NCBI GenBank assembly: GCA_947479455.1
Contig: CANJZE010000003.1
Coordinates: 84,956 to 148,955 of the forward strand
DNA from: Bacteroidota bacterium
GTDB taxonomy: Bacteria > Bacteroidota > Bacteroidia > Chitinophagales > LD1
Reading direction: 5' to 3'
DNA length: 64,000 nt
Part shown: positions 1 to 64,000 of the stretch, one piece after another
Layout of the letters: the number at the start of each line of letters is the position of its first letter
Position numbering within the stretch: position 1 is the stretch's first letter
Translations under genes and position numbers: made by a program
The notes under the pieces: model-generated
Databases searched by the model: none
Told to the model about the DNA's origin: nothing
Seen by the model: only the letters and a program-made list of their open reading frames with translations

Positions 1-370
1 TGCCGTTACTCATATCCAATCCTCGCGTGGCTTCTTTCACCAGCATACTTCCAAACACTAAGCTTAACACCACAGCAACAATAATTCCTCTTTTAATTTC
101 TGCAAACGAAAGCATACCTGCTTGCACTGCCCGTATAGGTCCTATACGTTCATAGTTGTCGGTTCCTTTTTCGCTGTCGCCATAATCGTTAGCGAGGTTC
201 GAAAGAATTTGAAGCAGGAGAGTAGTTAGCAAACAAAGCAGCAACACGTTCCAAGCAAAATCATTTTTGTTTTCTGCAAACGCAATAGAACTTCCGGTAA
301 AAATGGAAGAAAAAGCGAGCGGGAGTGTTCGTAATCGAAACGCGTAAAGCCACGCTTTAATTTTACTCAC
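1..370 (-). CDS. menA: 1,4-dihydroxy-2-naphthoate polyprenyltransferase MenA (N-terminal part, runs off the window)
   Basis: MenA attaches the polyprenyl chain to 1,4-dihydroxy-2-naphthoate at the inner membrane in menaquinone synthesis. Only about 123 N-terminal residues are here. They begin with the typical WLYAFRLRTLPLAFSS segment, followed by a hydrophobic helix and then the UbiA/MenA prenyl-diphosphate and Mg2+ signature LSNLANDYGDSEKGTDN, then RIGPIRAVQAG. The start is a GTG at 368-370; no better ATG precedes the conserved N-terminus. It overlaps the stop of the upstream small gene by 8 bp, so the two are probably co-transcribed. The motif is specific for MenA over other UbiA members. 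The rest of the gene lies left of the window. Confidence 0.9.
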   Translation of the reverse strand, partial: MSKIKAWLYAFRLRTLPLAFSSIFTGSSIAFAENKNDFAWNVLLLCLLTTLLLQILSNLANDYGDSEKGTDNYERIGPIRAVQAGMLSFAEIKRGIIVAVVLSLVFGSMLVKEATRGLDMSNG

Positions 371-695
371 TTGTCTTTTTAATTTCCTGCTGATAAAAAT
401 GCCCGGTTTCATACAGGTAGCCAAGTATCAGTTCAACTATACGCTTAATTTTTGTCTTAGGTAAAAGCACTTCATAATTATTGCGTAGTCGTTCCACTAC
501 ATGGGTTACTAATTCTTCTTCTCTAATCGTAGAGCCAGCCGAGCCGTCCCATTTTTCAATAAATGCGTTAAGAATAGTGTAGGCTTCATCTTCTGAAATA
601 TGAAACTCTACATGTTTGTAAACATATTTTACCGTGTCGTAGTATTCGGGTTTACCGGTTGCGGGGGGAGTCCAGTTGTCTAGCACAGTTTTCAT
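363..695 (-). CDS. Hypothetical protein, 110 aa, upstream of menA
   Basis: This is a small acidic soluble protein with no signal peptide or membrane segment and mixed helical character. I do not recognise its family. The ATG at 693-695 (MKTVLDNWTPP) is preferred over an upstream in-frame TTG at 729-731, which would add 12 unconvincing residues. Its stop overlaps the GTG start of menA by 8 bp, which argues for translational coupling. A link to menaquinone synthesis would be inference from position only. Confidence 0.6.
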   Translation of the reverse strand: MKTVLDNWTPPATGKPEYYDTVKYVYKHVEFHISEDEAYTILNAFIEKWDGSAGSTIREEELVTHVVERLRNNYEVLLPKTKIKRIVELILGYLYETGHFYQQEIKKTSE

Positions 696-775
696 GACCA
701 AACGAAAGTAATTGTTTGAGGTGAATAACAAAAACTTGGCAGATAAAGCACATCTGATATATTCACCACCTTGAC

Positions 776-1315
776 ATGAAGAAGGGTTTGTTTGTTTTTT
801 TCTTTTTGCCTTTTTGGTTGATTGCGCAACATTGTCCTTATGACCATGAATCTATCATTGTGTTAGAGGTGCGTTGCGATGTTGATTCAACTACTATTCC
901 CGGATTGAAGATTACTCTTCGAAACAATCGAGGTAACATCATAATGAGTAGTTCCTATAATGGCAAGGATTGGGAAACGGATACATCTTTCTTTTGGTTA
1001 AATACTGATACAGCAACTTTAAGCGGGGTAATTGACAACAAACATGCATGGAGTCCCTGGAAAACACGCTTTTGGTTTGCCGGGGATAATTACGTTATGG
1101 TTTGCCCACGCGCAGAAAATTATAAAGGATGGGAAATTCGTATTGAGGATGTAGATGGAAAAAACAATTGCGGAAAATTTTATCCTACTACAGTGTTCGT
1201 ATCGTCCGATATTGTCTATCCACTCTGTAGTGCCTTCAGCTATTGGGATATGGGGGCCAAGTACGGTTTTGTAAAGGATTATAAGCCACATAAAGTAAAA
1301 TTGATTCGGAAGTAA
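776..1315 (+). CDS. Hypothetical secreted protein, 179 aa
   Basis: The N-terminus MKKGLFVFFFLPFWLIAQ is a clear Sec signal peptide ending near residue 18. The mature part is short and aromatic-rich with several cysteines (CPYDHE, EVRCDVDS, NNCGKFYP, YPLCSAF), and its repeated beta-like segments suggest a small periplasmic or surface beta-sandwich. No known domain is recognised. It stands between the divergent menA unit and the next T9SS gene. An antisense frame covers its 3' half but lacks any gene-like features. Confidence 0.6.
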   Translation: MKKGLFVFFFLPFWLIAQHCPYDHESIIVLEVRCDVDSTTIPGLKITLRNNRGNIIMSSSYNGKDWETDTSFFWLNTDTATLSGVIDNKHAWSPWKTRFWFAGDNYVMVCPRAENYKGWEIRIEDVDGKNNCGKFYPTTVFVSSDIVYPLCSAFSYWDMGAKYGFVKDYKPHKVKLIRK

Positions 1316-1411
1316 TTGCAATATATAGCCGTAGCACTCAAATTCGTTTTAGCCAGGTATTGCTGCTATACCTTGCATGTGTTTAAATTTTCTTCTTCTT
1401 ATTGTTTTCTA

Positions 1412-1419
1412 TACATTCG
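1412..1419 (+). promoter_or_regulatory. Putative -7 box (TACATTCG)
   Basis: TACATTCG fits the Bacteroidota -7 consensus TAnnTTTG with one change and lies 31 bp before the ATG at 1451. A T-rich stretch precedes it. It supports the downstream start over the longer upstream frame. Confidence 0.4.
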
Positions 1420-1450
1420 CCACTCATTTACTAAAACAAAAAAAAACGAC

Positions 1451-2776
1451 ATGAAAAAAAGTTTACTCGCTGTAGTCCTACTAATAACAACGTTTATCTC
1501 TCAGGTAAATGCACAAGTACTGAACTACAGTTTCGAAACATGGGGAACCGATACGTTCTACTTGGCTGCTAATGCCATCAGCAATTTACCTGCCGACACT
1601 ATTTCTTATCAATCGCCCACCGAATGGACAAACTCTAATCTCATCACCGGATTGGATTCTATTGGTAACAAAACTTTTGTTACACAAACCAATGATGCTT
1701 ACCACGGTTCTTCAGCTATTCAAATGATTACCGATTCGGTTAAGTTACCGGTTATCCCTGGTTTTCCAGCGGTAAAAGCGACTATTCCCGGCTTTGCTGT
1801 AAATGGAAAGTTTGTGGTTAATCCACAATCGCTTTTGTTAGGAAGCGGTGCTACTATTTCACCAATGGCAATTAAAGGAGCCGGTCAACCTATGACACAA
1901 CGTTTGAGCAAAGTAAAAGGTTACTACAAGTATAATCCAGTGTTTAATACAAACACGCAAGCGAATGATACTTGTTTGATATGGGCGACCTTACGCAACG
2001 GATTAGTTCCAATTGCCGATGCAATTTTCAAGAGTAACGTAACCACTAACGGCTATCAGCCTTTCGAAGTTTCGTTCACCTATGCTTCGTGCACCTTGCC
2101 AGATACTCTGGTAATTTTCTTAGCGGCTAGTGTTCCTAATGTAGCTGGTTTCCTTGGGGGTAATACCGGTTTACAAACGGGTAGCGTGTTTAAGGTGGAT
2201 AGCTTATACTATGAAGATGTTCCCGGTGGATATAATTTTGCTCCTATAGCGCGCAACGATTTTGATACCACTACAATGAGCACAGCTAAAACAACTATCG
2301 TAAAATTAAATGATGATGATTGTAATGATGCTGTTGTAGGCTTAACAGTTACAATGTTAACTCAACCACTTCATGGTACCGCGGTTGTTGTAGCTAATGC
2401 AATTAACTACACGCCTACTAGCGGTTATACCGGTATTGATAGTTTTAGCTACACGTTAAGCGATGGAAGTTTAACTTCTAATGCAACCGTAAGGTTTTGG
2501 GTATTTAATCCAAACAGTATCAATGAATCTAATTTAATACAAATGTCGATTTACCCTGTGCCGGCATCAAACGAATTGTTTGTGAAGTTTGAAAACACAG
2601 GCAAAACAATGGCTAAGGTTTATGATATGCTTGGTAACTTAGTGTTGAGTTCCACCCTTACTCAAAACATTAATCACTTGAACATTGAAAACCTTGCGAG
2701 TGGTTTCTATGGTATTCAGTTGATGAATGAAAACAATCAAGTTATTGCTAGAAGTAAATTTAGCGTAAGCAAATAA
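1451..2776 (+). CDS. T9SS type A sorting domain protein, 441 aa
   Basis: This is a secreted protein exported by Sec and then the type IX system. It has a signal peptide (MKKSLLAVVLLITTFISQ, cut near VNAQ) and a roughly 270-residue N-terminal beta-rich region. A cadherin-like/Ig-like module follows (APIARNDFDTT through YTPTSGYTGIDSFSYTLSDG). The last 75 residues form a type A C-terminal sorting domain starting MSIYPVPASNELFVKF and ending ARSKFSVSK. The ATG at 1451 is chosen because it starts the signal peptide and follows a promoter-like box; the frame is open further upstream to 1316 but that part is not protein-like. Ligand or substrate is unknown. A strong terminator follows. Confidence 0.85.
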   Translation: MKKSLLAVVLLITTFISQVNAQVLNYSFETWGTDTFYLAANAISNLPADTISYQSPTEWTNSNLITGLDSIGNKTFVTQTNDAYHGSSAIQMITDSVKLPVIPGFPAVKATIPGFAVNGKFVVNPQSLLLGSGATISPMAIKGAGQPMTQRLSKVKGYYKYNPVFNTNTQANDTCLIWATLRNGLVPIADAIFKSNVTTNGYQPFEVSFTYASCTLPDTLVIFLAASVPNVAGFLGGNTGLQTGSVFKVDSLYYEDVPGGYNFAPIARNDFDTTTMSTAKTTIVKLNDDDCNDAVVGLTVTMLTQPLHGTAVVVANAINYTPTSGYTGIDSFSYTLSDGSLTSNATVRFWVFNPNSINESNLIQMSIYPVPASNELFVKFENTGKTMAKVYDMLGNLVLSSTLTQNINHLNIENLASGFYGIQLMNENNQVIARSKFSVSK

Positions 2777-2800
2777 TAGGATCGTTTATAGGAAAATTTA

Positions 2801-2837
2801 AAACGCCTTCTGCAAAAGTGCAGGAGGCGTTTTTATT
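2801..2837 (+). terminator. Rho-independent terminator after the T9SS type A gene
   Basis: The stem ACGCCTTCTGCA / TGCAGGAGGCGT (12 bp with one G-T pair) has the loop AAAG and is followed by TTTTT. It lies 25 bp after the stop codon at 2776 and just before the convergent tRNA gene. Confidence 0.85.
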
Positions 2838-2840
2838 TGT

Positions 2841-2923
2841 GCCCGAAGGGAGATTCGAACTCCCACACCCTTACGGGCGCTACCACCTCAAAGTAGTGCG
2901 TCTACCAGTTTCGCCATCCGGGC
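2841..2923 (-). tRNA. tRNA-Leu (anticodon GAG)
   Basis: On the minus strand the 83-nt sequence folds as a class II tRNA. The acceptor arms are GCCCGGA and the pairing 3' end TTCGGGC, the D-arm contains AAACTGGTAGA, and the anticodon stem CTACT/GGTAG encloses the loop TTGAGGT with anticodon GAG. There is a long variable arm (CGCCCGTAAGGGTG), and the T-loop GTTCGAATC is intact. The long variable arm plus GAG make it tRNA-Leu reading CUU/CUC. No CCA is encoded. Confidence 0.95.
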
Positions 2924-2935
2924 TTTGAGAGGGCG

Positions 2936-2943
2936 CAAATATA
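2936..2943 (-). promoter_or_regulatory. -7 box of the tRNA-Leu promoter (TATATTTG)
   Basis: Read on the minus strand, TATATTTGCGC is a perfect match to the Bacteroidota TAnnTTTG box and lies 12 bp before the 5' end of tRNA-Leu. Confidence 0.65.
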
Positions 2944-2968
2944 GTTTTGAAATGCACTTGGCATAGAG

Positions 2969-3109
2969 CTACAACTTTAGTTTTTTCAAAAACTCTTTCC
3001 TTATTCCGCTTTTCAAAAACTTTTCTCTGACTCGGGCATCAGCTCTTGTTACAAATTTTTCTGAATGGATAACACTAAAAGGTAAGTACGGTTTTGTTGG
3101 TGGAAATTT
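2969..3109 (-). pseudogene. GIY-YIG endonuclease remnant (C-terminal half only)
   Basis: On the minus strand an open frame of about 46 codons ends at a TAG (2969-2971). It reads TKPYLPFSVIHSEKF, then VTRADARVREKFLKSG, then IRKEFLKKLKL. This is the C-terminal half of the small UvrC-like GIY-YIG proteins common in this phylum (pattern PF.LI..E.F.TR.EA..REK.LKSG). A stop codon sits directly upstream (3110-3112), and the GIY, YIG and catalytic Arg region is absent, so the copy is dead. It lies between tRNA-Leu and the TonB receptor gene. Confidence 0.75.
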
Positions 3110-3126
3110 TTAGCAGTTGAGGGGTA

Positions 3127-5682
3127 CTAAAAATTCACTATCAACTTCGCGTTAATTCTTCTTGACGAAAGATAATTGGGCACTGCGTATTGAGTGTTGT
3201 TAATGTCGCGCACCCACAAGTATGAAACGGTATTTGTAATTCCGAAAATATTGAAGACCTCACATGAAATCCAAACACCTTTTAATCCCTGATTGAAAAT
3301 AGTTATGTTTTTTGCCCATATAGGATTCCATAGTTGTCCGCTAAAACCAATGTCAACTCTGCGATAGGGGGGAAGCGTAAGTTTATCTTTATAACGATCG
3401 TTGCCCGGAGGACCGGTAGGTAAGCCTGTGCCAAAAACCATACTCAAATGCACCTTAATGAATTTGAACTTAGGAATGTAATCTTGAAAGAACATGGCAA
3501 AACTCACTAACTGGTTTGTAGGTCTGTTAATGTACCCCGGATAAATTACGGCCGTATCTGTTATCTTAGAAAGGTTTTTTGCCGTATAAGAAATTTGTTT
3601 GCCCGTAGAATCGTAATAGGCTGTGTATTTGTCGCCAATAATATCCTCGGCAGTATGCATTAAGCTCAAACTAATCCAACTCTCAGCACCTTCTACCAGT
3701 TCGCCATTTAACCGTAAATCAAGGCCTGTGGCATATCCCTTCGAAGAGTTAGTTCCGAAATACCGAATGAGCACATTGTCGTATTTATAAGGAACTAAAT
3801 CCCACATGTATTTGTAATACGCTTCAGTAGTAAAACTGAAATTTCGTTTCCATGCCTTGAACGCGTAGTTTAAACCCAGTACCGCATGAAAAGATTTTTG
3901 TGAGCGCAAATTGGTGTTCACATTTCCTTGTAAGTTGCGCATTTCTCTATAGAAAGGTGGCTGATAATAAGTTCCTGCCGAAGCAGTAACCACAATATCG
4001 GCTTTGCCCTTTGGTTTATAACTGAATTGAATTCGCGGAGTAATGATGGGTTCTTTGTTTATATCGCAATACTGAAAACGCACACCATAATTAAAAGTAA
4101 ACTTCGAAGTATCTCCAAATTTCCAGGTATCCTGAATAAAAGCAGAAACGCGATTGGCGTTTAAGTTGGTGTTGGAACGAAGCACACGGTCGTAACCAAT
4201 TTCATTTTTTACAGAAGTATAATAAGTGTCGGTGCCTACTACATAAGGATTGGTAAAATCTGTATTGAAACCAGAAGGCATGGAATGACCGGCAGAGTCT
4301 AATCGGTTCCATTCGCTTATTTTATCTTCAATAATTTCGTGTTTGTAGTCAACTCCCCATTGCAGATTATGTCCTTTCTTGAACCACGAACCTCGCGTGC
4401 CTGCAAAATAAATATCGCTGTTCAACGTATTGCGTGCCCAATCGTGCAAACCACCAACACCGAGCGAATACAACACCTTTCCAAAATTTTCTTTACCTAA
4501 ATCACTTTCAACTTGACTCAAATAATATTCTCCTAAAATATCGTAAGCTTCTTTTTCGCGGTTCAAATAATAAGAACCAAGGAATTTAATACGGAGGTCT
4601 TCATTCGGACTATAGTTAAATGAAAGTCCATTGAGTGCGGTTTGATATTGATCCGATTCCTGCCCATCGAAATAAACAGTGAGCTTTTTTACATCGGTGA
4701 GCAAACCGAAACTTGTTTCGCGAGTTACAGGTTTAAACACAAACTGATTGCGCGAATAGTTAGCAATGTATTCAATGGTGAGTTTTGGATGAATGCGATA
4801 AGTGAAGAAACCCTGCACGTCTAAAAAGTTAGGAGAGTATTCACCTTTAGTGTCTAAACTTTTTAGAACATATTGACTCAATCGTTGACGAACGCCAACA
4901 ATAAAAGTGAAGCGCTGTTTTTTATCGCAACCTTCTAAATGTCCGCCAACACCCAGCAAACTTGCGTAGAACGAACCACCAAATGCTTTGGGGCGCTTGT
5001 AAGTAACATCGAGCACACTACTCATTTTATCACCGTACCGTGCTTGAAAGCCGCCCGATGAAAACTTCACATTACTCACCATGTTTCCGTTTATAAAACT
5101 CAAGCCTTCTTGCTGTCCGTTACGAATTAAGTATGGACGATATACTTCAAAATCGTTTACGTAAACCAAATTTTCATCAAAGTTTCCACCGCGCACCGAG
5201 TAGCTTGAACTCAACTCATTATTTTTCGAAACACCTAATCCTTGAAATTGTAAATTCGATTCAAAACTTTCGTTGACCGAAGCAATCATTTGCTGGTTCT
5301 TTACTTCTACCGTGCTTACGGTATTATCTTTTCTTTCGCCTATGATATTCACATCCTGTTTCACATTCATTTTGAGTGAAACTGTTTGATTAATGGAAAT
5401 GGTTTCGTTTGGTAGCACCGAAATTCTACCGCGATACGGAACTGTGTTCAAGGAAGAAAACACAATCGTAATTTTTTTATCGGCAGGAACTTTAAGTGTG
5501 AAATGCCCCGTGGCATCGGTCGTAGTGTTATACTTTTGTTCTTCTTCCACCACCACCGTAATGTTATCTAAACTTCTACCCGAAGAATCTTTCACCGTTC
5601 CGGTTAAGGTACCAAAGCTTTGTGCAAAAGAAATGGCACTGATGAAGAGTGAAATAAAAAAAGGAATAAGTTTTTTGAACAT
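3127..5682 (-). CDS. TonB-dependent receptor with carboxypeptidase-regulatory-like domain, 851 aa
   Basis: This outer-membrane receptor is energised by TonB/ExbBD. The signal peptide covers residues 1-20 (ends ISFAQ). A CarboxypepD-reg-like domain spans about 22-105 (GTLTGTVKDSSGRSL). The plug spans about 130-240 and contains SYSVRGGNFDENLVYVNDFE and FSSGGFQARYGDKMSSVLD. The remainder is a 22-strand-type barrel ending in the aromatic NAKLIVNF. No SusD partner is adjacent, so it is not a SusCD glycan importer. It follows rpe by 28 bp and may be co-transcribed with it. The substrate is not predictable. Confidence 0.9.
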   Translation of the reverse strand: MFKKLIPFFISLFISAISFAQSFGTLTGTVKDSSGRSLDNITVVVEEEQKYNTTTDATGHFTLKVPADKKITIVFSSLNTVPYRGRISVLPNETISINQTVSLKMNVKQDVNIIGERKDNTVSTVEVKNQQMIASVNESFESNLQFQGLGVSKNNELSSSYSVRGGNFDENLVYVNDFEVYRPYLIRNGQQEGLSFINGNMVSNVKFSSGGFQARYGDKMSSVLDVTYKRPKAFGGSFYASLLGVGGHLEGCDKKQRFTFIVGVRQRLSQYVLKSLDTKGEYSPNFLDVQGFFTYRIHPKLTIEYIANYSRNQFVFKPVTRETSFGLLTDVKKLTVYFDGQESDQYQTALNGLSFNYSPNEDLRIKFLGSYYLNREKEAYDILGEYYLSQVESDLGKENFGKVLYSLGVGGLHDWARNTLNSDIYFAGTRGSWFKKGHNLQWGVDYKHEIIEDKISEWNRLDSAGHSMPSGFNTDFTNPYVVGTDTYYTSVKNEIGYDRVLRSNTNLNANRVSAFIQDTWKFGDTSKFTFNYGVRFQYCDINKEPIITPRIQFSYKPKGKADIVVTASAGTYYQPPFYREMRNLQGNVNTNLRSQKSFHAVLGLNYAFKAWKRNFSFTTEAYYKYMWDLVPYKYDNVLIRYFGTNSSKGYATGLDLRLNGELVEGAESWISLSLMHTAEDIIGDKYTAYYDSTGKQISYTAKNLSKITDTAVIYPGYINRPTNQLVSFAMFFQDYIPKFKFIKVHLSMVFGTGLPTGPPGNDRYKDKLTLPPYRRVDIGFSGQLWNPIWAKNITIFNQGLKGVWISCEVFNIFGITNTVSYLWVRDINNTQYAVPNYLSSRRINAKLIVNF

Positions 5683-5710
5683 CGGGAAGCTAAACGGAGA
5701 TTGACTTAGA

Positions 5711-6373
5711 TTATTTTGCAGAAGCGTATTTGATTTCTACAATTGTCTGCAAAGGATTTGCGGAACTAAACACGGCATTACCCGCCACAAGAACATCGGC
5801 ACCGGCATCAATTAATTCTTTCGCGTTCTTAATGCTAACACCGCCATCTACTTCAATTTTTGCTGTTGAACCTGAGCTTAGAATTAATGCTTTGGCTTCT
5901 TGCACTTTGCGAGTGGCGTAGGAAATAAATTTTTGTCCGCCAAAACCAGGATTTACACTCATGATTAAAACTAAATCGAGCAACTGAATAACATCTTTTA
6001 AAACCGAAACAGGAGTTGCGGGATTTAAGGCTACTCCCACTTTTGCACCGGTAGATTTTATTAAATGAATGGCTGAGTCGAGGTGCGTAATGGCTTCATA
6101 ATGCACAGTAATCTGGTGTGCACCTGCATCGCGAAATTGCTGTACATATTTTTCGGGTTGCACAATCATTAAATGCACATCGTTAAATTTGGTAGAGTGC
6201 TTACCCACTGTTTGCATTACAGGAATGCCAAATGAAATATTGGGAACAAAAACGCCATCCATTACATCAATGTGAATCCAATCCGCTTCACTGCTATTTA
6301 GCATCTCTATATCGCGTTGTAAATTTCCGAAATCGGCACTGAGCACCGAAGGGGCAACAATAGTTTTACTCAT
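5711..6373 (-). CDS. rpe: Ribulose-phosphate 3-epimerase
   Basis: Rpe interconverts ribulose 5-phosphate and xylulose 5-phosphate in the pentose phosphate pathway, in the cytosol. At 220 aa it is full length for the family. It is a TIM barrel with the conserved APSVLSADFGNL start. The metal ligands are His34 and Asp36 in HIDVMDG, the His in DVHLMI, and the Asp in KIEVDGGV. The phosphate-binding loops are VNPGFGGQKF and the late VAGNAVF segment. It sits between a lipoprotein gene and the TonB receptor gene, all on the minus strand with short spacers. Confidence 0.96.
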   Translation of the reverse strand: MSKTIVAPSVLSADFGNLQRDIEMLNSSEADWIHIDVMDGVFVPNISFGIPVMQTVGKHSTKFNDVHLMIVQPEKYVQQFRDAGAHQITVHYEAITHLDSAIHLIKSTGAKVGVALNPATPVSVLKDVIQLLDLVLIMSVNPGFGGQKFISYATRKVQEAKALILSSGSTAKIEVDGGVSIKNAKELIDAGADVLVAGNAVFSSANPLQTIVEIKYASAK

Positions 6374-6440
6374 AAAAGCGAAAGTAAAAACTTAAACCTG
6401 ATGAACACACGCAATGTAAACGGAGAGTTGTGAGTAACCT

Positions 6441-7004
6441 TTACTTTTTTGCATCGGCTTTAAGTTCAAAATCTAAAACTACATCATAAGGTTGAAGACA
6501 GATACCTCGGTTACCATAAGGTTGATTGTAAGTTAACACCAACATTTCAAATTGGTCGAGTGAAAAAATGCCGTTGATATCTCCACCGGTCATTTGAAGT
6601 GAAGTTGAACGTGCAAGAGTATCAGCAGGATTAGCATAACCGATTTGGTTACCAAGCCCGGTATCATTCACCTTGCGGATGAGTACATTGATGCCATTAA
6701 TGTCTTTCAAGGTTAAGCTATCTGTAGCCACTGAAACTTTGTAATCCGTGAATTTTGCTGAAACAATTCTGTTCTCATAAAAATAGTACCCCGCACTTTC
6801 GAACGCAGCCGCAATATCGGCTGTGTTAATGACATACTTTTTAGGATAACCGAAATTAGATTGAGTTTCAACCAAACAATATGGAGTAAGATTCAGTTTG
6901 TAGAGGAAGTGAACGTTTTCCTTTTTGCACGAATTCATAGAAACAAGAATAAGCAGCAGCAAACTTGCTTGAATAGTGAAAGAGGGGAAATGTTTTTTTT
7001 GCAT
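6441..7004 (-). CDS. Hypothetical lipoprotein, 187 aa
   Basis: The N-terminal segment FTIQASLLLLILVSMNSC is a lipoprotein signal with the acylated Cys in SMNSCKKE. The mature part is beta-rich with no recognised domain (VLDFELKADAKK at the end). It probably sits in the periplasm or on the outer membrane. It lies 67 bp upstream of rpe on the same strand. The function is unknown. Confidence 0.65.
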   Translation of the reverse strand: MQKKHFPSFTIQASLLLLILVSMNSCKKENVHFLYKLNLTPYCLVETQSNFGYPKKYVINTADIAAAFESAGYYFYENRIVSAKFTDYKVSVATDSLTLKDINGINVLIRKVNDTGLGNQIGYANPADTLARSTSLQMTGGDINGIFSLDQFEMLVLTYNQPYGNRGICLQPYDVVLDFELKADAKK

Positions 7005-7106
7005 TGTTTCAGTTTTGTTTAGTTCTAATCTTCTTTTGACTTCAATAGAACGACTAAGTAATCAGCAAATTACTTCTTATCACACTTTAGTAATCAGAAG
7101 GATGTT

Positions 7107-8441
7107 TTAGTAGGTGGCTCCGGTTTTAATCAAGGGTTTCTTTAATTTATATGTTTCGCCATGTTGCGTAAAATCAAGACCATCTTCTTCATCCTGCAAA
7201 CTTACGCGCAAGGGAACAATTTTATCGGTGATTTTATAAAGAATATAAGAACCACCGAAAGTATAAACGCTCACAATCACTAGCGCTATTATGTGATAGA
7301 AAAATGTAGTGGTGTGTCCGTAATACAAGCCCACGTCTTTTGCAAAAATACCAGTGAGAATCATTCCCGAAATACCCCCAATACCATGGCAGGGAAAAAC
7401 ATCGAGTGTATCATCGAGATTATATTTATTTTTTGCACGCACGGCCAAATTACTAATGATAGCGGAAACAAAACCAATGAACAACGCGTGAGGAATAGTA
7501 ACGAAACCTGCCGCTGGAGTAATAGCTACTAAACCTACCACTGCACCTATGCATGCACCCATTGCCGAAATCTTTTTTCCACGAACGGCATCCAAAAATA
7601 TCCAAGCCATCATTGCCGCAGCGCTAGCAACAATAGTAGTAGCAAAAGCCAATATTGCAGTAGTGTTGGCCCCTAACGATGAACCGGCATTAAAGCCAAA
7701 CCAACCAAACCAAAGCATTCCTGTACCTAGAATTACAAATGGAATATTAGCGGGCTCCTGATGTTTGTTATCGCCAAACGAAGTGCGATGACCAAGAATC
7801 ATGGCTCCTGCAAGAGCTGCATAACCGGCACTCATATGCACCACTGTTCCACCGGCAAAATCAAGAACGCCCCATTTATGCAAGAACCCTTCAGGATGCC
7901 AGGTCCAATGAGCAAGTGGAGCATAGATAAAAATAGAGAAGAGACAAATAAAAAGTAGGTATGCATTGAACTTCACCCGCTCGGCAAAACTTCCGGTTAT
8001 TAGAGCAGGCGTAATAATGGAAAACTTCAATTGAAACACTGCAAACAATAGTAGTGGAATGGTTGGGCACAACAAGGCATTGGCATTCGTATCTACATTA
8101 CGAAACATAAAATAAGTAAACGGGTTACCGATTAAGCCGTGAAAACTTTCACCAAAACACAAACTAAAACCTACACATACATAAAGCACCGTAATTACAC
8201 CCAGTGCCACAAAACTTTGCAACATTGTACTGATGATATTTTTTTTGCTCACCATACCTCCGTAGAAAAAGGAAAGCCCCGGTGTCATCAACAAAACCAA
8301 ACCTGCAGCGGTTAGCATCCAGGCAATATCGGCAGGGTTCAAGTTGGAAGAACTTGCTACAGAGGGAGCAGGATTGAAAAAAAGACCAATGCAACAGATG
8401 AAACCTAAAGTAAGAAAGGGAAGAAGGAATTTACTTTTCAT
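7107..8441 (-). CDS. amt: Ammonium transporter (Amt/Mep/Rh family), 444 aa
   Basis: This inner-membrane ammonium channel has about 11 transmembrane helices after a signal-like N-terminus. The twin pore histidines are visible as His202 in GGTVVHMSAG and His352 in FPCHGIGGISG. The Amt signatures FFYGGMVSKKN and GTGMLWFGWFGFNAGSS are intact. The length is typical. No glnK/P-II gene is adjacent, so regulation by P-II would have to come from elsewhere. The gene is divergent from the HU/SPOR gene, with a 180-bp spacer that should hold both promoters. Confidence 0.95.
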   Translation of the reverse strand: MKSKFLLPFLTLGFICCIGLFFNPAPSVASSSNLNPADIAWMLTAAGLVLLMTPGLSFFYGGMVSKKNIISTMLQSFVALGVITVLYVCVGFSLCFGESFHGLIGNPFTYFMFRNVDTNANALLCPTIPLLLFAVFQLKFSIITPALITGSFAERVKFNAYLLFICLFSIFIYAPLAHWTWHPEGFLHKWGVLDFAGGTVVHMSAGYAALAGAMILGHRTSFGDNKHQEPANIPFVILGTGMLWFGWFGFNAGSSLGANTTAILAFATTIVASAAAMMAWIFLDAVRGKKISAMGACIGAVVGLVAITPAAGFVTIPHALFIGFVSAIISNLAVRAKNKYNLDDTLDVFPCHGIGGISGMILTGIFAKDVGLYYGHTTTFFYHIIALVIVSVYTFGGSYILYKITDKIVPLRVSLQDEEDGLDFTQHGETYKLKKPLIKTGATY

Positions 8442-8621
8442 GAGGACGGAAGAAATTTTATCAGTGTAACGCGAAAATATTTAAATGAAAATCGTGTTTG
8501 CGAAATCTTATTCCATAAACAGCTGTTTTTTTCAACAAGTTTTTCACCAACACTAGTAGGCTATTGTAAAAATTCTATTTTGCACGCGGTCACACCAACA
8601 GCTTTTGCTGTTATTTAGAAA

Positions 8622-9662
8622 ATGGATATTTCAACCTTCATTAGCAATTTGCTCCTCGAGCACGACTGTGTAGTTATACCCGGTTTTGGAGGCTTTATAT
8701 GTAATTATAAGCCAGCAGAAATACATCCCATACTTCATACGGTTTCACCTCCTTCAAAAGCCATTTCATTCAATCGTAATTTGAAATCAAATGATGGGTT
8801 GCTGATAAATTTCATTGCGGAAAGCGGTAAGGTATCGTTTGTAGAAGCCGCTGAAGTGGTAAACACCTGGGTAAGATCATCCATGAGTTTGCTCAAAAAA
8901 AATGAAGAGGTATTGCTGCGTAAAATTGGAAAGCTTCATTATGATATTGAAAACAATCTTTTGTTTGAACCCGATGAAAGCACCAACTACCTAAAATCAT
9001 CTTTTGGTTTAAGAACGCTTGCGGTTGAGCCCATCATGCGCGGTAAGGTGATTGACTTCACCGAGAAATTTCAACAGGAAACCAAGCAGGTTGCCACAAA
9101 TAAAAAATCGTGGCGCATGGCTTCCATGATTTTACTACTTGCAGGTATTGCTACTCTCGCGCAATTGATGTGGACCGGTGTTGAAATAAAACGATTGAAC
9201 TTAGACGAAGCAAATGTTTTCAGTTTTGTCAACCGAATTTTTAAAGCAGAAGAACCTGAAATAAAACCTCTGCCTGTTGAAGTAACCATGCCTGTAGTGG
9301 TTACCGATACCGCAATAGGTGAAAATGCAGTGCCTATTAGTTCAGCAACTGTTACCGATCAAAATAATTCTACCGAACCACAAACGGAAGTTAAAAATGC
9401 GGTTCCTGTTCAAGCAGAAAATTCACTTTCTGCTTCACCACATACTTACTATATAATGATTGGTGCTTTTGCAGAAGAGAAAAATATTGAAGCCGCTAAA
9501 CAACGCTTGCAACAAAAATTTCCTGACTCAGTAATATTGGTAGAAAGAGGTAAGCGACTTACAAAACTTGGCTTCTCTGCGGGTGCTAATTTCTACCAAG
9601 CAAAAGCACAATTAGAAAGCGCACAGGAAGAAGATGCCTCTTACTGGTTGTTGAAGAAGTAA
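8622..9662 (+). CDS. HU-CCDC81 and SPOR domain protein, 346 aa
   Basis: This is a bitopic inner-membrane protein typical of Bacteroidota. Two HU-CCDC81-like modules occupy about residues 1-130 (VVIPGFGGFICNYKPAEIHP; LRKIGKLHYD). A single transmembrane helix lies near 168-187 (MASMILLLAGIATLAQLMW). A Pro/Val/Thr-rich linker leads to a C-terminal SPOR domain (about 268-344, HTYYIMIGAFAEEKNIEAA). SPOR domains bind glycan strands lacking stem peptides at the division septum. The HU-like part faces the cytosol, so the protein may link DNA or another partner to septal peptidoglycan; that link is inference. Confidence 0.85.
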   Translation: MDISTFISNLLLEHDCVVIPGFGGFICNYKPAEIHPILHTVSPPSKAISFNRNLKSNDGLLINFIAESGKVSFVEAAEVVNTWVRSSMSLLKKNEEVLLRKIGKLHYDIENNLLFEPDESTNYLKSSFGLRTLAVEPIMRGKVIDFTEKFQQETKQVATNKKSWRMASMILLLAGIATLAQLMWTGVEIKRLNLDEANVFSFVNRIFKAEEPEIKPLPVEVTMPVVVTDTAIGENAVPISSATVTDQNNSTEPQTEVKNAVPVQAENSLSASPHTYYIMIGAFAEEKNIEAAKQRLQQKFPDSVILVERGKRLTKLGFSAGANFYQAKAQLESAQEEDASYWLLKK

Positions 9663-9781
9663 ACGAGCAGTTTTTTTCTTAAAAAAGTGAGTCGGGTTGA
9701 CGAGCAATTACATTGACGTAAATGGTTTCTCAATCTTTAAAAGGATTTTGAGTTTAAGTTTTTAATTTTCGCCTTTTCATC

Positions 9782-9789
9782 TACATTCG
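9782..9789 (+). promoter_or_regulatory. Putative -7 box (TACATTCG)
   Basis: TACATTCGCC lies 31 bp upstream of the ATG at 9821. It is the same octamer at the same distance as before the T9SS gene at 1451. Confidence 0.4.
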
Positions 9790-9820
9790 CCCTCTCAATT
9801 TAGCACGCATAATCTTAACT

Positions 9821-12800
9821 ATGAACTGTAAATTTACGCGCCATTTAACCTTGTTGGTTTTCGCACTTTGTTTGAACTTTTTTCAAAAAGTTAATGCTAC
9901 CCATATCATGGGTTCCGATATTAGTTATCGTTGTTTAGGTGGTAACAACTACCAGGTGGTGGTAACGGTTTATCGCGACTGTAGCGGAGTGCAACCGGCT
10001 ACTTCAATTTTAGTTGATGTTACTTCTGCTTGCGGAACGAACACACTGACTTGCGATACAGTTCAAGAATTTAGTGCCATTGAGGTTTCGCAGCTTTGCC
10101 CGAGCGTAACGTCTACCTGTTCTGGTGGATCATTGCCGGGTGTTCAAATGTGGACCTATGTAGGTAATATTACTATTCTTCCAGGTTGCGGACTTTATAC
10201 TTTTTCTTACACCGATTGTTGCCGCAATACTTCAAACAATTTAGTTGACCCGGCTCCACCTAGTTTAGGTTTTGGAGTACAGGCAACCTTGAATAGTAAC
10301 CTGGTAAATTGTGACGATGCTCCTACCTTTACTTCATTACCCGTTCCTTACTTTTGTTTAAATCAAACCGTAAATTATTCGCATGGTGCGGTAGATACAG
10401 ATGGCGATTCATTGGTTTATACGCTAACTACACCCCTTAACGATTTAGGAGGCATGCAAACTTATCAAGGAACTTTTAGTGCTACCAATCCAATGCCTAC
10501 CGCAGGTGGTTTTGGTTTCGATACCCTGAGCGGGCAAATGACTTTTATACCAACTCAACAAGGAGTTTACGTTGTGGATGTTTTGGTTTCTGAATACCGT
10601 AACGGAGTATTGATTGGAACCACCATGCGCGATATTCAAATTGTAATTATTAATTGCAGTAATAACGCACCGGTAGTAGCTAATGGTTTATCACTTTCAA
10701 ATGTTACCGGTGGTGCGGTAATTGATGCCAACTCTTTAGGCGTTTGTCCGGGTTCTACTATTTCATTTACAATAAATGGTTACGATCCCGATGGCCAACC
10801 GGTGTTAGTAAGTTCAAATTTAGGCACCTCAATTCCTGCAGCTACTTTAGTCACAACACCTATAGGAGGTACAGATTCGGTGCAAGTAGTATTTACCTGG
10901 ACACCGACAGGTCTTGACACAGGTTTCAGATATTTTACTATTCAATTTGAAGATAACGCTTGTCCTATTACCGGTTTGCAACTGTTTACTTACGATATTA
11001 CCGTACTGGATGGAACCGATGCAGGACATGATCAACATTATTGTACAGCGGGAGGACCTGTTCAGGTAAACGTATATGGTGGAAATCATTTTAGTTGGAC
11101 TCCTACTACCGGCATGGTTAGCGCTAATGCAGATAGCTCTATTGTTTATTTTGCTCCTACGGATACTACTACCTATTATGTAGAAAGCGATTTACAGGGT
11201 GGTTGTAAAACCCGCGATACCATCGTTGTGTTTTTGGTGCATTCATTCGTTTCAAGCGTGTCAGCAACAGACGATACTATCTGTCTTAATTCAACCACTA
11301 CGCTTACTGCACTTGCATCCCCTTCGGCCGAAGCCCCATTTACTTATTCATGGGGACCGGCATATGGTGGAATACAATCGCCTACTACACCAAGTACAGA
11401 TGTAAGACCTGGTTCAAGCACCAACTATATTGTTACCATAACATCTGCGGCAGGTTGTGTTGTAAACGATACTATACGAATAGTTATCGAAGGTATTGGA
11501 CCGAAAGTGGCTATACTTACTTCTGCAAATTATGTTTGTCCGGGAACGCCAATCACTTTAAGTGCTTCGGTAAGCGCGCTAAGCTGCGGCCCTGTAGTTG
11601 ACCCTGCAGACCCCTGCTTACCAAACAGTACATTTAATTTGCAAGATTTGGGAGCCGGAACTGCTGTGGGAACGTATGGCATTACTCCTTACGCAGGTGC
11701 TTATGCCGATGAACGCATTCAGTTTATCTATCGCTCGTCTGAACTACAAGCCTTAGGATTAAAGGCAGGAGCAATTACAGATTTAGCCTTTAATGTTTCG
11801 CAAAAAGCGAGCACGCAGCCATATAAAAACTTCTCCATAAAAATGGGTTGTACTTCGCTTAGTTCTTTGCCTGCTACTTATACTCCAGGTTTGAATACGG
11901 TTTTAGTGCCGCAAACTTATTCATCAATTGCCGGATGGAATACACACACACTTGATACAGCCTTTAACTGGGATGGTTTTTCAAGCTTAATGATTGAAGT
12001 TTGTTATGATGGTATCACTTCTTCATCGGCTTATGATGCGGTTTATTATACACCTACAAGTTATCTCAACTCCGTATTATGGGGGGCAGCAAATTTGTCT
12101 ACTGCCTCAGGTTGCACCTCTATGACTTTCCCAACGCAAAGTCAAAACCGTCCCAATACCCGATTTGTAGTTTGCGAAGCACCTACCAATAATTATTCAT
12201 TCAATTGGACAGGAAATGATGGAAGCATTTTGCCCGATACTTCAACGGTATCGCTACCACTCAACCATGATGTTACTTATACATTAATTGTAAGCGATGG
12301 AATTTGTTCGGGCGATACCGCTATCAGTTTGTTTGTTGATTCATCGGTAGCCATTAGTGCGGGTAATGATACGGTTATTTGCAATGCCCAATCGGTGCAG
12401 TTAAATGCTTCATTACTTCACCCGGCTGTGCCTTACTGTGTACCTGGTTATAACATTACGCTAATACCTTATGCTGCTATTGCTCCTGCAGGTGCTGTTG
12501 GTTCAGGACCAAATCAAGATGATGTAGTTAGTAATAATATCCCCTTGCCTTTCGCATTCCAATTTTATTGCAACGCGGTAACTCAATATTTTATTTCGTC
12601 CAATGGGTTTATAAGTTTTAGTACAGGACAGGGAGCCGGTTGTTGTTCAGGTCAAAACTTGCCTAATGTAACTACACCAAATAATTTAGTGGCTTTGTGC
12701 TGGGAAGATTTAGCACCAAACTTAGGAGGCACTATCGATTATTTTGTTTCAGGAATAGCACCTAACCGCATTGCCGTTATTCGCTGGAATAATGTTTCCT

Positions 12801-14845
12801 ATTACAGTGGAGGTGGAAATATAACCGGTGAAATTCATTTGTATGAAAATGGAAACATCATTGAAACACATTTGTCGCAACAAAATAATCCGGGGCAAAT
12901 AAACACGATGGGATTAGAAGATGCAAATGGAATTAACGCTACCGTGCCGCCAGGTTATAATGCAGCCGCATGGGTAGTTACCTCACCTCTTGGTTTCCGG
13001 TTTACACCACAAAGTGCCGGAAATGCAATTTCAAGTTTGGCTTGGACACCTAATTACAATTTGTCGAATGATACCATTGCCAATCCAATTGCATCGCCAG
13101 ATACAACTATCAATTATGTAGTAACAGCAAACTTTACCAGTGGTTGTGTTACACGCGATACTGTACGCGTTTCAATTGGCAGTTTCCCTTATAGCCTCAA
13201 TGCAATGCCTGATACAATATGCCCGGGTGATTCTGCGCAGTTGAAGTTTAACGGAAATGGAGTTAGTTATTTATGGTCGCCTTCAAGTGTTTCTTCTGTA
13301 AATGCTCAAAATCCGTTCGCTTATCCGTCAAGTACTACTACATATCATGTCATTGCTTCTGATTCAGTTGGGTGTGGGGTGAGTGATTCGCTGGTAATTA
13401 ATGTGCGTAGCCATTCACCTATTCTGTTAGGAAACGACACGGTGATTTGCCCTACCGATTCAGTTTGGTTAGCTCCAAGTGGCGGACCTTATACTTCATA
13501 TCTTTGGTCAACCGGTCAAACAGTTTCTACAATCACTACGGCAAGTCAAAGTCAAAATTCACAAAACTATTTTGTGCGTGTAAACGATGGAACGTGTTTC
13601 TATAATTCAGATACGATTAACGTTGCCAAAGTTATTCTGAGTCAAATTGTTGTTCAGCCATCGGGCGATACGGCAGTATGTGTGGGTGATTCAATTCACC
13701 TTTCGGGTGATGGCGGTTACCAGTCCTATTTGTGGAGCAATGGACAAACTTCGCAAGTAGTAATCATTGATGTCGCAGGTTTCTATACCTATACTGCTAT
13801 TGATACAAATGGGTGCGTTTTGCAAGCACAGGATACCGCATTTGTAGTAGCGGTGCAACATCCAAGTGCCGATATTATTGCTAACCCGGCAACTATTTGT
13901 ATTGGTCAAACAACGGCACTTCTTTTTGTAAATGCCGATAGCGGAGTTGTTCACTTATGGAATCCGGGAAATGTGTTTGCTGACACGCTTATGGTAAATA
14001 ATGCAGGCACCTATTATTTGCTTGCTAACAACAACGGCTGTAGTTCACTTGACTCGGTAGAAGTAGCCGCTGTTATGCCTCCCGTGCTTGATTTAGGTGC
14101 CGACCAGAATCTTTGTAGTTGTGATACCTCGGTTACGCTTAGTTCAGATATCACTGCTGCACATTATGCCTGGTCAACTTCTGATTCTACACAAAGTATT
14201 ACCATCACCCATCAAGGAAGTTATTTACTTACAGTAACCGATGCTAATGGTTGTGTGGCAAAAGACTCTGTTTACGTTGCACTTCATTGCTTAACCGTAG
14301 ATGCATTTGTTGCCGACCCGGTAACAGCCCAGGTTTTTGCAGGGCAAAATGCAGTGCTTGATGTAAACAGCAGTTACGCTTCCACGTTTGCGTATATGTG
14401 GACTCCCGGAATTTATTTAAGCGATTCTACGTTTAAGCAAGCACATGTTTCGCGACCACAAGTCACTACTACTTATTGGGTAGCGGTGATGGATGTAACG
14501 AGCGGTTGTGTAGCCTATGATAGTGTGGTGTTAACAGTTATACCACCGGGTGTTCCGCCAATGCCAAATGCATTTTCTCCAAATGGTGACGGACATAATG
14601 ATACATATGGCCCTTACATTTCACCATCGCTGCAAGGGGTTTATACCATTGTGAGTTTGACTATTTACAATCGTTGGGGTCAATTGATTTACAGTAGTAA
14701 TACTTCTTGGGATGGAACATTCAACGGGGTGCTACAACCGGCCGATACTTATGTTTATTATATCACAATGCAAGGTCCTGACCAGAATAATCCGAGCGTA
14801 ATGGTTCAATACACTTACACCGGTTCGTTCTCCTTGTTGCATTAA
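9821..14845 (+). CDS. Giant secreted protein with T9SS type B (gliding-motility-associated) C-terminal domain, 1674 aa
   Basis: The signal peptide ends near VNATHIMGSD at about residue 27. The first 280 residues, THIMGSDISYRCLGGNNYQV onward, form the conserved N-terminal domain often seen in large Bacteroidota adhesin-like proteins. PKD/Ig-like and beta-sandwich modules follow (repeated motifs such as SYLWSNGQTS and DLGADQNLCSC), with an inserted jelly-roll-like region near residues 880-1070. The C-terminus is a type B sorting domain: PPMPNAFSPNGDGHNDTY, then IYNRWGQLIYSS and SWDGTFNG. It is probably surface-anchored or released through the T9SS and used in adhesion. Cys residues are frequent. 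The ligand is unknown. Confidence 0.85.
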   Translation: MNCKFTRHLTLLVFALCLNFFQKVNATHIMGSDISYRCLGGNNYQVVVTVYRDCSGVQPATSILVDVTSACGTNTLTCDTVQEFSAIEVSQLCPSVTSTCSGGSLPGVQMWTYVGNITILPGCGLYTFSYTDCCRNTSNNLVDPAPPSLGFGVQATLNSNLVNCDDAPTFTSLPVPYFCLNQTVNYSHGAVDTDGDSLVYTLTTPLNDLGGMQTYQGTFSATNPMPTAGGFGFDTLSGQMTFIPTQQGVYVVDVLVSEYRNGVLIGTTMRDIQIVIINCSNNAPVVANGLSLSNVTGGAVIDANSLGVCPGSTISFTINGYDPDGQPVLVSSNLGTSIPAATLVTTPIGGTDSVQVVFTWTPTGLDTGFRYFTIQFEDNACPITGLQLFTYDITVLDGTDAGHDQHYCTAGGPVQVNVYGGNHFSWTPTTGMVSANADSSIVYFAPTDTTTYYVESDLQGGCKTRDTIVVFLVHSFVSSVSATDDTICLNSTTTLTALASPSAEAPFTYSWGPAYGGIQSPTTPSTDVRPGSSTNYIVTITSAAGCVVNDTIRIVIEGIGPKVAILTSANYVCPGTPITLSASVSALSCGPVVDPADPCLPNSTFNLQDLGAGTAVGTYGITPYAGAYADERIQFIYRSSELQALGLKAGAITDLAFNVSQKASTQPYKNFSIKMGCTSLSSLPATYTPGLNTVLVPQTYSSIAGWNTHTLDTAFNWDGFSSLMIEVCYDGITSSSAYDAVYYTPTSYLNSVLWGAANLSTASGCTSMTFPTQSQNRPNTRFVVCEAPTNNYSFNWTGNDGSILPDTSTVSLPLNHDVTYTLIVSDGICSGDTAISLFVDSSVAISAGNDTVICNAQSVQLNASLLHPAVPYCVPGYNITLIPYAAIAPAGAVGSGPNQDDVVSNNIPLPFAFQFYCNAVTQYFISSNGFISFSTGQGAGCCSGQNLPNVTTPNNLVALCWEDLAPNLGGTIDYFVSGIAPNRIAVIRWNNVSYYSGGGNITGEIHLYENGNIIETHLSQQNNPGQINTMGLEDANGINATVPPGYNAAAWVVTSPLGFRFTPQSAGNAISSLAWTPNYNLSNDTIANPIASPDTTINYVVTANFTSGCVTRDTVRVSIGSFPYSLNAMPDTICPGDSAQLKFNGNGVSYLWSPSSVSSVNAQNPFAYPSSTTTYHVIASDSVGCGVSDSLVINVRSHSPILLGNDTVICPTDSVWLAPSGGPYTSYLWSTGQTVSTITTASQSQNSQNYFVRVNDGTCFYNSDTINVAKVILSQIVVQPSGDTAVCVGDSIHLSGDGGYQSYLWSNGQTSQVVIIDVAGFYTYTAIDTNGCVLQAQDTAFVVAVQHPSADIIANPATICIGQTTALLFVNADSGVVHLWNPGNVFADTLMVNNAGTYYLLANNNGCSSLDSVEVAAVMPPVLDLGADQNLCSCDTSVTLSSDITAAHYAWSTSDSTQSITITHQGSYLLTVTDANGCVAKDSVYVALHCLTVDAFVADPVTAQVFAGQNAVLDVNSSYASTFAYMWTPGIYLSDSTFKQAHVSRPQVTTTYWVAVMDVTSGCVAYDSVVLTVIPPGVPPMPNAFSPNGDGHNDTYGPYISPSLQGVYTIVSLTIYNRWGQLIYSSNTSWDGTFNGVLQPADTYVYYITMQGPDQNNPSVMVQYTYTGSFSLLH

Positions 14846-14869
14846 TATTTTTCGATAAAATTTAAATCT

Positions 14870-14907
14870 CAAAATGCCATTTTTTTTAAATGGCATTTTG
14901 TTTTTTT
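14870..14907 (+). terminator. Rho-independent terminator
   Basis: A perfect 13-bp stem (CAAAATGCCATTT / AAATGGCATTTTG) with a T5 loop is followed by seven T residues, 25 bp after the stop of the giant T9SS gene. Confidence 0.9.
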
Positions 14908-14988
14908 AAAAACTGTTGAGATGATAAATCCTTCTTGGATTAACGTTCTGGTTTTCTTGTGGTGTTTTGTATTTTGCCGCTGCAACTC

Positions 14989-16839
14989 ATGAAGAAAAAA
15001 ATAGCAACACTTGAGGAAACGAATGTGGTAAGTATGCTCTTTGTATTGGGTTTGCTAGCCGGTGGCTGCGTCTGTTTCTGGAACCAACTGGAAGATGCTT
15101 CACTTTTGCCGCGTATATTTTTTGTGGCAGCCTGGTTATTACTTTTTTCTCCTCTGGTTTACAAAATTTTTATGAAGGCCGAAGCTAAATTTCATTTAGC
15201 AGATGCTGCTTTTTTTGTTTATATGGGTATGCATTTTGTGTCCATTGTTCAATGTATCAACAAGCCGGAAGGGGTCTTTGCTTCGGTGAAAATTTTTTTT
15301 GTCTTTTTTTCATATTTAATTTTTAGGATTTGCCTGCAGCAAAAAGCAATAACAGAAAAAGCATTACTTAAAACAGTGACGGTAATATGTGCCGTATATT
15401 TTGTTTTTGCTTTTATTCAACTGCTACATTTACTAGAGGCAGGAAAAGCAACAGGCGATAACCTATACGCTGTAACAGGATTAGCAGGACATAAAAATCT
15501 GTATTCATGCTTTTTATTCCTCACCAATTTTTTGCTTTTGATTTTAGTGATTAATGAAAAAGGTTTTTGGAAAACGTTCGCTTTAGTAATGATATTGTTG
15601 CAGTTAAGCCTGATTTTTGTATTGCAAACGCGCTCTATATTTTTAGCTTTAGCTAGTTCAATTTTTATTAGTACAGCTATCTGCTTTTGGATATTTGGTA
15701 AGCATACGTTGAACATTGCTAAAAAAGTAGCGGTACCTTTGTTTGTTGTGTTTGTGGGGGTGATTGTTTTTTATGCCATTAATGGAAATCTTCACGAGTT
15801 GTTAGAGCGGTTTAACGTTTTTCATTATGCAAATTCAGCTACCGGTGCCGAAAGAAGATTTGTTTGGTACAAATGCCGAATGATGATTCATGACCATTGG
15901 TTGGCTGGTGTGGGAGCCGGAAATTGGATGTTGATTTATCCTTGCTATAGTATCAATGGCTTGTTTCGTTCGCAATACTTGAATGTGGTTTTTTTGCAAC
16001 CGCACAACGATTTTTTAGGTGTGTGGTGCGAGTTGGGTATCGTTGGTTTGATTTCGTATCTTTTCATTTTCGCCTTCTTGATCGTTCATTTAGGAAAAAA
16101 AATAAGAAATGAAAAAGCGTTCGCTCAACAAATTATTCCAATATTTTTAGTTGCACAGTTAATTGGGTTTTTGATTTTTAGTTATTTTGATTTTCCGAAA
16201 GAAAGAATTGAATTGCAAATGTTGTTTGCTCTATCTATTACAATTGTTTCTAACAGAGTAGAAGGAGGGGTAAAAATTTTTGCAGCGCAGAAAAAACTTG
16301 TTCTAACGGCATTAATATTATTCTATGTTCTTACTGCGGGCAGCGCTGTAGGTCTTGTTTCCCGAATGAAAAGTGATTCTCTTATGAGAGAACTTTTAGC
16401 TGCTAAAGTAAGAGGTGATCATAAAAGTGTTTTGGAACTCTCACGAATGATGCAAAATCCTTTTTCAAATCTAACTTCTTTATCAGTTCCTCATAAATGG
16501 TACGAAGGTGTAGCAGCCTATGAATTGAAACAATATGAGCTGGCGTACGACTGTTTTTCTATTGCTAAAACGCAGGCGCCTTATAATCATAACGTGCTCA
16601 ATAACCTTGGTGCACTAGAGGGATATTATCAGCGCTACGATAAAGCGCTTTCATATTTTCACGAATCGCTACGTATTGATAACAAGAATGACGACACACG
16701 TTTTAATGTAGCATATATGCTTTATCAGCTAAAACGTTATGATGAAGCGATTGATACAGTTAGTAAAGTTTGGTCAAACGAAACGCGAAAGCAAGAATTC
16801 ATTCGCGTTATTTCAGCTAAGAAAGATTCTTTGAAGTGA
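14989..16839 (+). CDS. O-antigen ligase/Wzy-like membrane protein with C-terminal TPRs, 616 aa
   Basis: About 12 transmembrane helices fill residues 1-450. The Wzy_C/O-antigen ligase pattern is visible: AGHKNLYSCFLFLTNF, then RRFVWYKCRMMIHDHWLAGV, then the periplasmic QPHNDFLGVWCELGIVGL. The last 120 residues hold tetratricopeptide-type repeats (NVLNNLGALEGYYQRYDKAL). Members polymerise or transfer polysaccharide at the periplasmic face, or glycosylate proteins. The ATG at 14989 (MKKKIATLEE) is chosen over an in-frame start at 14959. No other glycan genes are adjacent, so it could be an orphan ligase acting on T9SS cargo or LPS; that is inference. Confidence 0.8.
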   Translation: MKKKIATLEETNVVSMLFVLGLLAGGCVCFWNQLEDASLLPRIFFVAAWLLLFSPLVYKIFMKAEAKFHLADAAFFVYMGMHFVSIVQCINKPEGVFASVKIFFVFFSYLIFRICLQQKAITEKALLKTVTVICAVYFVFAFIQLLHLLEAGKATGDNLYAVTGLAGHKNLYSCFLFLTNFLLLILVINEKGFWKTFALVMILLQLSLIFVLQTRSIFLALASSIFISTAICFWIFGKHTLNIAKKVAVPLFVVFVGVIVFYAINGNLHELLERFNVFHYANSATGAERRFVWYKCRMMIHDHWLAGVGAGNWMLIYPCYSINGLFRSQYLNVVFLQPHNDFLGVWCELGIVGLISYLFIFAFLIVHLGKKIRNEKAFAQQIIPIFLVAQLIGFLIFSYFDFPKERIELQMLFALSITIVSNRVEGGVKIFAAQKKLVLTALILFYVLTAGSAVGLVSRMKSDSLMRELLAAKVRGDHKSVLELSRMMQNPFSNLTSLSVPHKWYEGVAAYELKQYELAYDCFSIAKTQAPYNHNVLNNLGALEGYYQRYDKALSYFHESLRIDNKNDDTRFNVAYMLYQLKRYDEAIDTVSKVWSNETRKQEFIRVISAKKDSLK

Positions 16840-16895
16840 GGAGAGTTTTCATATTACGGTTAAACAATTACACTAGCAGCCATAAATTTTTTTTT

Positions 16896-17971
16896 ATGGA
16901 AAAACACATACTCTCTATTGCCTTGTTTTTTGCTTCTATATCAATGGTTAATGCCATTGTAGTTTCTCCAAATTCTGCCTGTGCAGGATCTACCTTTACG
17001 ATCACTATAACGGGAGTAAATTATACTGCAGCATCAAGCCCTTGCTCTTCTATTAATCTAAATGTAGCGGGACTTACTTCTGGATCCAACACCAATGTAG
17101 TGGCTCATCCAACAAACATGAGTATTGCTTCTTCTACTATGACTATGACGTTTACGTTGCCCGGTAACTTTACTCCAGGCTCTTACGGGGTGAACATGCA
17201 TTCTGGTTGCCCGAATGTAGGTAGCTGTTCCAATTGTTTTACGGTTGAGGCCATTCCTCAAATAGTAGGAAATGTTTCCGGCCCGCTTTCTGTTTGCGCG
17301 GGGTCTACTGCAACATACGCTGTAGCTAGTGCTGCCGGTGCCATTAACTATAATTGGACATTACCCGGTGGCTGGACGATAAACGGAGCTAGCAATTCGA
17401 ATCAGATTGAAGTAGTAACTTCTAGCACGGGAGGTAATGTTAGCGTAGCGCCTAACAGTACGCTTTGCGGAATGGGTAGTGCGGTTTCGCTTGGGATAAC
17501 GGTGGTTAACGGTCCTCCGGCTGCTAATACAATTAGTGCAAATGGCGCTTTACTCACTTCGAGCAGTTCATCGGCAAGTCAACAATGGTATTTAGATGGT
17601 AACCTTATAGCAGGGGCAATAGGGCAAACGTTTACTGCTTTGGTAACAGGTGATTATACCGTGGTTGAATCCAATTTGTGTGGTGCAGGAGCGGCTTCAA
17701 ATTCAGTACATGTTGTAATTAGTGGTGTCAATCGTTTAACCAGCAATAAGATTTACATTTATCCTAATCCCGTGAGCGATAATTTGTTTATTGAAAATGG
17801 AAATGCTGTTGCTATAAAAGTTGAACTTTTTCATTAGAAGGAAAACTGGTTCAAAATATTTCGGTTGAAAAAAATGCTTCATTGAGTTTGAAGAACCTTG
17901 CTAAAGGAATTTATAACATGAAAGTAACCAACGGAACTTCAATTAGTTTCGATAAAATTATAAAACAATAA
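16896..17971 (+). pseudogene. T9SS type A sorting domain protein interrupted by a -1 frameshift in the sorting domain
   Basis: The frame starts at ATG 16896 with signal peptide MEKHILSIALFFASISMVNA, followed by Ig-like modules (SPNSACAGSTFTITITGVN; VSGPLSVCAGSTATYAV). A type A sorting domain then begins: KIYIYPNPVSDNLFIENG. At 17827-17831 the run of five T residues is followed by a stop (17835-17837). In the next frame the sorting domain continues as LEGKLVQNISVEKNASLSL, then LAKGIYNMKVTNG and ISFDKIIKQ, with a stop at 17969-17971. One extra T would restore an intact 358-aa protein. It is either a sequencing error at a homopolymer, a phase-variable tract, or true loss of the T9SS signal. Confidence 0.85.
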
Positions 17972-18018
17972 GAGTGAAATTCTTTGTTGGTAAGACTATC
18001 AACTATTGTAGGTAAACA

Positions 18019-18047
18019 AAAACGGGTTTCAATAAGAGGCCCGTTTT
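18019..18047. terminator. Bidirectional terminator between convergent genes
   Basis: The stem AAAACGGG / CCCGTTTT with a 13-nt loop overlaps the stop codon of the minus-strand FGE-like gene. It is A-rich on one side and T-rich on the other, so it can serve both directions. Confidence 0.65.
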
Positions 18048-18789
18048 AGTTTGCATCAAGCACCAAACGAAAACCGCAGTTTTGTTTATGATGGTCGTAA
18101 ACATTTCTGTTACGCGCTTTGTTGTAACATCGCTCTTCCCCACTTCGCCATGAACCACCGCGTACCACTCTAAAAATTGCATTCTTGTTATTACACGGAT
18201 TTTCTGGCTTGCTTTCTTTATAATAGTTAGGATTCCACCAATCGCTACAAAGTTCCCAAACGTTTCCGCTCATATCATAGATGCCGAGCTCATTCGGTTG
18301 CTTTTGCCCAACAATATGTGTTTTCTCCTCGGCATTATCTCTTACCCAACCCACCGCAAACAAACTATCGCTGCCGCTGTAACGGTAACCTTTTGTTTTC
18401 TTCCCCCCCATGCAGGCGTATTCCCATTCGGCTTCGGTGGGTAAGCGATAATGTTTACCTGTTAGTTTATTCAGTTCAATCAAAAACTCATTTACCATTT
18501 CAGGGGTGGCTTCTTCCACAGGGCATTCATCACAATCATTAAAGAACGATGGATTAGTTCTCATCACATATTGCCATAATCCTTGTGCGACTTCGTATTT
18601 GCCAATGTAAAAACTATTGAGCTTAACCGTGTGCACCGGCTTTTCGTTTTGTTCTCCGGTGTTACTGCCCATTCCAAAACTTCCGCCTTCTACAAAAATC
18701 ATTAGCGGTGCTACACTATCGGAAGATGCTGAGGCATGTATACAGAAGAGACAGCAAAGAAAGACAGATAGAGTTTTAGGTACGTACAT
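18046..18789 (-). CDS. Formylglycine-generating-enzyme-like (SUMF1/FGE-sulfatase) domain protein, 247 aa
   Basis: The signal peptide covers about residues 1-22. The FGE-like fold follows, with signatures FVEGGSFGMGSNTGEQNE, KHYRLPTEAEWEYACMGG, GIYDMSGNVWELCSDWW and FRVVRGGSWRSGEERC. In true FGE two redox-active cysteines flank the motif after RGGS. Here the first position is not Cys (WRSGEERC), so sulfatase-type oxidase activity is doubtful. The domain is also used in gliding and T9SS lipoproteins (GldJ/GldK) and as a ligand-binding scaffold. No sulfatase gene is in the window. The gene is secreted and single, convergent with the frameshifted T9SS gene. Confidence 0.85.
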   Translation of the reverse strand: MYVPKTLSVFLCCLFCIHASASSDSVAPLMIFVEGGSFGMGSNTGEQNEKPVHTVKLNSFYIGKYEVAQGLWQYVMRTNPSFFNDCDECPVEEATPEMVNEFLIELNKLTGKHYRLPTEAEWEYACMGGKKTKGYRYSGSDSLFAVGWVRDNAEEKTHIVGQKQPNELGIYDMSGNVWELCSDWWNPNYYKESKPENPCNNKNAIFRVVRGGSWRSGEERCYNKARNRNVYDHHKQNCGFRLVLDAN

Positions 18790-18846
18790 ATGTATTTTTT
18801 TATACCAACCCTAACTTCGCACAGCGGAACAAGGGAAGGGTATTTA

Positions 18847-18854
18847 TATATTCG
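18847..18854 (+). promoter_or_regulatory. Putative -7 box (TATATTCG)
   Basis: TATATTCG, one change from TAnnTTTG, lies 26 bp upstream of the ATG at 18881. Confidence 0.4.
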
Positions 18855-18880
18855 ACACCAAAATAAATATTAACTCTAAG

Positions 18881-20026
18881 ATGATATCCAACAAATTGAG
18901 AATCGTTTTTGTCTTTTTCCTGTTTGTTTTTTTTGAAAACAGTTTTGGGCAAACTTGGGTGGATAGTTTAGATAGCTATGCGCGTGAAGCTTTTTTGCCC
19001 GCCAAAAATTACAAATGGCGATGGACACACGCTGCCTTGCTCAACACTATGATGAAACAGTATGACGACTGTGCACCCGAGCAAAAGCCCTTGTATCTAG
19101 GTTACATTAAAACCGCTATGAGCAAAACCTATGCGGTGGCAAATGGCAAAACACCTAACTCAGTAGCATCGGCAATGGGTTTGGCTTTTTTATACAGCGT
19201 AACTAAAGAAGAGAAATACAAAACCAAAGCTGAGCAAGTGTATGCCGACTATCTGAAAATAAGACGCACGAAAGAAGGTGCTGTTTCGCACCTCATGCTC
19301 TTTACAGAGTTGTGGGATGACACCATGTTTATGATTGGCGAGTTTTTATTGAAGATGTATGCCGCTACCGGAGATGAAAAATACCTGGATGAGTTTGTAA
19401 AACAGTTTCGATTACACCGCGAGAAATTACAGAACAAAGAAAATGGTTTGTGGGTGCACGGTTGGGATAGCGATAACAAAACGCATTGCACATTTTGCAG
19501 CGAAATGTATTGGGCCGATAAACAAAAGCGAACGAGTACCGAAATATGGGGCAGAGGAAACGGTTGGATTGTTGTAACATTGAGCGATGCACTTGAAACT
19601 ATTCCTAAAACAAATGTTTATTGGACCGAACTCGCGGGTTATTTAAAAGAAATGCTAGTGCGTTTGCCTGAATTACAGGAGGTGCAGACGGGGCATTGGT
19701 ATCAGTTACCCGTACGCAAAGGTGAAAAAGACAATTGGATAGAAAGTTCCTCTACTGCCATGTTTGCCTATGGTATAAACGTGGCTCTTGATTTAAGTTT
19801 GGTAAACGATACTGCTTACCGTACATGTGTAAACCGTGCTTACAAAGGTTTGCGCCAATACAGCACTATAACTGCCGGTAAACATTACCTCACCGCAAAA
19901 AATGTGTGTATAGGAACCTGTATTGGGCATACAAAATATTACTTCAAACGAAAATCCATAACCGGCAGCCCATATGGCTTGGGTATGTTTATTCAGTTTG
20001 GTAGGAGGTATGAAAAGCGAATGTGA
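18881..20026 (+). CDS. Glycoside hydrolase of the GH88/GH105 (unsaturated uronyl hydrolase) type, 381 aa
   Basis: The signal peptide ends near ENSFGQ (residue 24). The alpha/alpha-barrel hydrolase has WTHAALLNTMM, the acidic catalytic segment ELWDDTMFMIGEFLLKMY, GLWVHGWDSD, and the late TGHWYQLPVRKGEKDNWIES and SSTAMFAYGI. GH88/GH105 enzymes hydrate the 4,5-unsaturated uronic acid left by polysaccharide lyases on rhamnogalacturonan, ulvan or similar glycans. The enzyme probably acts in the periplasm. No lyase or SusCD is adjacent, so it is not in a classic utilisation locus. Placement between GH88 and GH105 is not resolved by eye. Confidence 0.8.
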   Translation: MISNKLRIVFVFFLFVFFENSFGQTWVDSLDSYAREAFLPAKNYKWRWTHAALLNTMMKQYDDCAPEQKPLYLGYIKTAMSKTYAVANGKTPNSVASAMGLAFLYSVTKEEKYKTKAEQVYADYLKIRRTKEGAVSHLMLFTELWDDTMFMIGEFLLKMYAATGDEKYLDEFVKQFRLHREKLQNKENGLWVHGWDSDNKTHCTFCSEMYWADKQKRTSTEIWGRGNGWIVVTLSDALETIPKTNVYWTELAGYLKEMLVRLPELQEVQTGHWYQLPVRKGEKDNWIESSSTAMFAYGINVALDLSLVNDTAYRTCVNRAYKGLRQYSTITAGKHYLTAKNVCIGTCIGHTKYYFKRKSITGSPYGLGMFIQFGRRYEKRM

Positions 20027-20201
20027 GGTTTTGAAAGTGTGAGCAGGATACACAAAAACCGGTCGTGACCATTCTCCTCATTGGGTTGTAGTTGGTTACA
20101 TAACTGATTTAAATCAAAAAAAATATTTTTCTCAATAGAGGCATTATTCCTTGTTACAATAAAATCATTTCTTAGCGGTCTTACAGATACACTTAAAAAA
20201 A

Positions 20202-21644
20202 ATGAGCAAAGAAATATTTACTGTTGATCTCCACTGCCATCCCAATTTAAAATCGTTTAATTCGGGTTTTCCGAAACCAACCCGCAATATGTGGGAGAAC
20301 ATAGAGCACAAAGCAGAGGGAAGGTTTGCTAAAACTGTCAATGAAATTTCGCAACATGTGCTTAAAGAATCGCAAACGAATCTCTACAAACTTGCTGAGG
20401 GTAAAGTTCGCGTGTTTCAAATTTCGCTTTACCCAACTGAGCGAGGCTTCATTCACATGCGCAATATTCCTAAAATTTTAATTGGTAATCGAGGTGTGAA
20501 TACCTTGCAGGCGGTCATTACCGGTTACGAAAAGGCAAGTGTGATGGAAATGAAAAAACATTACAACTATTTCGAAGACCTTCAAAGAGAATATGAATAC
20601 GTGTATGCACAGCAAGGTAAAAGCCCCGATAAAAAACACGCCTTTGTTTTGGTGAATAATTATATAGAACTTGAAGAAGCGCTTAAAGATAAAAACACGC
20701 TAATAGGCATCATTACGATTGAAGGTGCACATGTATTTGGCACGGGCGCACCGCTTACCGAAAACTTGAGTTTAGAAGAATTGAAAGCGCAACTTACAGC
20801 TAATATTCTCACAGTTAAGCGTTGGGAATTTCCGCCTTTCATGATCAACCTTGGTCATCATTTCTGGAATCATTTGACAGGGCATGCCACCAGTTTCAAA
20901 CGGCCAATAAATGGCTTGGTTAATCAGAACAAAGGAAAGGACAAAGGAATTACAGAAGCGGGTTGGCATGTCATTCGTGAGTTATTGAGTAGAAAAAATG
21001 GAAAGCGCATCTTAATTGATACCAAACATATGAGTTTGGTGGCGCGCAAGGAGTATTATGCTTTTATAAACAATTATAATTATGTAAATCCCGAAGACAT
21101 GATTCCGGTTGTTACCAGCCATGCGGGTGTCAATGGTTACAGCACTATGGATAGTTCAATTAAAGAGCCCGATGTTGTTCCAAAGACTAGGCATCACCGT
21201 TTTTATCGGTGGAGTATTAACATTTCGAACGAAGAAGTACGCATGATACGTGCCTCTGGTGGGTTAATAGGTTTAATGATGGATAGAGGAATGCTTGGCG
21301 GACTGAATACAATAAAAAATGTAACCAGTATTAATGATACAGAAAAGCAACGCAAGGAATATGCACGGTTGTTTTGGGATAATGCTTTTCAAATAGTTAA
21401 AGCCATTGGCAGCAAAGAGGGTTGGGATGTGGTAGCTATTGGAACTGACTTTGACGGAACCATCACACATATGGAACCTTACGAATCTGCAACAAAACTA
21501 CCTTTGCTGGAAAGTGATTTAAAAGATTACTTAAAAGCAAATCGATATCAAGAAGAATTATGGTTTGGTTATTCGCCTGAGGAATTGGTCAGAAAGATCA
21601 TGCAAACGAATGCTATGAACTTTTATAAATTTTTTTTTGTATAG
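20202..21644 (+). CDS. Membrane dipeptidase (peptidase M19)-like metallohydrolase, 480 aa
   Basis: This is an amidohydrolase-fold enzyme of the renal dipeptidase family. Metal-binding motifs are visible as VDLHCHPN near the N-terminus, TIEGAHVFG, LIDTKHMS, VTSHAG and, near the C-terminus, VVAIGTDFDGTITHMEP. Family members cleave dipeptides, often including D-residues. There is no signal peptide, so it appears cytosolic. It is longer than typical M19 proteins because of an insert near residues 100-160 (YEKASVMEMKKHYNYFEDLQ). It stands alone, 175 bp after the GH gene. Confidence 0.85.
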   Translation: MSKEIFTVDLHCHPNLKSFNSGFPKPTRNMWENIEHKAEGRFAKTVNEISQHVLKESQTNLYKLAEGKVRVFQISLYPTERGFIHMRNIPKILIGNRGVNTLQAVITGYEKASVMEMKKHYNYFEDLQREYEYVYAQQGKSPDKKHAFVLVNNYIELEEALKDKNTLIGIITIEGAHVFGTGAPLTENLSLEELKAQLTANILTVKRWEFPPFMINLGHHFWNHLTGHATSFKRPINGLVNQNKGKDKGITEAGWHVIRELLSRKNGKRILIDTKHMSLVARKEYYAFINNYNYVNPEDMIPVVTSHAGVNGYSTMDSSIKEPDVVPKTRHHRFYRWSINISNEEVRMIRASGGLIGLMMDRGMLGGLNTIKNVTSINDTEKQRKEYARLFWDNAFQIVKAIGSKEGWDVVAIGTDFDGTITHMEPYESATKLPLLESDLKDYLKANRYQEELWFGYSPEELVRKIMQTNAMNFYKFFFV

Positions 21645-21861
21645 TTGAAAATTCACTAACCGCCACTCTATATCTCCCAATCTGTTGTCAGTTTTAATTC
21701 TTACATGAAGTAAGTTAAACACTCTAAAATATGTTGTGGAAAAGAATCAATCGTATTTCTGATGTTTATTCATGTACAATTCATAAAAATTATTTTCTTT
21801 GAACCTTGTAAATCAGTAGTTCGCACTAACACTGATTATTAAAAAACAAAAAACTATCCCG

Positions 21862-22914
21862 ATGAAATTTAGATTTTACTCCATTTTAGTTTGCTTGATG
21901 GGAACTTTGGCTTTGAATGCGCAAGACATTCACTTTTCTCAGTTCTATTCTTCACCATTAACCCTCAACCCTGCATTAACAGGTAACTTCAACGGTTTTT
22001 ATCGCGTAAGTTTTATTTACCGAAACCAGTGGCCAGGTCTTACGAGCAACAATCCTGCATTTTCAACTCCATCGGTAAGTGCCGATGTCTCTTTGTTGAA
22101 AGACAAAATTAAGCATGGTGCTTTGGGTGTAGGCCTTTGCTTTTTCAACGATCAACAAAACGGAAAAACATTTACTCAAAATCAAATACTCCTTTCGTTA
22201 GCCTATAATATGAGCTTTGGTTCTAAATCGCAATTTCAATTAGGTATTGGATTGCAAGGAGGTATTGCTCTGCACAAACTTGATTTCAGTAAATTCCAAT
22301 TCAACGATGGGTTTGATGTAAACGGAAACTATGATGCATCATACAACGGTGAAACCTTTAATCCAGGTAGCAAAATGAAAGGGGTTTTCAATGCAGGTAT
22401 TTTTGCTAAGTATGATTTCTACAAAGGCATGCGTGTTTACGCGGGCTATGCGTTTAACAATGCAACCAACTATAAACAAGATTTTCTTGCAAACAGCGCT
22501 GTATACCGTCTTCCTTTCCGTAGCACTGTTCATGGTGGATTTGAATTCGACATTAAAGACAAAGGAGTTTTGATTCCGGGAGTATTATATATGGGCCAGG
22601 CAAAAGCCAAGGAAGTAAACTTCGGATTGACAGGGGGCGTTCATATTATTAAAGATCCTGCTAAACGAGCTACTTTGTATTTAGGATTGTGGAACCGTAT
22701 GAACACTGGCAACTATACGATGATTCCTAAAATAGGATTTGAGTGGAAAGGTTTCCGTGCCGGATTTGCTTATGATGTTCACCTTGGCAAACAATATAAA
22801 GACTACAAAAACATTGGTGGTAAACTACCACAAGGATTTGAAATTACGTTGAGTTACGTGGGCAATCTATTTACTCCTAAAGAAGATAACTACCTCTTCA
22901 ATCCACGTTACTAA
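21862..22914 (+). CDS. PorP/SprF family type IX secretion membrane protein, 350 aa
   Basis: This outer-membrane beta-barrel belongs to the PorP/SprF family, whose members help secrete or anchor T9SS cargo such as SprB. The signal peptide ends at ALNAQ (residue 20). The family signature QDIHFSQFYSSPLTLNPALT, FNGFYRVSFIYRNQW and the terminal barrel segment FEITLSYVG are all present. It precedes an OmpA-family gene by 54 bp in the usual PorP-OmpA arrangement. Such pairs usually serve a nearby giant type B cargo; two such cargoes are in this window, but neither is adjacent. Confidence 0.92.
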   Translation: MKFRFYSILVCLMGTLALNAQDIHFSQFYSSPLTLNPALTGNFNGFYRVSFIYRNQWPGLTSNNPAFSTPSVSADVSLLKDKIKHGALGVGLCFFNDQQNGKTFTQNQILLSLAYNMSFGSKSQFQLGIGLQGGIALHKLDFSKFQFNDGFDVNGNYDASYNGETFNPGSKMKGVFNAGIFAKYDFYKGMRVYAGYAFNNATNYKQDFLANSAVYRLPFRSTVHGGFEFDIKDKGVLIPGVLYMGQAKAKEVNFGLTGGVHIIKDPAKRATLYLGLWNRMNTGNYTMIPKIGFEWKGFRAGFAYDVHLGKQYKDYKNIGGKLPQGFEITLSYVGNLFTPKEDNYLFNPRY

Positions 22915-22968
22915 AACCCATTTCAAACAAAAAATTTCAATAACCCTTAAGTAAACTAAGCAACTCCT

Positions 22969-25053
22969 ATGAAGTATTTTTTATTAACCCTGATGATTCC
23001 GCTGACATTGATTGCTTTTGCGCAAAAAGACGGTTCAGGTCTTAAGAATGTAGAGAAGTATCCGAAATACAAATGGTGCAAAAAATTAAAAATTGCCAAG
23101 AAAAAAATTGAAGAAGGCAGTTATTATAATGCTGCTCAATATTTAGAGGATGCTTATAAAGATAAACCTGAGAAAATAGTTATCCCTCATTTATTAGGTG
23201 AAGTAAATCGTGTATTGCGCGATTACGAAGCCGCTGAGAAATATTATTTAGTAGTAACTACTAAAGATTTGGAGGCCTATCCAAGTGACCAATTCTATTT
23301 AGGTCAAATGCAAAAAATGAATGGCAAATATGAAGAGGCGCAAAAAACATTGAACAGTTACTTAACTGCAAAACTAGATAAGGGTGACGCCAATTTTAAA
23401 GCATTAGCTAAAGTTGAATTGGAAGGTTGTGATACAGCATTAGCTCTACTTAAAACTCCAACAAAAATCAAAGTTGAAAAAACTGAAGGAGCCGTAAACA
23501 CAGCCATTCAGGATTATTCTCCTAAACCACTTACGGGAAACAGAATTCTATTTTCTTCACAAAAAACAGATACTGCTGTAAATTTATCGAACACTACAGC
23601 CGATCATTATTCTTCAATTTTTACGGCAGAAAAAGCAGGAACATCTTATTCTAATCGCACAGTTTTGTTAAGTCCACCAAACGACCCAAAGACACATACA
23701 GGGAATGCAGTTTTTTCAGCCGATGAAAAAACAATTGTGTTTACAAAATGCGATCAGGCTGCCATTATTAAAATGAAGTGTAAGCTTTTCCGCGCCACTA
23801 AAAACGGTGCTGAATGGAGCAATGCCGAAGAGTTGAAAGGATTGAATACAGAAGAAGCTACCACCACTGAACCTTCATGGGGAGTTGATAAAGACGGAAA
23901 CAATATTCTTTACTTTGTTTCAGATAGAGCAGCCAGCAAAGGCGGCTTAGACATTTTTTATGCTCAGGCGAATGCTGACGGTACATTTGGTGCGGTAGTA
24001 AATGCTGGTGCAGAAATCAATACAGTGGGAGATGAATTAACTCCTTCTTATGACAAGAAAAACAAAATACTTTATTTTTCTTCGAATGGTCATCCTTCTA
24101 TTGGAGGTTTAGATGTGTTTAAAGCAGCAGGAACTCCCGGTAATTGGGGTGCTGCTGTAAATGCAGGAATTCCTATCAATTCATCGGCCGATGATTTGTA
24201 TTTAGCTTTAGATGATAAGGGAGCAAAAGGATTTATGGTATCTAACCGCGTAGGAACTACATCACCACGTGGTGCTACTTGTTGCGATGATATCTGGACA
24301 GTAATTGTTCAACGCGATGTGTATATGAAAGGTATTTATGTAAAGAGAGGCGATGCTACGAATACACCAATATTAGGAGTTGACGCTTCTCTGTATAAAG
24401 TAGCCGGAAATAATTTTGAGTTTGTAGGTAATAACATAACCACTCCTGAAGCATTTGTGTTTCCTGTTAAGAGAGCAACATCTTACAAGATTAACGGAAA
24501 TAAGGAAGGATACTGGCCGGCAATTGATAATTTAACCATTAGTGAAGAGGAAGAGCGCGATACTATTTCGCAGATTTTCTACTTAGATCCTATTGTGAAA
24601 ATTCATATCAAGATACCTAATGTTTATTTTGCGTTCGACAAATCAAATGTTATTGATTTCTACAAAAGCGAAATTGATTCTGTTGTGAAGATACTAAATG
24701 ATCACCCGGCCTATTCAGTAGAAGTACAAGGACATACCGATAGCAAAGGAACCGATGAATACAACGAAAACCTTTCTGTTAAACGTGCAAACGAAGTAAA
24801 GACCTTTTTAGTTAAGAAGAAGAGTATTGCCGATAACAGAATTGTTGTAAAAACATTTGGAGAAAAAATGCCTGCTGTTCCTAATGAACTCCCTTCGGGA
24901 GAAGATGACCCAGAAGGTAGAGCAAGAAACAGAAGAGTGGAGTTTAAAATCATTACTGATAAACCGGATGATGCTCCAGAGTTTGAGAGCTACGGTGAAG
25001 TAGTGAAGGAAGTAAAAACTGGACCGGGTTTTACTTACAAGAAGAAGAAATAA
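22969..25053 (+). CDS. OmpA-family protein with TPR and PD40-type beta-propeller repeats, 694 aa
   Basis: The signal peptide ends near IAFAQ. A TPR-like helical region spans about residues 30-160 (SYYNAAQYLEDAY). A WD40/PD40-like propeller spans about 170-450 (RILFSSQKTD; YFVSDRAASKGGLDIFYA; LYFSSNGHPSIGGLDVFKA). A carboxypeptidase-like beta domain follows, then a C-terminal OmpA domain from about 540 (PNVYFAFDKSNV, VEVQGHTDSKGTDEYNENLS, GRARNRRVEFKI) that binds diaminopimelate in peptidoglycan. The architecture matches PorE-type and SprF-partner proteins that tie the T9SS outer-membrane complex to the wall. It is in an operon with PorP/SprF and ends at a strong terminator. Confidence 0.9.
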   Translation: MKYFLLTLMIPLTLIAFAQKDGSGLKNVEKYPKYKWCKKLKIAKKKIEEGSYYNAAQYLEDAYKDKPEKIVIPHLLGEVNRVLRDYEAAEKYYLVVTTKDLEAYPSDQFYLGQMQKMNGKYEEAQKTLNSYLTAKLDKGDANFKALAKVELEGCDTALALLKTPTKIKVEKTEGAVNTAIQDYSPKPLTGNRILFSSQKTDTAVNLSNTTADHYSSIFTAEKAGTSYSNRTVLLSPPNDPKTHTGNAVFSADEKTIVFTKCDQAAIIKMKCKLFRATKNGAEWSNAEELKGLNTEEATTTEPSWGVDKDGNNILYFVSDRAASKGGLDIFYAQANADGTFGAVVNAGAEINTVGDELTPSYDKKNKILYFSSNGHPSIGGLDVFKAAGTPGNWGAAVNAGIPINSSADDLYLALDDKGAKGFMVSNRVGTTSPRGATCCDDIWTVIVQRDVYMKGIYVKRGDATNTPILGVDASLYKVAGNNFEFVGNNITTPEAFVFPVKRATSYKINGNKEGYWPAIDNLTISEEEERDTISQIFYLDPIVKIHIKIPNVYFAFDKSNVIDFYKSEIDSVVKILNDHPAYSVEVQGHTDSKGTDEYNENLSVKRANEVKTFLVKKKSIADNRIVVKTFGEKMPAVPNELPSGEDDPEGRARNRRVEFKIITDKPDDAPEFESYGEVVKEVKTGPGFTYKKKK

Positions 25054-25066
25054 TAGTTAGTATATT

Positions 25067-25107
25067 ACATAAAAAAGTCCCGCAGTAAAGCGGGACTTTT
25101 TTTATGT
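25067..25107 (+). terminator. Rho-independent terminator after the OmpA gene
   Basis: The 7-bp GC-rich stem GTCCCGC / GCGGGAC is extended by an A-run pairing a T-run and by ACAT/ATGT, with loop AGTAAA. It can act in both directions. Confidence 0.85.
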
Positions 25108-25182
25108 AGTAAAACTCACATGATACAAAGGGTCTTGTTTGTTACGAAGCATTGCTACAGCAGAACGATAGATACCGGTAAT

Positions 25183-25581
25183 TTATTTCAATAAAATAAG
25201 CGAACACTCATCCCTGTAAACGGTCATAGATCCATCCCACGTGCTAATAGCTGATTCTGCATGATAGGAGTACGTGCCAGTAGACAAAGTAAAATTTGCA
25301 CATCCGTTAGAACCGCATACCGGAAAAACTACGGGATAGTATTGCGTAATATAACTCTGCCCATTATGGAGGTAAACGGTAGTAAAGTCGCGGGGGCTAT
25401 CGAACCAAAACACAGCGCGACCTGTAAACTGACAGGTGCCGTTGTCAATCGTAGCCCGACTGTTGTAATTTAATGCGTTGTATTGGGTGCAGCCCATTTC
25501 TTCCTTTTGGCAACCTGAATTTGCACCGATATAAACGAAAGCTGCCAAAGCCAAAATCACTGACTTTATTCTTTTTTTCAT
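25183..25581 (-). CDS. Small secreted lipoprotein, 132 aa
   Basis: The signal MKKRIKSVILALAAFVYIG leads to a lipobox ending GANSGC. The mature N-terminus has GCTQYNALNYNSRATIDNG followed by TC, the short Cys-bounded repeat (GCtd..A.Ny...A..ddGsC) found in many Bacteroidota surface proteins. The rest is a short beta-rich domain with further Cys residues (VCGSNGC; RDECSLILLK). The function is unknown. It stands alone between the OmpA gene and icd. Confidence 0.65.
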   Translation of the reverse strand: MKKRIKSVILALAAFVYIGANSGCQKEEMGCTQYNALNYNSRATIDNGTCQFTGRAVFWFDSPRDFTTVYLHNGQSYITQYYPVVFPVCGSNGCANFTLSTGTYSYHAESAISTWDGSMTVYRDECSLILLK

Positions 25582-25783
25582 GTTTATTGTATTGTATTAA
25601 TAACTGCGCAAAGTTGCAGGAGACAGGCTATTTAATTTTATACAATTTTATAGGAGTGTTACATGATTCACACACGAAGCGCACAAATCTAATTTACGAA
25701 CAGGAGAGGAGTAGTGGTTTTGTTTGTTGATGGTTGTGCCAATCTGTAACATTTCAAAGGTTAATAAACAGCCTTGTTTATAC

Positions 25784-25820
25784 AAAAAAAGCGCGAAGGA
25801 AATCCATCGCGCTTTTTTTT
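25784..25820. terminator. Terminator at the 3' end of icd
   Basis: A 6-bp stem GCGCGA / TCGCGC with a 10-nt loop is flanked by A7 and T8, 20 bp beyond the icd stop on the minus strand. It is the strongest feature of the 260-bp spacer between the lipoprotein start and the icd stop. I see no gene in that spacer. Confidence 0.75.
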
Positions 25821-25839
25821 GATTCTGTTTGAGTCGGAA

Positions 25840-27168
25840 TTAAAAATTACTGATAATCTCTTGAGCAAACTCGCTACATTTTATTTCAGTAGCACCATCC
25901 ATCAATCGAGCAAAATCGTAAGTTACGCGTTTGTTTGCGATAGCACCTTCTAAACCTTTATGAATTAATTGTGCGGCTTTATCCCATCCCAAATATTCAA
26001 ACATCATAGCGCCTGATAAAATAACCGAACCCGGGTTTACCTTATCTAGATTAGCATACTTAGGTGCTGTGCCGTGCGTAGCTTCAAAAATAGCGTGACC
26101 AGTTACGTAGTTAATATTTGCGCCCGGAGCAATACCTATACCGCCCACTTGCGCGGCAAGTGCATCGCTTAAATAATCGCCATTCAAATTGAGTGTAGCA
26201 ATCACATCAAAATCTTCAGGGCGAGTGAGTACTTGTTGAAGTGTGATGTCGGCAATAGAATCTTTTACAATTACTTTTCCTGCGGCTTGGGCGGTTTTCA
26301 TTTCTTGATTAGCAGCGGCTTCGCCATTGGTCTTTTTTGTGTTTTCCCAAGTGTTCCAGGTATAAGTTTGTTCAGCAAATTCAGTTTCTGCTAACTGGTA
26401 ACCCCAATCACGAAACCCCCCTTCAGTAAACTTCATAATGTTTCCTTTATGTACCAGCGTAACTGATTTTTGTTTGTTGGTAATAGCATACTCAATAGCC
26501 GAACGAATTAAACGTTGCGAACCTATTCTTGAAACCGGTTTGATACCAATACCTACACAAGTTTCCGGGTCGCTGTTTTTTAAACGCGCTGCTTTCAAAT
26601 ATTCTTTTCCTTTTTTCTTATCGCTGAAACGAATCTTGCCAAAATCTTTTTCGAAGTTTTTCTTCAAAAATTTCAACACCTTCAAAGCGTCTTCACTTCC
26701 ACCTGCATATTCAATACCTGCATAAATATCTTCGGTATTCTCGCGAAAAATGACCATCGAAACTTTCTCGGGATGTTTTACAGGGGAAGGAGTTCCTGAA
26801 TAGTACCGCACTGGGCGAAGGCAAACATATAAATCCAAAATTTGACGAAGCGCTACGTTTAACGAACGAATACCACCACCAACAGGTGTTGTCAAAGGGC
26901 CTTTAATTCCTACTAAATATTCGCGGAACGCATCGAGCGTTTCATCAGGTAACCAACTTCCGGTTTTGTCGAAACTTTTTTGACCGGCTAAAACTTCTTT
27001 CCATTCAATTTTCTTTTTGCCTTTGTAAGCATGCTCCACAGCTGCATCTAATACTTTTACCGATGCTTTCCAGATATCTGCACCTGTTCCATCTCCTTCA
27101 ATAAAAGGAATTATTGGTTGGTCAGGAACTTTTAATTTACCTCTGCTGATTGTGATTTTTTCTCCCAT
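25840..27168 (-). CDS. icd: NADP-dependent isocitrate dehydrogenase, 442 aa
   Basis: Icd converts isocitrate to 2-oxoglutarate and CO2 in the TCA cycle. The sequence follows the E. coli-type homodimeric enzyme: [54 protein letters not shown], the substrate/Mg loop [19 protein letters not shown], and [20 protein letters not shown] near the end. The ATG at 27166-27168 ([19 protein letters not shown]) is preferred because it aligns with the family N-terminus; another in-frame ATG lies 11 codons upstream. An insert with Lys/Glu-rich residues near 180-200 ([15 protein letters not shown]) lengthens it relative to E. coli. Confidence 0.95.
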
Positions 27169-27340
27169 AAGATTTGTTGTTTTTGTTTTTAGCGGTGGCA
27201 ATCCTAAACATTTTTTCCGATTCGACCAATGAAAACAAATAGGTGGGCTAATTCAGGGATTAAAAAATGGATGGGGAAAAATTCTTTAGCGCATTACATA
27301 CTTTTTTCTTTCTCTTGCCGTCATTCTTTTAAAGTAAAAT

Positions 27341-27934
27341 ATGGCGAAAGCGCTTGCAATTGTATTTTTAAGTCTTATTCTTTTAGGAGTTGTATACTTT
27401 TACCTGGATAACAAACCTGCTGAAACAGTCGTGGTTACTCCTGCTCAAGATTCTATTCAAGACGAACACAAAACAAAAAAATCGAAACGCAAATCCGGTA
27501 AACGGTTGCCCCCTGTTGATAGCATTGCCATCCACAAACAGCTACGCGAAATGCTCGTGTTCAATAACGGAATTTTAGTTAAGGGTTATTCCGTGTCGTT
27601 GGGTTCCTCACCTGAGGGCGATAAAGAATTTGAGGGCGATGGGAAAACACCGGAAGGATGGTATTTTATCAATGGTAAAAATCCGAACAGTATTTACCAC
27701 AAGAATTTGGGCGTCAGCTATCCTAATGCAGAAGACATTGCTTTTGCCGCTTCAATTGACAAGCACACCGGTGGCGATATAAAAATTCATGGACTACCGC
27801 AGGGTTACGAAGGGTTTCGGAGGAAATATTTGGCTAAAGATTGGACAGCCGGTTGTATTGCTGTAAGCAATAAGGAAATTGATGAACTATATGATGCAGT
27901 GAAAGTAGGAACGCCCGTTTTTATAACTCCATGA
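27341..27934 (+). CDS. L,D-transpeptidase (YkuD) family protein, 197 aa
   Basis: An N-terminal transmembrane anchor (ALAIVFLSLILLGVVYFYL) is followed by a Lys/Arg-rich linker and a YkuD catalytic domain. The active-site pattern is present as KIHGLPQGYEG, then the nucleophile motif DWTAGCIAVSNKEIDELY with Cys near residue 171. YkuD enzymes make 3-3 peptidoglycan cross-links or attach proteins to peptidoglycan in the periplasm. The domain resembles the murein L,D-transpeptidase subgroup (DGKTPEGWYFINGKNPNS). It is a single gene. Confidence 0.88.
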   Translation: MAKALAIVFLSLILLGVVYFYLDNKPAETVVVTPAQDSIQDEHKTKKSKRKSGKRLPPVDSIAIHKQLREMLVFNNGILVKGYSVSLGSSPEGDKEFEGDGKTPEGWYFINGKNPNSIYHKNLGVSYPNAEDIAFAASIDKHTGGDIKIHGLPQGYEGFRRKYLAKDWTAGCIAVSNKEIDELYDAVKVGTPVFITP

Positions 27935-28136
27935 TAGAAGTGTTGACTACGTGAGACTTTCTCTTTTATTGCTTCTTTAGTTTTTGGGGAGAATTGCCAT
28001 AAATTGGGGGAAGAGCTAAATGAAGAATTTTCAATTTACGCAATTTTTGAATTTTCTGTTTCACCAAAATTTCTCCACGACTTTAATTGCCAAGTGCCCT
28101 ATTTCTCCAATCACTTTCATTTTCTCTCCATTCTTC

Positions 28137-28144
28137 TATATTTG
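28137..28144 (+). promoter_or_regulatory. -7 box of the secDF promoter (TATATTTG)
   Basis: TATATTTGCGCGC is a perfect TAnnTTTG match 52 bp before the secDF ATG at 28197. The 262-bp spacer before secDF otherwise shows no convincing gene. Confidence 0.6.
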
Positions 28145-28196
28145 CGCGCTCTTGTCAAAAACAAGGCTCATTTTTTAGTAAAAAAACAAATTTCAA

Positions 28197-31100
28197 ATGC
28201 AGAATTTAAGAGGCGTAATTAAAGCACTAACCATCACTTTATTGATTACGTGTGTTTACCAATTGTCCTATACCTTTTTAGCAAAGTTGGTAGAAAACAG
28301 AGCAGAGTCCTATGCAACGGCTCAAGTAAAAAGCACCGTGCCAACAGGATTGACAGCAGCGCAAGAAGTGGCTTTTCGCGATTCTGTTGATGGTGTAATT
28401 AAACAATACCGCAGAAATTATCTCGATTCGGTTTCGGGAATTCCGGTAGTGAATGTTCCTGGCTTGAAAGATTTCTTTACTTACAAATTCTGCCGCGACC
28501 ATGCGCTTTCTCTTGGTCTTGACTTGAAAGGCGGTATGAGTTTGATTATGGAAATTTCTGAAGATGATGTGCTTCGCAGATTATCTTACAACAGTCATAA
28601 TGCGCAATTCAATAAGGCATTAGAGAACGCAAAAGAAAAACAGAAAGATGACCAGCGCGATTTCCTAACCATTTTCAAAGAGGAATTTGAAAAGCTGAAT
28701 AAGGATGCGAAACTGGCGGCAGTGTTTGCTTCTATAGAATCTTACCAAGGCAAAATCAATATCAATTCTTCGAACGAAGAAGTGGTAACAGTTCTTCGCA
28801 AAGATTTTGATGGTGCTATTCATAATACGTTCAACGTATTAAAAACACGTATTGACCAGTTTGGTGTGGCTTCGCCAAATATTTCGTTGCAGGAAAACAC
28901 AGGTCGTATAATGTTGGAATTGCCGGGTGTAGATGACCCTGCACGTGTGCGCAAACTTTTGCAGCAAACTGCTCAGTTAGAGTTTTGGGATACTTACGAA
29001 ACCAAAGAAGTGTTGAACTACTTAGGCGATGCGAACACCGCTTTACGCGATGCTTTGGCGGCTCAAAAAGAATTAGCTGATTCTTCTTCAACTACTACTG
29101 TAGCAGATTCTTCTTCTAATGAATCTGTTTTATTTGGCGACTCATCGCTTACAGCGGGTAAAGATTCGAGCGGTAAAGCCGTTAAAGATACCACCGATAA
29201 AAATTCAAATCCTTTATGGGAACTGTTATATCCTAACTTAACTCAGGACGGCAAAGATGCCGGAGACGGACCAATGGTAGGTCGTGCGCTTGGAAAAGAC
29301 ACCGCAAAAATAAATCGCTTATTGGCAAAAGATATTGTTCGTTCTGTGTTGCCACGCAATTTGAAATTGCTTTGGAGCGCTCACTCATTAGTTAAAGACG
29401 GAAACGTGTATGGTTTGTATGCTATTCAACAAAATCCTTCTACACCCGAAGCACCTCTAGGAGGAGATGTAATTACTGATGCTTACCAGTCGTTCGACCA
29501 GTTCGGAACTCCGGAAGCTGACATTTCTATGAATGCCTTGGGTGCTGCTAAATGGGAGAAGATGACTGAAGCAGCAGTAAACGGAAATGTAGGTGGAAAG
29601 ACGGTGAAGAAATGTATTGCTATTGTTTTGGACAACCGCGTTTTCTCTGCACCACGTGTGCAACAAAAAATTGCCGGAGGTCACTCTAACATAACCGGAA
29701 TTGAAAGCTTAGAAGAAGCTATTGACTTAGCTAACATTTTGAAGAGCGGTAAACTCGAAGCTAAAACTGTAGTTATTCAGGAGCAGGTAATTGGACCATC
29801 ATTGGGTAAAGAATCCATCAAGGCCGGTTTAATATCGTTGATATTAGGTTTTGTGTTGGTGTTCATTTTCATGACTTTTTATTATGGTACATCGGGGGTT
29901 ATTGCCAGTATAGCCATGCTCATCAACGTGTTTATTTTGGTTTGTGCTCTAATCTCTATAGGTGCTTCATTTACTTTGGCCGCTATGGCGGGTATCTTAC
30001 TTACTTTAGCTATGGCGGTTGACGCAAACGTAATTATTAACGAGCGCGTGCGCGAAGAAACTCATCGTGGCAAGGGTTTACGTTTGGCGGTTGACGAAGG
30101 GTATAGCCATTCATACAGCGCCATTATTGACGGTAACTTATGCACCATGGTCATAGCTATCGTTCTTACTGTTTTCGGTTTAGGTCCGGTGCAAGGTTTC
30201 GGGCGTGTGTTAGTGTATGGTCTCTTCACATCTATGTTTACTGCCGTGTTAGTGTCAAGAGTAATGTTCGATTACGCTTTTACTAAAAACTGGAATGTTT
30301 CTTTCGGCAACAAGTTTACAATTGACTTGTTCAAAAATTTCCATTTCGATTTTATGGGCAAAAGAAAAATTACGTACATTTTTTCGACAGTAGTATTTGC
30401 TATCTCTTTTGCCTCTATGATTTTTTATGGCTTCGATTTAGGTGTAGATTTTAAGGGTGGAAGAAGTTATGTGGTGCAGTTTGATAAAGATGTAAAAACC
30501 GAAGAAGTTGCCAGTTCACTTGGAAAAACTTTTGGTGCCGACCCACAGGTAAAAACTTACGGAAGTAACAATCAGGTTTCTATTACCACAGCTTACATGA
30601 TTGATTCAGGCGCGACAGCCGATGCTACTGTAGAAGCAAGAATGTATGAAGGGTTAAAACCTTTTTATACTCAAGCACCTTCGGTGGATGATTTCAGAAC
30701 AAAGAACATTAAGAGTTCTATTAAAATCGGAGCATCCATTGCCGATGATATTCGCAAGAGTGCATTCTGGTCGTTGTTATTCGGTTTGGGCGGTATCTTT
30801 ATTTACATCTTCATACGATTCAAACGTTGGGAGTATGCCTCAGGTGCAATTGTGGCTTTGATTCACGACCCGGTTATTGTGTTAGGCGTGTTCTCTTTGT
30901 TCCGTCATATTCTCCCATTCTCTCTTGAAATTGACCAGAACATAGTTGCGGCTGTGCTTACCATTATTGGATACTCAGTGAACGATACCGTGGTAATCTT
31001 TGACCGTATTAGAGAGTCGGTTGGCTTACATCCTACACGCAGTTTGGTTCAAAATGTAAATGATTCCATCAACCAAACCATGAGCCGTAGTATTATCACA

Positions 31101-31268
31101 CACGTTACCGTATTGATGGTGTCAATTATTCTTTGTGTGTTTGGTGGAACTGCTATCCGTGGTTTCTCTTTCGCCCTTATTGTAGGGGTATTAGTAGGAA
31201 CTTACTCTTCTATTTTTGTGGCAGCACCTATCATGGTTGACTTAATTAGCAGAAAGAAAAAAGCGTAA
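28197..31268 (+). CDS. secDF: Protein translocase subunit SecDF (fused)
   Basis: This membrane partner of SecYEG uses the proton gradient to pull preproteins out on the periplasmic side. It is 1023 aa, the usual fused form in Bacteroidota. The SecD half holds SLGLDLKGGMSLIMEISEDD, the large P1 domain with a Ser/Asp-rich insert near residues 300-345, and the helix AMAVDANVIINERVREE. The SecF half starts near 720 (GKRKITYIFSTVVF) with DLGVDFKGGRSYVVQF and the charged helix GYSVNDTVVIFDRIRES. About 12 transmembrane helices are visible. A terminator follows. Confidence 0.96.
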   Translation: MQNLRGVIKALTITLLITCVYQLSYTFLAKLVENRAESYATAQVKSTVPTGLTAAQEVAFRDSVDGVIKQYRRNYLDSVSGIPVVNVPGLKDFFTYKFCRDHALSLGLDLKGGMSLIMEISEDDVLRRLSYNSHNAQFNKALENAKEKQKDDQRDFLTIFKEEFEKLNKDAKLAAVFASIESYQGKININSSNEEVVTVLRKDFDGAIHNTFNVLKTRIDQFGVASPNISLQENTGRIMLELPGVDDPARVRKLLQQTAQLEFWDTYETKEVLNYLGDANTALRDALAAQKELADSSSTTTVADSSSNESVLFGDSSLTAGKDSSGKAVKDTTDKNSNPLWELLYPNLTQDGKDAGDGPMVGRALGKDTAKINRLLAKDIVRSVLPRNLKLLWSAHSLVKDGNVYGLYAIQQNPSTPEAPLGGDVITDAYQSFDQFGTPEADISMNALGAAKWEKMTEAAVNGNVGGKTVKKCIAIVLDNRVFSAPRVQQKIAGGHSNITGIESLEEAIDLANILKSGKLEAKTVVIQEQVIGPSLGKESIKAGLISLILGFVLVFIFMTFYYGTSGVIASIAMLINVFILVCALISIGASFTLAAMAGILLTLAMAVDANVIINERVREETHRGKGLRLAVDEGYSHSYSAIIDGNLCTMVIAIVLTVFGLGPVQGFGRVLVYGLFTSMFTAVLVSRVMFDYAFTKNWNVSFGNKFTIDLFKNFHFDFMGKRKITYIFSTVVFAISFASMIFYGFDLGVDFKGGRSYVVQFDKDVKTEEVASSLGKTFGADPQVKTYGSNNQVSITTAYMIDSGATADATVEARMYEGLKPFYTQAPSVDDFRTKNIKSSIKIGASIADDIRKSAFWSLLFGLGGIFIYIFIRFKRWEYASGAIVALIHDPVIVLGVFSLFRHILPFSLEIDQNIVAAVLTIIGYSVNDTVVIFDRIRESVGLHPTRSLVQNVNDSINQTMSRSIITHVTVLMVSIILCVFGGTAIRGFSFALIVGVLVGTYSSIFVAAPIMVDLISRKKKA

Positions 31269-31324
31269 TCAAAAAAGAGACAATAGACTTTATGTTTCAT
31301 CCCGTGTTGTTTGCGGGAGACATT

Positions 31325-31364
31325 AAAAAAGCGTTCAGCAATTTTTTGCTGAACGCTTTTTTTT
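31325..31364. terminator. Bidirectional terminator between secDF and the acyl-CoA dehydrogenase gene
   Basis: A near-perfect stem AGCGTTCAGCAA / TTGCTGAACGCT with a T4 loop is flanked by A5 and a T8 run. It lies between convergent genes. Confidence 0.9.
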
Positions 31365-31367
31365 GTT

Positions 31368-33173
31368 TTAAAAATTATAACCATTCTGCTTCAACATAAA
31401 ATCAGCTACATCTCTGCGCACGTCTTTTGGATTTATGTGGTAAGTGCGAAGCATTCTGCGCATGAGGCTTTTCAATAAAAACTTCTCTGCACCTTTTGCA
31501 TAGCTGTCAATGGCATTACTTGCCGATTTGCGAACAGTATCTAGCGCGTCATACAAATACAACTGCGCCATTTTTGTTTTAACTTCCAGTTCGGCTTTAT
31601 TGGTATTTGGTTTCTCACTTAATTTTTTCACACGCAAAAATGCTGACTCCGTTACAAATGCCATGGAAAGAATATCTGCAAGGTTCATTACAATTTCCTG
31701 CTCATCCACTAATTTTTCTTTCAGTTTAGCCCCAGCTGCCCCGGTAATAATCAGGAAGATGCTTTTGAGGTTGTTTACAAATTCAAATTCAGTTTCTAAG
31801 AAACCGCTACCTGTAAACGGTATGTAGTTTTTAAGAATAGTGGCAGGCACAAACGACTGCGCATCTTTCAATTTCAATTCTTTAGTTACAAAAGCACGCT
31901 TATAAAATTCTGCCAACGTAAGCATGCGGTTAATTTCATTCGTGCCTTCGTAAATTTTAGTGATGCGTGCATCACGATAAGCCATTTCTACTCCGGTTTC
32001 CATACTGTAACCCATACCACCAAAAATCTGAATGGCTTCATCGCCTGTGTTGCACATAGCTTCGCTGCCTAACACTTTTAAGATAGCGCACTCAATGGCG
32101 TATTCGCGCATCGAATTAATTTCTGAATCGTTTTCGGTGCTGCCGCTCTTCAACAATTCTTCACGTTTCTTATCGACTTCGGCACCTATGCGGTACACGC
32201 CTGATTCAACTGCGAAAAGATTAGTAGCAATAATGCCGAGTTTCTGTTTCATAGCTCCGAACTCAGCAATTGGCTTATTAAACTGAACGCGTGTTTTGCA
32301 ATACTCCACCGTTTTATCTAAACCAAATTTCATTCCGCCCACACCGCCTGCTGCAATTTTAATTCTGCCGCTATTCAAAATGTTCAACGCCATGTTAAAT
32401 CCTTTTCCTCTTTCACCCAGCAAATTCTCCTTAGGAATTTTTACGTTGTTGAAGAATACCTGCACCGTTGAAGATGCTTTAATTCCCATCTTCTTTTCTT
32501 CTTTCCCCAATGAAATTCCACCAAAATCTTTTTCTACAATAAAAGCAGAAAGTTTTTCATCGCTATCAATTTTTGCGAACACCGTAAATATTTCGGCAAA
32601 GCCTCCATTGGTAATCCACATCTTTTGTCCGTTCATGATGTAGTGTGTGCCTTCTGCATTTAAAACAGCTTGCGTTTTTCCGCTGTTAGCATCAGAGCCT
32701 GCGCTTGGTTCAGTCAAACAATACGAACATCCTTTTTCACCGTTGGCTATACCAGGTAAATATTTTGCTTTCTGTTCTTCGGTTCCATACCAGGCTATAG
32801 GCAATGAACCTATAGAAGTTTGGCAACCGATGGTTGTGGCGAAAGAGAATCCACCTGCAAGACCTTCTGTAAAAAGGAGAGCTGTATTAAAATCTAATCC
32901 TCCTCCACCATATTTTTCATCTACAGAAACTCCACAAAATCCAAGTGCTGCTGCTTTTTTGAAAACCTCCATAACCAGGTCTTTATCCTTCTCTGCATCT
33001 AAACTTGCTACTTTAGATATACCCAAACCGTGAACTTCTTTTAGCATAAAATCTTTTACCGATTGCAAAACCATCTTTTGGTCTTCGGTAAATTCTTCAG
33101 GAATAAAAACATCGGCAACATTTGCGTTCTTGAATAAAAAAGCACCGCCTGTTAACTTTGATTTTGTTTTCAT
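31368..33173 (-). CDS. Acyl-CoA dehydrogenase, long form, 601 aa
   Basis: This FAD-dependent enzyme oxidises acyl-CoA to trans-2-enoyl-CoA in beta-oxidation. The ACAD domains run to about residue 420: SYCLTEPSAGSDANSG (FAD/substrate loop), GQKMWITNGGFAEIF, and IQIFGGMGYSMETGVEMAYR. The catalytic Glu lies in ITKIYEGTNEINRMLTL. The extra C-terminal helical region of about 180 residues matches VLCAD/ACAD9-like proteins, which are larger than the 380-aa forms. No other fatty-acid genes are adjacent. The promoter-like box is at 33206-33213. Confidence 0.93.
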   Translation of the reverse strand: MKTKSKLTGGAFLFKNANVADVFIPEEFTEDQKMVLQSVKDFMLKEVHGLGISKVASLDAEKDKDLVMEVFKKAAALGFCGVSVDEKYGGGGLDFNTALLFTEGLAGGFSFATTIGCQTSIGSLPIAWYGTEEQKAKYLPGIANGEKGCSYCLTEPSAGSDANSGKTQAVLNAEGTHYIMNGQKMWITNGGFAEIFTVFAKIDSDEKLSAFIVEKDFGGISLGKEEKKMGIKASSTVQVFFNNVKIPKENLLGERGKGFNMALNILNSGRIKIAAGGVGGMKFGLDKTVEYCKTRVQFNKPIAEFGAMKQKLGIIATNLFAVESGVYRIGAEVDKKREELLKSGSTENDSEINSMREYAIECAILKVLGSEAMCNTGDEAIQIFGGMGYSMETGVEMAYRDARITKIYEGTNEINRMLTLAEFYKRAFVTKELKLKDAQSFVPATILKNYIPFTGSGFLETEFEFVNNLKSIFLIITGAAGAKLKEKLVDEQEIVMNLADILSMAFVTESAFLRVKKLSEKPNTNKAELEVKTKMAQLYLYDALDTVRKSASNAIDSYAKGAEKFLLKSLMRRMLRTYHINPKDVRRDVADFMLKQNGYNF

Positions 33174-33205
33174 TGAATGATTTTGATTTTGTGTTGAATG
33201 AATGG

Positions 33206-33213
33206 CGAATTTA
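33206..33213 (-). promoter_or_regulatory. Putative -7 box (TAAATTCG)
   Basis: On the minus strand, TATAAATTCGCC lies 32 bp upstream of the acyl-CoA dehydrogenase ATG. Confidence 0.4.
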
Positions 33214-33291
33214 TAAGGATGTTTGGATTTATCTCTGCCATCTTGCCTACCGAAAGGAGGGTGGCATGTTCATTGCCTTAAACGATTCTCT

Positions 33292-33299
33292 TATTTTCG
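33292..33299 (+). promoter_or_regulatory. Putative -7 box of lon (TATTTTCG)
   Basis: TATTTTCGGCAC lies 15 bp before the lon ATG at 33315. I see no obvious heat-shock operator in the 138-bp divergent spacer. Confidence 0.4.
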
Positions 33300-33314
33300 G
33301 CACTTAAAATTTTG

Positions 33315-35768
33315 ATGATGGATGCAATGGATTTTTTACAACACCCAATAAGCGATGACGAAGTAGATTTTCTTCCCATTTTGCCTGATGAAGAAACGAC
33401 AGACGGTAAAAAGATAGTTATACCTAATACGCTTCCCATACTTCCTCTACGTAACACAATTTTATTTCCGGGAGTTGTTTTACCTATTACAATTGGTCGC
33501 GATAAAAGTATTGTGGCTGTCAAAGAGGCATACAAAAACAATAAACTCATTGGGGTAGTTGGTCAACTTGACGGCAATATTGAAGAGCCCGAATACAACG
33601 ACCTTTACAAAGTAGGAACGGTGGCACACATCATGCGCATGATTAAAATGCCTGATGGATCTACAACTGCTATTATTCAAGGCAGAAATCGTTTTCTCAC
33701 TAAAGAATTGATTTCATCTGAACCCTTTATCAAAGCAAACATTGAAGTGCTTGATGATATTATTCCGGTGAACGACAAAGAATTTGATGCGGTAATGATG
33801 AGCATTAAGGAATTGGCGGGAAACATCATCAAACTCAATCCGCAAATTCCGAGTGAAGCGGCTATTATGCTGAAGAATATTTCGAATCCTGTTACGCTTA
33901 CTCACTTTATTTCATCGAACTTACAAATTCCTACGGCTGAAAAACAAAAGCTTTTAGAAGTTGCCGATATGAAAGAGCGTGTGCAATTTGTTCTGGAACA
34001 TTTGAACAAGGAATTGCAAATGCTCGAAATGAAAAATCAGATTCAAGGAAAAGTTCGTGTGGAAATAGATAAACAGCAACGCGATTATTTTCTTTCGCAA
34101 CAACTCAAAACTATCCAGGATGAGTTGGGCGTTAACTCGGCTGATAAAGATATTCAGCGTATGCGCGAAAAAATGGCGAAGTTGAAACTGCCATTGAAAG
34201 TAAAAGAGCAAGTAGAAAAAGAATTTGAAAGAGTGCAGCGCATGAATCCTGCAGCTGCCGAATATTCAGTGATATTAAATTACGTGGATGTTATTTTGGA
34301 TTTGCCCTGGGGCGTTTTCACGCAGGATAATTTCAACATTAAACACGCTAAGAAAGTTCTTGATAACGACCAATACGGAATAGATAAAGTGAAAGAGCGA
34401 ATTCTCGAATACCTCGCGGTGTTAAAACTGAAAGGCGATATGAAGAGCCCGATACTTTGTTTGGTTGGTCCCCCGGGAGTCGGTAAAACTTCGCTTGGTC
34501 AATCCATTGCACGCGCACTCGGCAGAAAGTACATTCGTATCGCGCTTGGTGGTTTACACGATGAAGCAGAAATTCGCGGACATCGCAAAACTTATATCGG
34601 TGCTATGCCCGGTAGAATTGTTCAAAGTTTGAAGAAGGCACAGAGTTCAAATCCTGTTTTCATTCTGGATGAAATTGATAAAGTAGGAAACGATTACAAA
34701 GGCGACCCGAGTTCTGCTTTGCTTGAAGTCCTCGACCCTGAACAGAACAATGCGTTCTACGATAACTACCTCGAATTAGAATACGATTTGAGTAAGGTGC
34801 TGTTCATTGCTACCGCAAATTCATTGCAAACTATTCAGCCGGCTTTACGCGACAGAATGGAGATTATTCCGATTGAAGGATATTCGATAGAAGAGAAATT
34901 GCAGATTGCTAAAAAGCATTTGCTGCCTAAACAGGTTACCAATCACGGCTTGAAGAAGAAGCAAGTTCAGCTAAGCGATAAAGTGCTTGAACGTTTGATT
35001 GAAGACTACACTAAAGAAAGTGGCGTGCGTGAATTAGACCGACAACTCGCCTCTGTTATGCGTAATACTGCTAAGAAAGTAGCGGGTGCTGAAAAGTATA
35101 ATCCGAATATTAAAGAAGAAGACCTCAGCAAAATTCTCGGACCTGAAAAATTTGACAAGAGCATTTACACCGAAGAAAATATTCCTGGTGTGTCTGTTGG
35201 TTTGGCGTGGACTTCAGTAGGTGGCGATATCCTCTTTATTGAATCAACATTGAGCAAAGGAACTGGCGTTCTTACCATTACGGGTAATCTTGGCGATGTA
35301 ATGAAAGAATCTGCAACCACGGCTGTAACTTTCTTAAAAGCCAATGCCGATAAAATCGGAATTAATCCCGATATATTTTCGAAGGTGAATGTACACATTC
35401 ACTTCCCCGAAGGAGCGGTACCTAAAGATGGACCAAGCGCGGGAATTACAATTCTTACTTCGCTTGCTTCATTGTTTACTCAACGCAGAGTAAAACCTTT
35501 CTTAGCTATGACAGGCGAAATAACCTTACGCGGAAAAGTAATGCCGGTTGGTGGAATTAAAGAGAAAATTCTTGCCGCAAAACGTGCGGGCTTGAAAGAT
35601 ATAATCATGTGCGAAAGAAATCGTAAAGATGTGGAGCAAATCAATCAAGACTACATCAAGGGTATGAAATTCCATTTTGTAAAAAACATGGATGAGGTAG
35701 TGGAACTGGCTTTGCTTAAAAACAAAGTAAAGAATGGAATTGATTTGGAAGCTTTCCTTACCAAATAA
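33315..35768 (+). CDS. lon: ATP-dependent protease Lon (La), 817 aa
   Basis: Lon is a cytosolic AAA+ serine protease that degrades misfolded and regulatory proteins. The N-terminal LON substrate domain ([19 protein letters not shown]) spans about residues 30-230. The ATPase has Walker [12 protein letters not shown] near residue 385 and Walker [13 protein letters not shown]. The proteolytic domain has the catalytic Ser of [10 protein letters not shown] near 708 and the Lys of [14 protein letters not shown] near 749. Two adjacent ATGs (33315, 33318) are possible starts; a TTG just upstream is less likely. The gene is divergent from the acyl-CoA dehydrogenase gene and ends at a shared terminator. 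Confidence 0.97.
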
Positions 35769-35774
35769 AAAAAC

Positions 35775-35806
35775 AAAGAAGGTCATCTTTGCAGATGACC
35801 AACTTT
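35775..35806. terminator. Hairpin between the convergent lon and rplT genes
   Basis: A perfect 8-bp stem GGTCATCT / AGATGACC with loop TTGC is extended by AAAG/CTTT. The T-tract is weak, but the position between two convergent stop codons supports a bidirectional terminator. Confidence 0.6.
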
Positions 35807-35838
35807 GAACCTATGAAAACACTAAAAGTTGGAGAGTT

Positions 35839-36183
35839 TTATTTTACTTTTTCAACCACCGCTTTGAAAGCTTCGGGGTTGTTGAGAGCTAAATCAGCAA
35901 GTACTTTTCTGTTTAACTCCACGTTAGCAGATGCTAACTTAGAAATAAACCTAGAGTAAGTTAAACCCTCTTCACGTACGGCTGCGTTTATACGGGTAAT
36001 CCAAATACCTCTGTAATCTCTCTTCTTAAGTTTACGACCTACATAAGCATAAACACCTGCTTTTTCAACAGCGTTTTTAGCTACGGTATAAACTTTACTA
36101 CGGCTAAGGAAATAGCCTTTAGCTTTATCAAGTATCTTTTTTCTTCTTGCTCTTGAGGCAACTGCGTTGACTGAACGTGGCAT
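35839..36183 (-). CDS. rplT: 50S ribosomal protein L20
   Basis: L20 is a primary 23S rRNA-binding protein essential for 50S assembly. It is 114 aa, standard length, with the basic N-terminal helix [20 protein letters not shown] and the globular C-terminus [20 protein letters not shown]. It lies 42 bp after rpmI, so the rpmI-rplT pair is conserved. infC, normally the first gene of this operon, is 6.3 kb away. Confidence 0.97.
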
Positions 36184-36225
36184 TTTGGTTTAGTTTTTTC
36201 GGTTACAAAAATTCAGTAAATAATA

Positions 36226-36423
36226 TTAAGCCATACCGAGCATCATCTTCACTCTCGGCATATCACTTTTATGAACAATACCTGATTTGGCAAGTTCTTC
36301 TTTTCTTTTCTTGGTTTTACGACCTAACAGGTGACGCTTAAAGGCTTTTCCACGTTTTATTTTACCTGAGCCGGTAACTTTGAATCTCTTCTTAGCTCCG
36401 GAATTTGTTTTTTGCTTTGGCAT
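36226..36423 (-). CDS. rpmI: 50S ribosomal protein L35
   Basis: L35 is a small basic protein of the large ribosomal subunit. It is 65 aa and matches the family throughout: [20 protein letters not shown], then [20 protein letters not shown] and a C-terminus ending RVKMMLGMA. It is the first gene of the rpmI-rplT unit, with its own promoter box only about 24 bp upstream. Confidence 0.97.
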
Positions 36424-36446
36424 AAATCATTTCAATTTTGGGAGCG

Positions 36447-36454
36447 CAAATATA
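36447..36454 (-). promoter_or_regulatory. -7 box of the rpmI-rplT promoter (TATATTTG)
   Basis: On the minus strand, TATATTTGCGCTCCC is a perfect TAnnTTTG box, and a TTGGTTTTG stretch lies at the expected -33 position. The leader to the rpmI ATG would be under 20 nt, too short for a structured L20 autoregulatory leader of the kind known in E. coli or Bacillus. Confidence 0.65.
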
Positions 36455-36604
36455 TTTATAGTTTCTACAAAACCAAGCGCTGGATTTGCAATTATTCAAG
36501 CGTGTATTTATAGAAGCCTTTTCTGCTTGTTGTCAAGATTGAAATACAGAAGAGATTAATTGCACAATTTATTCCTAATGCCACGTTCGTTAAAGCTTAT
36601 AACT

Positions 36605-36612
36605 TATTTTTG
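36605..36612 (+). promoter_or_regulatory. -7 box of the asmA-like gene (TATTTTTG)
   Basis: TATTTTTG is a perfect TAnnTTTG match 16 bp before the ATG at 36629. Confidence 0.5.
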
Positions 36613-36628
36613 ACCAAAACTTATTCGT

Positions 36629-39313
36629 ATGCTTAAAAAGATTCTTCTTGGTTTACTGGCGTTTGTATTGTTGCTGGTGGGTGCTATTGTAGCGGTCCCG
36701 TTTTTGTTTAAAGACAAAATAAATGCACGGGTAAAGGAGGAAATTAATAACCGACTGAATGCAAAAGTTGATTATGGCGATTTTAGTTTATCGCTCATTC
36801 GAAGTTTTCCGAACTTCAGTTTTTCATTGAACGATTTATCGGTAGTAGGTGTTGATTCCTTTAAGGATGATACACTTTTGTTGATGAAGAATTTCAACTT
36901 TACGGTTGACCTCATGAGCGTAATCAAAGGCGGGCAATACAAATTGCTTGCGCTGAATATGATAGAGCCAACTATTAATGCAAAGGTCAATCACGATGGC
37001 AATGCGAATTGGGATATTATGAAACCAAGCGAAGCGAAAACAGAAACAAGTTCTTCCTCTTCTTCTGCTTTTTCATTGCAGATTAAGAAATATAAAATTG
37101 AAAACGGCAACATTATTTACGATGACAAAAAAGGAAATTCATTTACTCAAATTACCGATTTAGATTTTGAAGGAAGCGGAGATGTGACTGCTGATTTGTA
37201 TGACTTTGTTACCAAAACAAGTATTGCTGAATTGAGCTATCGCAGCGGTGCTGTGCCTTATTTGAGTAAGACAAAGTTGAATGCCGAAATCAATATTTCG
37301 GTGGATAATGCCAATAGCAAATACACCTTTAAAGAAAATTCGATTTCATTAAATGACCTTGGGTTACAGTTTGATGGTTTTGTGCAGAACAAGAAAGATG
37401 AAATGAATCTGGAAGTAAATTTCAAATCAAAACAAACGGAATTCAAGAGTATTCTTTCGCTTATTCCTGCGGTGTATAAAAAAGATTTTGACCAAATTAA
37501 AACGAGCGGTTCACTCGCACTCAATGGCGAAGTGAAAGGATTATACAGAGACAAAACTTATCCCGCCATTAATTTGAATTTGAAAGTGAATAATGGAATG
37601 TTCCAGTATCCTTCATTACCAGTGGCGGTAAAGAATATTTTTATTGCTACTAACATTTCGAAACCGCAGGGCGATTTAGATTTGCTCGTGATTGATATTT
37701 CGAAACTTCATTTAGAGGCTGGCACTGATCCTATTGACGCGAAGGTGAATGTAAAAACACCCATGAGCGATCCGAATATGGTTGCTAATATTTCAGGCAA
37801 GGTTGATTTATCTACGGTGCCAAAGTTTTATCCTATGGAAGGATTGAAAACTATTTCGGGATTGCTGAATCTTAATCTTGATTTTGCAGGAAAGAAAAGT
37901 GATATAGACAAAAAGAATTACTCCGCTATTCGTGCAGCAGGAAATATGAAAGTGACGAACTTGGTTTACGACAGCAAGGAAACACCAATGCCTGTTCGCG
38001 TAATGGATATGCAAATGACTTTCAATCCGCAGAATGTAACGTTGAATAGCTTCTCCTCAGCAATTGGCAAAAGCGATTTTAATGCCAGTGGCACACTCGA
38101 TAATTTCATGGATTATGCTTTTGGTAAAGGCAATTTGGTGGGCGTTATCAATCTTCGCTCATCGCAGTTTGATGCCAACGAATGGCTGAAGAAAGATGAT
38201 GCGGCTGCAACATCTGCTGCTTCAACCAAAGCAGCAGATACTACCAAGTCAGAATATTTTAAAGTGCCTGCGCATATTGATTTTACAGCTAACTCTTCGT
38301 TCGGCAAAATACTTTATGAGAAAATGACTTTGGAAAATGTGAAAGGACAAGTGATTGTAAAAGATGAAGCCATTAACCTTAACAATCTGTTTGCAAATTT
38401 ATTGGGCGGCAGTGCCAACATAAGCGCGAGATATAACACTAAGAATCTCACTCATCCAGATGTAAGTTTCACTTATGACATCAAAAATTTTGATGTTCAA
38501 CAAACGTACACGCAAGTTGGTATGAGTGAAAAGATGGCTCCAGTAATAAAGTATATTCAGGGAAGTTTTTCGAGCAATTTGAAAGGCTCGGGAAAACTGA
38601 ACAAGGATATGAGTGTAGACTATAACTCCTTAACTGGCGATGGCAAAGTGGAAATTCCTTACGCCAGGATTGTTGGTCTTCCAATTCTGGAAAAGGTAAC
38701 AGCCCTTTCTAAAATTCCTGCATTGCAGAATTTAGAAATGAAAAACGCGTTTACCATTTTGAAATTTAAAGACGGAAAAGTTTTTGTTGACCCCACCGAT
38801 TTGAAATTTGGAAACGGATACAACATGAATGTGGCCGGCTCAAATGGTTTTGATCAAACCATAAATTATGATATGCGCCTTGATGTGCCAAGTAAAGATT
38901 TGGGCGGAGCTACCGCTTATGCCCAAGGATTACTCTCAAAAATACCGGGCATAGGCGCGAAGATGCCCGATGTGATAGGTTTTTTATTTAAGGTAACAGG
39001 CACTACTACAAAACCAACTGTAACGCTTTCTAAAATTTCGGCAAATGGAAACTCAGCAAAAGATATTGTTACTAATGTGGTAGATGATTTAAAGAAAAAA
39101 GCTGAAGAGGAAGCCAAGAAACAGGTGGATGTGCTAAAGCAAAAGGCAGAAGAAGAATTGCAAAAGCAAAAAGCACAATTAGAACAACAAGCCAAAGACG
39201 CTGCCCAAAAAGCAATTAAAGATGCAGCCGATAAAGCCGCTAAGGATGCCGCTGATAAAGCTGCGAAGGAAGCTGGAAATAAAGCGAAAGACTTGTTTAA
39301 GTTTCCTCATTAA
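36629..39313 (+). CDS. AsmA-like protein, 894 aa
   Basis: This is a bacterial AsmA/bridge-type protein. An N-terminal transmembrane anchor (GLLAFVLLLVGAIVAVPFLF) and the AsmA start motif KVDYGDFSLSLIRSFPNFSF are followed by a long beta-rich periplasmic part (about residues 30-800). AsmA-like proteins are now viewed as lipid-transfer bridges between inner and outer membranes. The last 75 residues are a charged Lys/Ala/Asp-rich helix with an 8-residue repeat (DAADKAAK). The function in this phylum is inferred from fold. It has its own promoter and stands between rpmI and rpsA. Confidence 0.82.
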   Translation: MLKKILLGLLAFVLLLVGAIVAVPFLFKDKINARVKEEINNRLNAKVDYGDFSLSLIRSFPNFSFSLNDLSVVGVDSFKDDTLLLMKNFNFTVDLMSVIKGGQYKLLALNMIEPTINAKVNHDGNANWDIMKPSEAKTETSSSSSSAFSLQIKKYKIENGNIIYDDKKGNSFTQITDLDFEGSGDVTADLYDFVTKTSIAELSYRSGAVPYLSKTKLNAEINISVDNANSKYTFKENSISLNDLGLQFDGFVQNKKDEMNLEVNFKSKQTEFKSILSLIPAVYKKDFDQIKTSGSLALNGEVKGLYRDKTYPAINLNLKVNNGMFQYPSLPVAVKNIFIATNISKPQGDLDLLVIDISKLHLEAGTDPIDAKVNVKTPMSDPNMVANISGKVDLSTVPKFYPMEGLKTISGLLNLNLDFAGKKSDIDKKNYSAIRAAGNMKVTNLVYDSKETPMPVRVMDMQMTFNPQNVTLNSFSSAIGKSDFNASGTLDNFMDYAFGKGNLVGVINLRSSQFDANEWLKKDDAAATSAASTKAADTTKSEYFKVPAHIDFTANSSFGKILYEKMTLENVKGQVIVKDEAINLNNLFANLLGGSANISARYNTKNLTHPDVSFTYDIKNFDVQQTYTQVGMSEKMAPVIKYIQGSFSSNLKGSGKLNKDMSVDYNSLTGDGKVEIPYARIVGLPILEKVTALSKIPALQNLEMKNAFTILKFKDGKVFVDPTDLKFGNGYNMNVAGSNGFDQTINYDMRLDVPSKDLGGATAYAQGLLSKIPGIGAKMPDVIGFLFKVTGTTTKPTVTLSKISANGNSAKDIVTNVVDDLKKKAEEEAKKQVDVLKQKAEEELQKQKAQLEQQAKDAAQKAIKDAADKAAKDAADKAAKEAGNKAKDLFKFPH

Positions 39314-39412
39314 CCAGCTCGTAGTTTTCATTAATTCGATGGGAAACTATTTTCAACCAGGTAAAAAAAATTTCATTCGTGTAACCCCACTTTTTCGTTT
39401 AGAAAATTCGGT

Positions 39413-39420
39413 TATTTTTG
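39413..39420 (+). promoter_or_regulatory. -7 box of rpsA (TATTTTTG)
   Basis: TATTTTTGCCCCCC is a perfect TAnnTTTG match 71 bp upstream of the rpsA ATG, with a T-rich -33 region. The leader of about 65 nt leaves room for translational control. Confidence 0.55.
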
Positions 39421-39490
39421 CCCCCCTTTTAATCAATAACAAAACTCACGTTTAGCGGGGTGAGAATAAACAATAACCGCAGTCATTAAA

Positions 39491-41410
39491 ATGGCAGAAG
39501 AAATTTTAGAAAACACAGTAGAAAATTCGGTTGAAAAAACAAACGTTCAGGTGAGCACCGCTCATGACGATTTCGATTGGAACGTAGACAAGCGTAATGT
39601 AGTTACCTACAACGATGCTGACCGAAAAATGTATGATGTGCAATATTCATCTACCCTTAAAACAATCGAAAATGATGAGATTGTAAAAGGAACAGTAGTG
39701 GCTATCACCAACACCGATGTAGTATTAAACATCGGTTTTAAATCAGACGGACTTGTTCCGCTTTCTGAATTCCGCGACATTGAAGAGTTACTGATTGGCG
39801 GAGAGTATGATGTGTATGTGGTAAACAAAGAAGACCGTAAAGGTATTCTTCAATTGAGCCGCAAAAACGCTCGTATGCTTAAAGCATGGGAAGAAATTAT
39901 GGATGCACATAAAACAGGCATCGTGGTTACCGGAAAAATTACTTCCAAAACCAAAGGTGGTCTTATCGCCAATGTGTTTGGTTTAGAAACTTTCTTACCG
40001 GGGTCTCAAATTGATGTGAAACCGATTACTGATTACGATGTGTATGTTGGCAAAACAATGGAGTTGAAAGTGGTGAAGATCAATGAAGCCATTAAGAACG
40101 CAGTTGTTTCGCATAAAGCACTTATCGAATCGGATATCGAATCGCAACGTGAAGCTATCATTGGTAAATTGGAGAAAGGTCAGGTATTGGAAGGAACTAT
40201 CAAAAACATTACAGACTTCGGTGCATTCATCGACCTTGGTGGTGTTGACGGATTACTTTACATCACTGATATTTCGTGGGGCCGTATTGCACATCCTAAG
40301 GAAGTGCTTGAACTGAATCAGAAATTGAACGTGGTAGTGTTAGATTACGATGATAACAAGAAGAGAATTTCTCTAGGCTTGAAACAATTGCAATCTCATC
40401 CATGGGATACGCTCGATAAAGAAATTGAATTGGGCAGCAAGGTGAAAGGTAAAGTAGTAAACATTGAAGACTACGGTGCATTCATCGAAATCACCCCGGG
40501 TGTTGAAGGTCTTGTTCACGTAAGCGAAGTTAGCTGGAGCAATACACCAATCAACAGCCGCGAATATTTCCATAGCGGAGATGTACACGAAGCCATTGTG
40601 ATGACGCTTGACCGGGAAGAAAGAAAGATGTCACTTTCATTAAAGAGATTGACTGAAGACCCTTGGATTAAGATTGCTGAAAAATTTCCGGTGGGAACCA
40701 AGACCAAAGGATCGGTAAAGAACATTACACCTTACGGTGTGTTTGTTGAATTGACTGAAGGAATTGGCGGCATGGTTCACATCAGCGATTTATCATGGAC
40801 TAAGCGTTACAATCACCCAACTGAATTTACCAAAGTTGGTAGCGAACTGGATGTAGTAGTTCTTGACATTGATAATGACAATCGTAAATTGACTTTAGGT
40901 CACAAACAAATCGAAGAAGATCCATGGGATTCTTTTGAAAATGTTTTCCCAATCGGCTCAGTTCACGAAGCTACTGTTCTTCATGCAGATGATAAAGGCG
41001 CAACTATACTTTTACCTTACGGTTTAGAAGCATTTGCTCCTAAGAAACATTTAGCAAAGGAAACAGGTGGATTTTTAGCTGCTGATGAAAAAGCACCCTT
41101 CAAGGTTCTTGAATTCAATCGTAACGACAAACGTATTCTGGTTTCACATGCACGCATTTGGGAAGAAGTGAAAAACGAAGCCATCGATGCAGAAATAAAG
41201 GAGAAGAAAGTTGAACGCGAAAAGGAAAAGAAAGTAGTTAAGACTCTTCAAAAGAGTGTAGAAAAAACTACCCTTGGCGATTTGAGCGCACTTTCTGACC
41301 TCAAAGAAAAGATGGATAACAAAACTGCTAACGATGCAAAAGCTGCAGCAGAAGAAACCAAAACGGAAACTACTTCTTCAGAAATAGCTGAAGAAAAATC
41401 ACCTGAATAA
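39491..41410 (+). CDS. rpsA: 30S ribosomal protein S1, 639 aa
   Basis: S1 helps load mRNA on the 30S subunit. Six S1/OB repeats are visible, beginning near residues 52, 137, 222, 308, 395 and 480. Repeats 3-5 carry the clearest signatures: IKNITDFGAFIDLGGVDGLL, VNIEDYGAFIEITPGVEGLV and VKNITPYGVFVELTEGIGG. An acidic, low-complexity tail follows (TANDAKAAAEETKTETTSSE). Many Bacteroidota lack Shine-Dalgarno sequences, which makes S1 important for initiation. A perfect terminator ends the transcript. Confidence 0.96.
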   Translation: MAEEILENTVENSVEKTNVQVSTAHDDFDWNVDKRNVVTYNDADRKMYDVQYSSTLKTIENDEIVKGTVVAITNTDVVLNIGFKSDGLVPLSEFRDIEELLIGGEYDVYVVNKEDRKGILQLSRKNARMLKAWEEIMDAHKTGIVVTGKITSKTKGGLIANVFGLETFLPGSQIDVKPITDYDVYVGKTMELKVVKINEAIKNAVVSHKALIESDIESQREAIIGKLEKGQVLEGTIKNITDFGAFIDLGGVDGLLYITDISWGRIAHPKEVLELNQKLNVVVLDYDDNKKRISLGLKQLQSHPWDTLDKEIELGSKVKGKVVNIEDYGAFIEITPGVEGLVHVSEVSWSNTPINSREYFHSGDVHEAIVMTLDREERKMSLSLKRLTEDPWIKIAEKFPVGTKTKGSVKNITPYGVFVELTEGIGGMVHISDLSWTKRYNHPTEFTKVGSELDVVVLDIDNDNRKLTLGHKQIEEDPWDSFENVFPIGSVHEATVLHADDKGATILLPYGLEAFAPKKHLAKETGGFLAADEKAPFKVLEFNRNDKRILVSHARIWEEVKNEAIDAEIKEKKVEREKEKKVVKTLQKSVEKTTLGDLSALSDLKEKMDNKTANDAKAAAEETKTETTSSEIAEEKSPE

Positions 41411-41430
41411 TTTCAGTTGAATAGAAATAA

Positions 41431-41467
41431 GAACCCTCCCGCAGTATTGCGGGAGGGTTCTTTGTTT
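41431..41467 (+). terminator. Rho-independent terminator of rpsA
   Basis: A perfect 13-bp stem GAACCCTCCCGCA / TGCGGGAGGGTTC with loop GTAT is followed by TTTGTTTT. Confidence 0.9.
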
Positions 41468-41474
41468 TATAAAT

Positions 41475-41777
41475 CTATTTCTGAAACACAACGATGTAAG
41501 GAAATAGCTTTGCGCTCATCAGTCCATCTCTCACTGCCGGGTCATTCCTCATAATACCATTTGCTGATTCTACCGAAGCAGTTTCAAAAATAGCGTAACC
41601 GTTTAAGTCTTCACTTTCAAAAGGCATATCAGTTCTGCCAACGTGTTTCATTACACCTTGTTCAAAAATTTTTTTGAGATAATTGAAATGCGCATTCATG
41701 GTTTGGTTTGTTTCCTCCGTCCAGTTTTGTTGCTCCTGATACTTTTTGTTGAGTGTGAGAATGTAAATGAATTGCAT
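41475..41777 (-). CDS. YCII/YciI-family protein, 100 aa
   Basis: This small cytosolic dimeric alpha/beta-barrel protein has the pattern MNAHFNYLKKIFEQGVMKHV, GRTDMPFE, ETASVESANGIMRNDPAV and MSAKLFPYIV. YCII proteins resemble ferredoxin-like monooxygenases; most have no assigned reaction. The ATG at 41775-41777 (MQFIYILTLNKKY) is chosen over a longer frame that would run to the start of the divergent GSCFA gene. Confidence 0.8.
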   Translation of the reverse strand: MQFIYILTLNKKYQEQQNWTEETNQTMNAHFNYLKKIFEQGVMKHVGRTDMPFESEDLNGYAIFETASVESANGIMRNDPAVRDGLMSAKLFPYIVVFQK

Positions 41778-41815
41778 AAACAAAATTTTTCGGGCAAGAT
41801 AATTTTCTTTGTGCA

Positions 41816-42796
41816 ATGAATAATTTCAGAACGATTGTAAAACCTGCCTCACCTTCCTTTCAAATTTCGCACAATGACAAACTGATTAGCATCGGTTCCT
41901 GTTTCTCTAAAAACATTGGTAAAAAATTTCAAGAGCGCAAATTCAGTATCTGCATCAATCCTTTCGGTCAGCAATACAATCCTTATTCCATTGCCAATTC
42001 AATTGAACGTTTATTAATCGGCAAAACTTACACTAAAACAGATTTGGTTTGTCACGATGAACTTTACCATAGCTACGACCACCACGGAAGTTTTTCGCGT
42101 AGCACAAAAGAAGAAACTTTAGAAGTCATCAATTCAAATTTGCTCGAAGCATCTGCTGCTTTAAAAAACGTAAACGTTCTCTTTCTCACCTTCGGCACAT
42201 CGCATGTATTTAGTTTAAAGCAAGGGCAAATAGTTTCTAACTGCCATAAACTTTCTGGGAACAATTTCGATAAGCGATTGCTAACGCCAAACGAAATGGT
42301 AGAAGTATTAACTCGAGCAATTTCAAAACTGCGAACCGCTAACCGTGAACTGCGAATCATTTTAACCATTAGTCCCGTTCGTTACTTTGCATTTGGACAT
42401 TATGAAAACTCAGTAAGCAAAGCGCATTTGTTCACCGCACTTCATGAACTTCAAAATCAATTTCCTGATTTGTATTATTTCCCCGCTTATGAATTAGTGA
42501 TGGATGATTTACGCGATTACCGTTTCTTTTCAGAGGATATGTTGCATCCCAATTATCAGGCAACCGATTATGTATGGCAAAGTTTTGCTGATACATTTTT
42601 TAGTAAAGCAACTGTTGGTTTAATTAAAGAAGTGGAAGAAATTATTGCGGCTGCAAAACACCGCCCGAGAAACGAGAACAGTGAAGCGCACAAAAAGTTT
42701 GTAGAAAAATATTTGAAGAAGGCGGAGGATTTACAAAAACAGAAACTTGATTTTACTGAGGAGCAAAACCTATTTCTTCTTGCTCTTAGGAGCTAA
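41816..42796 (+). CDS. GSCFA domain protein, 326 aa
   Basis: The GSCFA domain (SGNH/GDSL-related) is defined by the IGSCFSKNIGKKFQ block near residue 26, followed by NPFGQQYNPYSIANSIERL, LFLTFGTSHVF and the late EDMLHPNYQATDYVW, which holds a candidate catalytic Asp-x-x-His. The family probably has esterase or lipase chemistry, but no substrate is known. The 3' end overlaps the 3' end of infC by 27 bp on the opposite strand. A heptamer-repeat stretch lies inside the coding region at 42328-42357. Confidence 0.85.
   Translation: MNNFRTIVKPASPSFQISHNDKLISIGSCFSKNIGKKFQERKFSICINPFGQQYNPYSIANSIERLLIGKTYTKTDLVCHDELYHSYDHHGSFSRSTKEETLEVINSNLLEASAALKNVNVLFLTFGTSHVFSLKQGQIVSNCHKLSGNNFDKRLLTPNEMVEVLTRAISKLRTANRELRIILTISPVRYFAFGHYENSVSKAHLFTALHELQNQFPDLYYFPAYELVMDDLRDYRFFSEDMLHPNYQATDYVWQSFADTFFSKATVGLIKEVEEIIAAAKHRPRNENSEAHKKFVEKYLKKAEDLQKQKLDFTEEQNLFLLALRS
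42328..42357 (+). repeat. Short heptamer array inside the GSCFA gene
   Basis: Four tandem 7-bp words CTGCGAA, CCGCTAA, CCGTGAA and CTGCGAA encode LRTANRELR in frame. The 13-mer CCGTGAACTGCGA (42343-42355) recurs as its exact reverse complement at 60991-61003 in the tviB-rfbB spacer hairpin. Confidence 0.5.
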
Positions 42797-43339
42797 GGTC
42801 ATAAACATTTTCTTTCCTTCCAGTGCTGGTAATTGTTCAACAATAGCCGAATCTTTTAATCGGTCTGCAAACTGAAGTAGCAATAATTCACCGCGCTCTT
42901 TAAAAACAATAGAACGACCTTTGAACATTACAAAAGTTCGAACCTTGTTCCCATCTTTAAGAAATGCCTCGGCATGTTTTGCTTTGAACTCTACATCATG
43001 CTCATCGGTATTTGGAGTAAAGCGAATTTCTTTTACTTCTACTTTTTTAGCATGCGCTTTTATTTCTTTTTCCTTTCTTTTCTTTTCGTAAAGGAATTTA
43101 TTGTAGTCAACTAATTTGCAAACAGGCGGCACCGCATTAGGAGAAATTTCAACTAGGTCGAGCCCTAACTCAATGGCTTTGTCAAGTGCTTGTTTAATCG
43201 TGAAAATTCCGGGAGTGATGTTTTCGCCAACTAAACGAATTTCGGTGTGACGAATTTTTTCGTTGATGTTGTGCTCAGCTTCTTTTTTAAATGGTGCACG
43301 CGGACCGCGTGGATAGGAAGGGCGTTGAATTGTACTCAA
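42770..43339 (-). CDS. infC: Translation initiation factor IF-3, 189 aa
   Basis: IF3 binds 30S subunits and proofreads start-codon and initiator-tRNA pairing. The N-domain (NINEKIRHTEIRLVGENITP; LDLVEISPNAVPPVCKLVDY) and C-domain (VKEIRFTPNTDEHDVEFKAK; VRTFVMFKGRSIVFKERGEL) are complete. The start must be TTG at 43337-43339: an in-frame stop lies six codons upstream and no ATG or GTG lies between. Rare infC start codons are a known basis of IF3 autoregulation in E. coli (AUU). rpmI and rplT are not downstream but 6.3 kb away. The 3' end overlaps the GSCFA gene. Confidence 0.95.
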   Translation of the reverse strand: MSTIQRPSYPRGPRAPFKKEAEHNINEKIRHTEIRLVGENITPGIFTIKQALDKAIELGLDLVEISPNAVPPVCKLVDYNKFLYEKKRKEKEIKAHAKKVEVKEIRFTPNTDEHDVEFKAKHAEAFLKDGNKVRTFVMFKGRSIVFKERGELLLLQFADRLKDSAIVEQLPALEGKKMFMTLAPKSKKK

Positions 43340-43415
43340 ATGCTTTTTTGTTTGGTTTTAAATTTTGCGCTGTAAAAATAGAAAAACATACCGTAGGGAA
43401 AAACAGTTACAGAAC

Positions 43416-43475
43416 GGAATGTTGGAATGATAGAAGAATGGATGAAATTCAATCAACTATTCTTCCATCATTCGC
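43416..43475. repeat. Word-repeat hairpin between infC and the 1420-aa T9SS gene
   Basis: The left arm contains GGAATGATAGAAGAATGG and the right arm CTATTCTTCCATCATTC. They pair over about 15 bp with one mismatch around a 17-20 nt loop. The left-arm sequence closely matches the arm at 59560-59600 (GGAATGATGGAAGAATG). It lies in the upstream region of infC and just beyond the stop of the T9SS gene. Confidence 0.6.
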
Positions 43476-43484
43476 TTTTGAGAA

Positions 43485-46400
43485 TCAACGTATCAAGGTC
43501 ACACTTCCTTTATACTTCTTGGTGGTGTTATCCATTTTTACAGCGGTAGCTGAGTACACATAAACACCCATGGGCACTGGCGAACCTTTGTAAGTTCCAT
43601 CCCAGCCGCTAAAGAAATTATCGCTTTCAAAAACCTTTTCGCCCCAGCGATTAAAGATTGACCAGTTGATTTGTTTTACTCCGCTACCGAAAGGCAAATA
43701 CAAATCGTTGTTGCCATCACCAGTTGGTGTAAATGCATTTGGCCAGTAAACATTGCCGAGTGGAATCACGAACAAATTGATGTTGTCTGTCACAGCACAT
43801 CCGTAAGTATCGGTAAAAGTAAGCGTGTAACTAATTGTATCAGAAGCATACGCAACTGTATTTTGACAAGTTATGCAACTGAGCAATGTATCGGGTTGCC
43901 AGTTGTAAGTTCCTGCAGTGGTAGCTCCATCATTTACTAAAGAAATTAAACCAACGTATGTTCCTTCATAGGCAATTTTGTCTTCGCCTAAATCAAGAAG
44001 TGGCAGCGGAACAAAATTTACATTCACCGCATCAGTGGCAGAACATCCGTTTACATCTGTTACAATCACAGAATAAATTCCTGCAAGTGTCGGAACAATA
44101 GTTTGTGTTATTTCATTCGTGCTCCACAAGTAAGTTGAATAACCGCTACCCGCATTTAGCATTACTGGCAAGCCAATACAAAGTGTAGTATCGTTTCCAA
44201 GCGAAACAGCGAGCGCCTGTGGTTCGGTAATAGTTGCAACGGCAGATCCTGTGCAGTTAGTTAGGTCGCTTACTGTAACAGAATAATTTCCAATTGCAAG
44301 ATTTGAAATAGTAGCAGTGTTTATTGCATTACTCCAAACAAAACTATAAGGAAGATTTCCACCTACAGGATTTGCGGTTGCAGTTCCATCATTTGCACCA
44401 AAGCAGGTTACGTTCGTAACAAGAGTAGTTACATTGAGATTGTTGATTGATGCAGGAACAATAGAATTTATCGTATCACTACATCCATTTACATCTTGTG
44501 TTATTACATCGTAACTGCCGGTAGATACGTTGCTGAAAATGTTTTGTGCTTGGTAGTTTATTCCGTCAATAGAATATGTATAAGGAGGAATTCCCGCTGT
44601 AGTTACTAAAACCACGAGTGAGGCATTACTCAAGCCACATGAAGGAGGAATAACATTTACATTGGCTTGAAGCGTACAGCAAACAGGCGCAGCAACAATA
44701 ATAGTTGCATTTGATTGGCAGCCATTTGCATCTGCAAGGGAAACATCAAACGTTCCCGCAGGTACGTTGGCCAAAATAGTAGCAGGAGTGGTTACCGGAG
44801 AATTAAGTGTAGTAAACAACGCCCCGTTGGTATCTGCGGTTAACACATAAGGTGCCGTTCCTCCGCTAATACTAAAGGTGAACGAGCCATCGCTATTGCC
44901 ACATGTTGGGCTAATCGGATTCGTTAAAGTCAGTACCAGGTTACTATTGGAATTTAAAGCAAAGGTAGTATCGATAAAACAATTAGGGTAAGCATTATCG
45001 GTTATGGTTACTAAATAGTTTCCGGCTCCTACATTCGAAAGGATAGAGGTATTTTGTCCCCCACCCCAGGCGTAAGTATAATTTCCGGAACCGTTAACTG
45101 CGGTTAAGGCAATGCTACCGTTGGTTTGCGCACAAGCGGGTTGTGCAATTACCGCTGTAACATTAAACGAACAACAATTTGCTGGAGCCACCAGAACTAC
45201 ATTAGCACTAACGACACAACCTAATCCATCTGTTACAGAAATATTTACCTGACCTGGACCTAGATTATTAATGGTGGTAGCCGGAATAGGAACGAATGAA
45301 TTGAAGTTGAGTAAATTTCCATTGGTGTCAAGGGCAATTTCGTAAGGAGTGGTACCACCGCTTAACGAAAAAGTTACTGAACCATCAAAGCCGGCACAAG
45401 TAGGATTTACAGGATTGGTCAACGAAACCGCTAAGGAACTATTTGAGTTCAATGTAAATGTGGTATCAATAAAACAATTCGCGAAACCGTTATCAGTAAT
45501 CGTTACAGAATAAGTCGCAGCACTAACATTTGTAATTAAAGAAGTGCTTTGTCCACCGCCCCAAGCATAAGTATAATTACCTGAGCCGCCTGCCGGAGTA
45601 AGCGAAACACTTCCGTTGCTTTGTCCGCAAGTTGGTTGAACAAGAACTGCACTAACTGTAAACCCGCAACAGCTTACGGGTGCAGTTAAAACTGCATTTG
45701 CAGTTGCGGTGCATCCTAATGCATCGGTTACCGAAATATTTACTGCGCCAGCAGGAACTGTATTTATTGTTGTAGAAGGAATAGGAAAAGGGGAATTGAT
45801 GGTGAATGAAGTACCGTTGGTATCAATAGTAATTGTATAAGGAGCAGTGCCACCATTTAAACTAAATGTGATAGAGCCGTTGCTGCCTGCGCAAGTTGGG
45901 TTGATTGGATTTGTCAATAAAACATTCAACGTGCTGTTCGAATTCAGTGTAATAGTTGTATCAAATGTGCAAGTAGGAATATTTACATCGGTAATGGTAA
46001 CCGTATAAGTTCCCGCGCCCAATCCTGTTCTGTTTTGCAAAACAGAAGGACCATCGCTCCATGCGTACGAATATGTTCCCGCAGGTACAGGAGTTACGTT
46101 AATGCTTCCGTTAGTTCCACCGCAGGTTGGTTGCACTTGAGAAATGATTGCACTTAATCCGCAACAAGATTGTGTAGTTACATTAATAACATCACTCAAG
46201 GTTACACAGCCTGCAGTATCTGAAACTGTCAGCGTGTATGCCGTTGGCGGGGGACAAACGGTTGGTGTAAGCGTTAAGGGATTTGTCATTCCTGCAGTAG
46301 GATTCCAACTGAAGTTTCCCACATAAGAAATTTCAGGGTCATTGAATGAAATGGACCAACTATTGAAGAACCCTGTAGGCAAAGAAAAGCCATAAAAAAT

Positions 46401-47747
46401 TGCTTGAAAATGTAACGACCAAACTCCGTTTGCATAGCAACCTGTTAGGTTATTAAAAGATTGATTTGGGGCAAAACTGCCGGTGTAAGGAGAAGCCCCC
46501 GAAGTAATATTTCCACCCGCGGGTACAAAGCAGGTGTTCGTTAAATTGTTGCCGGTTAACGTGCTGTCTTTTACCAGTAAAATAGAATCTCCACTGGGGC
46601 AAACCAACCAAATGTCAAAAATATCGATACCTGCAAAAAGAAGCATACTTAATGAACCAATACAAACGCTGGTGATATACCCATTGGTAACAGTAGCTTG
46701 GTTCAGGTTGGTTATATTAATATCCATATTCAATAAAGCTGAGCCGGGAGTGGCGGGAATGAAGGGCGGAAAACCAGGAAAGCCGGGGGCCCCGGAGATA
46801 GTAGCTTGCTCTTGATTTCGGTAAGTTGGAGTTTTAGCAGGCTTTTGAATAATTTTTGCAGTAGCATTTAGTGTGGCGCATTGTCCGTTGCACACTACCG
46901 TATCGTTTCCTGCATTCAACACTATGGTAGGATTTACAACAACTATTCGCACTGTATCGTAACATGTATTTGTACCGTTACTCATGGTTACTACATAGTT
47001 TGTCGTTACATGCGGTGCTACCGCGTTTGGGTCTGTTCCTCCTACAGGTCCTAAGTTATATCCATCATGCTGCCAAACTATTTGATAGGTCGGGTCATTA
47101 CAATAAATTACTACGTTGTCAATTCCCCAGTGGTCATAATCAGCTCCCGAATCGGCATCTTGAAACCATCGGAATTTTGTGTTGGCAGTGAGCGCAGCCA
47201 GTGGTACAGGAAAACACCAGTTGTTCCAATTGATTAATTGCGGATCGTTTCCACCGTTGGGATCAAAGTAGTTAATGTTAATCCAAGTAGCACCATTGTC
47301 AATTGAATACTGCAGAAATATACCTTCTTGCGGTTCATCAGGTCCTTCACATGGAGCCGAATTTCCCTGAGTGGCAAAGAGCATATCGAAACAAATTGTA
47401 ACACCCGCAACAGCACAACTGCTTAAATTAAATGATGTGGTTGTCAAAACTCTTGGAACCGGTCCTGAATTTCCCATCCAAACATGTGTTGTGCCGTCAA
47501 CCCCACCCGGGCTGCAAGGGTTATTCCACATGGCTTGTTGTGTTGACGCCCAACCCGGACCATAAGAGCCTGTGTTGAAATTTTCAGAAAGCAGGGCATT
47601 GCCTTGCGCTTGACCGAAAGCAGAAAGCAGAACACGTTCACCGCAAACTATAGTATCACTGGGAGAAGAACCCGTAACGGTGCAACCTTGTGAAAAAATA
47701 TATTGTGTAATGAAAAAACTAAGTAGGATGAGTAAAATCTTTTTCAT
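43485..47747 (-). CDS. Giant T9SS type B protein with SprB repeats, 1420 aa
   Basis: The signal peptide ends near YIFSQ (residue 19). The N-terminal part has a jelly-roll/MAM-like region (ENFNTGSYGPGWASTQQ; FRWFQDADSGADYDHWGIDN). It is followed by a proprotein-convertase P-type domain near residues 330-470 (DIFDIWLVCPSGDSILLVKD; TGCYANGVWSLHFQ). Six SprB-type repeats then form three 165-aa composite units, and further SprB modules follow (ATANPVGGNLPYSFVWSNA). The C-terminus is a type B sorting domain (WPNAFTPTGDGNNDLYLPFG, INWSIFNRWGEKVFESDN, GWDGTYKGSPVPMGVYVY). It is a surface adhesin candidate related in build to the gliding adhesin SprB. Confidence 0.88.
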   Translation of the reverse strand: MKKILLILLSFFITQYIFSQGCTVTGSSPSDTIVCGERVLLSAFGQAQGNALLSENFNTGSYGPGWASTQQAMWNNPCSPGGVDGTTHVWMGNSGPVPRVLTTTSFNLSSCAVAGVTICFDMLFATQGNSAPCEGPDEPQEGIFLQYSIDNGATWININYFDPNGGNDPQLINWNNWCFPVPLAALTANTKFRWFQDADSGADYDHWGIDNVVIYCNDPTYQIVWQHDGYNLGPVGGTDPNAVAPHVTTNYVVTMSNGTNTCYDTVRIVVVNPTIVLNAGNDTVVCNGQCATLNATAKIIQKPAKTPTYRNQEQATISGAPGFPGFPPFIPATPGSALLNMDINITNLNQATVTNGYITSVCIGSLSMLLFAGIDIFDIWLVCPSGDSILLVKDSTLTGNNLTNTCFVPAGGNITSGASPYTGSFAPNQSFNNLTGCYANGVWSLHFQAIFYGFSLPTGFFNSWSISFNDPEISYVGNFSWNPTAGMTNPLTLTPTVCPPPTAYTLTVSDTAGCVTLSDVINVTTQSCCGLSAIISQVQPTCGGTNGSINVTPVPAGTYSYAWSDGPSVLQNRTGLGAGTYTVTITDVNIPTCTFDTTITLNSNSTLNVLLTNPINPTCAGSNGSITFSLNGGTAPYTITIDTNGTSFTINSPFPIPSTTINTVPAGAVNISVTDALGCTATANAVLTAPVSCCGFTVSAVLVQPTCGQSNGSVSLTPAGGSGNYTYAWGGGQSTSLITNVSAATYSVTITDNGFANCFIDTTFTLNSNSSLAVSLTNPVNPTCAGFDGSVTFSLSGGTTPYEIALDTNGNLLNFNSFVPIPATTINNLGPGQVNISVTDGLGCVVSANVVLVAPANCCSFNVTAVIAQPACAQTNGSIALTAVNGSGNYTYAWGGGQNTSILSNVGAGNYLVTITDNAYPNCFIDTTFALNSNSNLVLTLTNPISPTCGNSDGSFTFSISGGTAPYVLTADTNGALFTTLNSPVTTPATILANVPAGTFDVSLADANGCQSNATIIVAAPVCCTLQANVNVIPPSCGLSNASLVVLVTTAGIPPYTYSIDGINYQAQNIFSNVSTGSYDVITQDVNGCSDTINSIVPASINNLNVTTLVTNVTCFGANDGTATANPVGGNLPYSFVWSNAINTATISNLAIGNYSVTVSDLTNCTGSAVATITEPQALAVSLGNDTTLCIGLPVMLNAGSGYSTYLWSTNEITQTIVPTLAGIYSVIVTDVNGCSATDAVNVNFVPLPLLDLGEDKIAYEGTYVGLISLVNDGATTAGTYNWQPDTLLSCITCQNTVAYASDTISYTLTFTDTYGCAVTDNINLFVIPLGNVYWPNAFTPTGDGNNDLYLPFGSGVKQINWSIFNRWGEKVFESDNFFSGWDGTYKGSPVPMGVYVYSATAVKMDNTTKKYKGSVTLIR
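44682..46166 (-). repeat. Three tandem 495-bp (165-aa) SprB composite repeats
   Basis: Codons for the paired Cys-Cys recur at 46161-46166, 45666-45671, 45171-45176 and 44676-44681, an exact 495-bp period. Each unit holds two SprB modules: a NGS..G.Y.YAW type and a TCxxxDGS.TFS.SGGT.PY type. DNA identity between units is moderate, so the duplication is old but length has been strictly kept. Confidence 0.85.
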
Positions 47748-47755
47748 TGTTTCTG

Positions 47756-48166
47756 TTATTGAATTGTTTTTACCGAAATGTTTTTCAATTCAAATTTTCT
47801 CAACTCAGTTGAAGTAAAGTTCAACTGCTTAGAGAAAAGAAATAGTGCATTCTCTTCTTTGTTCAAACAATCTCCCGTTTTCTCTTCGTTTGCATTCAGT
47901 TGAATTGTGAAAGTTTTACCATCGGCAGTACTGGTTTTGCCATTGCTGAAAGTGAGTTCTTTGGTAAAAGAGACTTCTTCTTTTTGGTTCGATAGATTTA
48001 CAAAGCGCAGAAATATTTTCTGCTGATGAAGCCCATTGTGCGCATCATGGCAATCGGCATACATGTATTGAATTTCTATTTGCTCGTTTTTGAAGTAGGT
48101 TGTCCAGTCGGCAGAAAAGAGCGATGAACTCAACAAGCACAGCAGTGCGGGTAAAAATAATTTCAC
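47756..48166 (-). CDS. Hypothetical secreted protein, 136 aa
   Basis: The signal peptide MKLFLPALLCLLSSSLFSA is followed by a compact domain with two Cys (YADCHDAHNG; EKTGDCLNKEEN). No family is recognised. It ends 8 bp before the start of the 1420-aa T9SS gene on the same strand, so the two are probably one operon. Its product may be a periplasmic helper of the large protein, by position only. Confidence 0.6.
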   Translation of the reverse strand: MKLFLPALLCLLSSSLFSADWTTYFKNEQIEIQYMYADCHDAHNGLHQQKIFLRFVNLSNQKEEVSFTKELTFSNGKTSTADGKTFTIQLNANEEKTGDCLNKEENALFLFSKQLNFTSTELRKFELKNISVKTIQ

Positions 48167-48243
48167 TGGTCAGGGGTTTGGGTTAGTGATATTTTAAAGA
48201 CGATAAATAATTCAAAAAGGATGTAACAGGCAAGTAACGTAAA

Positions 48244-48301
48244 GATGGATAATTGGATGAATGGATTCAAAAAATCCAACTATCCAATTATCCATTTATC
48301 C
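48244..48301. repeat. Word-repeat hairpin downstream of the 1394-aa T9SS gene
   Basis: The left arm ATGGATAATTGGATGAATGG and right arm CCAACTATCCAATTATCCAT pair over 25 positions with about 21 matches and a loop of a few A/C residues. Each arm is built of tandem octamers of the TGGATAAT type. It starts 3 bp beyond the stop at 48304 on the minus strand, so the message ends in this hairpin. Confidence 0.65.
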
Positions 48302-48303
48302 TT

Positions 48304-51300
48304 TTACAGTTTAATCAACTTCAGTGTGACCGCATGTTTTGCGCTGGACACACGCATCATGTAAACACCGCTCGCTACTTTCAGTTCAATTTCCAATTTT
48401 GCGTTTGTAATTTCTGAGAGATAGACCAGTCGTCCGTTATCGTCAAAAATTTCGACTTTACCACCAATGGCATTGTTGCCGGTTTCTAAAGTCCAATAGC
48501 CATTTTCAAGCGGGTTTGGATAAACTTTTAAAGACTCGCCTTCAAACACCGAGGCTATTCCTACCGTATTTATAATAATAGGATTCGATGTTACTCGACA
48601 CCCATTAGTATCTGTAATAGCTAAAGTGTAAGTCCCGTTTTGGGTTGCAATGTAAATATGATTTGTTGCTCCGTTGATGAGGCCACCATTCAAAAACCAT
48701 TGATAAGTAACTGCATTGTAAGCGGTAAGTGTATCGCCATTTACACTAATAGAAACCGGTGGTAAAGGATAAACCTGAACCGGCACGTGGTTAGATGATG
48801 CAGTGCAATTGCCTGCATCGGTAACAGTTACGTAATAGTTTCCGGCATTGCGCGCATAAATACATTGTGTAGTGGCACCGTTATTCCACAAGTATGAATT
48901 GTAAGTATTATCGGCACAAACTTGAATACTATCGCCTGCACACATGATTGGATTAGCGGCAGTAATATGCACAGTTCCTGTTCCGCTAGGGCTAATAATC
49001 ATGCTTGCGGTGGAACTACACCCCCCGTTATCATTCACTGTTACAGTATAAGTGCCGGCTGCCAAATTTGAAAGTGAAGCACTGCTTCCGCCACCACTCC
49101 AGTTGTAAGTATAAGTTCCACTGCCACCTGTTGCAGCTACACTTGCCGAGCCGTTATTGTTTCCACAACTGGTATTTACCGAAGCAGGCGTAAGTGTTAT
49201 TCCTCCTGATGAAATGATACTCACGGTTGCTGTAGCAGTGCAGTTTCCTGCACCTGTTACAGTAACGTTATAAGTTCCTGCGGCAAGGTTGCTGGCAGTT
49301 TGTGTGGTAGCTCCATTGCTCCAAATGTACGAGTAAGGACCTGTGCCTGCAGTTACCGTTGCGGTAACTGAACCTGTTGAAGTGCAACCCGAATTTGTTC
49401 CCGATGTAGTTAATGAAACTCCTGAGGTTGAACTTACATTGATACTAGCTGTAGCGGTACAATTTCCACTACCGGTTACTGTAACGGTATAAATTCCAGA
49501 AGCAAGATTCAACAAAGATGAAGTGGTTCCTCCATTATTCCATAGGTAAGTAAATGGTCCCGTTCCGCTGGTTGTAGCAACGCTTGCCGTACCATTACTA
49601 TTACCACAAGCAGCAGGAGTAGCCGAAGAAGAAAGACTTACACCACTTCCCGATGCACCTACAATCGCAGAAGCCGTTGCTGTGCAATTTCCTGCGCCTG
49701 TTACTGTTACAGTATAATTACCTGCTGAAAGGTTAGAAGCAGTTTGTGTATTTGCTCCGCCTGTCCAAGTATACGTAAATGGACCACTACCCGCGGTAAC
49801 ATTTGCCATTGCTGAACCCGTGGCAGTGCACCCTGCGTTTGTAGTGGATGTGCTCACACTAATTCCAGCGGATGAACCCACCGAAGCAGATGCAGTTGCA
49901 GAACAACCACTCGCATTTACTGTAACTGTATAATTTCCCGCAGCTAGATTAGATGCAGTTGCAGTAGTTGCGCCATTACTCCAAAGATAGCTTATAGGAG
50001 TAGCACCGCTCGGATTTACCGTAGCGCTTCCATTATTGCCGGCACAAGTTGTTCCTGTAGTGGTGGCGCTTGCGGTCATAGAACATGCTGTGCAATTTGG
50101 TAAAACAGTTGTGCTTGTTATTATTAACTCATTGTTATTTACGTCAACGATACGTATAGGATACTCAGGTATGGCTTCGGTATTACCACTGGCAAATTGA
50201 TTCCAGGTATAAGAAGCAGGTGAGCAACCCGGAGGGAAATTGCAAATACCTAAAAGACAAGCACTACAATCTTGTGTAGTATCTTGCTCGTACCAGTTAT
50301 AAGGTCCTTGTCCTCCAGAAGCCGTTATGTTTCCGTTCTGTTCAATGCACGCGGTAAGTGATGCACAAATGTTTACTGTAATTGCAACAGAATCGCTACC
50401 GCAACCAATAGTGTTTACAATATAATGTGTTCCTTGCCCTGCTGTGGTAGGATTAAAAACTCCTGTGCTTGCATTTGTAATACCAGTTCCACTCCAAGTA
50501 CCACCCGGAGTTGATGCAGTTAAAGTTACCGAGCCATCGGTAGTGCAGTAAGGTCCCATTTGGCAAACACTTGCATCGCAACAAGTAATAGCAACAATGC
50601 CACAGGCCCCCGCTGCAATTTGTTGCATAGCACCCGTTCTTGCACCCGAACCGGATGTACCCGTTGAGCCCGCCACAATAATATTTCCACCGGTGCTAAT
50701 TTCTACGTCATACACATTGTAAATGGTGGAACCGTTTGTGGTGGCAGGGTAAGTTGCTAACTGCGTTAAGTTCTGGTCAAACTTAACCACTTGTCCCTTT
50801 GAACCCACATAAATATTCCCGCAATCATCAATATCAATTCCACTGTTTTCGTTAAAACTACTACCAAATTGAGTAGTAAAAGCACCGCCAGGAATTGCTA
50901 CACTAGCAATAATTGCACCTGTCGTAAAATTCCGCTTGTCTAAACGATTGCCCCTATTTACATAAACAAAACCTCCATAAGTCTTTATTGCCTCGATGCC
51001 GGTATTGTTGTAGCGAAAATTTTCGCACTTGTAACCCAAATGATAGGTGTTATCGAAATATTGTTTTGCCTGCGCGGGCGTGCCACAAAGACTAAAATTT
51101 TGATTCAAATAACCTATTGAATCGTGAGTCATAAAATAATATTTCCCATTTCCACAGGCGGTAATTGAGCGAACTTCCTCAGTAGGAAACAAAGCTCCAT
51201 CTGTAACGCGAATACTATTGGTTACATTTCCGTTGCTCATGTCTACTTGATAAACATAAGGCTGTGGAGGAAGTGTATTTCCTGTGCCACCTATAACCAA

Positions 51301-52488
51301 TTTAGTTTGATCACAATTGAAAGAGATGCTCCAAAATTCGGTGGAGGCAAAAATTCCTCCCGGATTTGGATTACTCCAAATTAGCGCACCAGCAGGACTA
51401 ATTTTTTGAATGGCTGCAATAGAACCTTGGGTTACGTATGAATTGCCGGCATTGTCAACCGCAAAAGTTCCTAACCAAGAAGTTGTATCGTAAGGTGTGT
51501 TGTATGTCCATTGCAGCGCACCAGCAGCATTGTATTTCAATAATTGCATAGGCGAAGTGCCACCAATCAAATAAGCATTACCGGCAGCATCTTTTTCACA
51601 CTCCCACACACAATCCCATTGTGTAGTAGGAAAATTAGGTGTTTGTGTCCAAGGATCAATAGTTATTTCTTGGTTATGATCATAGTTACCTAATACAAAC
51701 GAAACTGTATTTCCATTGCGAATAAATTGAGAAGAAATTTTTTGTTGATGGTTGGCAGAATAAAAACTTTGCGGAGCATGGTCAATAATATCGCCCAATT
51801 CTGTTTTGAGATGCAGACAGTTTTTTGTATCGATCGAAATTTTTTCGGCACCCTCATACTTCATTTTTATTTGTGAAGCATCGGCTCCTGCACGAAGTAT
51901 AAATGAATACTCAATACTATTATCAGGATGAAACACATATTCTACATCAATGTTTGGGTAAAGATTTTTATACACTATTTTTTTAAACCCTTTAACCGCA
52001 TTTAAACTTGTATTTCCCATACTAAAGTTGAAATAGTTTTCAACCGACTCAAACGCCACAATTTCTACTAGCGGGTTTGCATTCATCCATTGCATGTTAA
52101 CGTTTTCAATTTCAACTTTTACTTTATTTTCTTCTTCTTCTAACTCATCATGGGTCATGGTTTTGCCTTCTTTTAATTTTTTAAGCATTTCATTTTCACG
52201 TTCATTTTTTTCTTCGGCCGAAGGCATTTCTTTTTTTGTTAAACGGTAAGTCAAACCTGTTTTTGTAAATAGAAATTGTGCGCTTGCATATTCCGTTCCA
52301 AAAAGAATTGGGCTTTTGGCATCGCCATTAAAATGATTGAACTGTCCTTTGTTTTCGATAAACACTTTTTGTGTTTCGAATTTTGTTGTCCAACCTTTGT
52401 TTGTAGTTTGAGCAATTGAAATAATCGTTACTAAAAAAAACGTAGTTACTAAAACTGTTTTGGCAACAGTGGTTAAAAAAGATTTCAT
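48304..52488 (-). CDS. Giant T9SS type A protein with ENKGQ-type N-domain and SprB repeats, 1394 aa
   Basis: The start at ATG 52486-52488 gives a signal peptide (KSFLTTVAKTVLVTTFFLV); the frame upstream to 52593 is not protein-like. The first 280 residues form the conserved FIENKGQFNHFNGDAKSPIL domain, ending with the QEITIDPWTQTP block. A beta-propeller-like region with SBBP-style repeats follows (WDCVWECEKDAAGNAYLIGG; SGIDIDDCGNIYVGSKGQVV). There is then a Cys-rich Ig-like part and five SprB-type repeats of about 71 residues. The type A sorting domain is at the end (LKVYPNPLENGYWTLETG; ASGVYMMRVSS). It is probably a surface adhesin or enzyme; no catalytic motif is seen. Confidence 0.87.
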   Translation of the reverse strand: MKSFLTTVAKTVLVTTFFLVTIISIAQTTNKGWTTKFETQKVFIENKGQFNHFNGDAKSPILFGTEYASAQFLFTKTGLTYRLTKKEMPSAEEKNERENEMLKKLKEGKTMTHDELEEEENKVKVEIENVNMQWMNANPLVEIVAFESVENYFNFSMGNTSLNAVKGFKKIVYKNLYPNIDVEYVFHPDNSIEYSFILRAGADASQIKMKYEGAEKISIDTKNCLHLKTELGDIIDHAPQSFYSANHQQKISSQFIRNGNTVSFVLGNYDHNQEITIDPWTQTPNFPTTQWDCVWECEKDAAGNAYLIGGTSPMQLLKYNAAGALQWTYNTPYDTTSWLGTFAVDNAGNSYVTQGSIAAIQKISPAGALIWSNPNPGGIFASTEFWSISFNCDQTKLVIGGTGNTLPPQPYVYQVDMSNGNVTNSIRVTDGALFPTEEVRSITACGNGKYYFMTHDSIGYLNQNFSLCGTPAQAKQYFDNTYHLGYKCENFRYNNTGIEAIKTYGGFVYVNRGNRLDKRNFTTGAIIASVAIPGGAFTTQFGSSFNENSGIDIDDCGNIYVGSKGQVVKFDQNLTQLATYPATTNGSTIYNVYDVEISTGGNIIVAGSTGTSGSGARTGAMQQIAAGACGIVAITCCDASVCQMGPYCTTDGSVTLTASTPGGTWSGTGITNASTGVFNPTTAGQGTHYIVNTIGCGSDSVAITVNICASLTACIEQNGNITASGGQGPYNWYEQDTTQDCSACLLGICNFPPGCSPASYTWNQFASGNTEAIPEYPIRIVDVNNNELIITSTTVLPNCTACSMTASATTTGTTCAGNNGSATVNPSGATPISYLWSNGATTATASNLAAGNYTVTVNASGCSATASASVGSSAGISVSTSTTNAGCTATGSAMANVTAGSGPFTYTWTGGANTQTASNLSAGNYTVTVTGAGNCTATASAIVGASGSGVSLSSSATPAACGNSNGTASVATTSGTGPFTYLWNNGGTTSSLLNLASGIYTVTVTGSGNCTATASINVSSTSGVSLTTSGTNSGCTSTGSVTATVTAGTGPYSYIWSNGATTQTASNLAAGTYNVTVTGAGNCTATATVSIISSGGITLTPASVNTSCGNNNGSASVAATGGSGTYTYNWSGGGSSASLSNLAAGTYTVTVNDNGGCSSTASMIISPSGTGTVHITAANPIMCAGDSIQVCADNTYNSYLWNNGATTQCIYARNAGNYYVTVTDAGNCTASSNHVPVQVYPLPPVSISVNGDTLTAYNAVTYQWFLNGGLINGATNHIYIATQNGTYTLAITDTNGCRVTSNPIIINTVGIASVFEGESLKVYPNPLENGYWTLETGNNAIGGKVEIFDDNGRLVYLSEITNAKLEIELKVASGVYMMRVSSAKHAVTLKLIKL
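48960..50085 (-). repeat. Five tandem SprB-type repeats (about 71 aa each)
   Basis: The recurring core is GPFTYTWTGGANTQTASNLS followed by AGNYTVTVTGAGNCTATAS. Related cores occur five times in a row with a spacing near 215-225 bp. Ala/Ser/Thr/Gly make up most residues. Neighbouring units are alike enough at DNA level to allow recombination. Confidence 0.8.
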
Positions 52489-52656
52489 GTTGTGTGTTTT
52501 ATCCCGAATAATTCGGGAGGGTTTTGGGAAACGAGGTCGAAGATAAAAGATGATTTTGATTTTGGTAAAATATTTTGAATGGCTTTGTGACAATAAATCA
52601 CCTCAAACATCGGTCGGCTTAGTTTCGGCTTTTTGCAAAACAAAAACTAGGGTGTG

Positions 52657-53448
52657 TTAGGGCTGATTAGGTAACCCATCATAGTTCTTCAACTCTACAT
52701 TCCAATCATATTTTTTGTAACATATGTTATAAGGATTGAAATCTTTGGAGAGGTATTTTGATAAAATTTTTTTGATTCCATTAAGTCCGCCAAAATCGCC
52801 CTTGAACCATTGCATTATTTTACTCACACTCACTTTTTGCTTTGCCTCATCGATCTCACTTTCTGAAATTAGAAATGAGGATACGGCAATTTCTAATTGC
52901 TCGTCAATCTTTTCATACTTGTAGAAAGCAATAGGAGGACAACTTTTAGCTCCACAGTTTAAAGCAAAATGAATTCTGAAATCCCTTTTTGAAACTTCTA
53001 ATTGCGTAACAATTTTTCGCGGACATGCTTGTGATACATATCCGCCACCTAATTTCCATTGGTGTTTGCGTAGTATGCCGTGCTCAATATCATCTAAACT
53101 GAATTTGGTTTCGGCAATGGTGATTAACTTTTTATAAAAAATTTCGGGCTTCGTTTCCTTTTCTCTAACCGAAAGAATTTGAAACCAGGCGTTGTAAATA
53201 TTTACCCAAAATGTTTTCCGGGCATTATCATTATTCAATGCAGAAATTAGTTCGGTTATTTTAAGGTTCGCTAAAGTGAGTTCTAAACTGTCGGTTGAGC
53301 TTTCCGTTTTTACCTTGTAAAGAAGTTGACCAGAGAGGGAAACAATTTCTATGTTAGTTGTTTCTATAGTTTTAAGGTTGACGGTTTTAAATGCAAACAC
53401 GGTTGCTGCGATTAAGGGAAAAAGAAGTGTCAAAAATATTTTCCTCAT
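52657..53448 (-). CDS. DUF547 domain protein, 263 aa
   Basis: The start at ATG 53446-53448 gives a signal-like helix (MRKIFLTLLFPLIAATVFAF). The DUF547 features are NARKTFWVNIYNAWFQILSV, FSLDDIEHGILRKH and FALNCGAKSCPPIAFYKYE, the last a Cys-x3-Ser-Cys-Pro-Pro block. The function of DUF547 is unsettled; it has been likened to papain-like or transglutaminase folds. The gene starts 10 bp after the cytochrome P460-like gene and is most likely in the same operon. Confidence 0.82.
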   Translation of the reverse strand: MRKIFLTLLFPLIAATVFAFKTVNLKTIETTNIEIVSLSGQLLYKVKTESSTDSLELTLANLKITELISALNNDNARKTFWVNIYNAWFQILSVREKETKPEIFYKKLITIAETKFSLDDIEHGILRKHQWKLGGGYVSQACPRKIVTQLEVSKRDFRIHFALNCGAKSCPPIAFYKYEKIDEQLEIAVSSFLISESEIDEAKQKVSVSKIMQWFKGDFGGLNGIKKILSKYLSKDFNPYNICYKKYDWNVELKNYDGLPNQP

Positions 53449-53458
53449 AGCTAAAGGT

Positions 53459-53953
53459 TTACAACAAATCGAACACACGCACCAGATCGCGATTGGTAGA
53501 ACCTGAATGACAACCAGTGCAACTACTCCCTTTCTTTGAAATGCTGACAACGGTTTTGCCATCGGTTTCAAATTCTGCCCATAAATAGCCATGACCTGCA
53601 GCGCTGTTGTTGGCTGCTTTTTTCATTACTGCGTACAAATTGATACTACCCGATGCGGAGGAGTAAATATCTTTTACAATGATGGCACCGTCAGGAAAAC
53701 TTGTAGCAGCGGGAAGTTTTCCGTTGCTGTCTAATGCGGCTTGGGCAATGCTGTTAAATCGAATGCGCTCAAAACCATGTGGACTGTTACCCGAAGAGGC
53801 TTTGATACCTGGCGTACCTACATAGTAAGTATAACCAGTATTGCTAACAATTTCATTATACAAATCTGTATCTTCTTGTGTTGTTTTTTTGCATGATTGA
53901 ACAGTTACAAGCAATGCGGAAAGTAGAAATGTAAAGGCGATGTATTTTTTCAT
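53459..53953 (-). CDS. Cytochrome P460-like lipoprotein, 164 aa
   Basis: The lipoprotein signal KYIAFTFLLSALLVTVQSC has the acylated Cys in VQSCKK. The mature domain has the P460 pattern: FPDGAIIVKDIYSSASGSIN, YAVMKKAANNSAAGHGYLW, and a c-type haem site SSCTGCHSG followed by NRDLVRVFDLL. P460 cytochromes cross-link haem to a Lys and oxidise hydroxylamine in some bacteria; many homologues have no known substrate. Whether the cross-linking Lys is present cannot be judged by eye. It probably acts in the periplasm, with the downstream DUF547 protein as likely partner. Confidence 0.8.
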   Translation of the reverse strand: MKKYIAFTFLLSALLVTVQSCKKTTQEDTDLYNEIVSNTGYTYYVGTPGIKASSGNSPHGFERIRFNSIAQAALDSNGKLPAATSFPDGAIIVKDIYSSASGSINLYAVMKKAANNSAAGHGYLWAEFETDGKTVVSISKKGSSCTGCHSGSTNRDLVRVFDLL

Positions 53954-53999
53954 GTTGTTTTTGGTTTTGACGAATAAGAGATTGGTTGCTTACAAAATT

Positions 54000-54186
54000 T
54001 TAATTGAGTTGATAAAGTGGCAAATGAAAAATTAATGAACTGCCTGCATTTTCTTTACTTCGTAAATCAAGTGTGCAATCGTGCATGTCAAGAATTTTTT
54101 TTGGCAACGGCAAGTCCAAGACCATTGCTATTTTTCAAATCGGTAAAATAGTTGGCCTCGTAATAGCGCGCTAAAATCTGCTCTAG
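54000..54186 (-). pseudogene. Histidine-kinase ATPase-domain remnant with a frameshift
   Basis: On the minus strand the frame reads ILARYYEANYFTDLKNSNGL then GLAVAKK. After the homopolymer at 54095-54102 it continues in another frame as ILDMHDCTLDLRSKENAG and SSLIFHLPLYQLN with a stop at 54000-54002. This is the end of a HATPase_c domain: the FYR-like box, the G2 box (nGLGLAvaKkIldmH) and the G.S..F.LP end. The N, G1 and kinase dimerisation parts are missing, so this is debris independent of the frameshift. It abuts the 3' end of the next gene. Confidence 0.75.
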
Positions 54187-54983
54187 TAATAGAAAAATTC
54201 TTTTTCACTGGTTTGCGTAAACACCGGAATTATCCAGGCAAATTTTAGCCCAACAAACATGTCGATTCGTTTATCATTCAGTGGGGCATGGGAGTAAAAA
54301 TCAAATGCTCGCCTGCCTTGTGTAAAAGCTACATCGAAAGTTACTCCTAAGTATGCACTCGCATACCTCCTCCGCATCATAAATGTACCGCCTACAAATT
54401 GCGAAAGCACTGGTCCATTCGACATCCGGTCGTAACCTTGCCTATAAACTTTGCTTAGTTGTGGCAATGAAGTTTCGCGAACGTTGATGGCTATTTTATG
54501 TAACAGAAATCCGAAACTTGTCATGATTAAGATACCAGCATCAGGAAAGTTTCTATGCACAGGAAATATTTTGCCTGCCGTAAACTTCACGTTGAACCCC
54601 TGTTCTTGAGGAGTAACCCCAATTAAATCATTGTTTTGCCCAATATACTGATTGGTGGAAGTAGCTATGCCGGTAATGACATAACTTTCTTTTACCTGAG
54701 TACCGAAAAGAAAATTTCCTTCTACACCCCACAACCAGTTTCTATCGGTTTTGTAACTGATGTGCATTCCAAAAAGTGAATTGTACCCAAAGCGTTCGCG
54801 CATATTGCCATAGGGAAATTGCGCTGTAAAAACAGGAGCCAATAGCCACGCACTACCGGAGTCAAACTTTTTTTCTTTCTTTTTTTTCTGTTCCTTTTCA
54901 ACTTCCTGAGCCTGCACCGAAAAAGAAAAAACAACCATAAGAATGAGCGAAAAAAGAGATGTGTAAGTATTTTTTGAATTCAT
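54183..54983 (-). CDS. Outer-membrane beta-barrel protein, 266 aa
   Basis: The signal peptide (MNSKNTYTSLFSLILMVVFS, cut at VQAQ) is followed by a Lys/Glu-rich stretch and a small beta-barrel with alternating aromatic strands (FGMHISYKTDRNWLWGVEGN; RYASAYLGVTFDVAF) ending in EKEFFYY. The ATG at 54981-54983 is preferred over one five codons upstream because it begins the signal. The function is unknown. It is divergent from the polysaccharide operon; its own -7 box may be TACTTTTG at 55006-55013 on the minus strand. Confidence 0.7.
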   Translation of the reverse strand: MNSKNTYTSLFSLILMVVFSFSVQAQEVEKEQKKKKEKKFDSGSAWLLAPVFTAQFPYGNMRERFGYNSLFGMHISYKTDRNWLWGVEGNFLFGTQVKESYVITGIATSTNQYIGQNNDLIGVTPQEQGFNVKFTAGKIFPVHRNFPDAGILIMTSFGFLLHKIAINVRETSLPQLSKVYRQGYDRMSNGPVLSQFVGGTFMMRRRYASAYLGVTFDVAFTQGRRAFDFYSHAPLNDKRIDMFVGLKFAWIIPVFTQTSEKEFFYY

Positions 54984-55034
54984 ATTCGGCTTTACCAAGA
55001 GAACGCAAAAGTATTATTTTCACGCGCTCAAAAA

Positions 55035-56162
55035 ATGAACAAGGCGGTGAAGGAAATTCGCATGGTAGATTTGAAGTTGCAGTATCTGCGTTTGAAAAAC
55101 GAAATAGATGCGGCCATGGCCGAAGTCGTGAACTCTACTCAGTTTATAAAAGGTCCGCAGGTAAAGAGTTTCGAAAATAATTTGGCTGCTTATCTTTCAT
55201 GCAATCACGTAATTGGTTGCGCTAACGGAACTGATTCATTACAAATTGCCATGATGGCCTTAGGGTTGAAAGAAGGCGATGAAGTGATTACGGCAAGTTT
55301 TACCTACGTGGCTACAGCCGAAGTTATTGCTCTACTCAAATTGAAGCCTGTTTTGGTCGAAGTAAATCCCGATACATTTACCATTGACCCTTCTGCTATT
55401 GAGGCGGCAATAACTCCAAAAACTAAAGCAATAGTTCCCGTGCATCTCTTCGGACAATGTGCCGACATGGAAGCGATAATGAAAATTGCCGCTAAGCACA
55501 ATTTGTATGTGATAGAAGATAACGCCCAGGCAATTGGTGCTGATTACATTTTTACAGATGGCGAAAAGAAAAAATCAGGAACCATAGGAACCGTTGGTTC
55601 AACTTCGTTTTTCCCTTCAAAAAATTTAGGTTGCTATGGCGATGGTGGCGCATTGAACACCGATGATGAAGCATTGGCTGGGAAGATGCGCATGGTTGCT
55701 AACCACGGACAGCGCGTGCAATATGTGCATGATGAAATTGGAGTGAACTCACGCTTAGATACGTTACAAGCGGCAGTATTGGATGTAAAGTTGAAATACC
55801 TAAATGACTTTGCTGCGCGAAGAATTGCAGTAGCTGATTTTTATGATTCTGCGTTTCTAGATTTGAAAAATATCCAAACCCCTGTTCGCGCAAAAAACTC
55901 AACGCATGTTTTTCATCAGTACACCTTGCTGTTGAAAGATGGAAAGAGAGATGAGGTGAGAAAAAAATTAGAAGCCAAAGGAATTCCGAGTATGATTTAT
56001 TACCCGATTCCACTACACAAACAAAAGGCATACAAAACAGAAGGAAATTTTCCAGTTACCGAAGAGCTTTGTAAAAATGTTTTATCACTTCCAATTCATA
56101 CGGAGTTCGAAAAAGAGGAATTAAATTTTATTGCTGAAAATTTCATTTTGGCTATTCAATAA
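55035..56162 (+). CDS. wbpE: WbpE-type aminotransferase (DegT/DnrJ/EryC1/StrS family), 375 aa
   Basis: This PLP enzyme transfers an amino group from glutamate to C3 of UDP-2-acetamido-3-keto-glucuronic acid. The fold-type I signatures are GCANGTDSLQIAMMALGLKE, EGDEVITASFTYVATAEV, AIVPVHLFGQCADMEAI, VIEDNAQAIGA and the PLP-Lys motif SFFPSKNLGCYGDGGALNTD. The order and wording match Pseudomonas WbpE closely, and wbpD lies downstream. The paired WbpB dehydrogenase is not in the window. The stop codon lies in a (TCAATAA)n array that runs to the ugd start. Confidence 0.88.
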   Translation: MNKAVKEIRMVDLKLQYLRLKNEIDAAMAEVVNSTQFIKGPQVKSFENNLAAYLSCNHVIGCANGTDSLQIAMMALGLKEGDEVITASFTYVATAEVIALLKLKPVLVEVNPDTFTIDPSAIEAAITPKTKAIVPVHLFGQCADMEAIMKIAAKHNLYVIEDNAQAIGADYIFTDGEKKKSGTIGTVGSTSFFPSKNLGCYGDGGALNTDDEALAGKMRMVANHGQRVQYVHDEIGVNSRLDTLQAAVLDVKLKYLNDFAARRIAVADFYDSAFLDLKNIQTPVRAKNSTHVFHQYTLLLKDGKRDEVRKKLEAKGIPSMIYYPIPLHKQKAYKTEGNFPVTEELCKNVLSLPIHTEFEKEELNFIAENFILAIQ

Positions 56163-56180
56163 TCAATAATCAATAATCAA
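56156..56180 (+). repeat. Heptamer array at the wbpE-ugd junction
   Basis: Three tandem copies of TCAATAA plus a partial fourth fill the whole spacer. The wbpE stop TAA (56160-56162) is inside copy one, and the ugd ATG starts at the end of the array. No Shine-Dalgarno sequence is present. Confidence 0.8.
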
Positions 56181-57493
56181 TGAAGATTGCAGTTGTAGGA
56201 ACCGGATATGTTGGCTTAGTAACAGGAACTTGTTTTGCTGAAACAGGAAACGAAGTAGTGTGCATTGATATAAATGCTGAAAAAGTGAAATCGCTTTTAG
56301 CAGGGGTAATTCCAATCTACGAACCCGACTTGGATATTTTGTTTGAAAGAAATACGAAGGCTGGTAGATTAAAATTTACAACCAACCTTGCCGAAGGAAT
56401 TGAAGGGGCAAAAATTATTTTCCTTGCCTTACCTACTCCACCGGGTGAAGATGGAAGTGCAGATTTGAAATATGTTCTAGGAGTAGCGGATGACCTTGGG
56501 AAAATTATTAAGGATTATGTGGTTGTGGTAAATAAAAGTACCGTACCAGTAGGCACTGCAGATAAAGTGCGCGATAAAATTACTCCCAATGCGAAGGCTG
56601 CTTTCGATGTAGTTTCTAATCCTGAATTTTTGCGCGAAGGTGTGGCAGTAGAAGATTTTATGAAACCTGAACGTGTTGTGGTTGGAACAAAATCTGAACG
56701 CGCAAAGAAATTGATGGAAGAGTTGTATGAGCCGTTTGTGCGTCAGGGAAATCCTGTTTTGTTTATGGATGAACGCAGTGCAGAGGTAAGCAAGTATGCG
56801 GCAAATGCTTTCTTGGCTACCAAGATTTCGTTTATGAATGAGATTGCAAACTTGTGCGAATTGGTAGGTGCCGATGTAGATAATGTGCGCAAAGGGATAG
56901 GAACTGATTCACGTATTGGTAAAAGATTTTTATTCCCAGGGGTTGGTTATGGTGGAAGTTGTTTCCCTAAAGATGTTCAGGCACTGTATCACACCGCTAA
57001 ACAATACGATTACAACTTTCAGATTCTTGATGCGGTAATGAATGTGAATCAATTACAGCGAGAGAATTTCTTTCAAACTATTTCGAATCATTTTAAAGGA
57101 GATTTAAAAGGAAAAACAATTGCTGTTTGGGGTTTGGCTTTTAAACCAAACACCGATGATATTCGCGAAGCACCGGCTCTTTATTTGATAGAAAAATTTT
57201 TAGAAGCCGGAGCAAAGGTTCGCACTTACGACCCCGAAGCAATCAATAACGTAAAGCAAATTTTTGGCGAGAAGGTTTATTTTGCAAAAGACAAAGACGA
57301 TACTTTAACCGGAGCAGATTTTTTAGTGATTGTAACCGAGTGGAATGAATTTCGTTCTCCCGATTTCGACAAAATTACTTCTGCCATTAAACAGAAATTA
57401 ATTTTTGACGGAAGAAATTTGTATTCGTTGCCGCACATGAAAGAGTTGGGTTATACTTATTATTCGATAGGAAGAGAAATTGTAAAACCATGA
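56180..57493 (+). CDS. ugd: UDP-glucose 6-dehydrogenase, 437 aa
   Basis: Ugd oxidises UDP-glucose to UDP-glucuronate with two NAD+. The Rossmann motif is [16 protein letters not shown] at the N-terminus. Mid-protein residues include [18 protein letters not shown] and [20 protein letters not shown]. The active-site Cys lies in [18 protein letters not shown]. The C-domain carries [20 protein letters not shown]. Length is normal. Its stop overlaps the uxs start by 4 bp (ATGA), so product and next enzyme are coupled: UDP-GlcA feeds UDP-xylose. Confidence 0.96.
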
Positions 57494-58458
57494 AAAGAGT
57501 TTTAATAACAGGTGCGGCAGGTTTTCTCGGCTCACATCTTTGCGACCGCTTCATAAAGGAAGGTTACAATGTAGTGGGTATGGATAATCTCATTACAGGC
57601 GATTTGAAAAATATCGAGCATCTTTTCAAACTTGAAAATTTCGAATTTTACAATCACGATGTTTCGAAGTTTGTGCATGTGCCTGGCGATTTAGATTACA
57701 TCCTTCACTTTGCTTCACCCGCTTCGCCAATTGATTATTTAAAGATTCCTATACAAACGTTGAAGGTTGGTTCGCTTGGAACGCATAATCTTTTGGGTTT
57801 AGCGAAAGCAAAAAAAGCGTGCATGCTTATTGCAAGCACCAGCGAAGTTTATGGCGACCCTAATGTTCATCCGCAACCCGAAACTTATTGGGGCAACGTA
57901 AACCCTGTTGGTCCACGCGGAGTGTATGATGAAGCGAAACGTTTTCAGGAAGCAATCACCATGGCTTACCACACTTTTCATGGATTGGATACAAAGATTG
58001 TCCGCATCTTTAACACCTATGGTCCACGTATGCGACTGAATGATGGTCGTGTTCTTCCCGCATTTATTGGTCAGGCGTTGCGCGGAGAAGATTTGACAAT
58101 TTTTGGAGATGGTTCACAAACACGCTCGTTTTGTTATGTAGATGATTTAGTAGAAGGAATTTATCGTTTGCTCTTGAGCGATTATCATCAACCCGTAAAC
58201 ATTGGTAACCCGAGTGAAATAACTATTTCGCAGTTTGCCGAAGAGATAATCAAACTAACAGGCACCAATCAAAAAGTAATTTACAAAGACTTGCCGGTAG
58301 ACGACCCTAAGCAACGTCAGCCTGATATTACACGCGCGCGAGAAATTCTTAATTGGGAACTAAAAGTATCTCGTGAAGAAGGGTTGAAAATTACTTACGA
58401 TTATTTCAGAAGTTTGAGCCAGGAGGAATTGTATAAGAGTAAACATCGGTTTGAGTGA
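57490..58458 (+). CDS. uxs: UDP-glucuronate decarboxylase (UDP-xylose synthase), 322 aa
   Basis: This short-chain dehydrogenase/reductase decarboxylates UDP-GlcA to UDP-xylose through a 4-keto intermediate with bound NAD+. The NAD motif is [18 protein letters not shown]. The UXS-specific region reads [20 protein letters not shown], then [20 protein letters not shown], holding the YxxxK catalytic pair. The late [20 protein letters not shown] and [16 protein letters not shown] also fit. It overlaps ugd by 4 bp. A word-repeat array begins 3 bp after its stop. Confidence 0.94.
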
Positions 58459-58461
58459 GAG

Positions 58462-58510
58462 CAATGGAATAATGGAATGATGGAATAATGGAATACAGAA
58501 ACGCAAATAC
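58462..58510 (+). repeat. Left inverted arm (octamer words) of the four-helix-bundle element
   Basis: The arm has four tandem octamers ATGGAATA, ATGGAATG, ATGGAATA and ATGGAATA, the last followed by CAGAAAC and GCAAATAC. It ends 10 bp before the four-helix-bundle ATG. Confidence 0.85.
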
Positions 58511-58520
58511 ATTGTAGTGC

Positions 58521-58931
58521 ATGTCAGAAAGAAGAAACATAAATAGAGGATATAAGAAATTAGAAGTTTGGAATGATGCTATTGAATTGTACGTGTTGGT
58601 TTGTAAACATTTTTCGAAGTTGTCTTTTGTTCATCAAAAATCTGCAGCTAATGCAATTGATGCTGCACAAAGTATTTCGCGAAACATAGCGGAGGGATAT
58701 TGCAGAAGAAGTTTGAAGGATTATTTGAATTTTTTGAATTACGCTTTAGGTTCTTGCGGAGAATTACATTCGGTTTGTTGCGCCTCACAAAAATCACAAG
58801 TTATTTTAGATACAGTTTTTGAAGAAATTGATTTGGTGCATTATAAAACAGAAAACAAATTGCTAAAACTGATTGAATCATTACAGAAAAAATTAAAAGA
58901 CGGAAATTGGGACGATAGTTTCGCAAAGTGA
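58521..58931 (+). CDS. Four-helix-bundle protein (S23/23S rRNA intervening-sequence protein family), 136 aa
   Basis: This small basic all-helical protein has the family pattern: YKKLEVWNDAIELYVLVCKH (the K.LEVW.kAieL block), AANAIDAAQSISRNIAEGYC and LKDYLNFLNYALGSCGELHS. These proteins were first found inside 23S rRNA intervening sequences and form pentameric bundles; the related Avd protein serves diversity-generating retroelements. No biochemical function is established. It does not fit the sugar pathway around it. Its stop TGA (58929-58931) touches the right inverted arm. No reverse transcriptase is in the window. Confidence 0.9.
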   Translation: MSERRNINRGYKKLEVWNDAIELYVLVCKHFSKLSFVHQKSAANAIDAAQSISRNIAEGYCRRSLKDYLNFLNYALGSCGELHSVCCASQKSQVILDTVFEEIDLVHYKTENKLLKLIESLQKKLKDGNWDDSFAK

Positions 58932-58970
58932 TTTGCATTCCACCATTCTATCATTCCACTATTCCAATTG
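58930..58970 (-). repeat. Right inverted arm of the four-helix-bundle element
   Basis: The arm reads GATTTGCATTCCACCATTCT and continues to TTCCACTATTCCAATTG. Its outer end TTCCACTATTCCAATT then (C)GACAA recurs at 59641-59662 in the gene-less hairpin. Confidence 0.8.
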
Positions 58971-58980
58971 ACAAACAGAA

Positions 58981-59568
58981 ATGGATAACACAACAAACTC
59001 TTTTTACGCGCATGATACTGCCATAGTTGACGAAGGCTGCAAGATTGGTAAGGGAACCAAAATTTGGCACTTCAGTCATATTATGAGCAATTGTGTGATT
59101 GGAGAAAATTGCAACTTCGGTCAGAACGTAGTAGTGAGTCCTGAAGTTGTTTTAGGTAACAATGTTAAGGTGCAGAATAATGTTTCAATTTATACCGGAG
59201 TTACTTGCGAAGACGATGTATTCTTAGGTCCAAGTTGTGTTTTTACTAACGTAACCAATCCAAGAAGCGGAGTCAACCGAAGAGGACAATATTCAAAAAC
59301 AACAGTGAAACATGGAGCAAGTATAGGCGCCAATGCCACTATTGTTTGCGGACATGATATTGGTGAGTTTGCATTTATTGGAGCTGGTGCTGTGGTAACA
59401 AAAAATATTCCTGCCTATGCATTGGTGGTTGGAAATCCTTCAAAACAAATTGGATGGATGAGCGAGTTTGGTCATCGTTTGAATTTTGATAAAGATGGAA
59501 TTGCAATTTGCGAAGAGAGTAAAGAGAAGTATGAATTAAAAAACAACATTGTGAGAAAAATGGAATGA
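58981..59568 (+). CDS. wbpD: WbpD-type UDP-sugar N-acetyltransferase, 195 aa
   Basis: This left-handed beta-helix acetyltransferase acetylates the C3 amino group of UDP-2-acetamido-3-amino glucuronate using acetyl-CoA. Hexapeptide repeats run through most of the protein ([40 protein letters not shown]). The WbpD-specific segments [38 protein letters not shown] and [20 protein letters not shown] are present. Its last residues Met-Glu and the TGA stop come from the word-repeat array ATGGAATGATGG, so the native C-terminus may have been altered. Confidence 0.92.
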
Positions 59569-59660
59569 TGGAAGAATGAAATGATGGAATGCAAAGACAA
59601 ACACAGGATTTTGTATTTCCAAAATTACAGTATTCCAACTTTCCACTATTCCAATTCGAC
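59560..59660. repeat. Word-repeat hairpin without a gene (wbpD-tviB spacer)
   Basis: The left arm (59560-59592: ATGGAATGATGGAAGAATGA and on, ending GGAATGCA) pairs imperfectly with the right arm (59615-59660, ending TTCCACTATTCCAATTCGAC). The right end matches the right end of the four-helix-bundle element over 16 bp plus GACAA. The loop of roughly 20-40 nt contains no gene. The left arm includes the wbpD stop codon. Confidence 0.7.
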
Positions 59661-59684
59661 AATTAAAGAGATAAAACAAAAGAC

Positions 59685-60977
59685 ATGGTAGAACAATTAC
59701 TAAAAAAAGAAAAGAAACTCGCAGTCATTGGTCTTGGCTATGTGGGGTTACCTATTGCTTTGGAGTTTGCAAAGAAAATTTCGGTCATCGGTTTTGACAT
59801 TAATCAAAAGCGAGTTGACCTAATGAAAAACAAAATTGACCCAAGCAATGAATTGGATTCATCGGCTTTTGAGGGAACCGACATTTTGTTTACTGCAAAT
59901 ATTGAGGAATTGAAGGCTGCAAATTTTTTCATTGTTGCAGTTCCTACTCCTGTAGATAAACACAATGTTCCTGATTTAAAACCGGTGTTGGCCGCTTCAA
60001 CAACTATTGGCAAAGCATTGAAAAAAGGCGACTATGTTGTTTTTGAATCTACTGTTTATCCGGGATGTACTGAAGAAGATTGCTTACCGGTTATGGAAAA
60101 AATTTCAGGTTTGAGTTTGAAGAACGGAGATTTTAAATTGGGCTATTCACCAGAGCGTATTAACCCGGGCGATAAAGAACATACGATTACAAAAATTATG
60201 AAAGTAGTTAGCGGTAGCGATGCACAAGCATTAGATGCAATTGCCCGCACGTATGAAATTATTGTAACCGCAGGAACACATCGTGCTTCATCTATTAAGG
60301 TAGCAGAAGCTGCAAAAATTATTGAGAATACTCAGCGCGACTTGAACATTGCTTTGATGAATGAACTCTCACGTATTTTTGATTTAATGGGCATCAATAC
60401 ATACGAAGTTTTGGAAGCTGCCGGAACAAAATGGAATTTCTTAAAGTTCTTTCCGGGTTTAGTTGGCGGACATTGCATTGGAGTTGACCCTTACTATCTC
60501 ACGTATAAATCAAATTCTCTCGGTTATAATCCTGAAGTAATTTTAGCGGGTAGAAGAATCAACGATGATATGGGTGCACACGTTGCACGCAAACTTGTTC
60601 AGCAACTAATCAAAGCGCACAAACAGATTGATGCTACTCGTGTATTGGTAATGGGCGCTACGTTCAAAGAAAACGTAAGCGATATACGAAACAGTAAAGT
60701 AGTGGATGTTATTCAGGAACTAAAGCATTACTCAGTAAATACCGAAGTAGTTGACCCTTTAGCTGATGCAGAAGAGTTTCATGAAGAGTACGGAATTCAT
60801 TTACAAAAAGAATACGGCAAAGATTATGATGCTGTAATTGTAGCTGTGAACCACGAACAGTTTACAGATTTGAATGATGATTTTTTTAAGAAATTTTTGA
60901 AGCCCGATGGAATTGTGGTGGATGTAAAAGGCGATTTAAGAAACAAAATTAAGGAGTTTAAATATTGGAGTTTGTAA
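59685..60977 (+). CDS. tviB: UDP-N-acetylhexosamine 6-dehydrogenase (TviB/WbpO type), 430 aa
   Basis: This nucleotide-sugar dehydrogenase oxidises UDP-GlcNAc (or UDP-GalNAc) to the uronic acid. The NAD motif is LAVIGLGYVGLPIALEFAKK. Family signatures are FIVAVPTPVDKHNVPDLKPV, FESTVYPGCTEEDCLPVMEK and GYSPERINPGDKEHTI. The active-site Cys lies in GLVGGHCIGVDPYYLTYKS. The C-domain has VLVMGATFKENVSDIRNSKV. The pattern is TviB/WbpO rather than the Ugd type at 56180. Its product can serve both the WbpE-WbpD branch and the epimerase at 62215. It is flanked by hairpins on both sides. Confidence 0.88.
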   Translation: MVEQLLKKEKKLAVIGLGYVGLPIALEFAKKISVIGFDINQKRVDLMKNKIDPSNELDSSAFEGTDILFTANIEELKAANFFIVAVPTPVDKHNVPDLKPVLAASTTIGKALKKGDYVVFESTVYPGCTEEDCLPVMEKISGLSLKNGDFKLGYSPERINPGDKEHTITKIMKVVSGSDAQALDAIARTYEIIVTAGTHRASSIKVAEAAKIIENTQRDLNIALMNELSRIFDLMGINTYEVLEAAGTKWNFLKFFPGLVGGHCIGVDPYYLTYKSNSLGYNPEVILAGRRINDDMGAHVARKLVQQLIKAHKQIDATRVLVMGATFKENVSDIRNSKVVDVIQELKHYSVNTEVVDPLADAEEFHEEYGIHLQKEYGKDYDAVIVAVNHEQFTDLNDDFFKKFLKPDGIVVDVKGDLRNKIKEFKYWSL

Positions 60978-60978
60978 A

Positions 60979-61040
60979 ACAGTTAGCAGATCGCAGTTCA
61001 CGGTAGATGCATTTACCCCGAACCGCGAACAGCCAACTAT
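60979..61040. repeat. Heptamer hairpin in the tviB-rfbB spacer
   Basis: The arms 60979-61005 and 61014-61040 are 27 nt each with about 20 paired positions around the loop GATGCATT. Words of seven bases are visible on the complementary strand (CCGTGAA, CTGCGAT, CTGCTAA) and on the right (CCCCGAA, CCGCGAA, CAGCCAA, CTATTAA). The hairpin begins directly after the tviB stop. Confidence 0.7.
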
Positions 61041-61051
61041 TAACTAAAGAA

Positions 61052-62125
61052 ATGAAGAAAATACTTATCACCGGAGGAGCAGGATTCATAGGCTCGCATG
61101 TAGTTAGGTTGTTTGTCAATAAATATCCCGACTCTCAAATTTTTAATCTCGATAAGTTGACCTATGCCGGCAATCTCGAAAACCTCAAAGACATTGAGAA
61201 CAAACCCAATTACAAATTTGTAAAGGGCGATATTACTGATGCAGCTTTCATCAACGACTTATTTCAGCAAGAAAAATTTGATTCAGTAATTCACCTCGCT
61301 GCCGAAAGCCATGTGGACAGAAGTATTTCAAATCCATTGGAGTTTGTTCAAACAAACGTAATTGGAACAGTCAACCTTCTAAATGCCGCTAAAGAAATTT
61401 GGAAAGGCAACATCGGACATCCGGCTTCGGACATCCGACCACATCTCTTCTATCACGTTTCTACCGATGAAGTTTACGGAAGTTTAGGTGACGAAGGATT
61501 GTTTACTGAAGAAACTTCTTACGACCCGCATAGTCCTTACTCTGCAAGTAAAGCTGCAAGCGACCATTTTGTGCGCGCTTATTTCGACACTTACAATTTG
61601 CCTATCGTAATTTCTAATTGCTCAAATAATTACGGACCCAATCATTTTCCCGAAAAACTGATTCCGCTTTGTATTCACAACATTAAAAACAGCAAGCCAT
61701 TGCCTATTTATGGCAAAGGTGAAAACGTGCGCGACTGGTTATTTGTAGAAGACCATGCTAATGCCATTGATGTTATTTTTCACAACGCAAAACTAGGAAG
61801 CACTTATAACATTGGTGGTCATAATGAATGGACGAATATTGATGTGATTCGTTTGCTCTGCAAAATCATGGATAAGAAATTAGGAAGGGCTGAAGGAGAA
61901 AATGAAAAGCTAATTACGTTTGTAAAAGATAGAGCCGGTCACGATTTGCGCTATGCTATTGATTCTACCAAACTTCAAAATGAATTAGGCTGGAAACCAT
62001 CGTTGCAGTTTGAAGAAGGTTTAGAAAAAACGGTTGACTGGTATTTAGCTAATGAAGTATGGCTGAGCCATGTTACATCCGGTAACTATCAAAAGTATTA
62101 CGAAAGCCAGTATGTAAGCAGGTAA
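61052..62125 (+). CDS. rfbB: dTDP-glucose 4,6-dehydratase, 357 aa
   Basis: RfbB converts dTDP-glucose to dTDP-4-keto-6-deoxyglucose, the entry to rhamnose and amino-deoxy sugars. Signatures are KKILITGGAGFIGSHVVRLF, NLDKLTYAGNLENLKDIE, HLAAESHVDRSISNPLEF, the catalytic region VSTDEVYGSLGDEGLFTEE, YSASKAASDHFVRAYFDTYN and NCSNNYGPNHFPEKLIPLCI. The ATG at 61052 is chosen; the frame upstream to 61007 is made of the hairpin array. The other rfb genes (rfbA, C, D) are not in the window. The stop TAA (62123-62125) lies inside an octamer array. Confidence 0.95.
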   Translation: MKKILITGGAGFIGSHVVRLFVNKYPDSQIFNLDKLTYAGNLENLKDIENKPNYKFVKGDITDAAFINDLFQQEKFDSVIHLAAESHVDRSISNPLEFVQTNVIGTVNLLNAAKEIWKGNIGHPASDIRPHLFYHVSTDEVYGSLGDEGLFTEETSYDPHSPYSASKAASDHFVRAYFDTYNLPIVISNCSNNYGPNHFPEKLIPLCIHNIKNSKPLPIYGKGENVRDWLFVEDHANAIDVIFHNAKLGSTYNIGGHNEWTNIDVIRLLCKIMDKKLGRAEGENEKLITFVKDRAGHDLRYAIDSTKLQNELGWKPSLQFEEGLEKTVDWYLANEVWLSHVTSGNYQKYYESQYVSR

Positions 62126-62206
62126 GCAGGAAAACAGGGAAACAGGCAATCAGTTGGAGCAAGTTTTCATTAACTGATTAACAGACTTCCTGATTTCCCG
62201 ATTAAC
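62114..62206. repeat. Octamer hairpin in the rfbB-tviC spacer
   Basis: The left arm (to about 62155) is a run of AAGCAGGT, AAGCAGGA, AAACAGGG, AAACAGGC and AATCAGTT. The right arm (62172-62206) is its imperfect complement, with about 25 of 35 positions matching. The loop is about 15 nt. The last codons and stop of rfbB are within the array (GTAAGCAGGTAAGCAGG). Confidence 0.7.
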
Positions 62207-62214
62207 AAAACAAG

Positions 62215-63198
62215 ATGTACAACACAAAATACCACACCCTCGATTTGTCGCAACACAGTTTCCTTGTCACCGGAGGTGCAGGTTTTATTGGTTCTAATAT
62301 TGTAGAGTATTTATTGAAGTATGGCGCTAAGAAAGTTCGTGTATTTGATAATCTGGCAACCGGACGTCTTTCGAACATTGAAGCTTTTAAATCGAATCCT
62401 GCTTTTGAATTTATTGAAGGTGATTTGCGTAACTTGAATGATTGCCGAAAAGCTTGCGAAGGGATTCAATTTGTTTCTCATCAGGCAGCGCTTGGCTCTG
62501 TGCCGCGTTCTATTAATGAACCCTGGAATACCAACGATGTAAATGTGGGTGGCTTTGTCAATATGATTTCTGCAGCTAAAGATGCGGGTGTAAAGAATTT
62601 TGTTTACGCTTCTTCTTCTTCGGTGTATGGCGATGAACAAAGTTTGCCTAAGGTAGAAGAGAAAATTGGCAAACAGCTTTCGCCTTATGCGGTGAGCAAA
62701 TACGCCAATGAAATTTATGCCGATGTTTTTAAGAAAGTGTATGGTATGAATGTGATTGGCTTGCGCTACTTCAACATCTTTGGACCCAAGCAGGATCCAG
62801 CCGGACAATACGCTGCGGTTATTCCTTTGTTTGTTTCAAAGATTATGAAGCGCGAAGAAGTTTTTATTGATGGCGATGGCGAACAAACACGCGATTTTAC
62901 TTTTGTAGAAAATGCAGTGCAGGCAAATGTGCGTGCAATGCTTTGCGAAAATAAAGATGCCTTCGGCTCTGTGTTTAATATTGCAGTAGGAGAAAACTTC
63001 TCGGTTAATCAACTCTATATTTCTATTCAACAGTTATTAAGCAGCAATCATGCTGCAACTTACCGTGCTACTCGTGCTGGTGATGTGCGCAATTCATTGG
63101 CAGATATTTCTAAGGCAAAAAATCTTTTGGGCTATAAACCCGAGTTCGATTTTAAATCGGGCATTGCACTTACGGTGGAATACTTCAAACATCTTTAG
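62215..63198 (+). CDS. tviC: UDP-N-acetylhexosamine (uronate) 4-epimerase, TviC/WbpP type, 327 aa
   Basis: This SDR epimerase flips C4 of UDP-GlcNAc or UDP-GlcNAcA. Signatures are FLVTGGAGFIGSNIVEYLLK, FVSHQAALGSVPRSINEPWN (the TviC/WbpP-type substrate segment), ASSSSVYGDEQSLPKVEE, YAVSKYANEIYADVFKKVYG and LRYFNIFGPKQDPAGQYAAV. Paired with the TviB-type dehydrogenase it would give UDP-GalNAcA. The order (dehydrogenase before or after epimerisation) cannot be told from sequence. Confidence 0.88.
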   Translation: MYNTKYHTLDLSQHSFLVTGGAGFIGSNIVEYLLKYGAKKVRVFDNLATGRLSNIEAFKSNPAFEFIEGDLRNLNDCRKACEGIQFVSHQAALGSVPRSINEPWNTNDVNVGGFVNMISAAKDAGVKNFVYASSSSVYGDEQSLPKVEEKIGKQLSPYAVSKYANEIYADVFKKVYGMNVIGLRYFNIFGPKQDPAGQYAAVIPLFVSKIMKREEVFIDGDGEQTRDFTFVENAVQANVRAMLCENKDAFGSVFNIAVGENFSVNQLYISIQQLLSSNHAATYRATRAGDVRNSLADISKAKNLLGYKPEFDFKSGIALTVEYFKHL

Positions 63199-63233
63199 CA
63201 GAACTGAGTAAATTCGTTTGCAATAACTTTACA

Positions 63234-64000
63234 GTGTTCAATCAACTCAAACAATTTTTCGGTGGTAATAAGCAGGAAGAACCAACTTCTTCATTGACTG
63301 ACTTTAGTTTAATGGCGGTGGATATTCACTCGCATTTAATTCCGGGAATAGATGATGGGGTGAAAACATTGGAGGATTCCATTTCCATTTTACGCAAGTT
63401 TTCTGAATTGGGCTTTAAAAAAATTATCACTTCACCTCACGTAGTAAGCGATGGATACAATAACACTACCGAAATTATTTTAAGTGGCAGAGATAAAGTG
63501 CGCACTGCTATAAAGGAGAATAACATTCCTATTGAGTTTGATGCGGTGGCGGAGTACTATCTCGATGATTCGATGAATGAGAAGATCGAGAAAAAAGATT
63601 TGCTCACGCTAGGAAATAATTTTGTGTTGGTGGAGTTGTCTTATCTCACTAAAACAAACAACATCCGCGATTTGATTTATAAACTTCAGGTGGCAGGTTA
63701 CCGAGTTATTTTGGCGCATCCTGAACGCTATCCATATTTCTACGAAAAGGATTTTAAGGAATACACCGAGTTAAAAGACCGCAGCGTTTATTTTCAAATT
63801 AATTTAATGTCGCTGGTGGGTAAATATGGCAAAGGCGCAAAAGCAGTAGCCGAGAAAATGATTGATGAAAAAATGGTGAACTTTGTTGGCACTGATTTAC
63901 ACAATGAATCAAGTTTGGAAGTAATCAAATTGTGTTTGAAAGAAAAATATCTCGAAAAAATTCTGACTTACGACAAGTTGTTGAATAAAACTTTGGTGTC
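63234..64000 (+). CDS. CpsB/CapC-family tyrosine-protein phosphatase (PHP domain), partial
   Basis: This manganese-dependent PHP phosphatase usually dephosphorylates the bacterial tyrosine kinase that controls capsule export. The start is GTG 63234-63236 (VFNQLKQFFGGNKQEEP), which matches the short basic N-terminus of Bacteroidota homologues. PHP motifs are AVDIHSHLIPGIDDGVKTLE, KKIITSPHVVSDG, VILAHPERYPYFYEKDF and NFVGTDLHNESSLEVI. It begins 35 bp after the epimerase gene and is cut by the window edge after about 255 residues. A tyrosine kinase/Wzz-type gene is expected beyond the window. Confidence 0.9.
   Translation, partial: MFNQLKQFFGGNKQEEPTSSLTDFSLMAVDIHSHLIPGIDDGVKTLEDSISILRKFSELGFKKIITSPHVVSDGYNNTTEIILSGRDKVRTAIKENNIPIEFDAVAEYYLDDSMNEKIEKKDLLTLGNNFVLVELSYLTKTNNIRDLIYKLQVAGYRVILAHPERYPYFYEKDFKEYTELKDRSVYFQINLMSLVGKYGKGAKAVAEKMIDEKMVNFVGTDLHNESSLEVIKLCLKEKYLEKILTYDKLLNKTLV

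Follow-up and report, generated by a model that had tools for sequence, protein, structure and literature searches.

A gene for a four-helix-bundle protein of the S23 family lies, enclosed by long inverted arms, between two protein-coding genes in a 64,000-nt stretch of DNA from a member of the Bacteroidota (the window). The initial annotation interpreted the unit as a mobile or formerly mobile element, built like the intervening sequences (IVSs) of 23S rRNA, that sits in a protein-coding operon. Is this unit indeed a mobile element, possibly a selfish one, and how are its arms related to the protein that they enclose? The two host genes, named uxs and wbpD in the initial annotation, belong to a run of co-directional genes in a sugar operon, and the parts of the locus are as follows.

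57490..58458, + strand: upstream host gene, NAD-dependent epimerase (uxs)
58459..58980, + strand: stretch from the uxs stop to the wbpD start, holding the element
58465..58497, + strand: left (5′) arm, TGGAATNA octamers, the G-rich strand being the coding strand
58521..58931, + strand: S23 / four-helix-bundle protein gene, 136 aa (PF05635, TIGR02436)
58934..58966, − strand: right (3′) arm, octamer array, inverted copy of the left arm (28 of 33 pairs)
58981..59568, + strand: downstream host gene, hexapeptide transferase (wbpD)

The gene belongs to the S23 (23S_rRNA_IVP) family by curated profile cut-offs (PF05635, 61.5 bits against a cut-off of 33.8; TIGR02436, 62.4 bits against 24), and no Pfam family other than PF05635 matched it. 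It is the only open reading frame of at least 80 aa listed in the element, and neither a transposase nor a nuclease is present among those listed. A search of positions 57400-59800 against Rfam (E up to 1) gave no match, PADLOC gave none for two S23 proteins, and no clear target-site duplication was seen by eye at the uxs-wbpD junction. The two arms had been put at about 33 bp with about 28 matches, and we confirmed this: each is 33 nt long, they are 85% complementary with their octamers in register, and they are spaced 436 nt apart. Two finer points of the initial annotation held in a looser form. The common inner tail is present in that GCAAATAC begins 5 nt inside the left arm and its reverse complement, GCAAATC, overlaps the right arm at its inner end; the stop codon (58929-58931), said to touch the right arm, is indeed close to it and is separated from it by a gap of 2 nt. 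The inverted alignment score of the element's flanks is 41, compared to a 99th percentile of 25 and a maximum of 42 among mismatched flank pairs from 78 S23 genes (L027, with a short flank, was dropped). In the predicted fold of the transcript the arms are paired (z = −2.2; 2 of 100 shuffles equally good).

To find out whether the junction is also found without the element, we compared 18 genomes of the genus, including the source genome (G000). The wbpD gene is present in all 18 and uxs adjoins it in 15; the three loci without uxs beside wbpD are not part of the counts. An S23 gene is found at this junction in only two of the 15 genomes, G000 and G009. In the other 13, the matched ends are 2-66 nt apart, and in several of these genomes the uxs stop overlaps or abuts the wbpD start. 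The empty junctions include those of G015 and G004, the nearest relatives of G000 in the tree, and the search for empty sites that had been proposed as a check thus came out in favor of the element. Between G000 and G009 the S23 proteins share 78% identity, and the dN of 0.152, which is low relative to a saturated dS of 3.6, points to purifying selection. Over the last 60 alignment columns upstream of the element, G000 has an identity of 0.92 to G015 and of 0.70 to G009, and therefore no long tract on the upstream side was imported into G000 from the G009 lineage. Over the first 60 columns of wbpD, G000 differs from all five genomes compared (0.52-0.57). The presence of the same type of S23 gene in the distant G009 and its absence from nearer relatives need two gains, a transfer, or many losses; the tree and the flanks do not discriminate among these, which counts against reading the unit as a selfish element. 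We also considered that the insertion had lengthened the start of wbpD, and rejected it: the G000 and G009 proteins are two residues longer than those of four empty relatives, yet those of the empty G013 and G007 align over all 195 residues.

Occupied and empty sites among close relatives, as expected of a mobile element, occur not only at uxs-wbpD but also at two other sites. An S23 gene is present in 1 of 12 genomes at a site between genes that we take to be rsmD and coaD, and in 5 of 16 genomes at the site of another S23 element of the source genome, L008 (four loci and one locus, respectively, had no match to the upstream neighbor and were left out of these denominators). By eye, G008 has a same-word array without an S23 gene at rsmD-coaD, and same-word stretches without the gene are retained at the L008 site in G010, in G007 and, more weakly, in G004. 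Gene-less arrays also occur near the element in the window.

56153..56192, − strand: one-sided solo heptamer array, word matching that of L008, a resident S23 element
59561..59653, + strand: gene-less hairpin, octamer word shared with the window element (arms 59561-59591 and 59631-59653; z = −3.0)
62123..62204, + strand: gene-less array hairpin with the word of resident S23 element L002 (word match; z = −3.4)

Where the locus extends as far as the gene that follows wbpD, the hairpin at 59561-59653 is present in G000, G015 and G004 (108-119 nt) and absent from 14 others (5-47 nt). By eye, a GTATT(T)-like loop sequence recurs in this hairpin and in the gene-less hairpins L238, L239, L241 and L246, some with a smaller inner stem, GAAATAC/GTATTT; this is perhaps a conserved core. 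Elsewhere in the window, positions 48246-48306 hold an octamer array hairpin of TGGATAAT words, which no resident S23 element matched at the threshold used. At another place in the source genome, L248 (G000 C3 192925), an array of the window element's octamer word directly follows a stop codon; it is one-sided, with no inverted partner in the stretch viewed.

When three units of the octamer word were searched for with up to two mismatches in the 18 genomes, we found 16 matches in G000 (partly overlapping, in about ten places), 6 in G004 and 3 in G015; there was no match in the other 15 genomes, and the reversed pattern was found in none. The frequency of the word in G000 and its absence from 15 of the 18 genomes suggest a recent spread of the word. 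An S23 gene closely related to the window copy exists only in G000 and G009. Hence G015 and G004 have arrays of the word and no closely related S23 gene, while G009 has that S23 gene with decayed arms and no array of the word within two mismatches. The word and the protein are therefore not strictly coupled: their coupling is loose.

Flanking arms are common around S23 genes in general. Given sufficient flanks, arms scoring at least 28 enclose 148 of 202 S23 genes and only 7 of 297 control ORFs (non-S23, 90-400 aa) from the same DNA; the 54 S23 genes below the threshold count against the selfish-element reading. The arm build described in the initial annotation thus recurs around S23 genes elsewhere. 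Its restriction to octamers and to this operon was too narrow, because heptamer arms are commoner and the same word also occurs in hairpins that enclose no gene. Tandem arrays were detected in 223 of 410 S23 flanks of sufficient length and in 6 of 410 Markov-resampled controls, with a period of 7 nt in 172, of 8 nt in 41 and of another length in 10. Their median length is 5.0 units (10th to 90th percentile, 3.7-9.3, with a lower cut-off built in). The source genome has eight S23 genes, each of which is flanked, by eye, by word arrays of differing words; no more than 5 of these genes pass the 99% level of the mismatched-flank null, which also counts against the selfish-element reading.

The S23 family is present in 27 of 30 genomes (the source genome and 29 relatives) and in 116 of the 148 genomes sampled from the phylum. 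In the 80 named loci taken as the best 80 of 585 relatives, 69 of 95 S23 genes exceed the 99% level of a Markov null. The records of these best 80 of 585 are mostly from Bacteroidota; those that pass and bear other names, all from metagenome bins, include Clostridia (L203, L221, L237), Fibrobacter (L228), SAR324 (L215), Opitutae (L235), Nomurabacteria (L236) and Chlorobiota (L193). The result is weaker for the best 30 loci of the 148 phylum genomes, of which 7 exceed the 99% level and 19 the 95% level of a mismatched-pair null. This null is probably inflated because those loci share words, and we treat the comparison with control ORFs as the cleaner control. On plasmids, arms scoring at least 28 are found at 9 of 12 S23 loci (11 cyanobacterial and one from Riemerella, examined out of 36 plasmid records), and two of the three loci below the threshold have an upstream array by eye. 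No phage among 50,697 records matched the one S23 query used. The locus set behind these counts is non-random: it comprises 77 loci from the source genome and its relatives, the best 30 from the 148 phylum genomes and the best 80 of 585 relatives, and 40 of the relatives' loci were hand-picked down a ranked list. Each orthologous copy entered the counts on its own, one contig was probably counted twice (as L010 and L158), the broken S23 genes of L002 and L005 entered as one gene each, and flanks below the stated minimum were skipped count by count.

Some S23 loci have a particular arrangement. Six stretches of 3.4 to 5.4 kb (L164, L165, L175, L180, L204 and L216) carry two S23 genes each, with arms of different words, as if insertion sites cluster. 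Three cyanobacterial plasmids (L275, L278 and L280) have S23 elements in CRISPR operons, two of them between cas6 and cas4, while in the third the neighbors are cas10 and a cmr3-like gene. In PMC10910872, the 23S rRNA IVP is one of the domains named in a figure legend.

The array word tends to go with the lineage of the S23 protein. Comparison of 148 elements gave 10,878 pairs, 9,109 of them without a detected homologous neighbor gene. In these 9,109 pairs, the share with a common arm word was 0.4, 0.4, 1.2, 6.1, 13.2, 26.9 and 70% in seven bins of rising protein identity, the top bin consisting of 10 pairs from few elements. The rank correlation (Spearman 0.178; reached in 0 of 500 permutations) is modest; the pairs are not independent, and shared neighbors can be missed where flanks are short. 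An earlier Mantel-type test on 57 elements, which this one supersedes, gave a result in the same direction (Spearman 0.089; 3 of 1,000 permutations); L034, a weak hit, was excluded from then on. The nearest protein neighbors share an 8-nt period in 8 of 17 cases compared to 2.5 expected (54 of 2,000 permutations as high). Solo arrays show the association as well. In 464 kb of the source genome, 15 of 31 gene-less arrays carry the word of a resident S23 element, whereas sets of eight random non-resident elements gave a mean of 4.84, with 1 of 2,000 draws as high as 15. Similarly, 20 of 53 distal arrays in S23 loci match the word of their own locus, compared to 4.8% for other loci. The words often hold TAA, TAG or TGA, and at periods of 7 and 8 such stops would fall in every frame; the idea that the arrays serve as stop-codon arrays was rejected, as there were 355 inward stops compared to 348 (SD 12) in composition shuffles.

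Both neighbors lie on the strand of the S23 gene in 64 of 78 cases (L014 left out). Of the 148 elements, 134 have a G-rich and 7 a C-rich 5′ arm. For 29 gene-less hairpins between co-directional genes, the median distance is 8 nt from the preceding stop and 17 nt to the following start. Of the placeable arrays away from S23 genes, 16 are inside predicted ORFs and five between divergent or convergent genes, which counts against the selfish-element reading. One-sided solo arrays have the same direction as the transcript in 7 cases and the opposite one in 15. The initial annotation proposed that the arms pair in the transcript and that an RNase III-type enzyme could cut this stem, thereby splitting or tuning the operon message. 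If pairing in the mRNA were under selection, mismatches might be biased toward G-U pairing. We found no such excess in 57 elements (sense-wobble 83, antisense-wobble 91; P = 0.60), which is mild evidence against a stem at the mRNA level.

Considering the general build, the presence or absence of elements at otherwise clean junctions, the association of word with protein and the scattered gene-less arrays of resident words, all directly observed, we conclude with a probability of about 0.68 that the window element is an intercistronic S23 word element of a broad family: one S23 gene inside inverted arrays of 7-8 nt words, mobile or formerly mobile, with solo derivatives. The initial annotation's reading of a mobile or formerly mobile, IVS-like element in a protein-coding operon is thereby supported. 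Neither of the outcomes that it had named as refuting this reading occurred, since arms flank 148 of 202 S23 genes and the junction is empty in 13 of 15 genomes. In the genomes compared, no element was caught in the act of moving.

We propose that the S23 unit may spread as a selfish element into the gaps between co-transcribed genes; its listed ORFs give it no recombinase of its own. An S23 oligomer, ring-like by analogy with Avd, would bind the element's own word array with about one repeat per subunit, and the bound protein would mark the element's ends or its transcripts for copying by a host or trans-acting enzyme. Loss of the gene would leave solo arrays, like solo LTRs. The two solved relatives that we found, 2gsc and 2rld, have five chains each; five chains in a crystal entry do not prove a pentamer in solution, and array length also varies. 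The five chains, the median of five units and the shared 8-nt period are hints of array recognition by S23, and none of them is proof. According to PMC10053308, PF05635 resembles Avd, a protein of diversity-generating retroelements, and an alignment of 4DWL with 2GSC suggests homology. We tentatively conjecture, as a possibility short of even odds, that S23 proteins are ring-shaped, word-specific array readers with a word and a period particular to each lineage, that the unexplained heptamer repeats in Bacteroidota, Cyanobacteria and Beggiatoaceae represent S23 footprints and solo remnants, and that the whole is selfish DNA spreading between operon genes without its own recombinase.

The strongest rival explanations are a regulon and the loss of old insertions, which are compatible with each other and with the selfish-element reading. 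If the insertions are old, the occupied sites would be ancestral and recurrent hairpin-mediated deletion of the gene would leave the solo arrays, with little or no present mobility. Template switching at quasipalindromes would then keep the arms alike. Such a history agrees with the remnants noted by eye at two sites, rsmD-coaD and L008, where the word persists without the gene, and with S23 genes that occupy a common site in several species of the genus. Arms also match better within an element (mean 36.5, 24 comparisons) than across orthologues (29.7, 62 comparisons), a comparison on which we do not rely, as it is biased because the arms were chosen by their own match. We nevertheless consider this history somewhat unlikely, given that related S23 genes share a word at sites without a common neighbor and that the octamer word, with its 16 matches in G000, is missing from 15 of the 18 genomes compared within the genus. 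It is highly improbable that the arms are just ordinary, slippage-prone tandem repeats unlinked to S23: similar arrays do occur away from S23 genes, in 113 of 3,086 control windows (runs of N among them), but the gap between 148 of 202 S23 genes and 7 of 297 control ORFs, the mutual inversion of the arms and the words that follow S23 lineage all argue otherwise.

As a regulon, S23 proteins would be domesticated, word-specific RNA regulators, and the arrays near stops and starts would be binding sites, like those of TRAP (the trp RNA-binding attenuation protein), that tune the stability or coupling of operon messages. The low dN that separates the copies in G000 and G009, the solo arrays with resident words, the short distances of gene-less hairpins from stops and starts, and the fixed orientation of the 5′ arm relative to the gene (134 compared to 7) would all suit this role. 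For the hairpins of cyanobacterial short tandemly repeated repetitive sequences (STRRs), an effect on the stability of transcripts or on translational coupling has been suggested (PMC2670836). The patchy presence of S23 genes at clean junctions speaks against it, as do the several elements of different words within one genome, the lack of excess in G-U-compatible changes on the mRNA strand and the one-sided solo arrays that are not oriented with the transcript, and we regard the regulon as unlikely.

S23 proteins are common and, to our knowledge, no function has been shown for them. Joining them with heptamer repeats makes both testable, since most S23 genes examined adjoin a candidate binding site and natural cognate and non-cognate pairs can serve as controls. 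S23 genes in operons, for example in cas operons, may be passengers that do not belong to the surrounding system. Overall, the S23 word element looks like a widespread and little-noticed kind of mobile DNA.

The element can be compared to several known systems. REP/RAYT and IS200/IS605-type systems have short palindromic intergenic solo copies and one gene whose lineage tracks the palindrome sequence, and S23 elements similarly have solo copies and a word-linked gene lineage. They differ in that the window element lacks a tyrosine transposase, its protein is a four-helix bundle and its palindrome consists of tandem words. Its gene is a PF05635 member and not a RAYT, and an S23 gene as the only listed ORF, with no clear duplication by eye, does not fit an insertion sequence or a MITE. 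We know of no catalytic site in the S23 four-helix bundle. TRAP is a ring protein that reads regularly spaced short repeats, which is the mechanism that we propose for S23; it is unrelated to S23, and the likeness is an analogy only.

The IVS of 23S rRNA is an element whose ends pair into a long stem, with an S23-family ORF in the loop between them, and which is excised by RNase III without religation. The predicted fold gives the window element the same build of stem and loop. The window element, however, lies between two protein genes and not inside a 23S rRNA gene, its arms are tandem arrays of 7-8 nt words, and gene-less copies of the words exist. In PMC4990558, the Coxiella burnetii IVS is described as selfish and horizontally acquired.

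Short tandem heptamers are comparable to the arrays themselves. For TAACTGA arrays, in Beggiatoaceae, Cyanobacteria and Bacteroidetes, the possibility of a mobile element has been weighed (PMC4679880), and both these arrays and the STRRs are 7-nt tandem units that are mostly intergenic, often near starts or stops, and patchy (PMC4679880, PMC2670836). The cyanobacterial STRRs are hairpin-capable (PMC2670836), and both sources catalogue the repeats without a cause. The words "four helix" and "S23" do not occur in the main text of PMC4679880, and we found no report in the open-licence literature that joins S23 genes to heptamer arrays. The arms of cyanobacterial S23 genes were likened to published STRR families by look only. 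In the wider S23 set the period is likewise 7 nt in 172 of 223 arrays, while the window element itself is octameric; what sets the S23 loci apart from the heptamer repeats is that here the arrays flank S23 genes as matched inverted arms.
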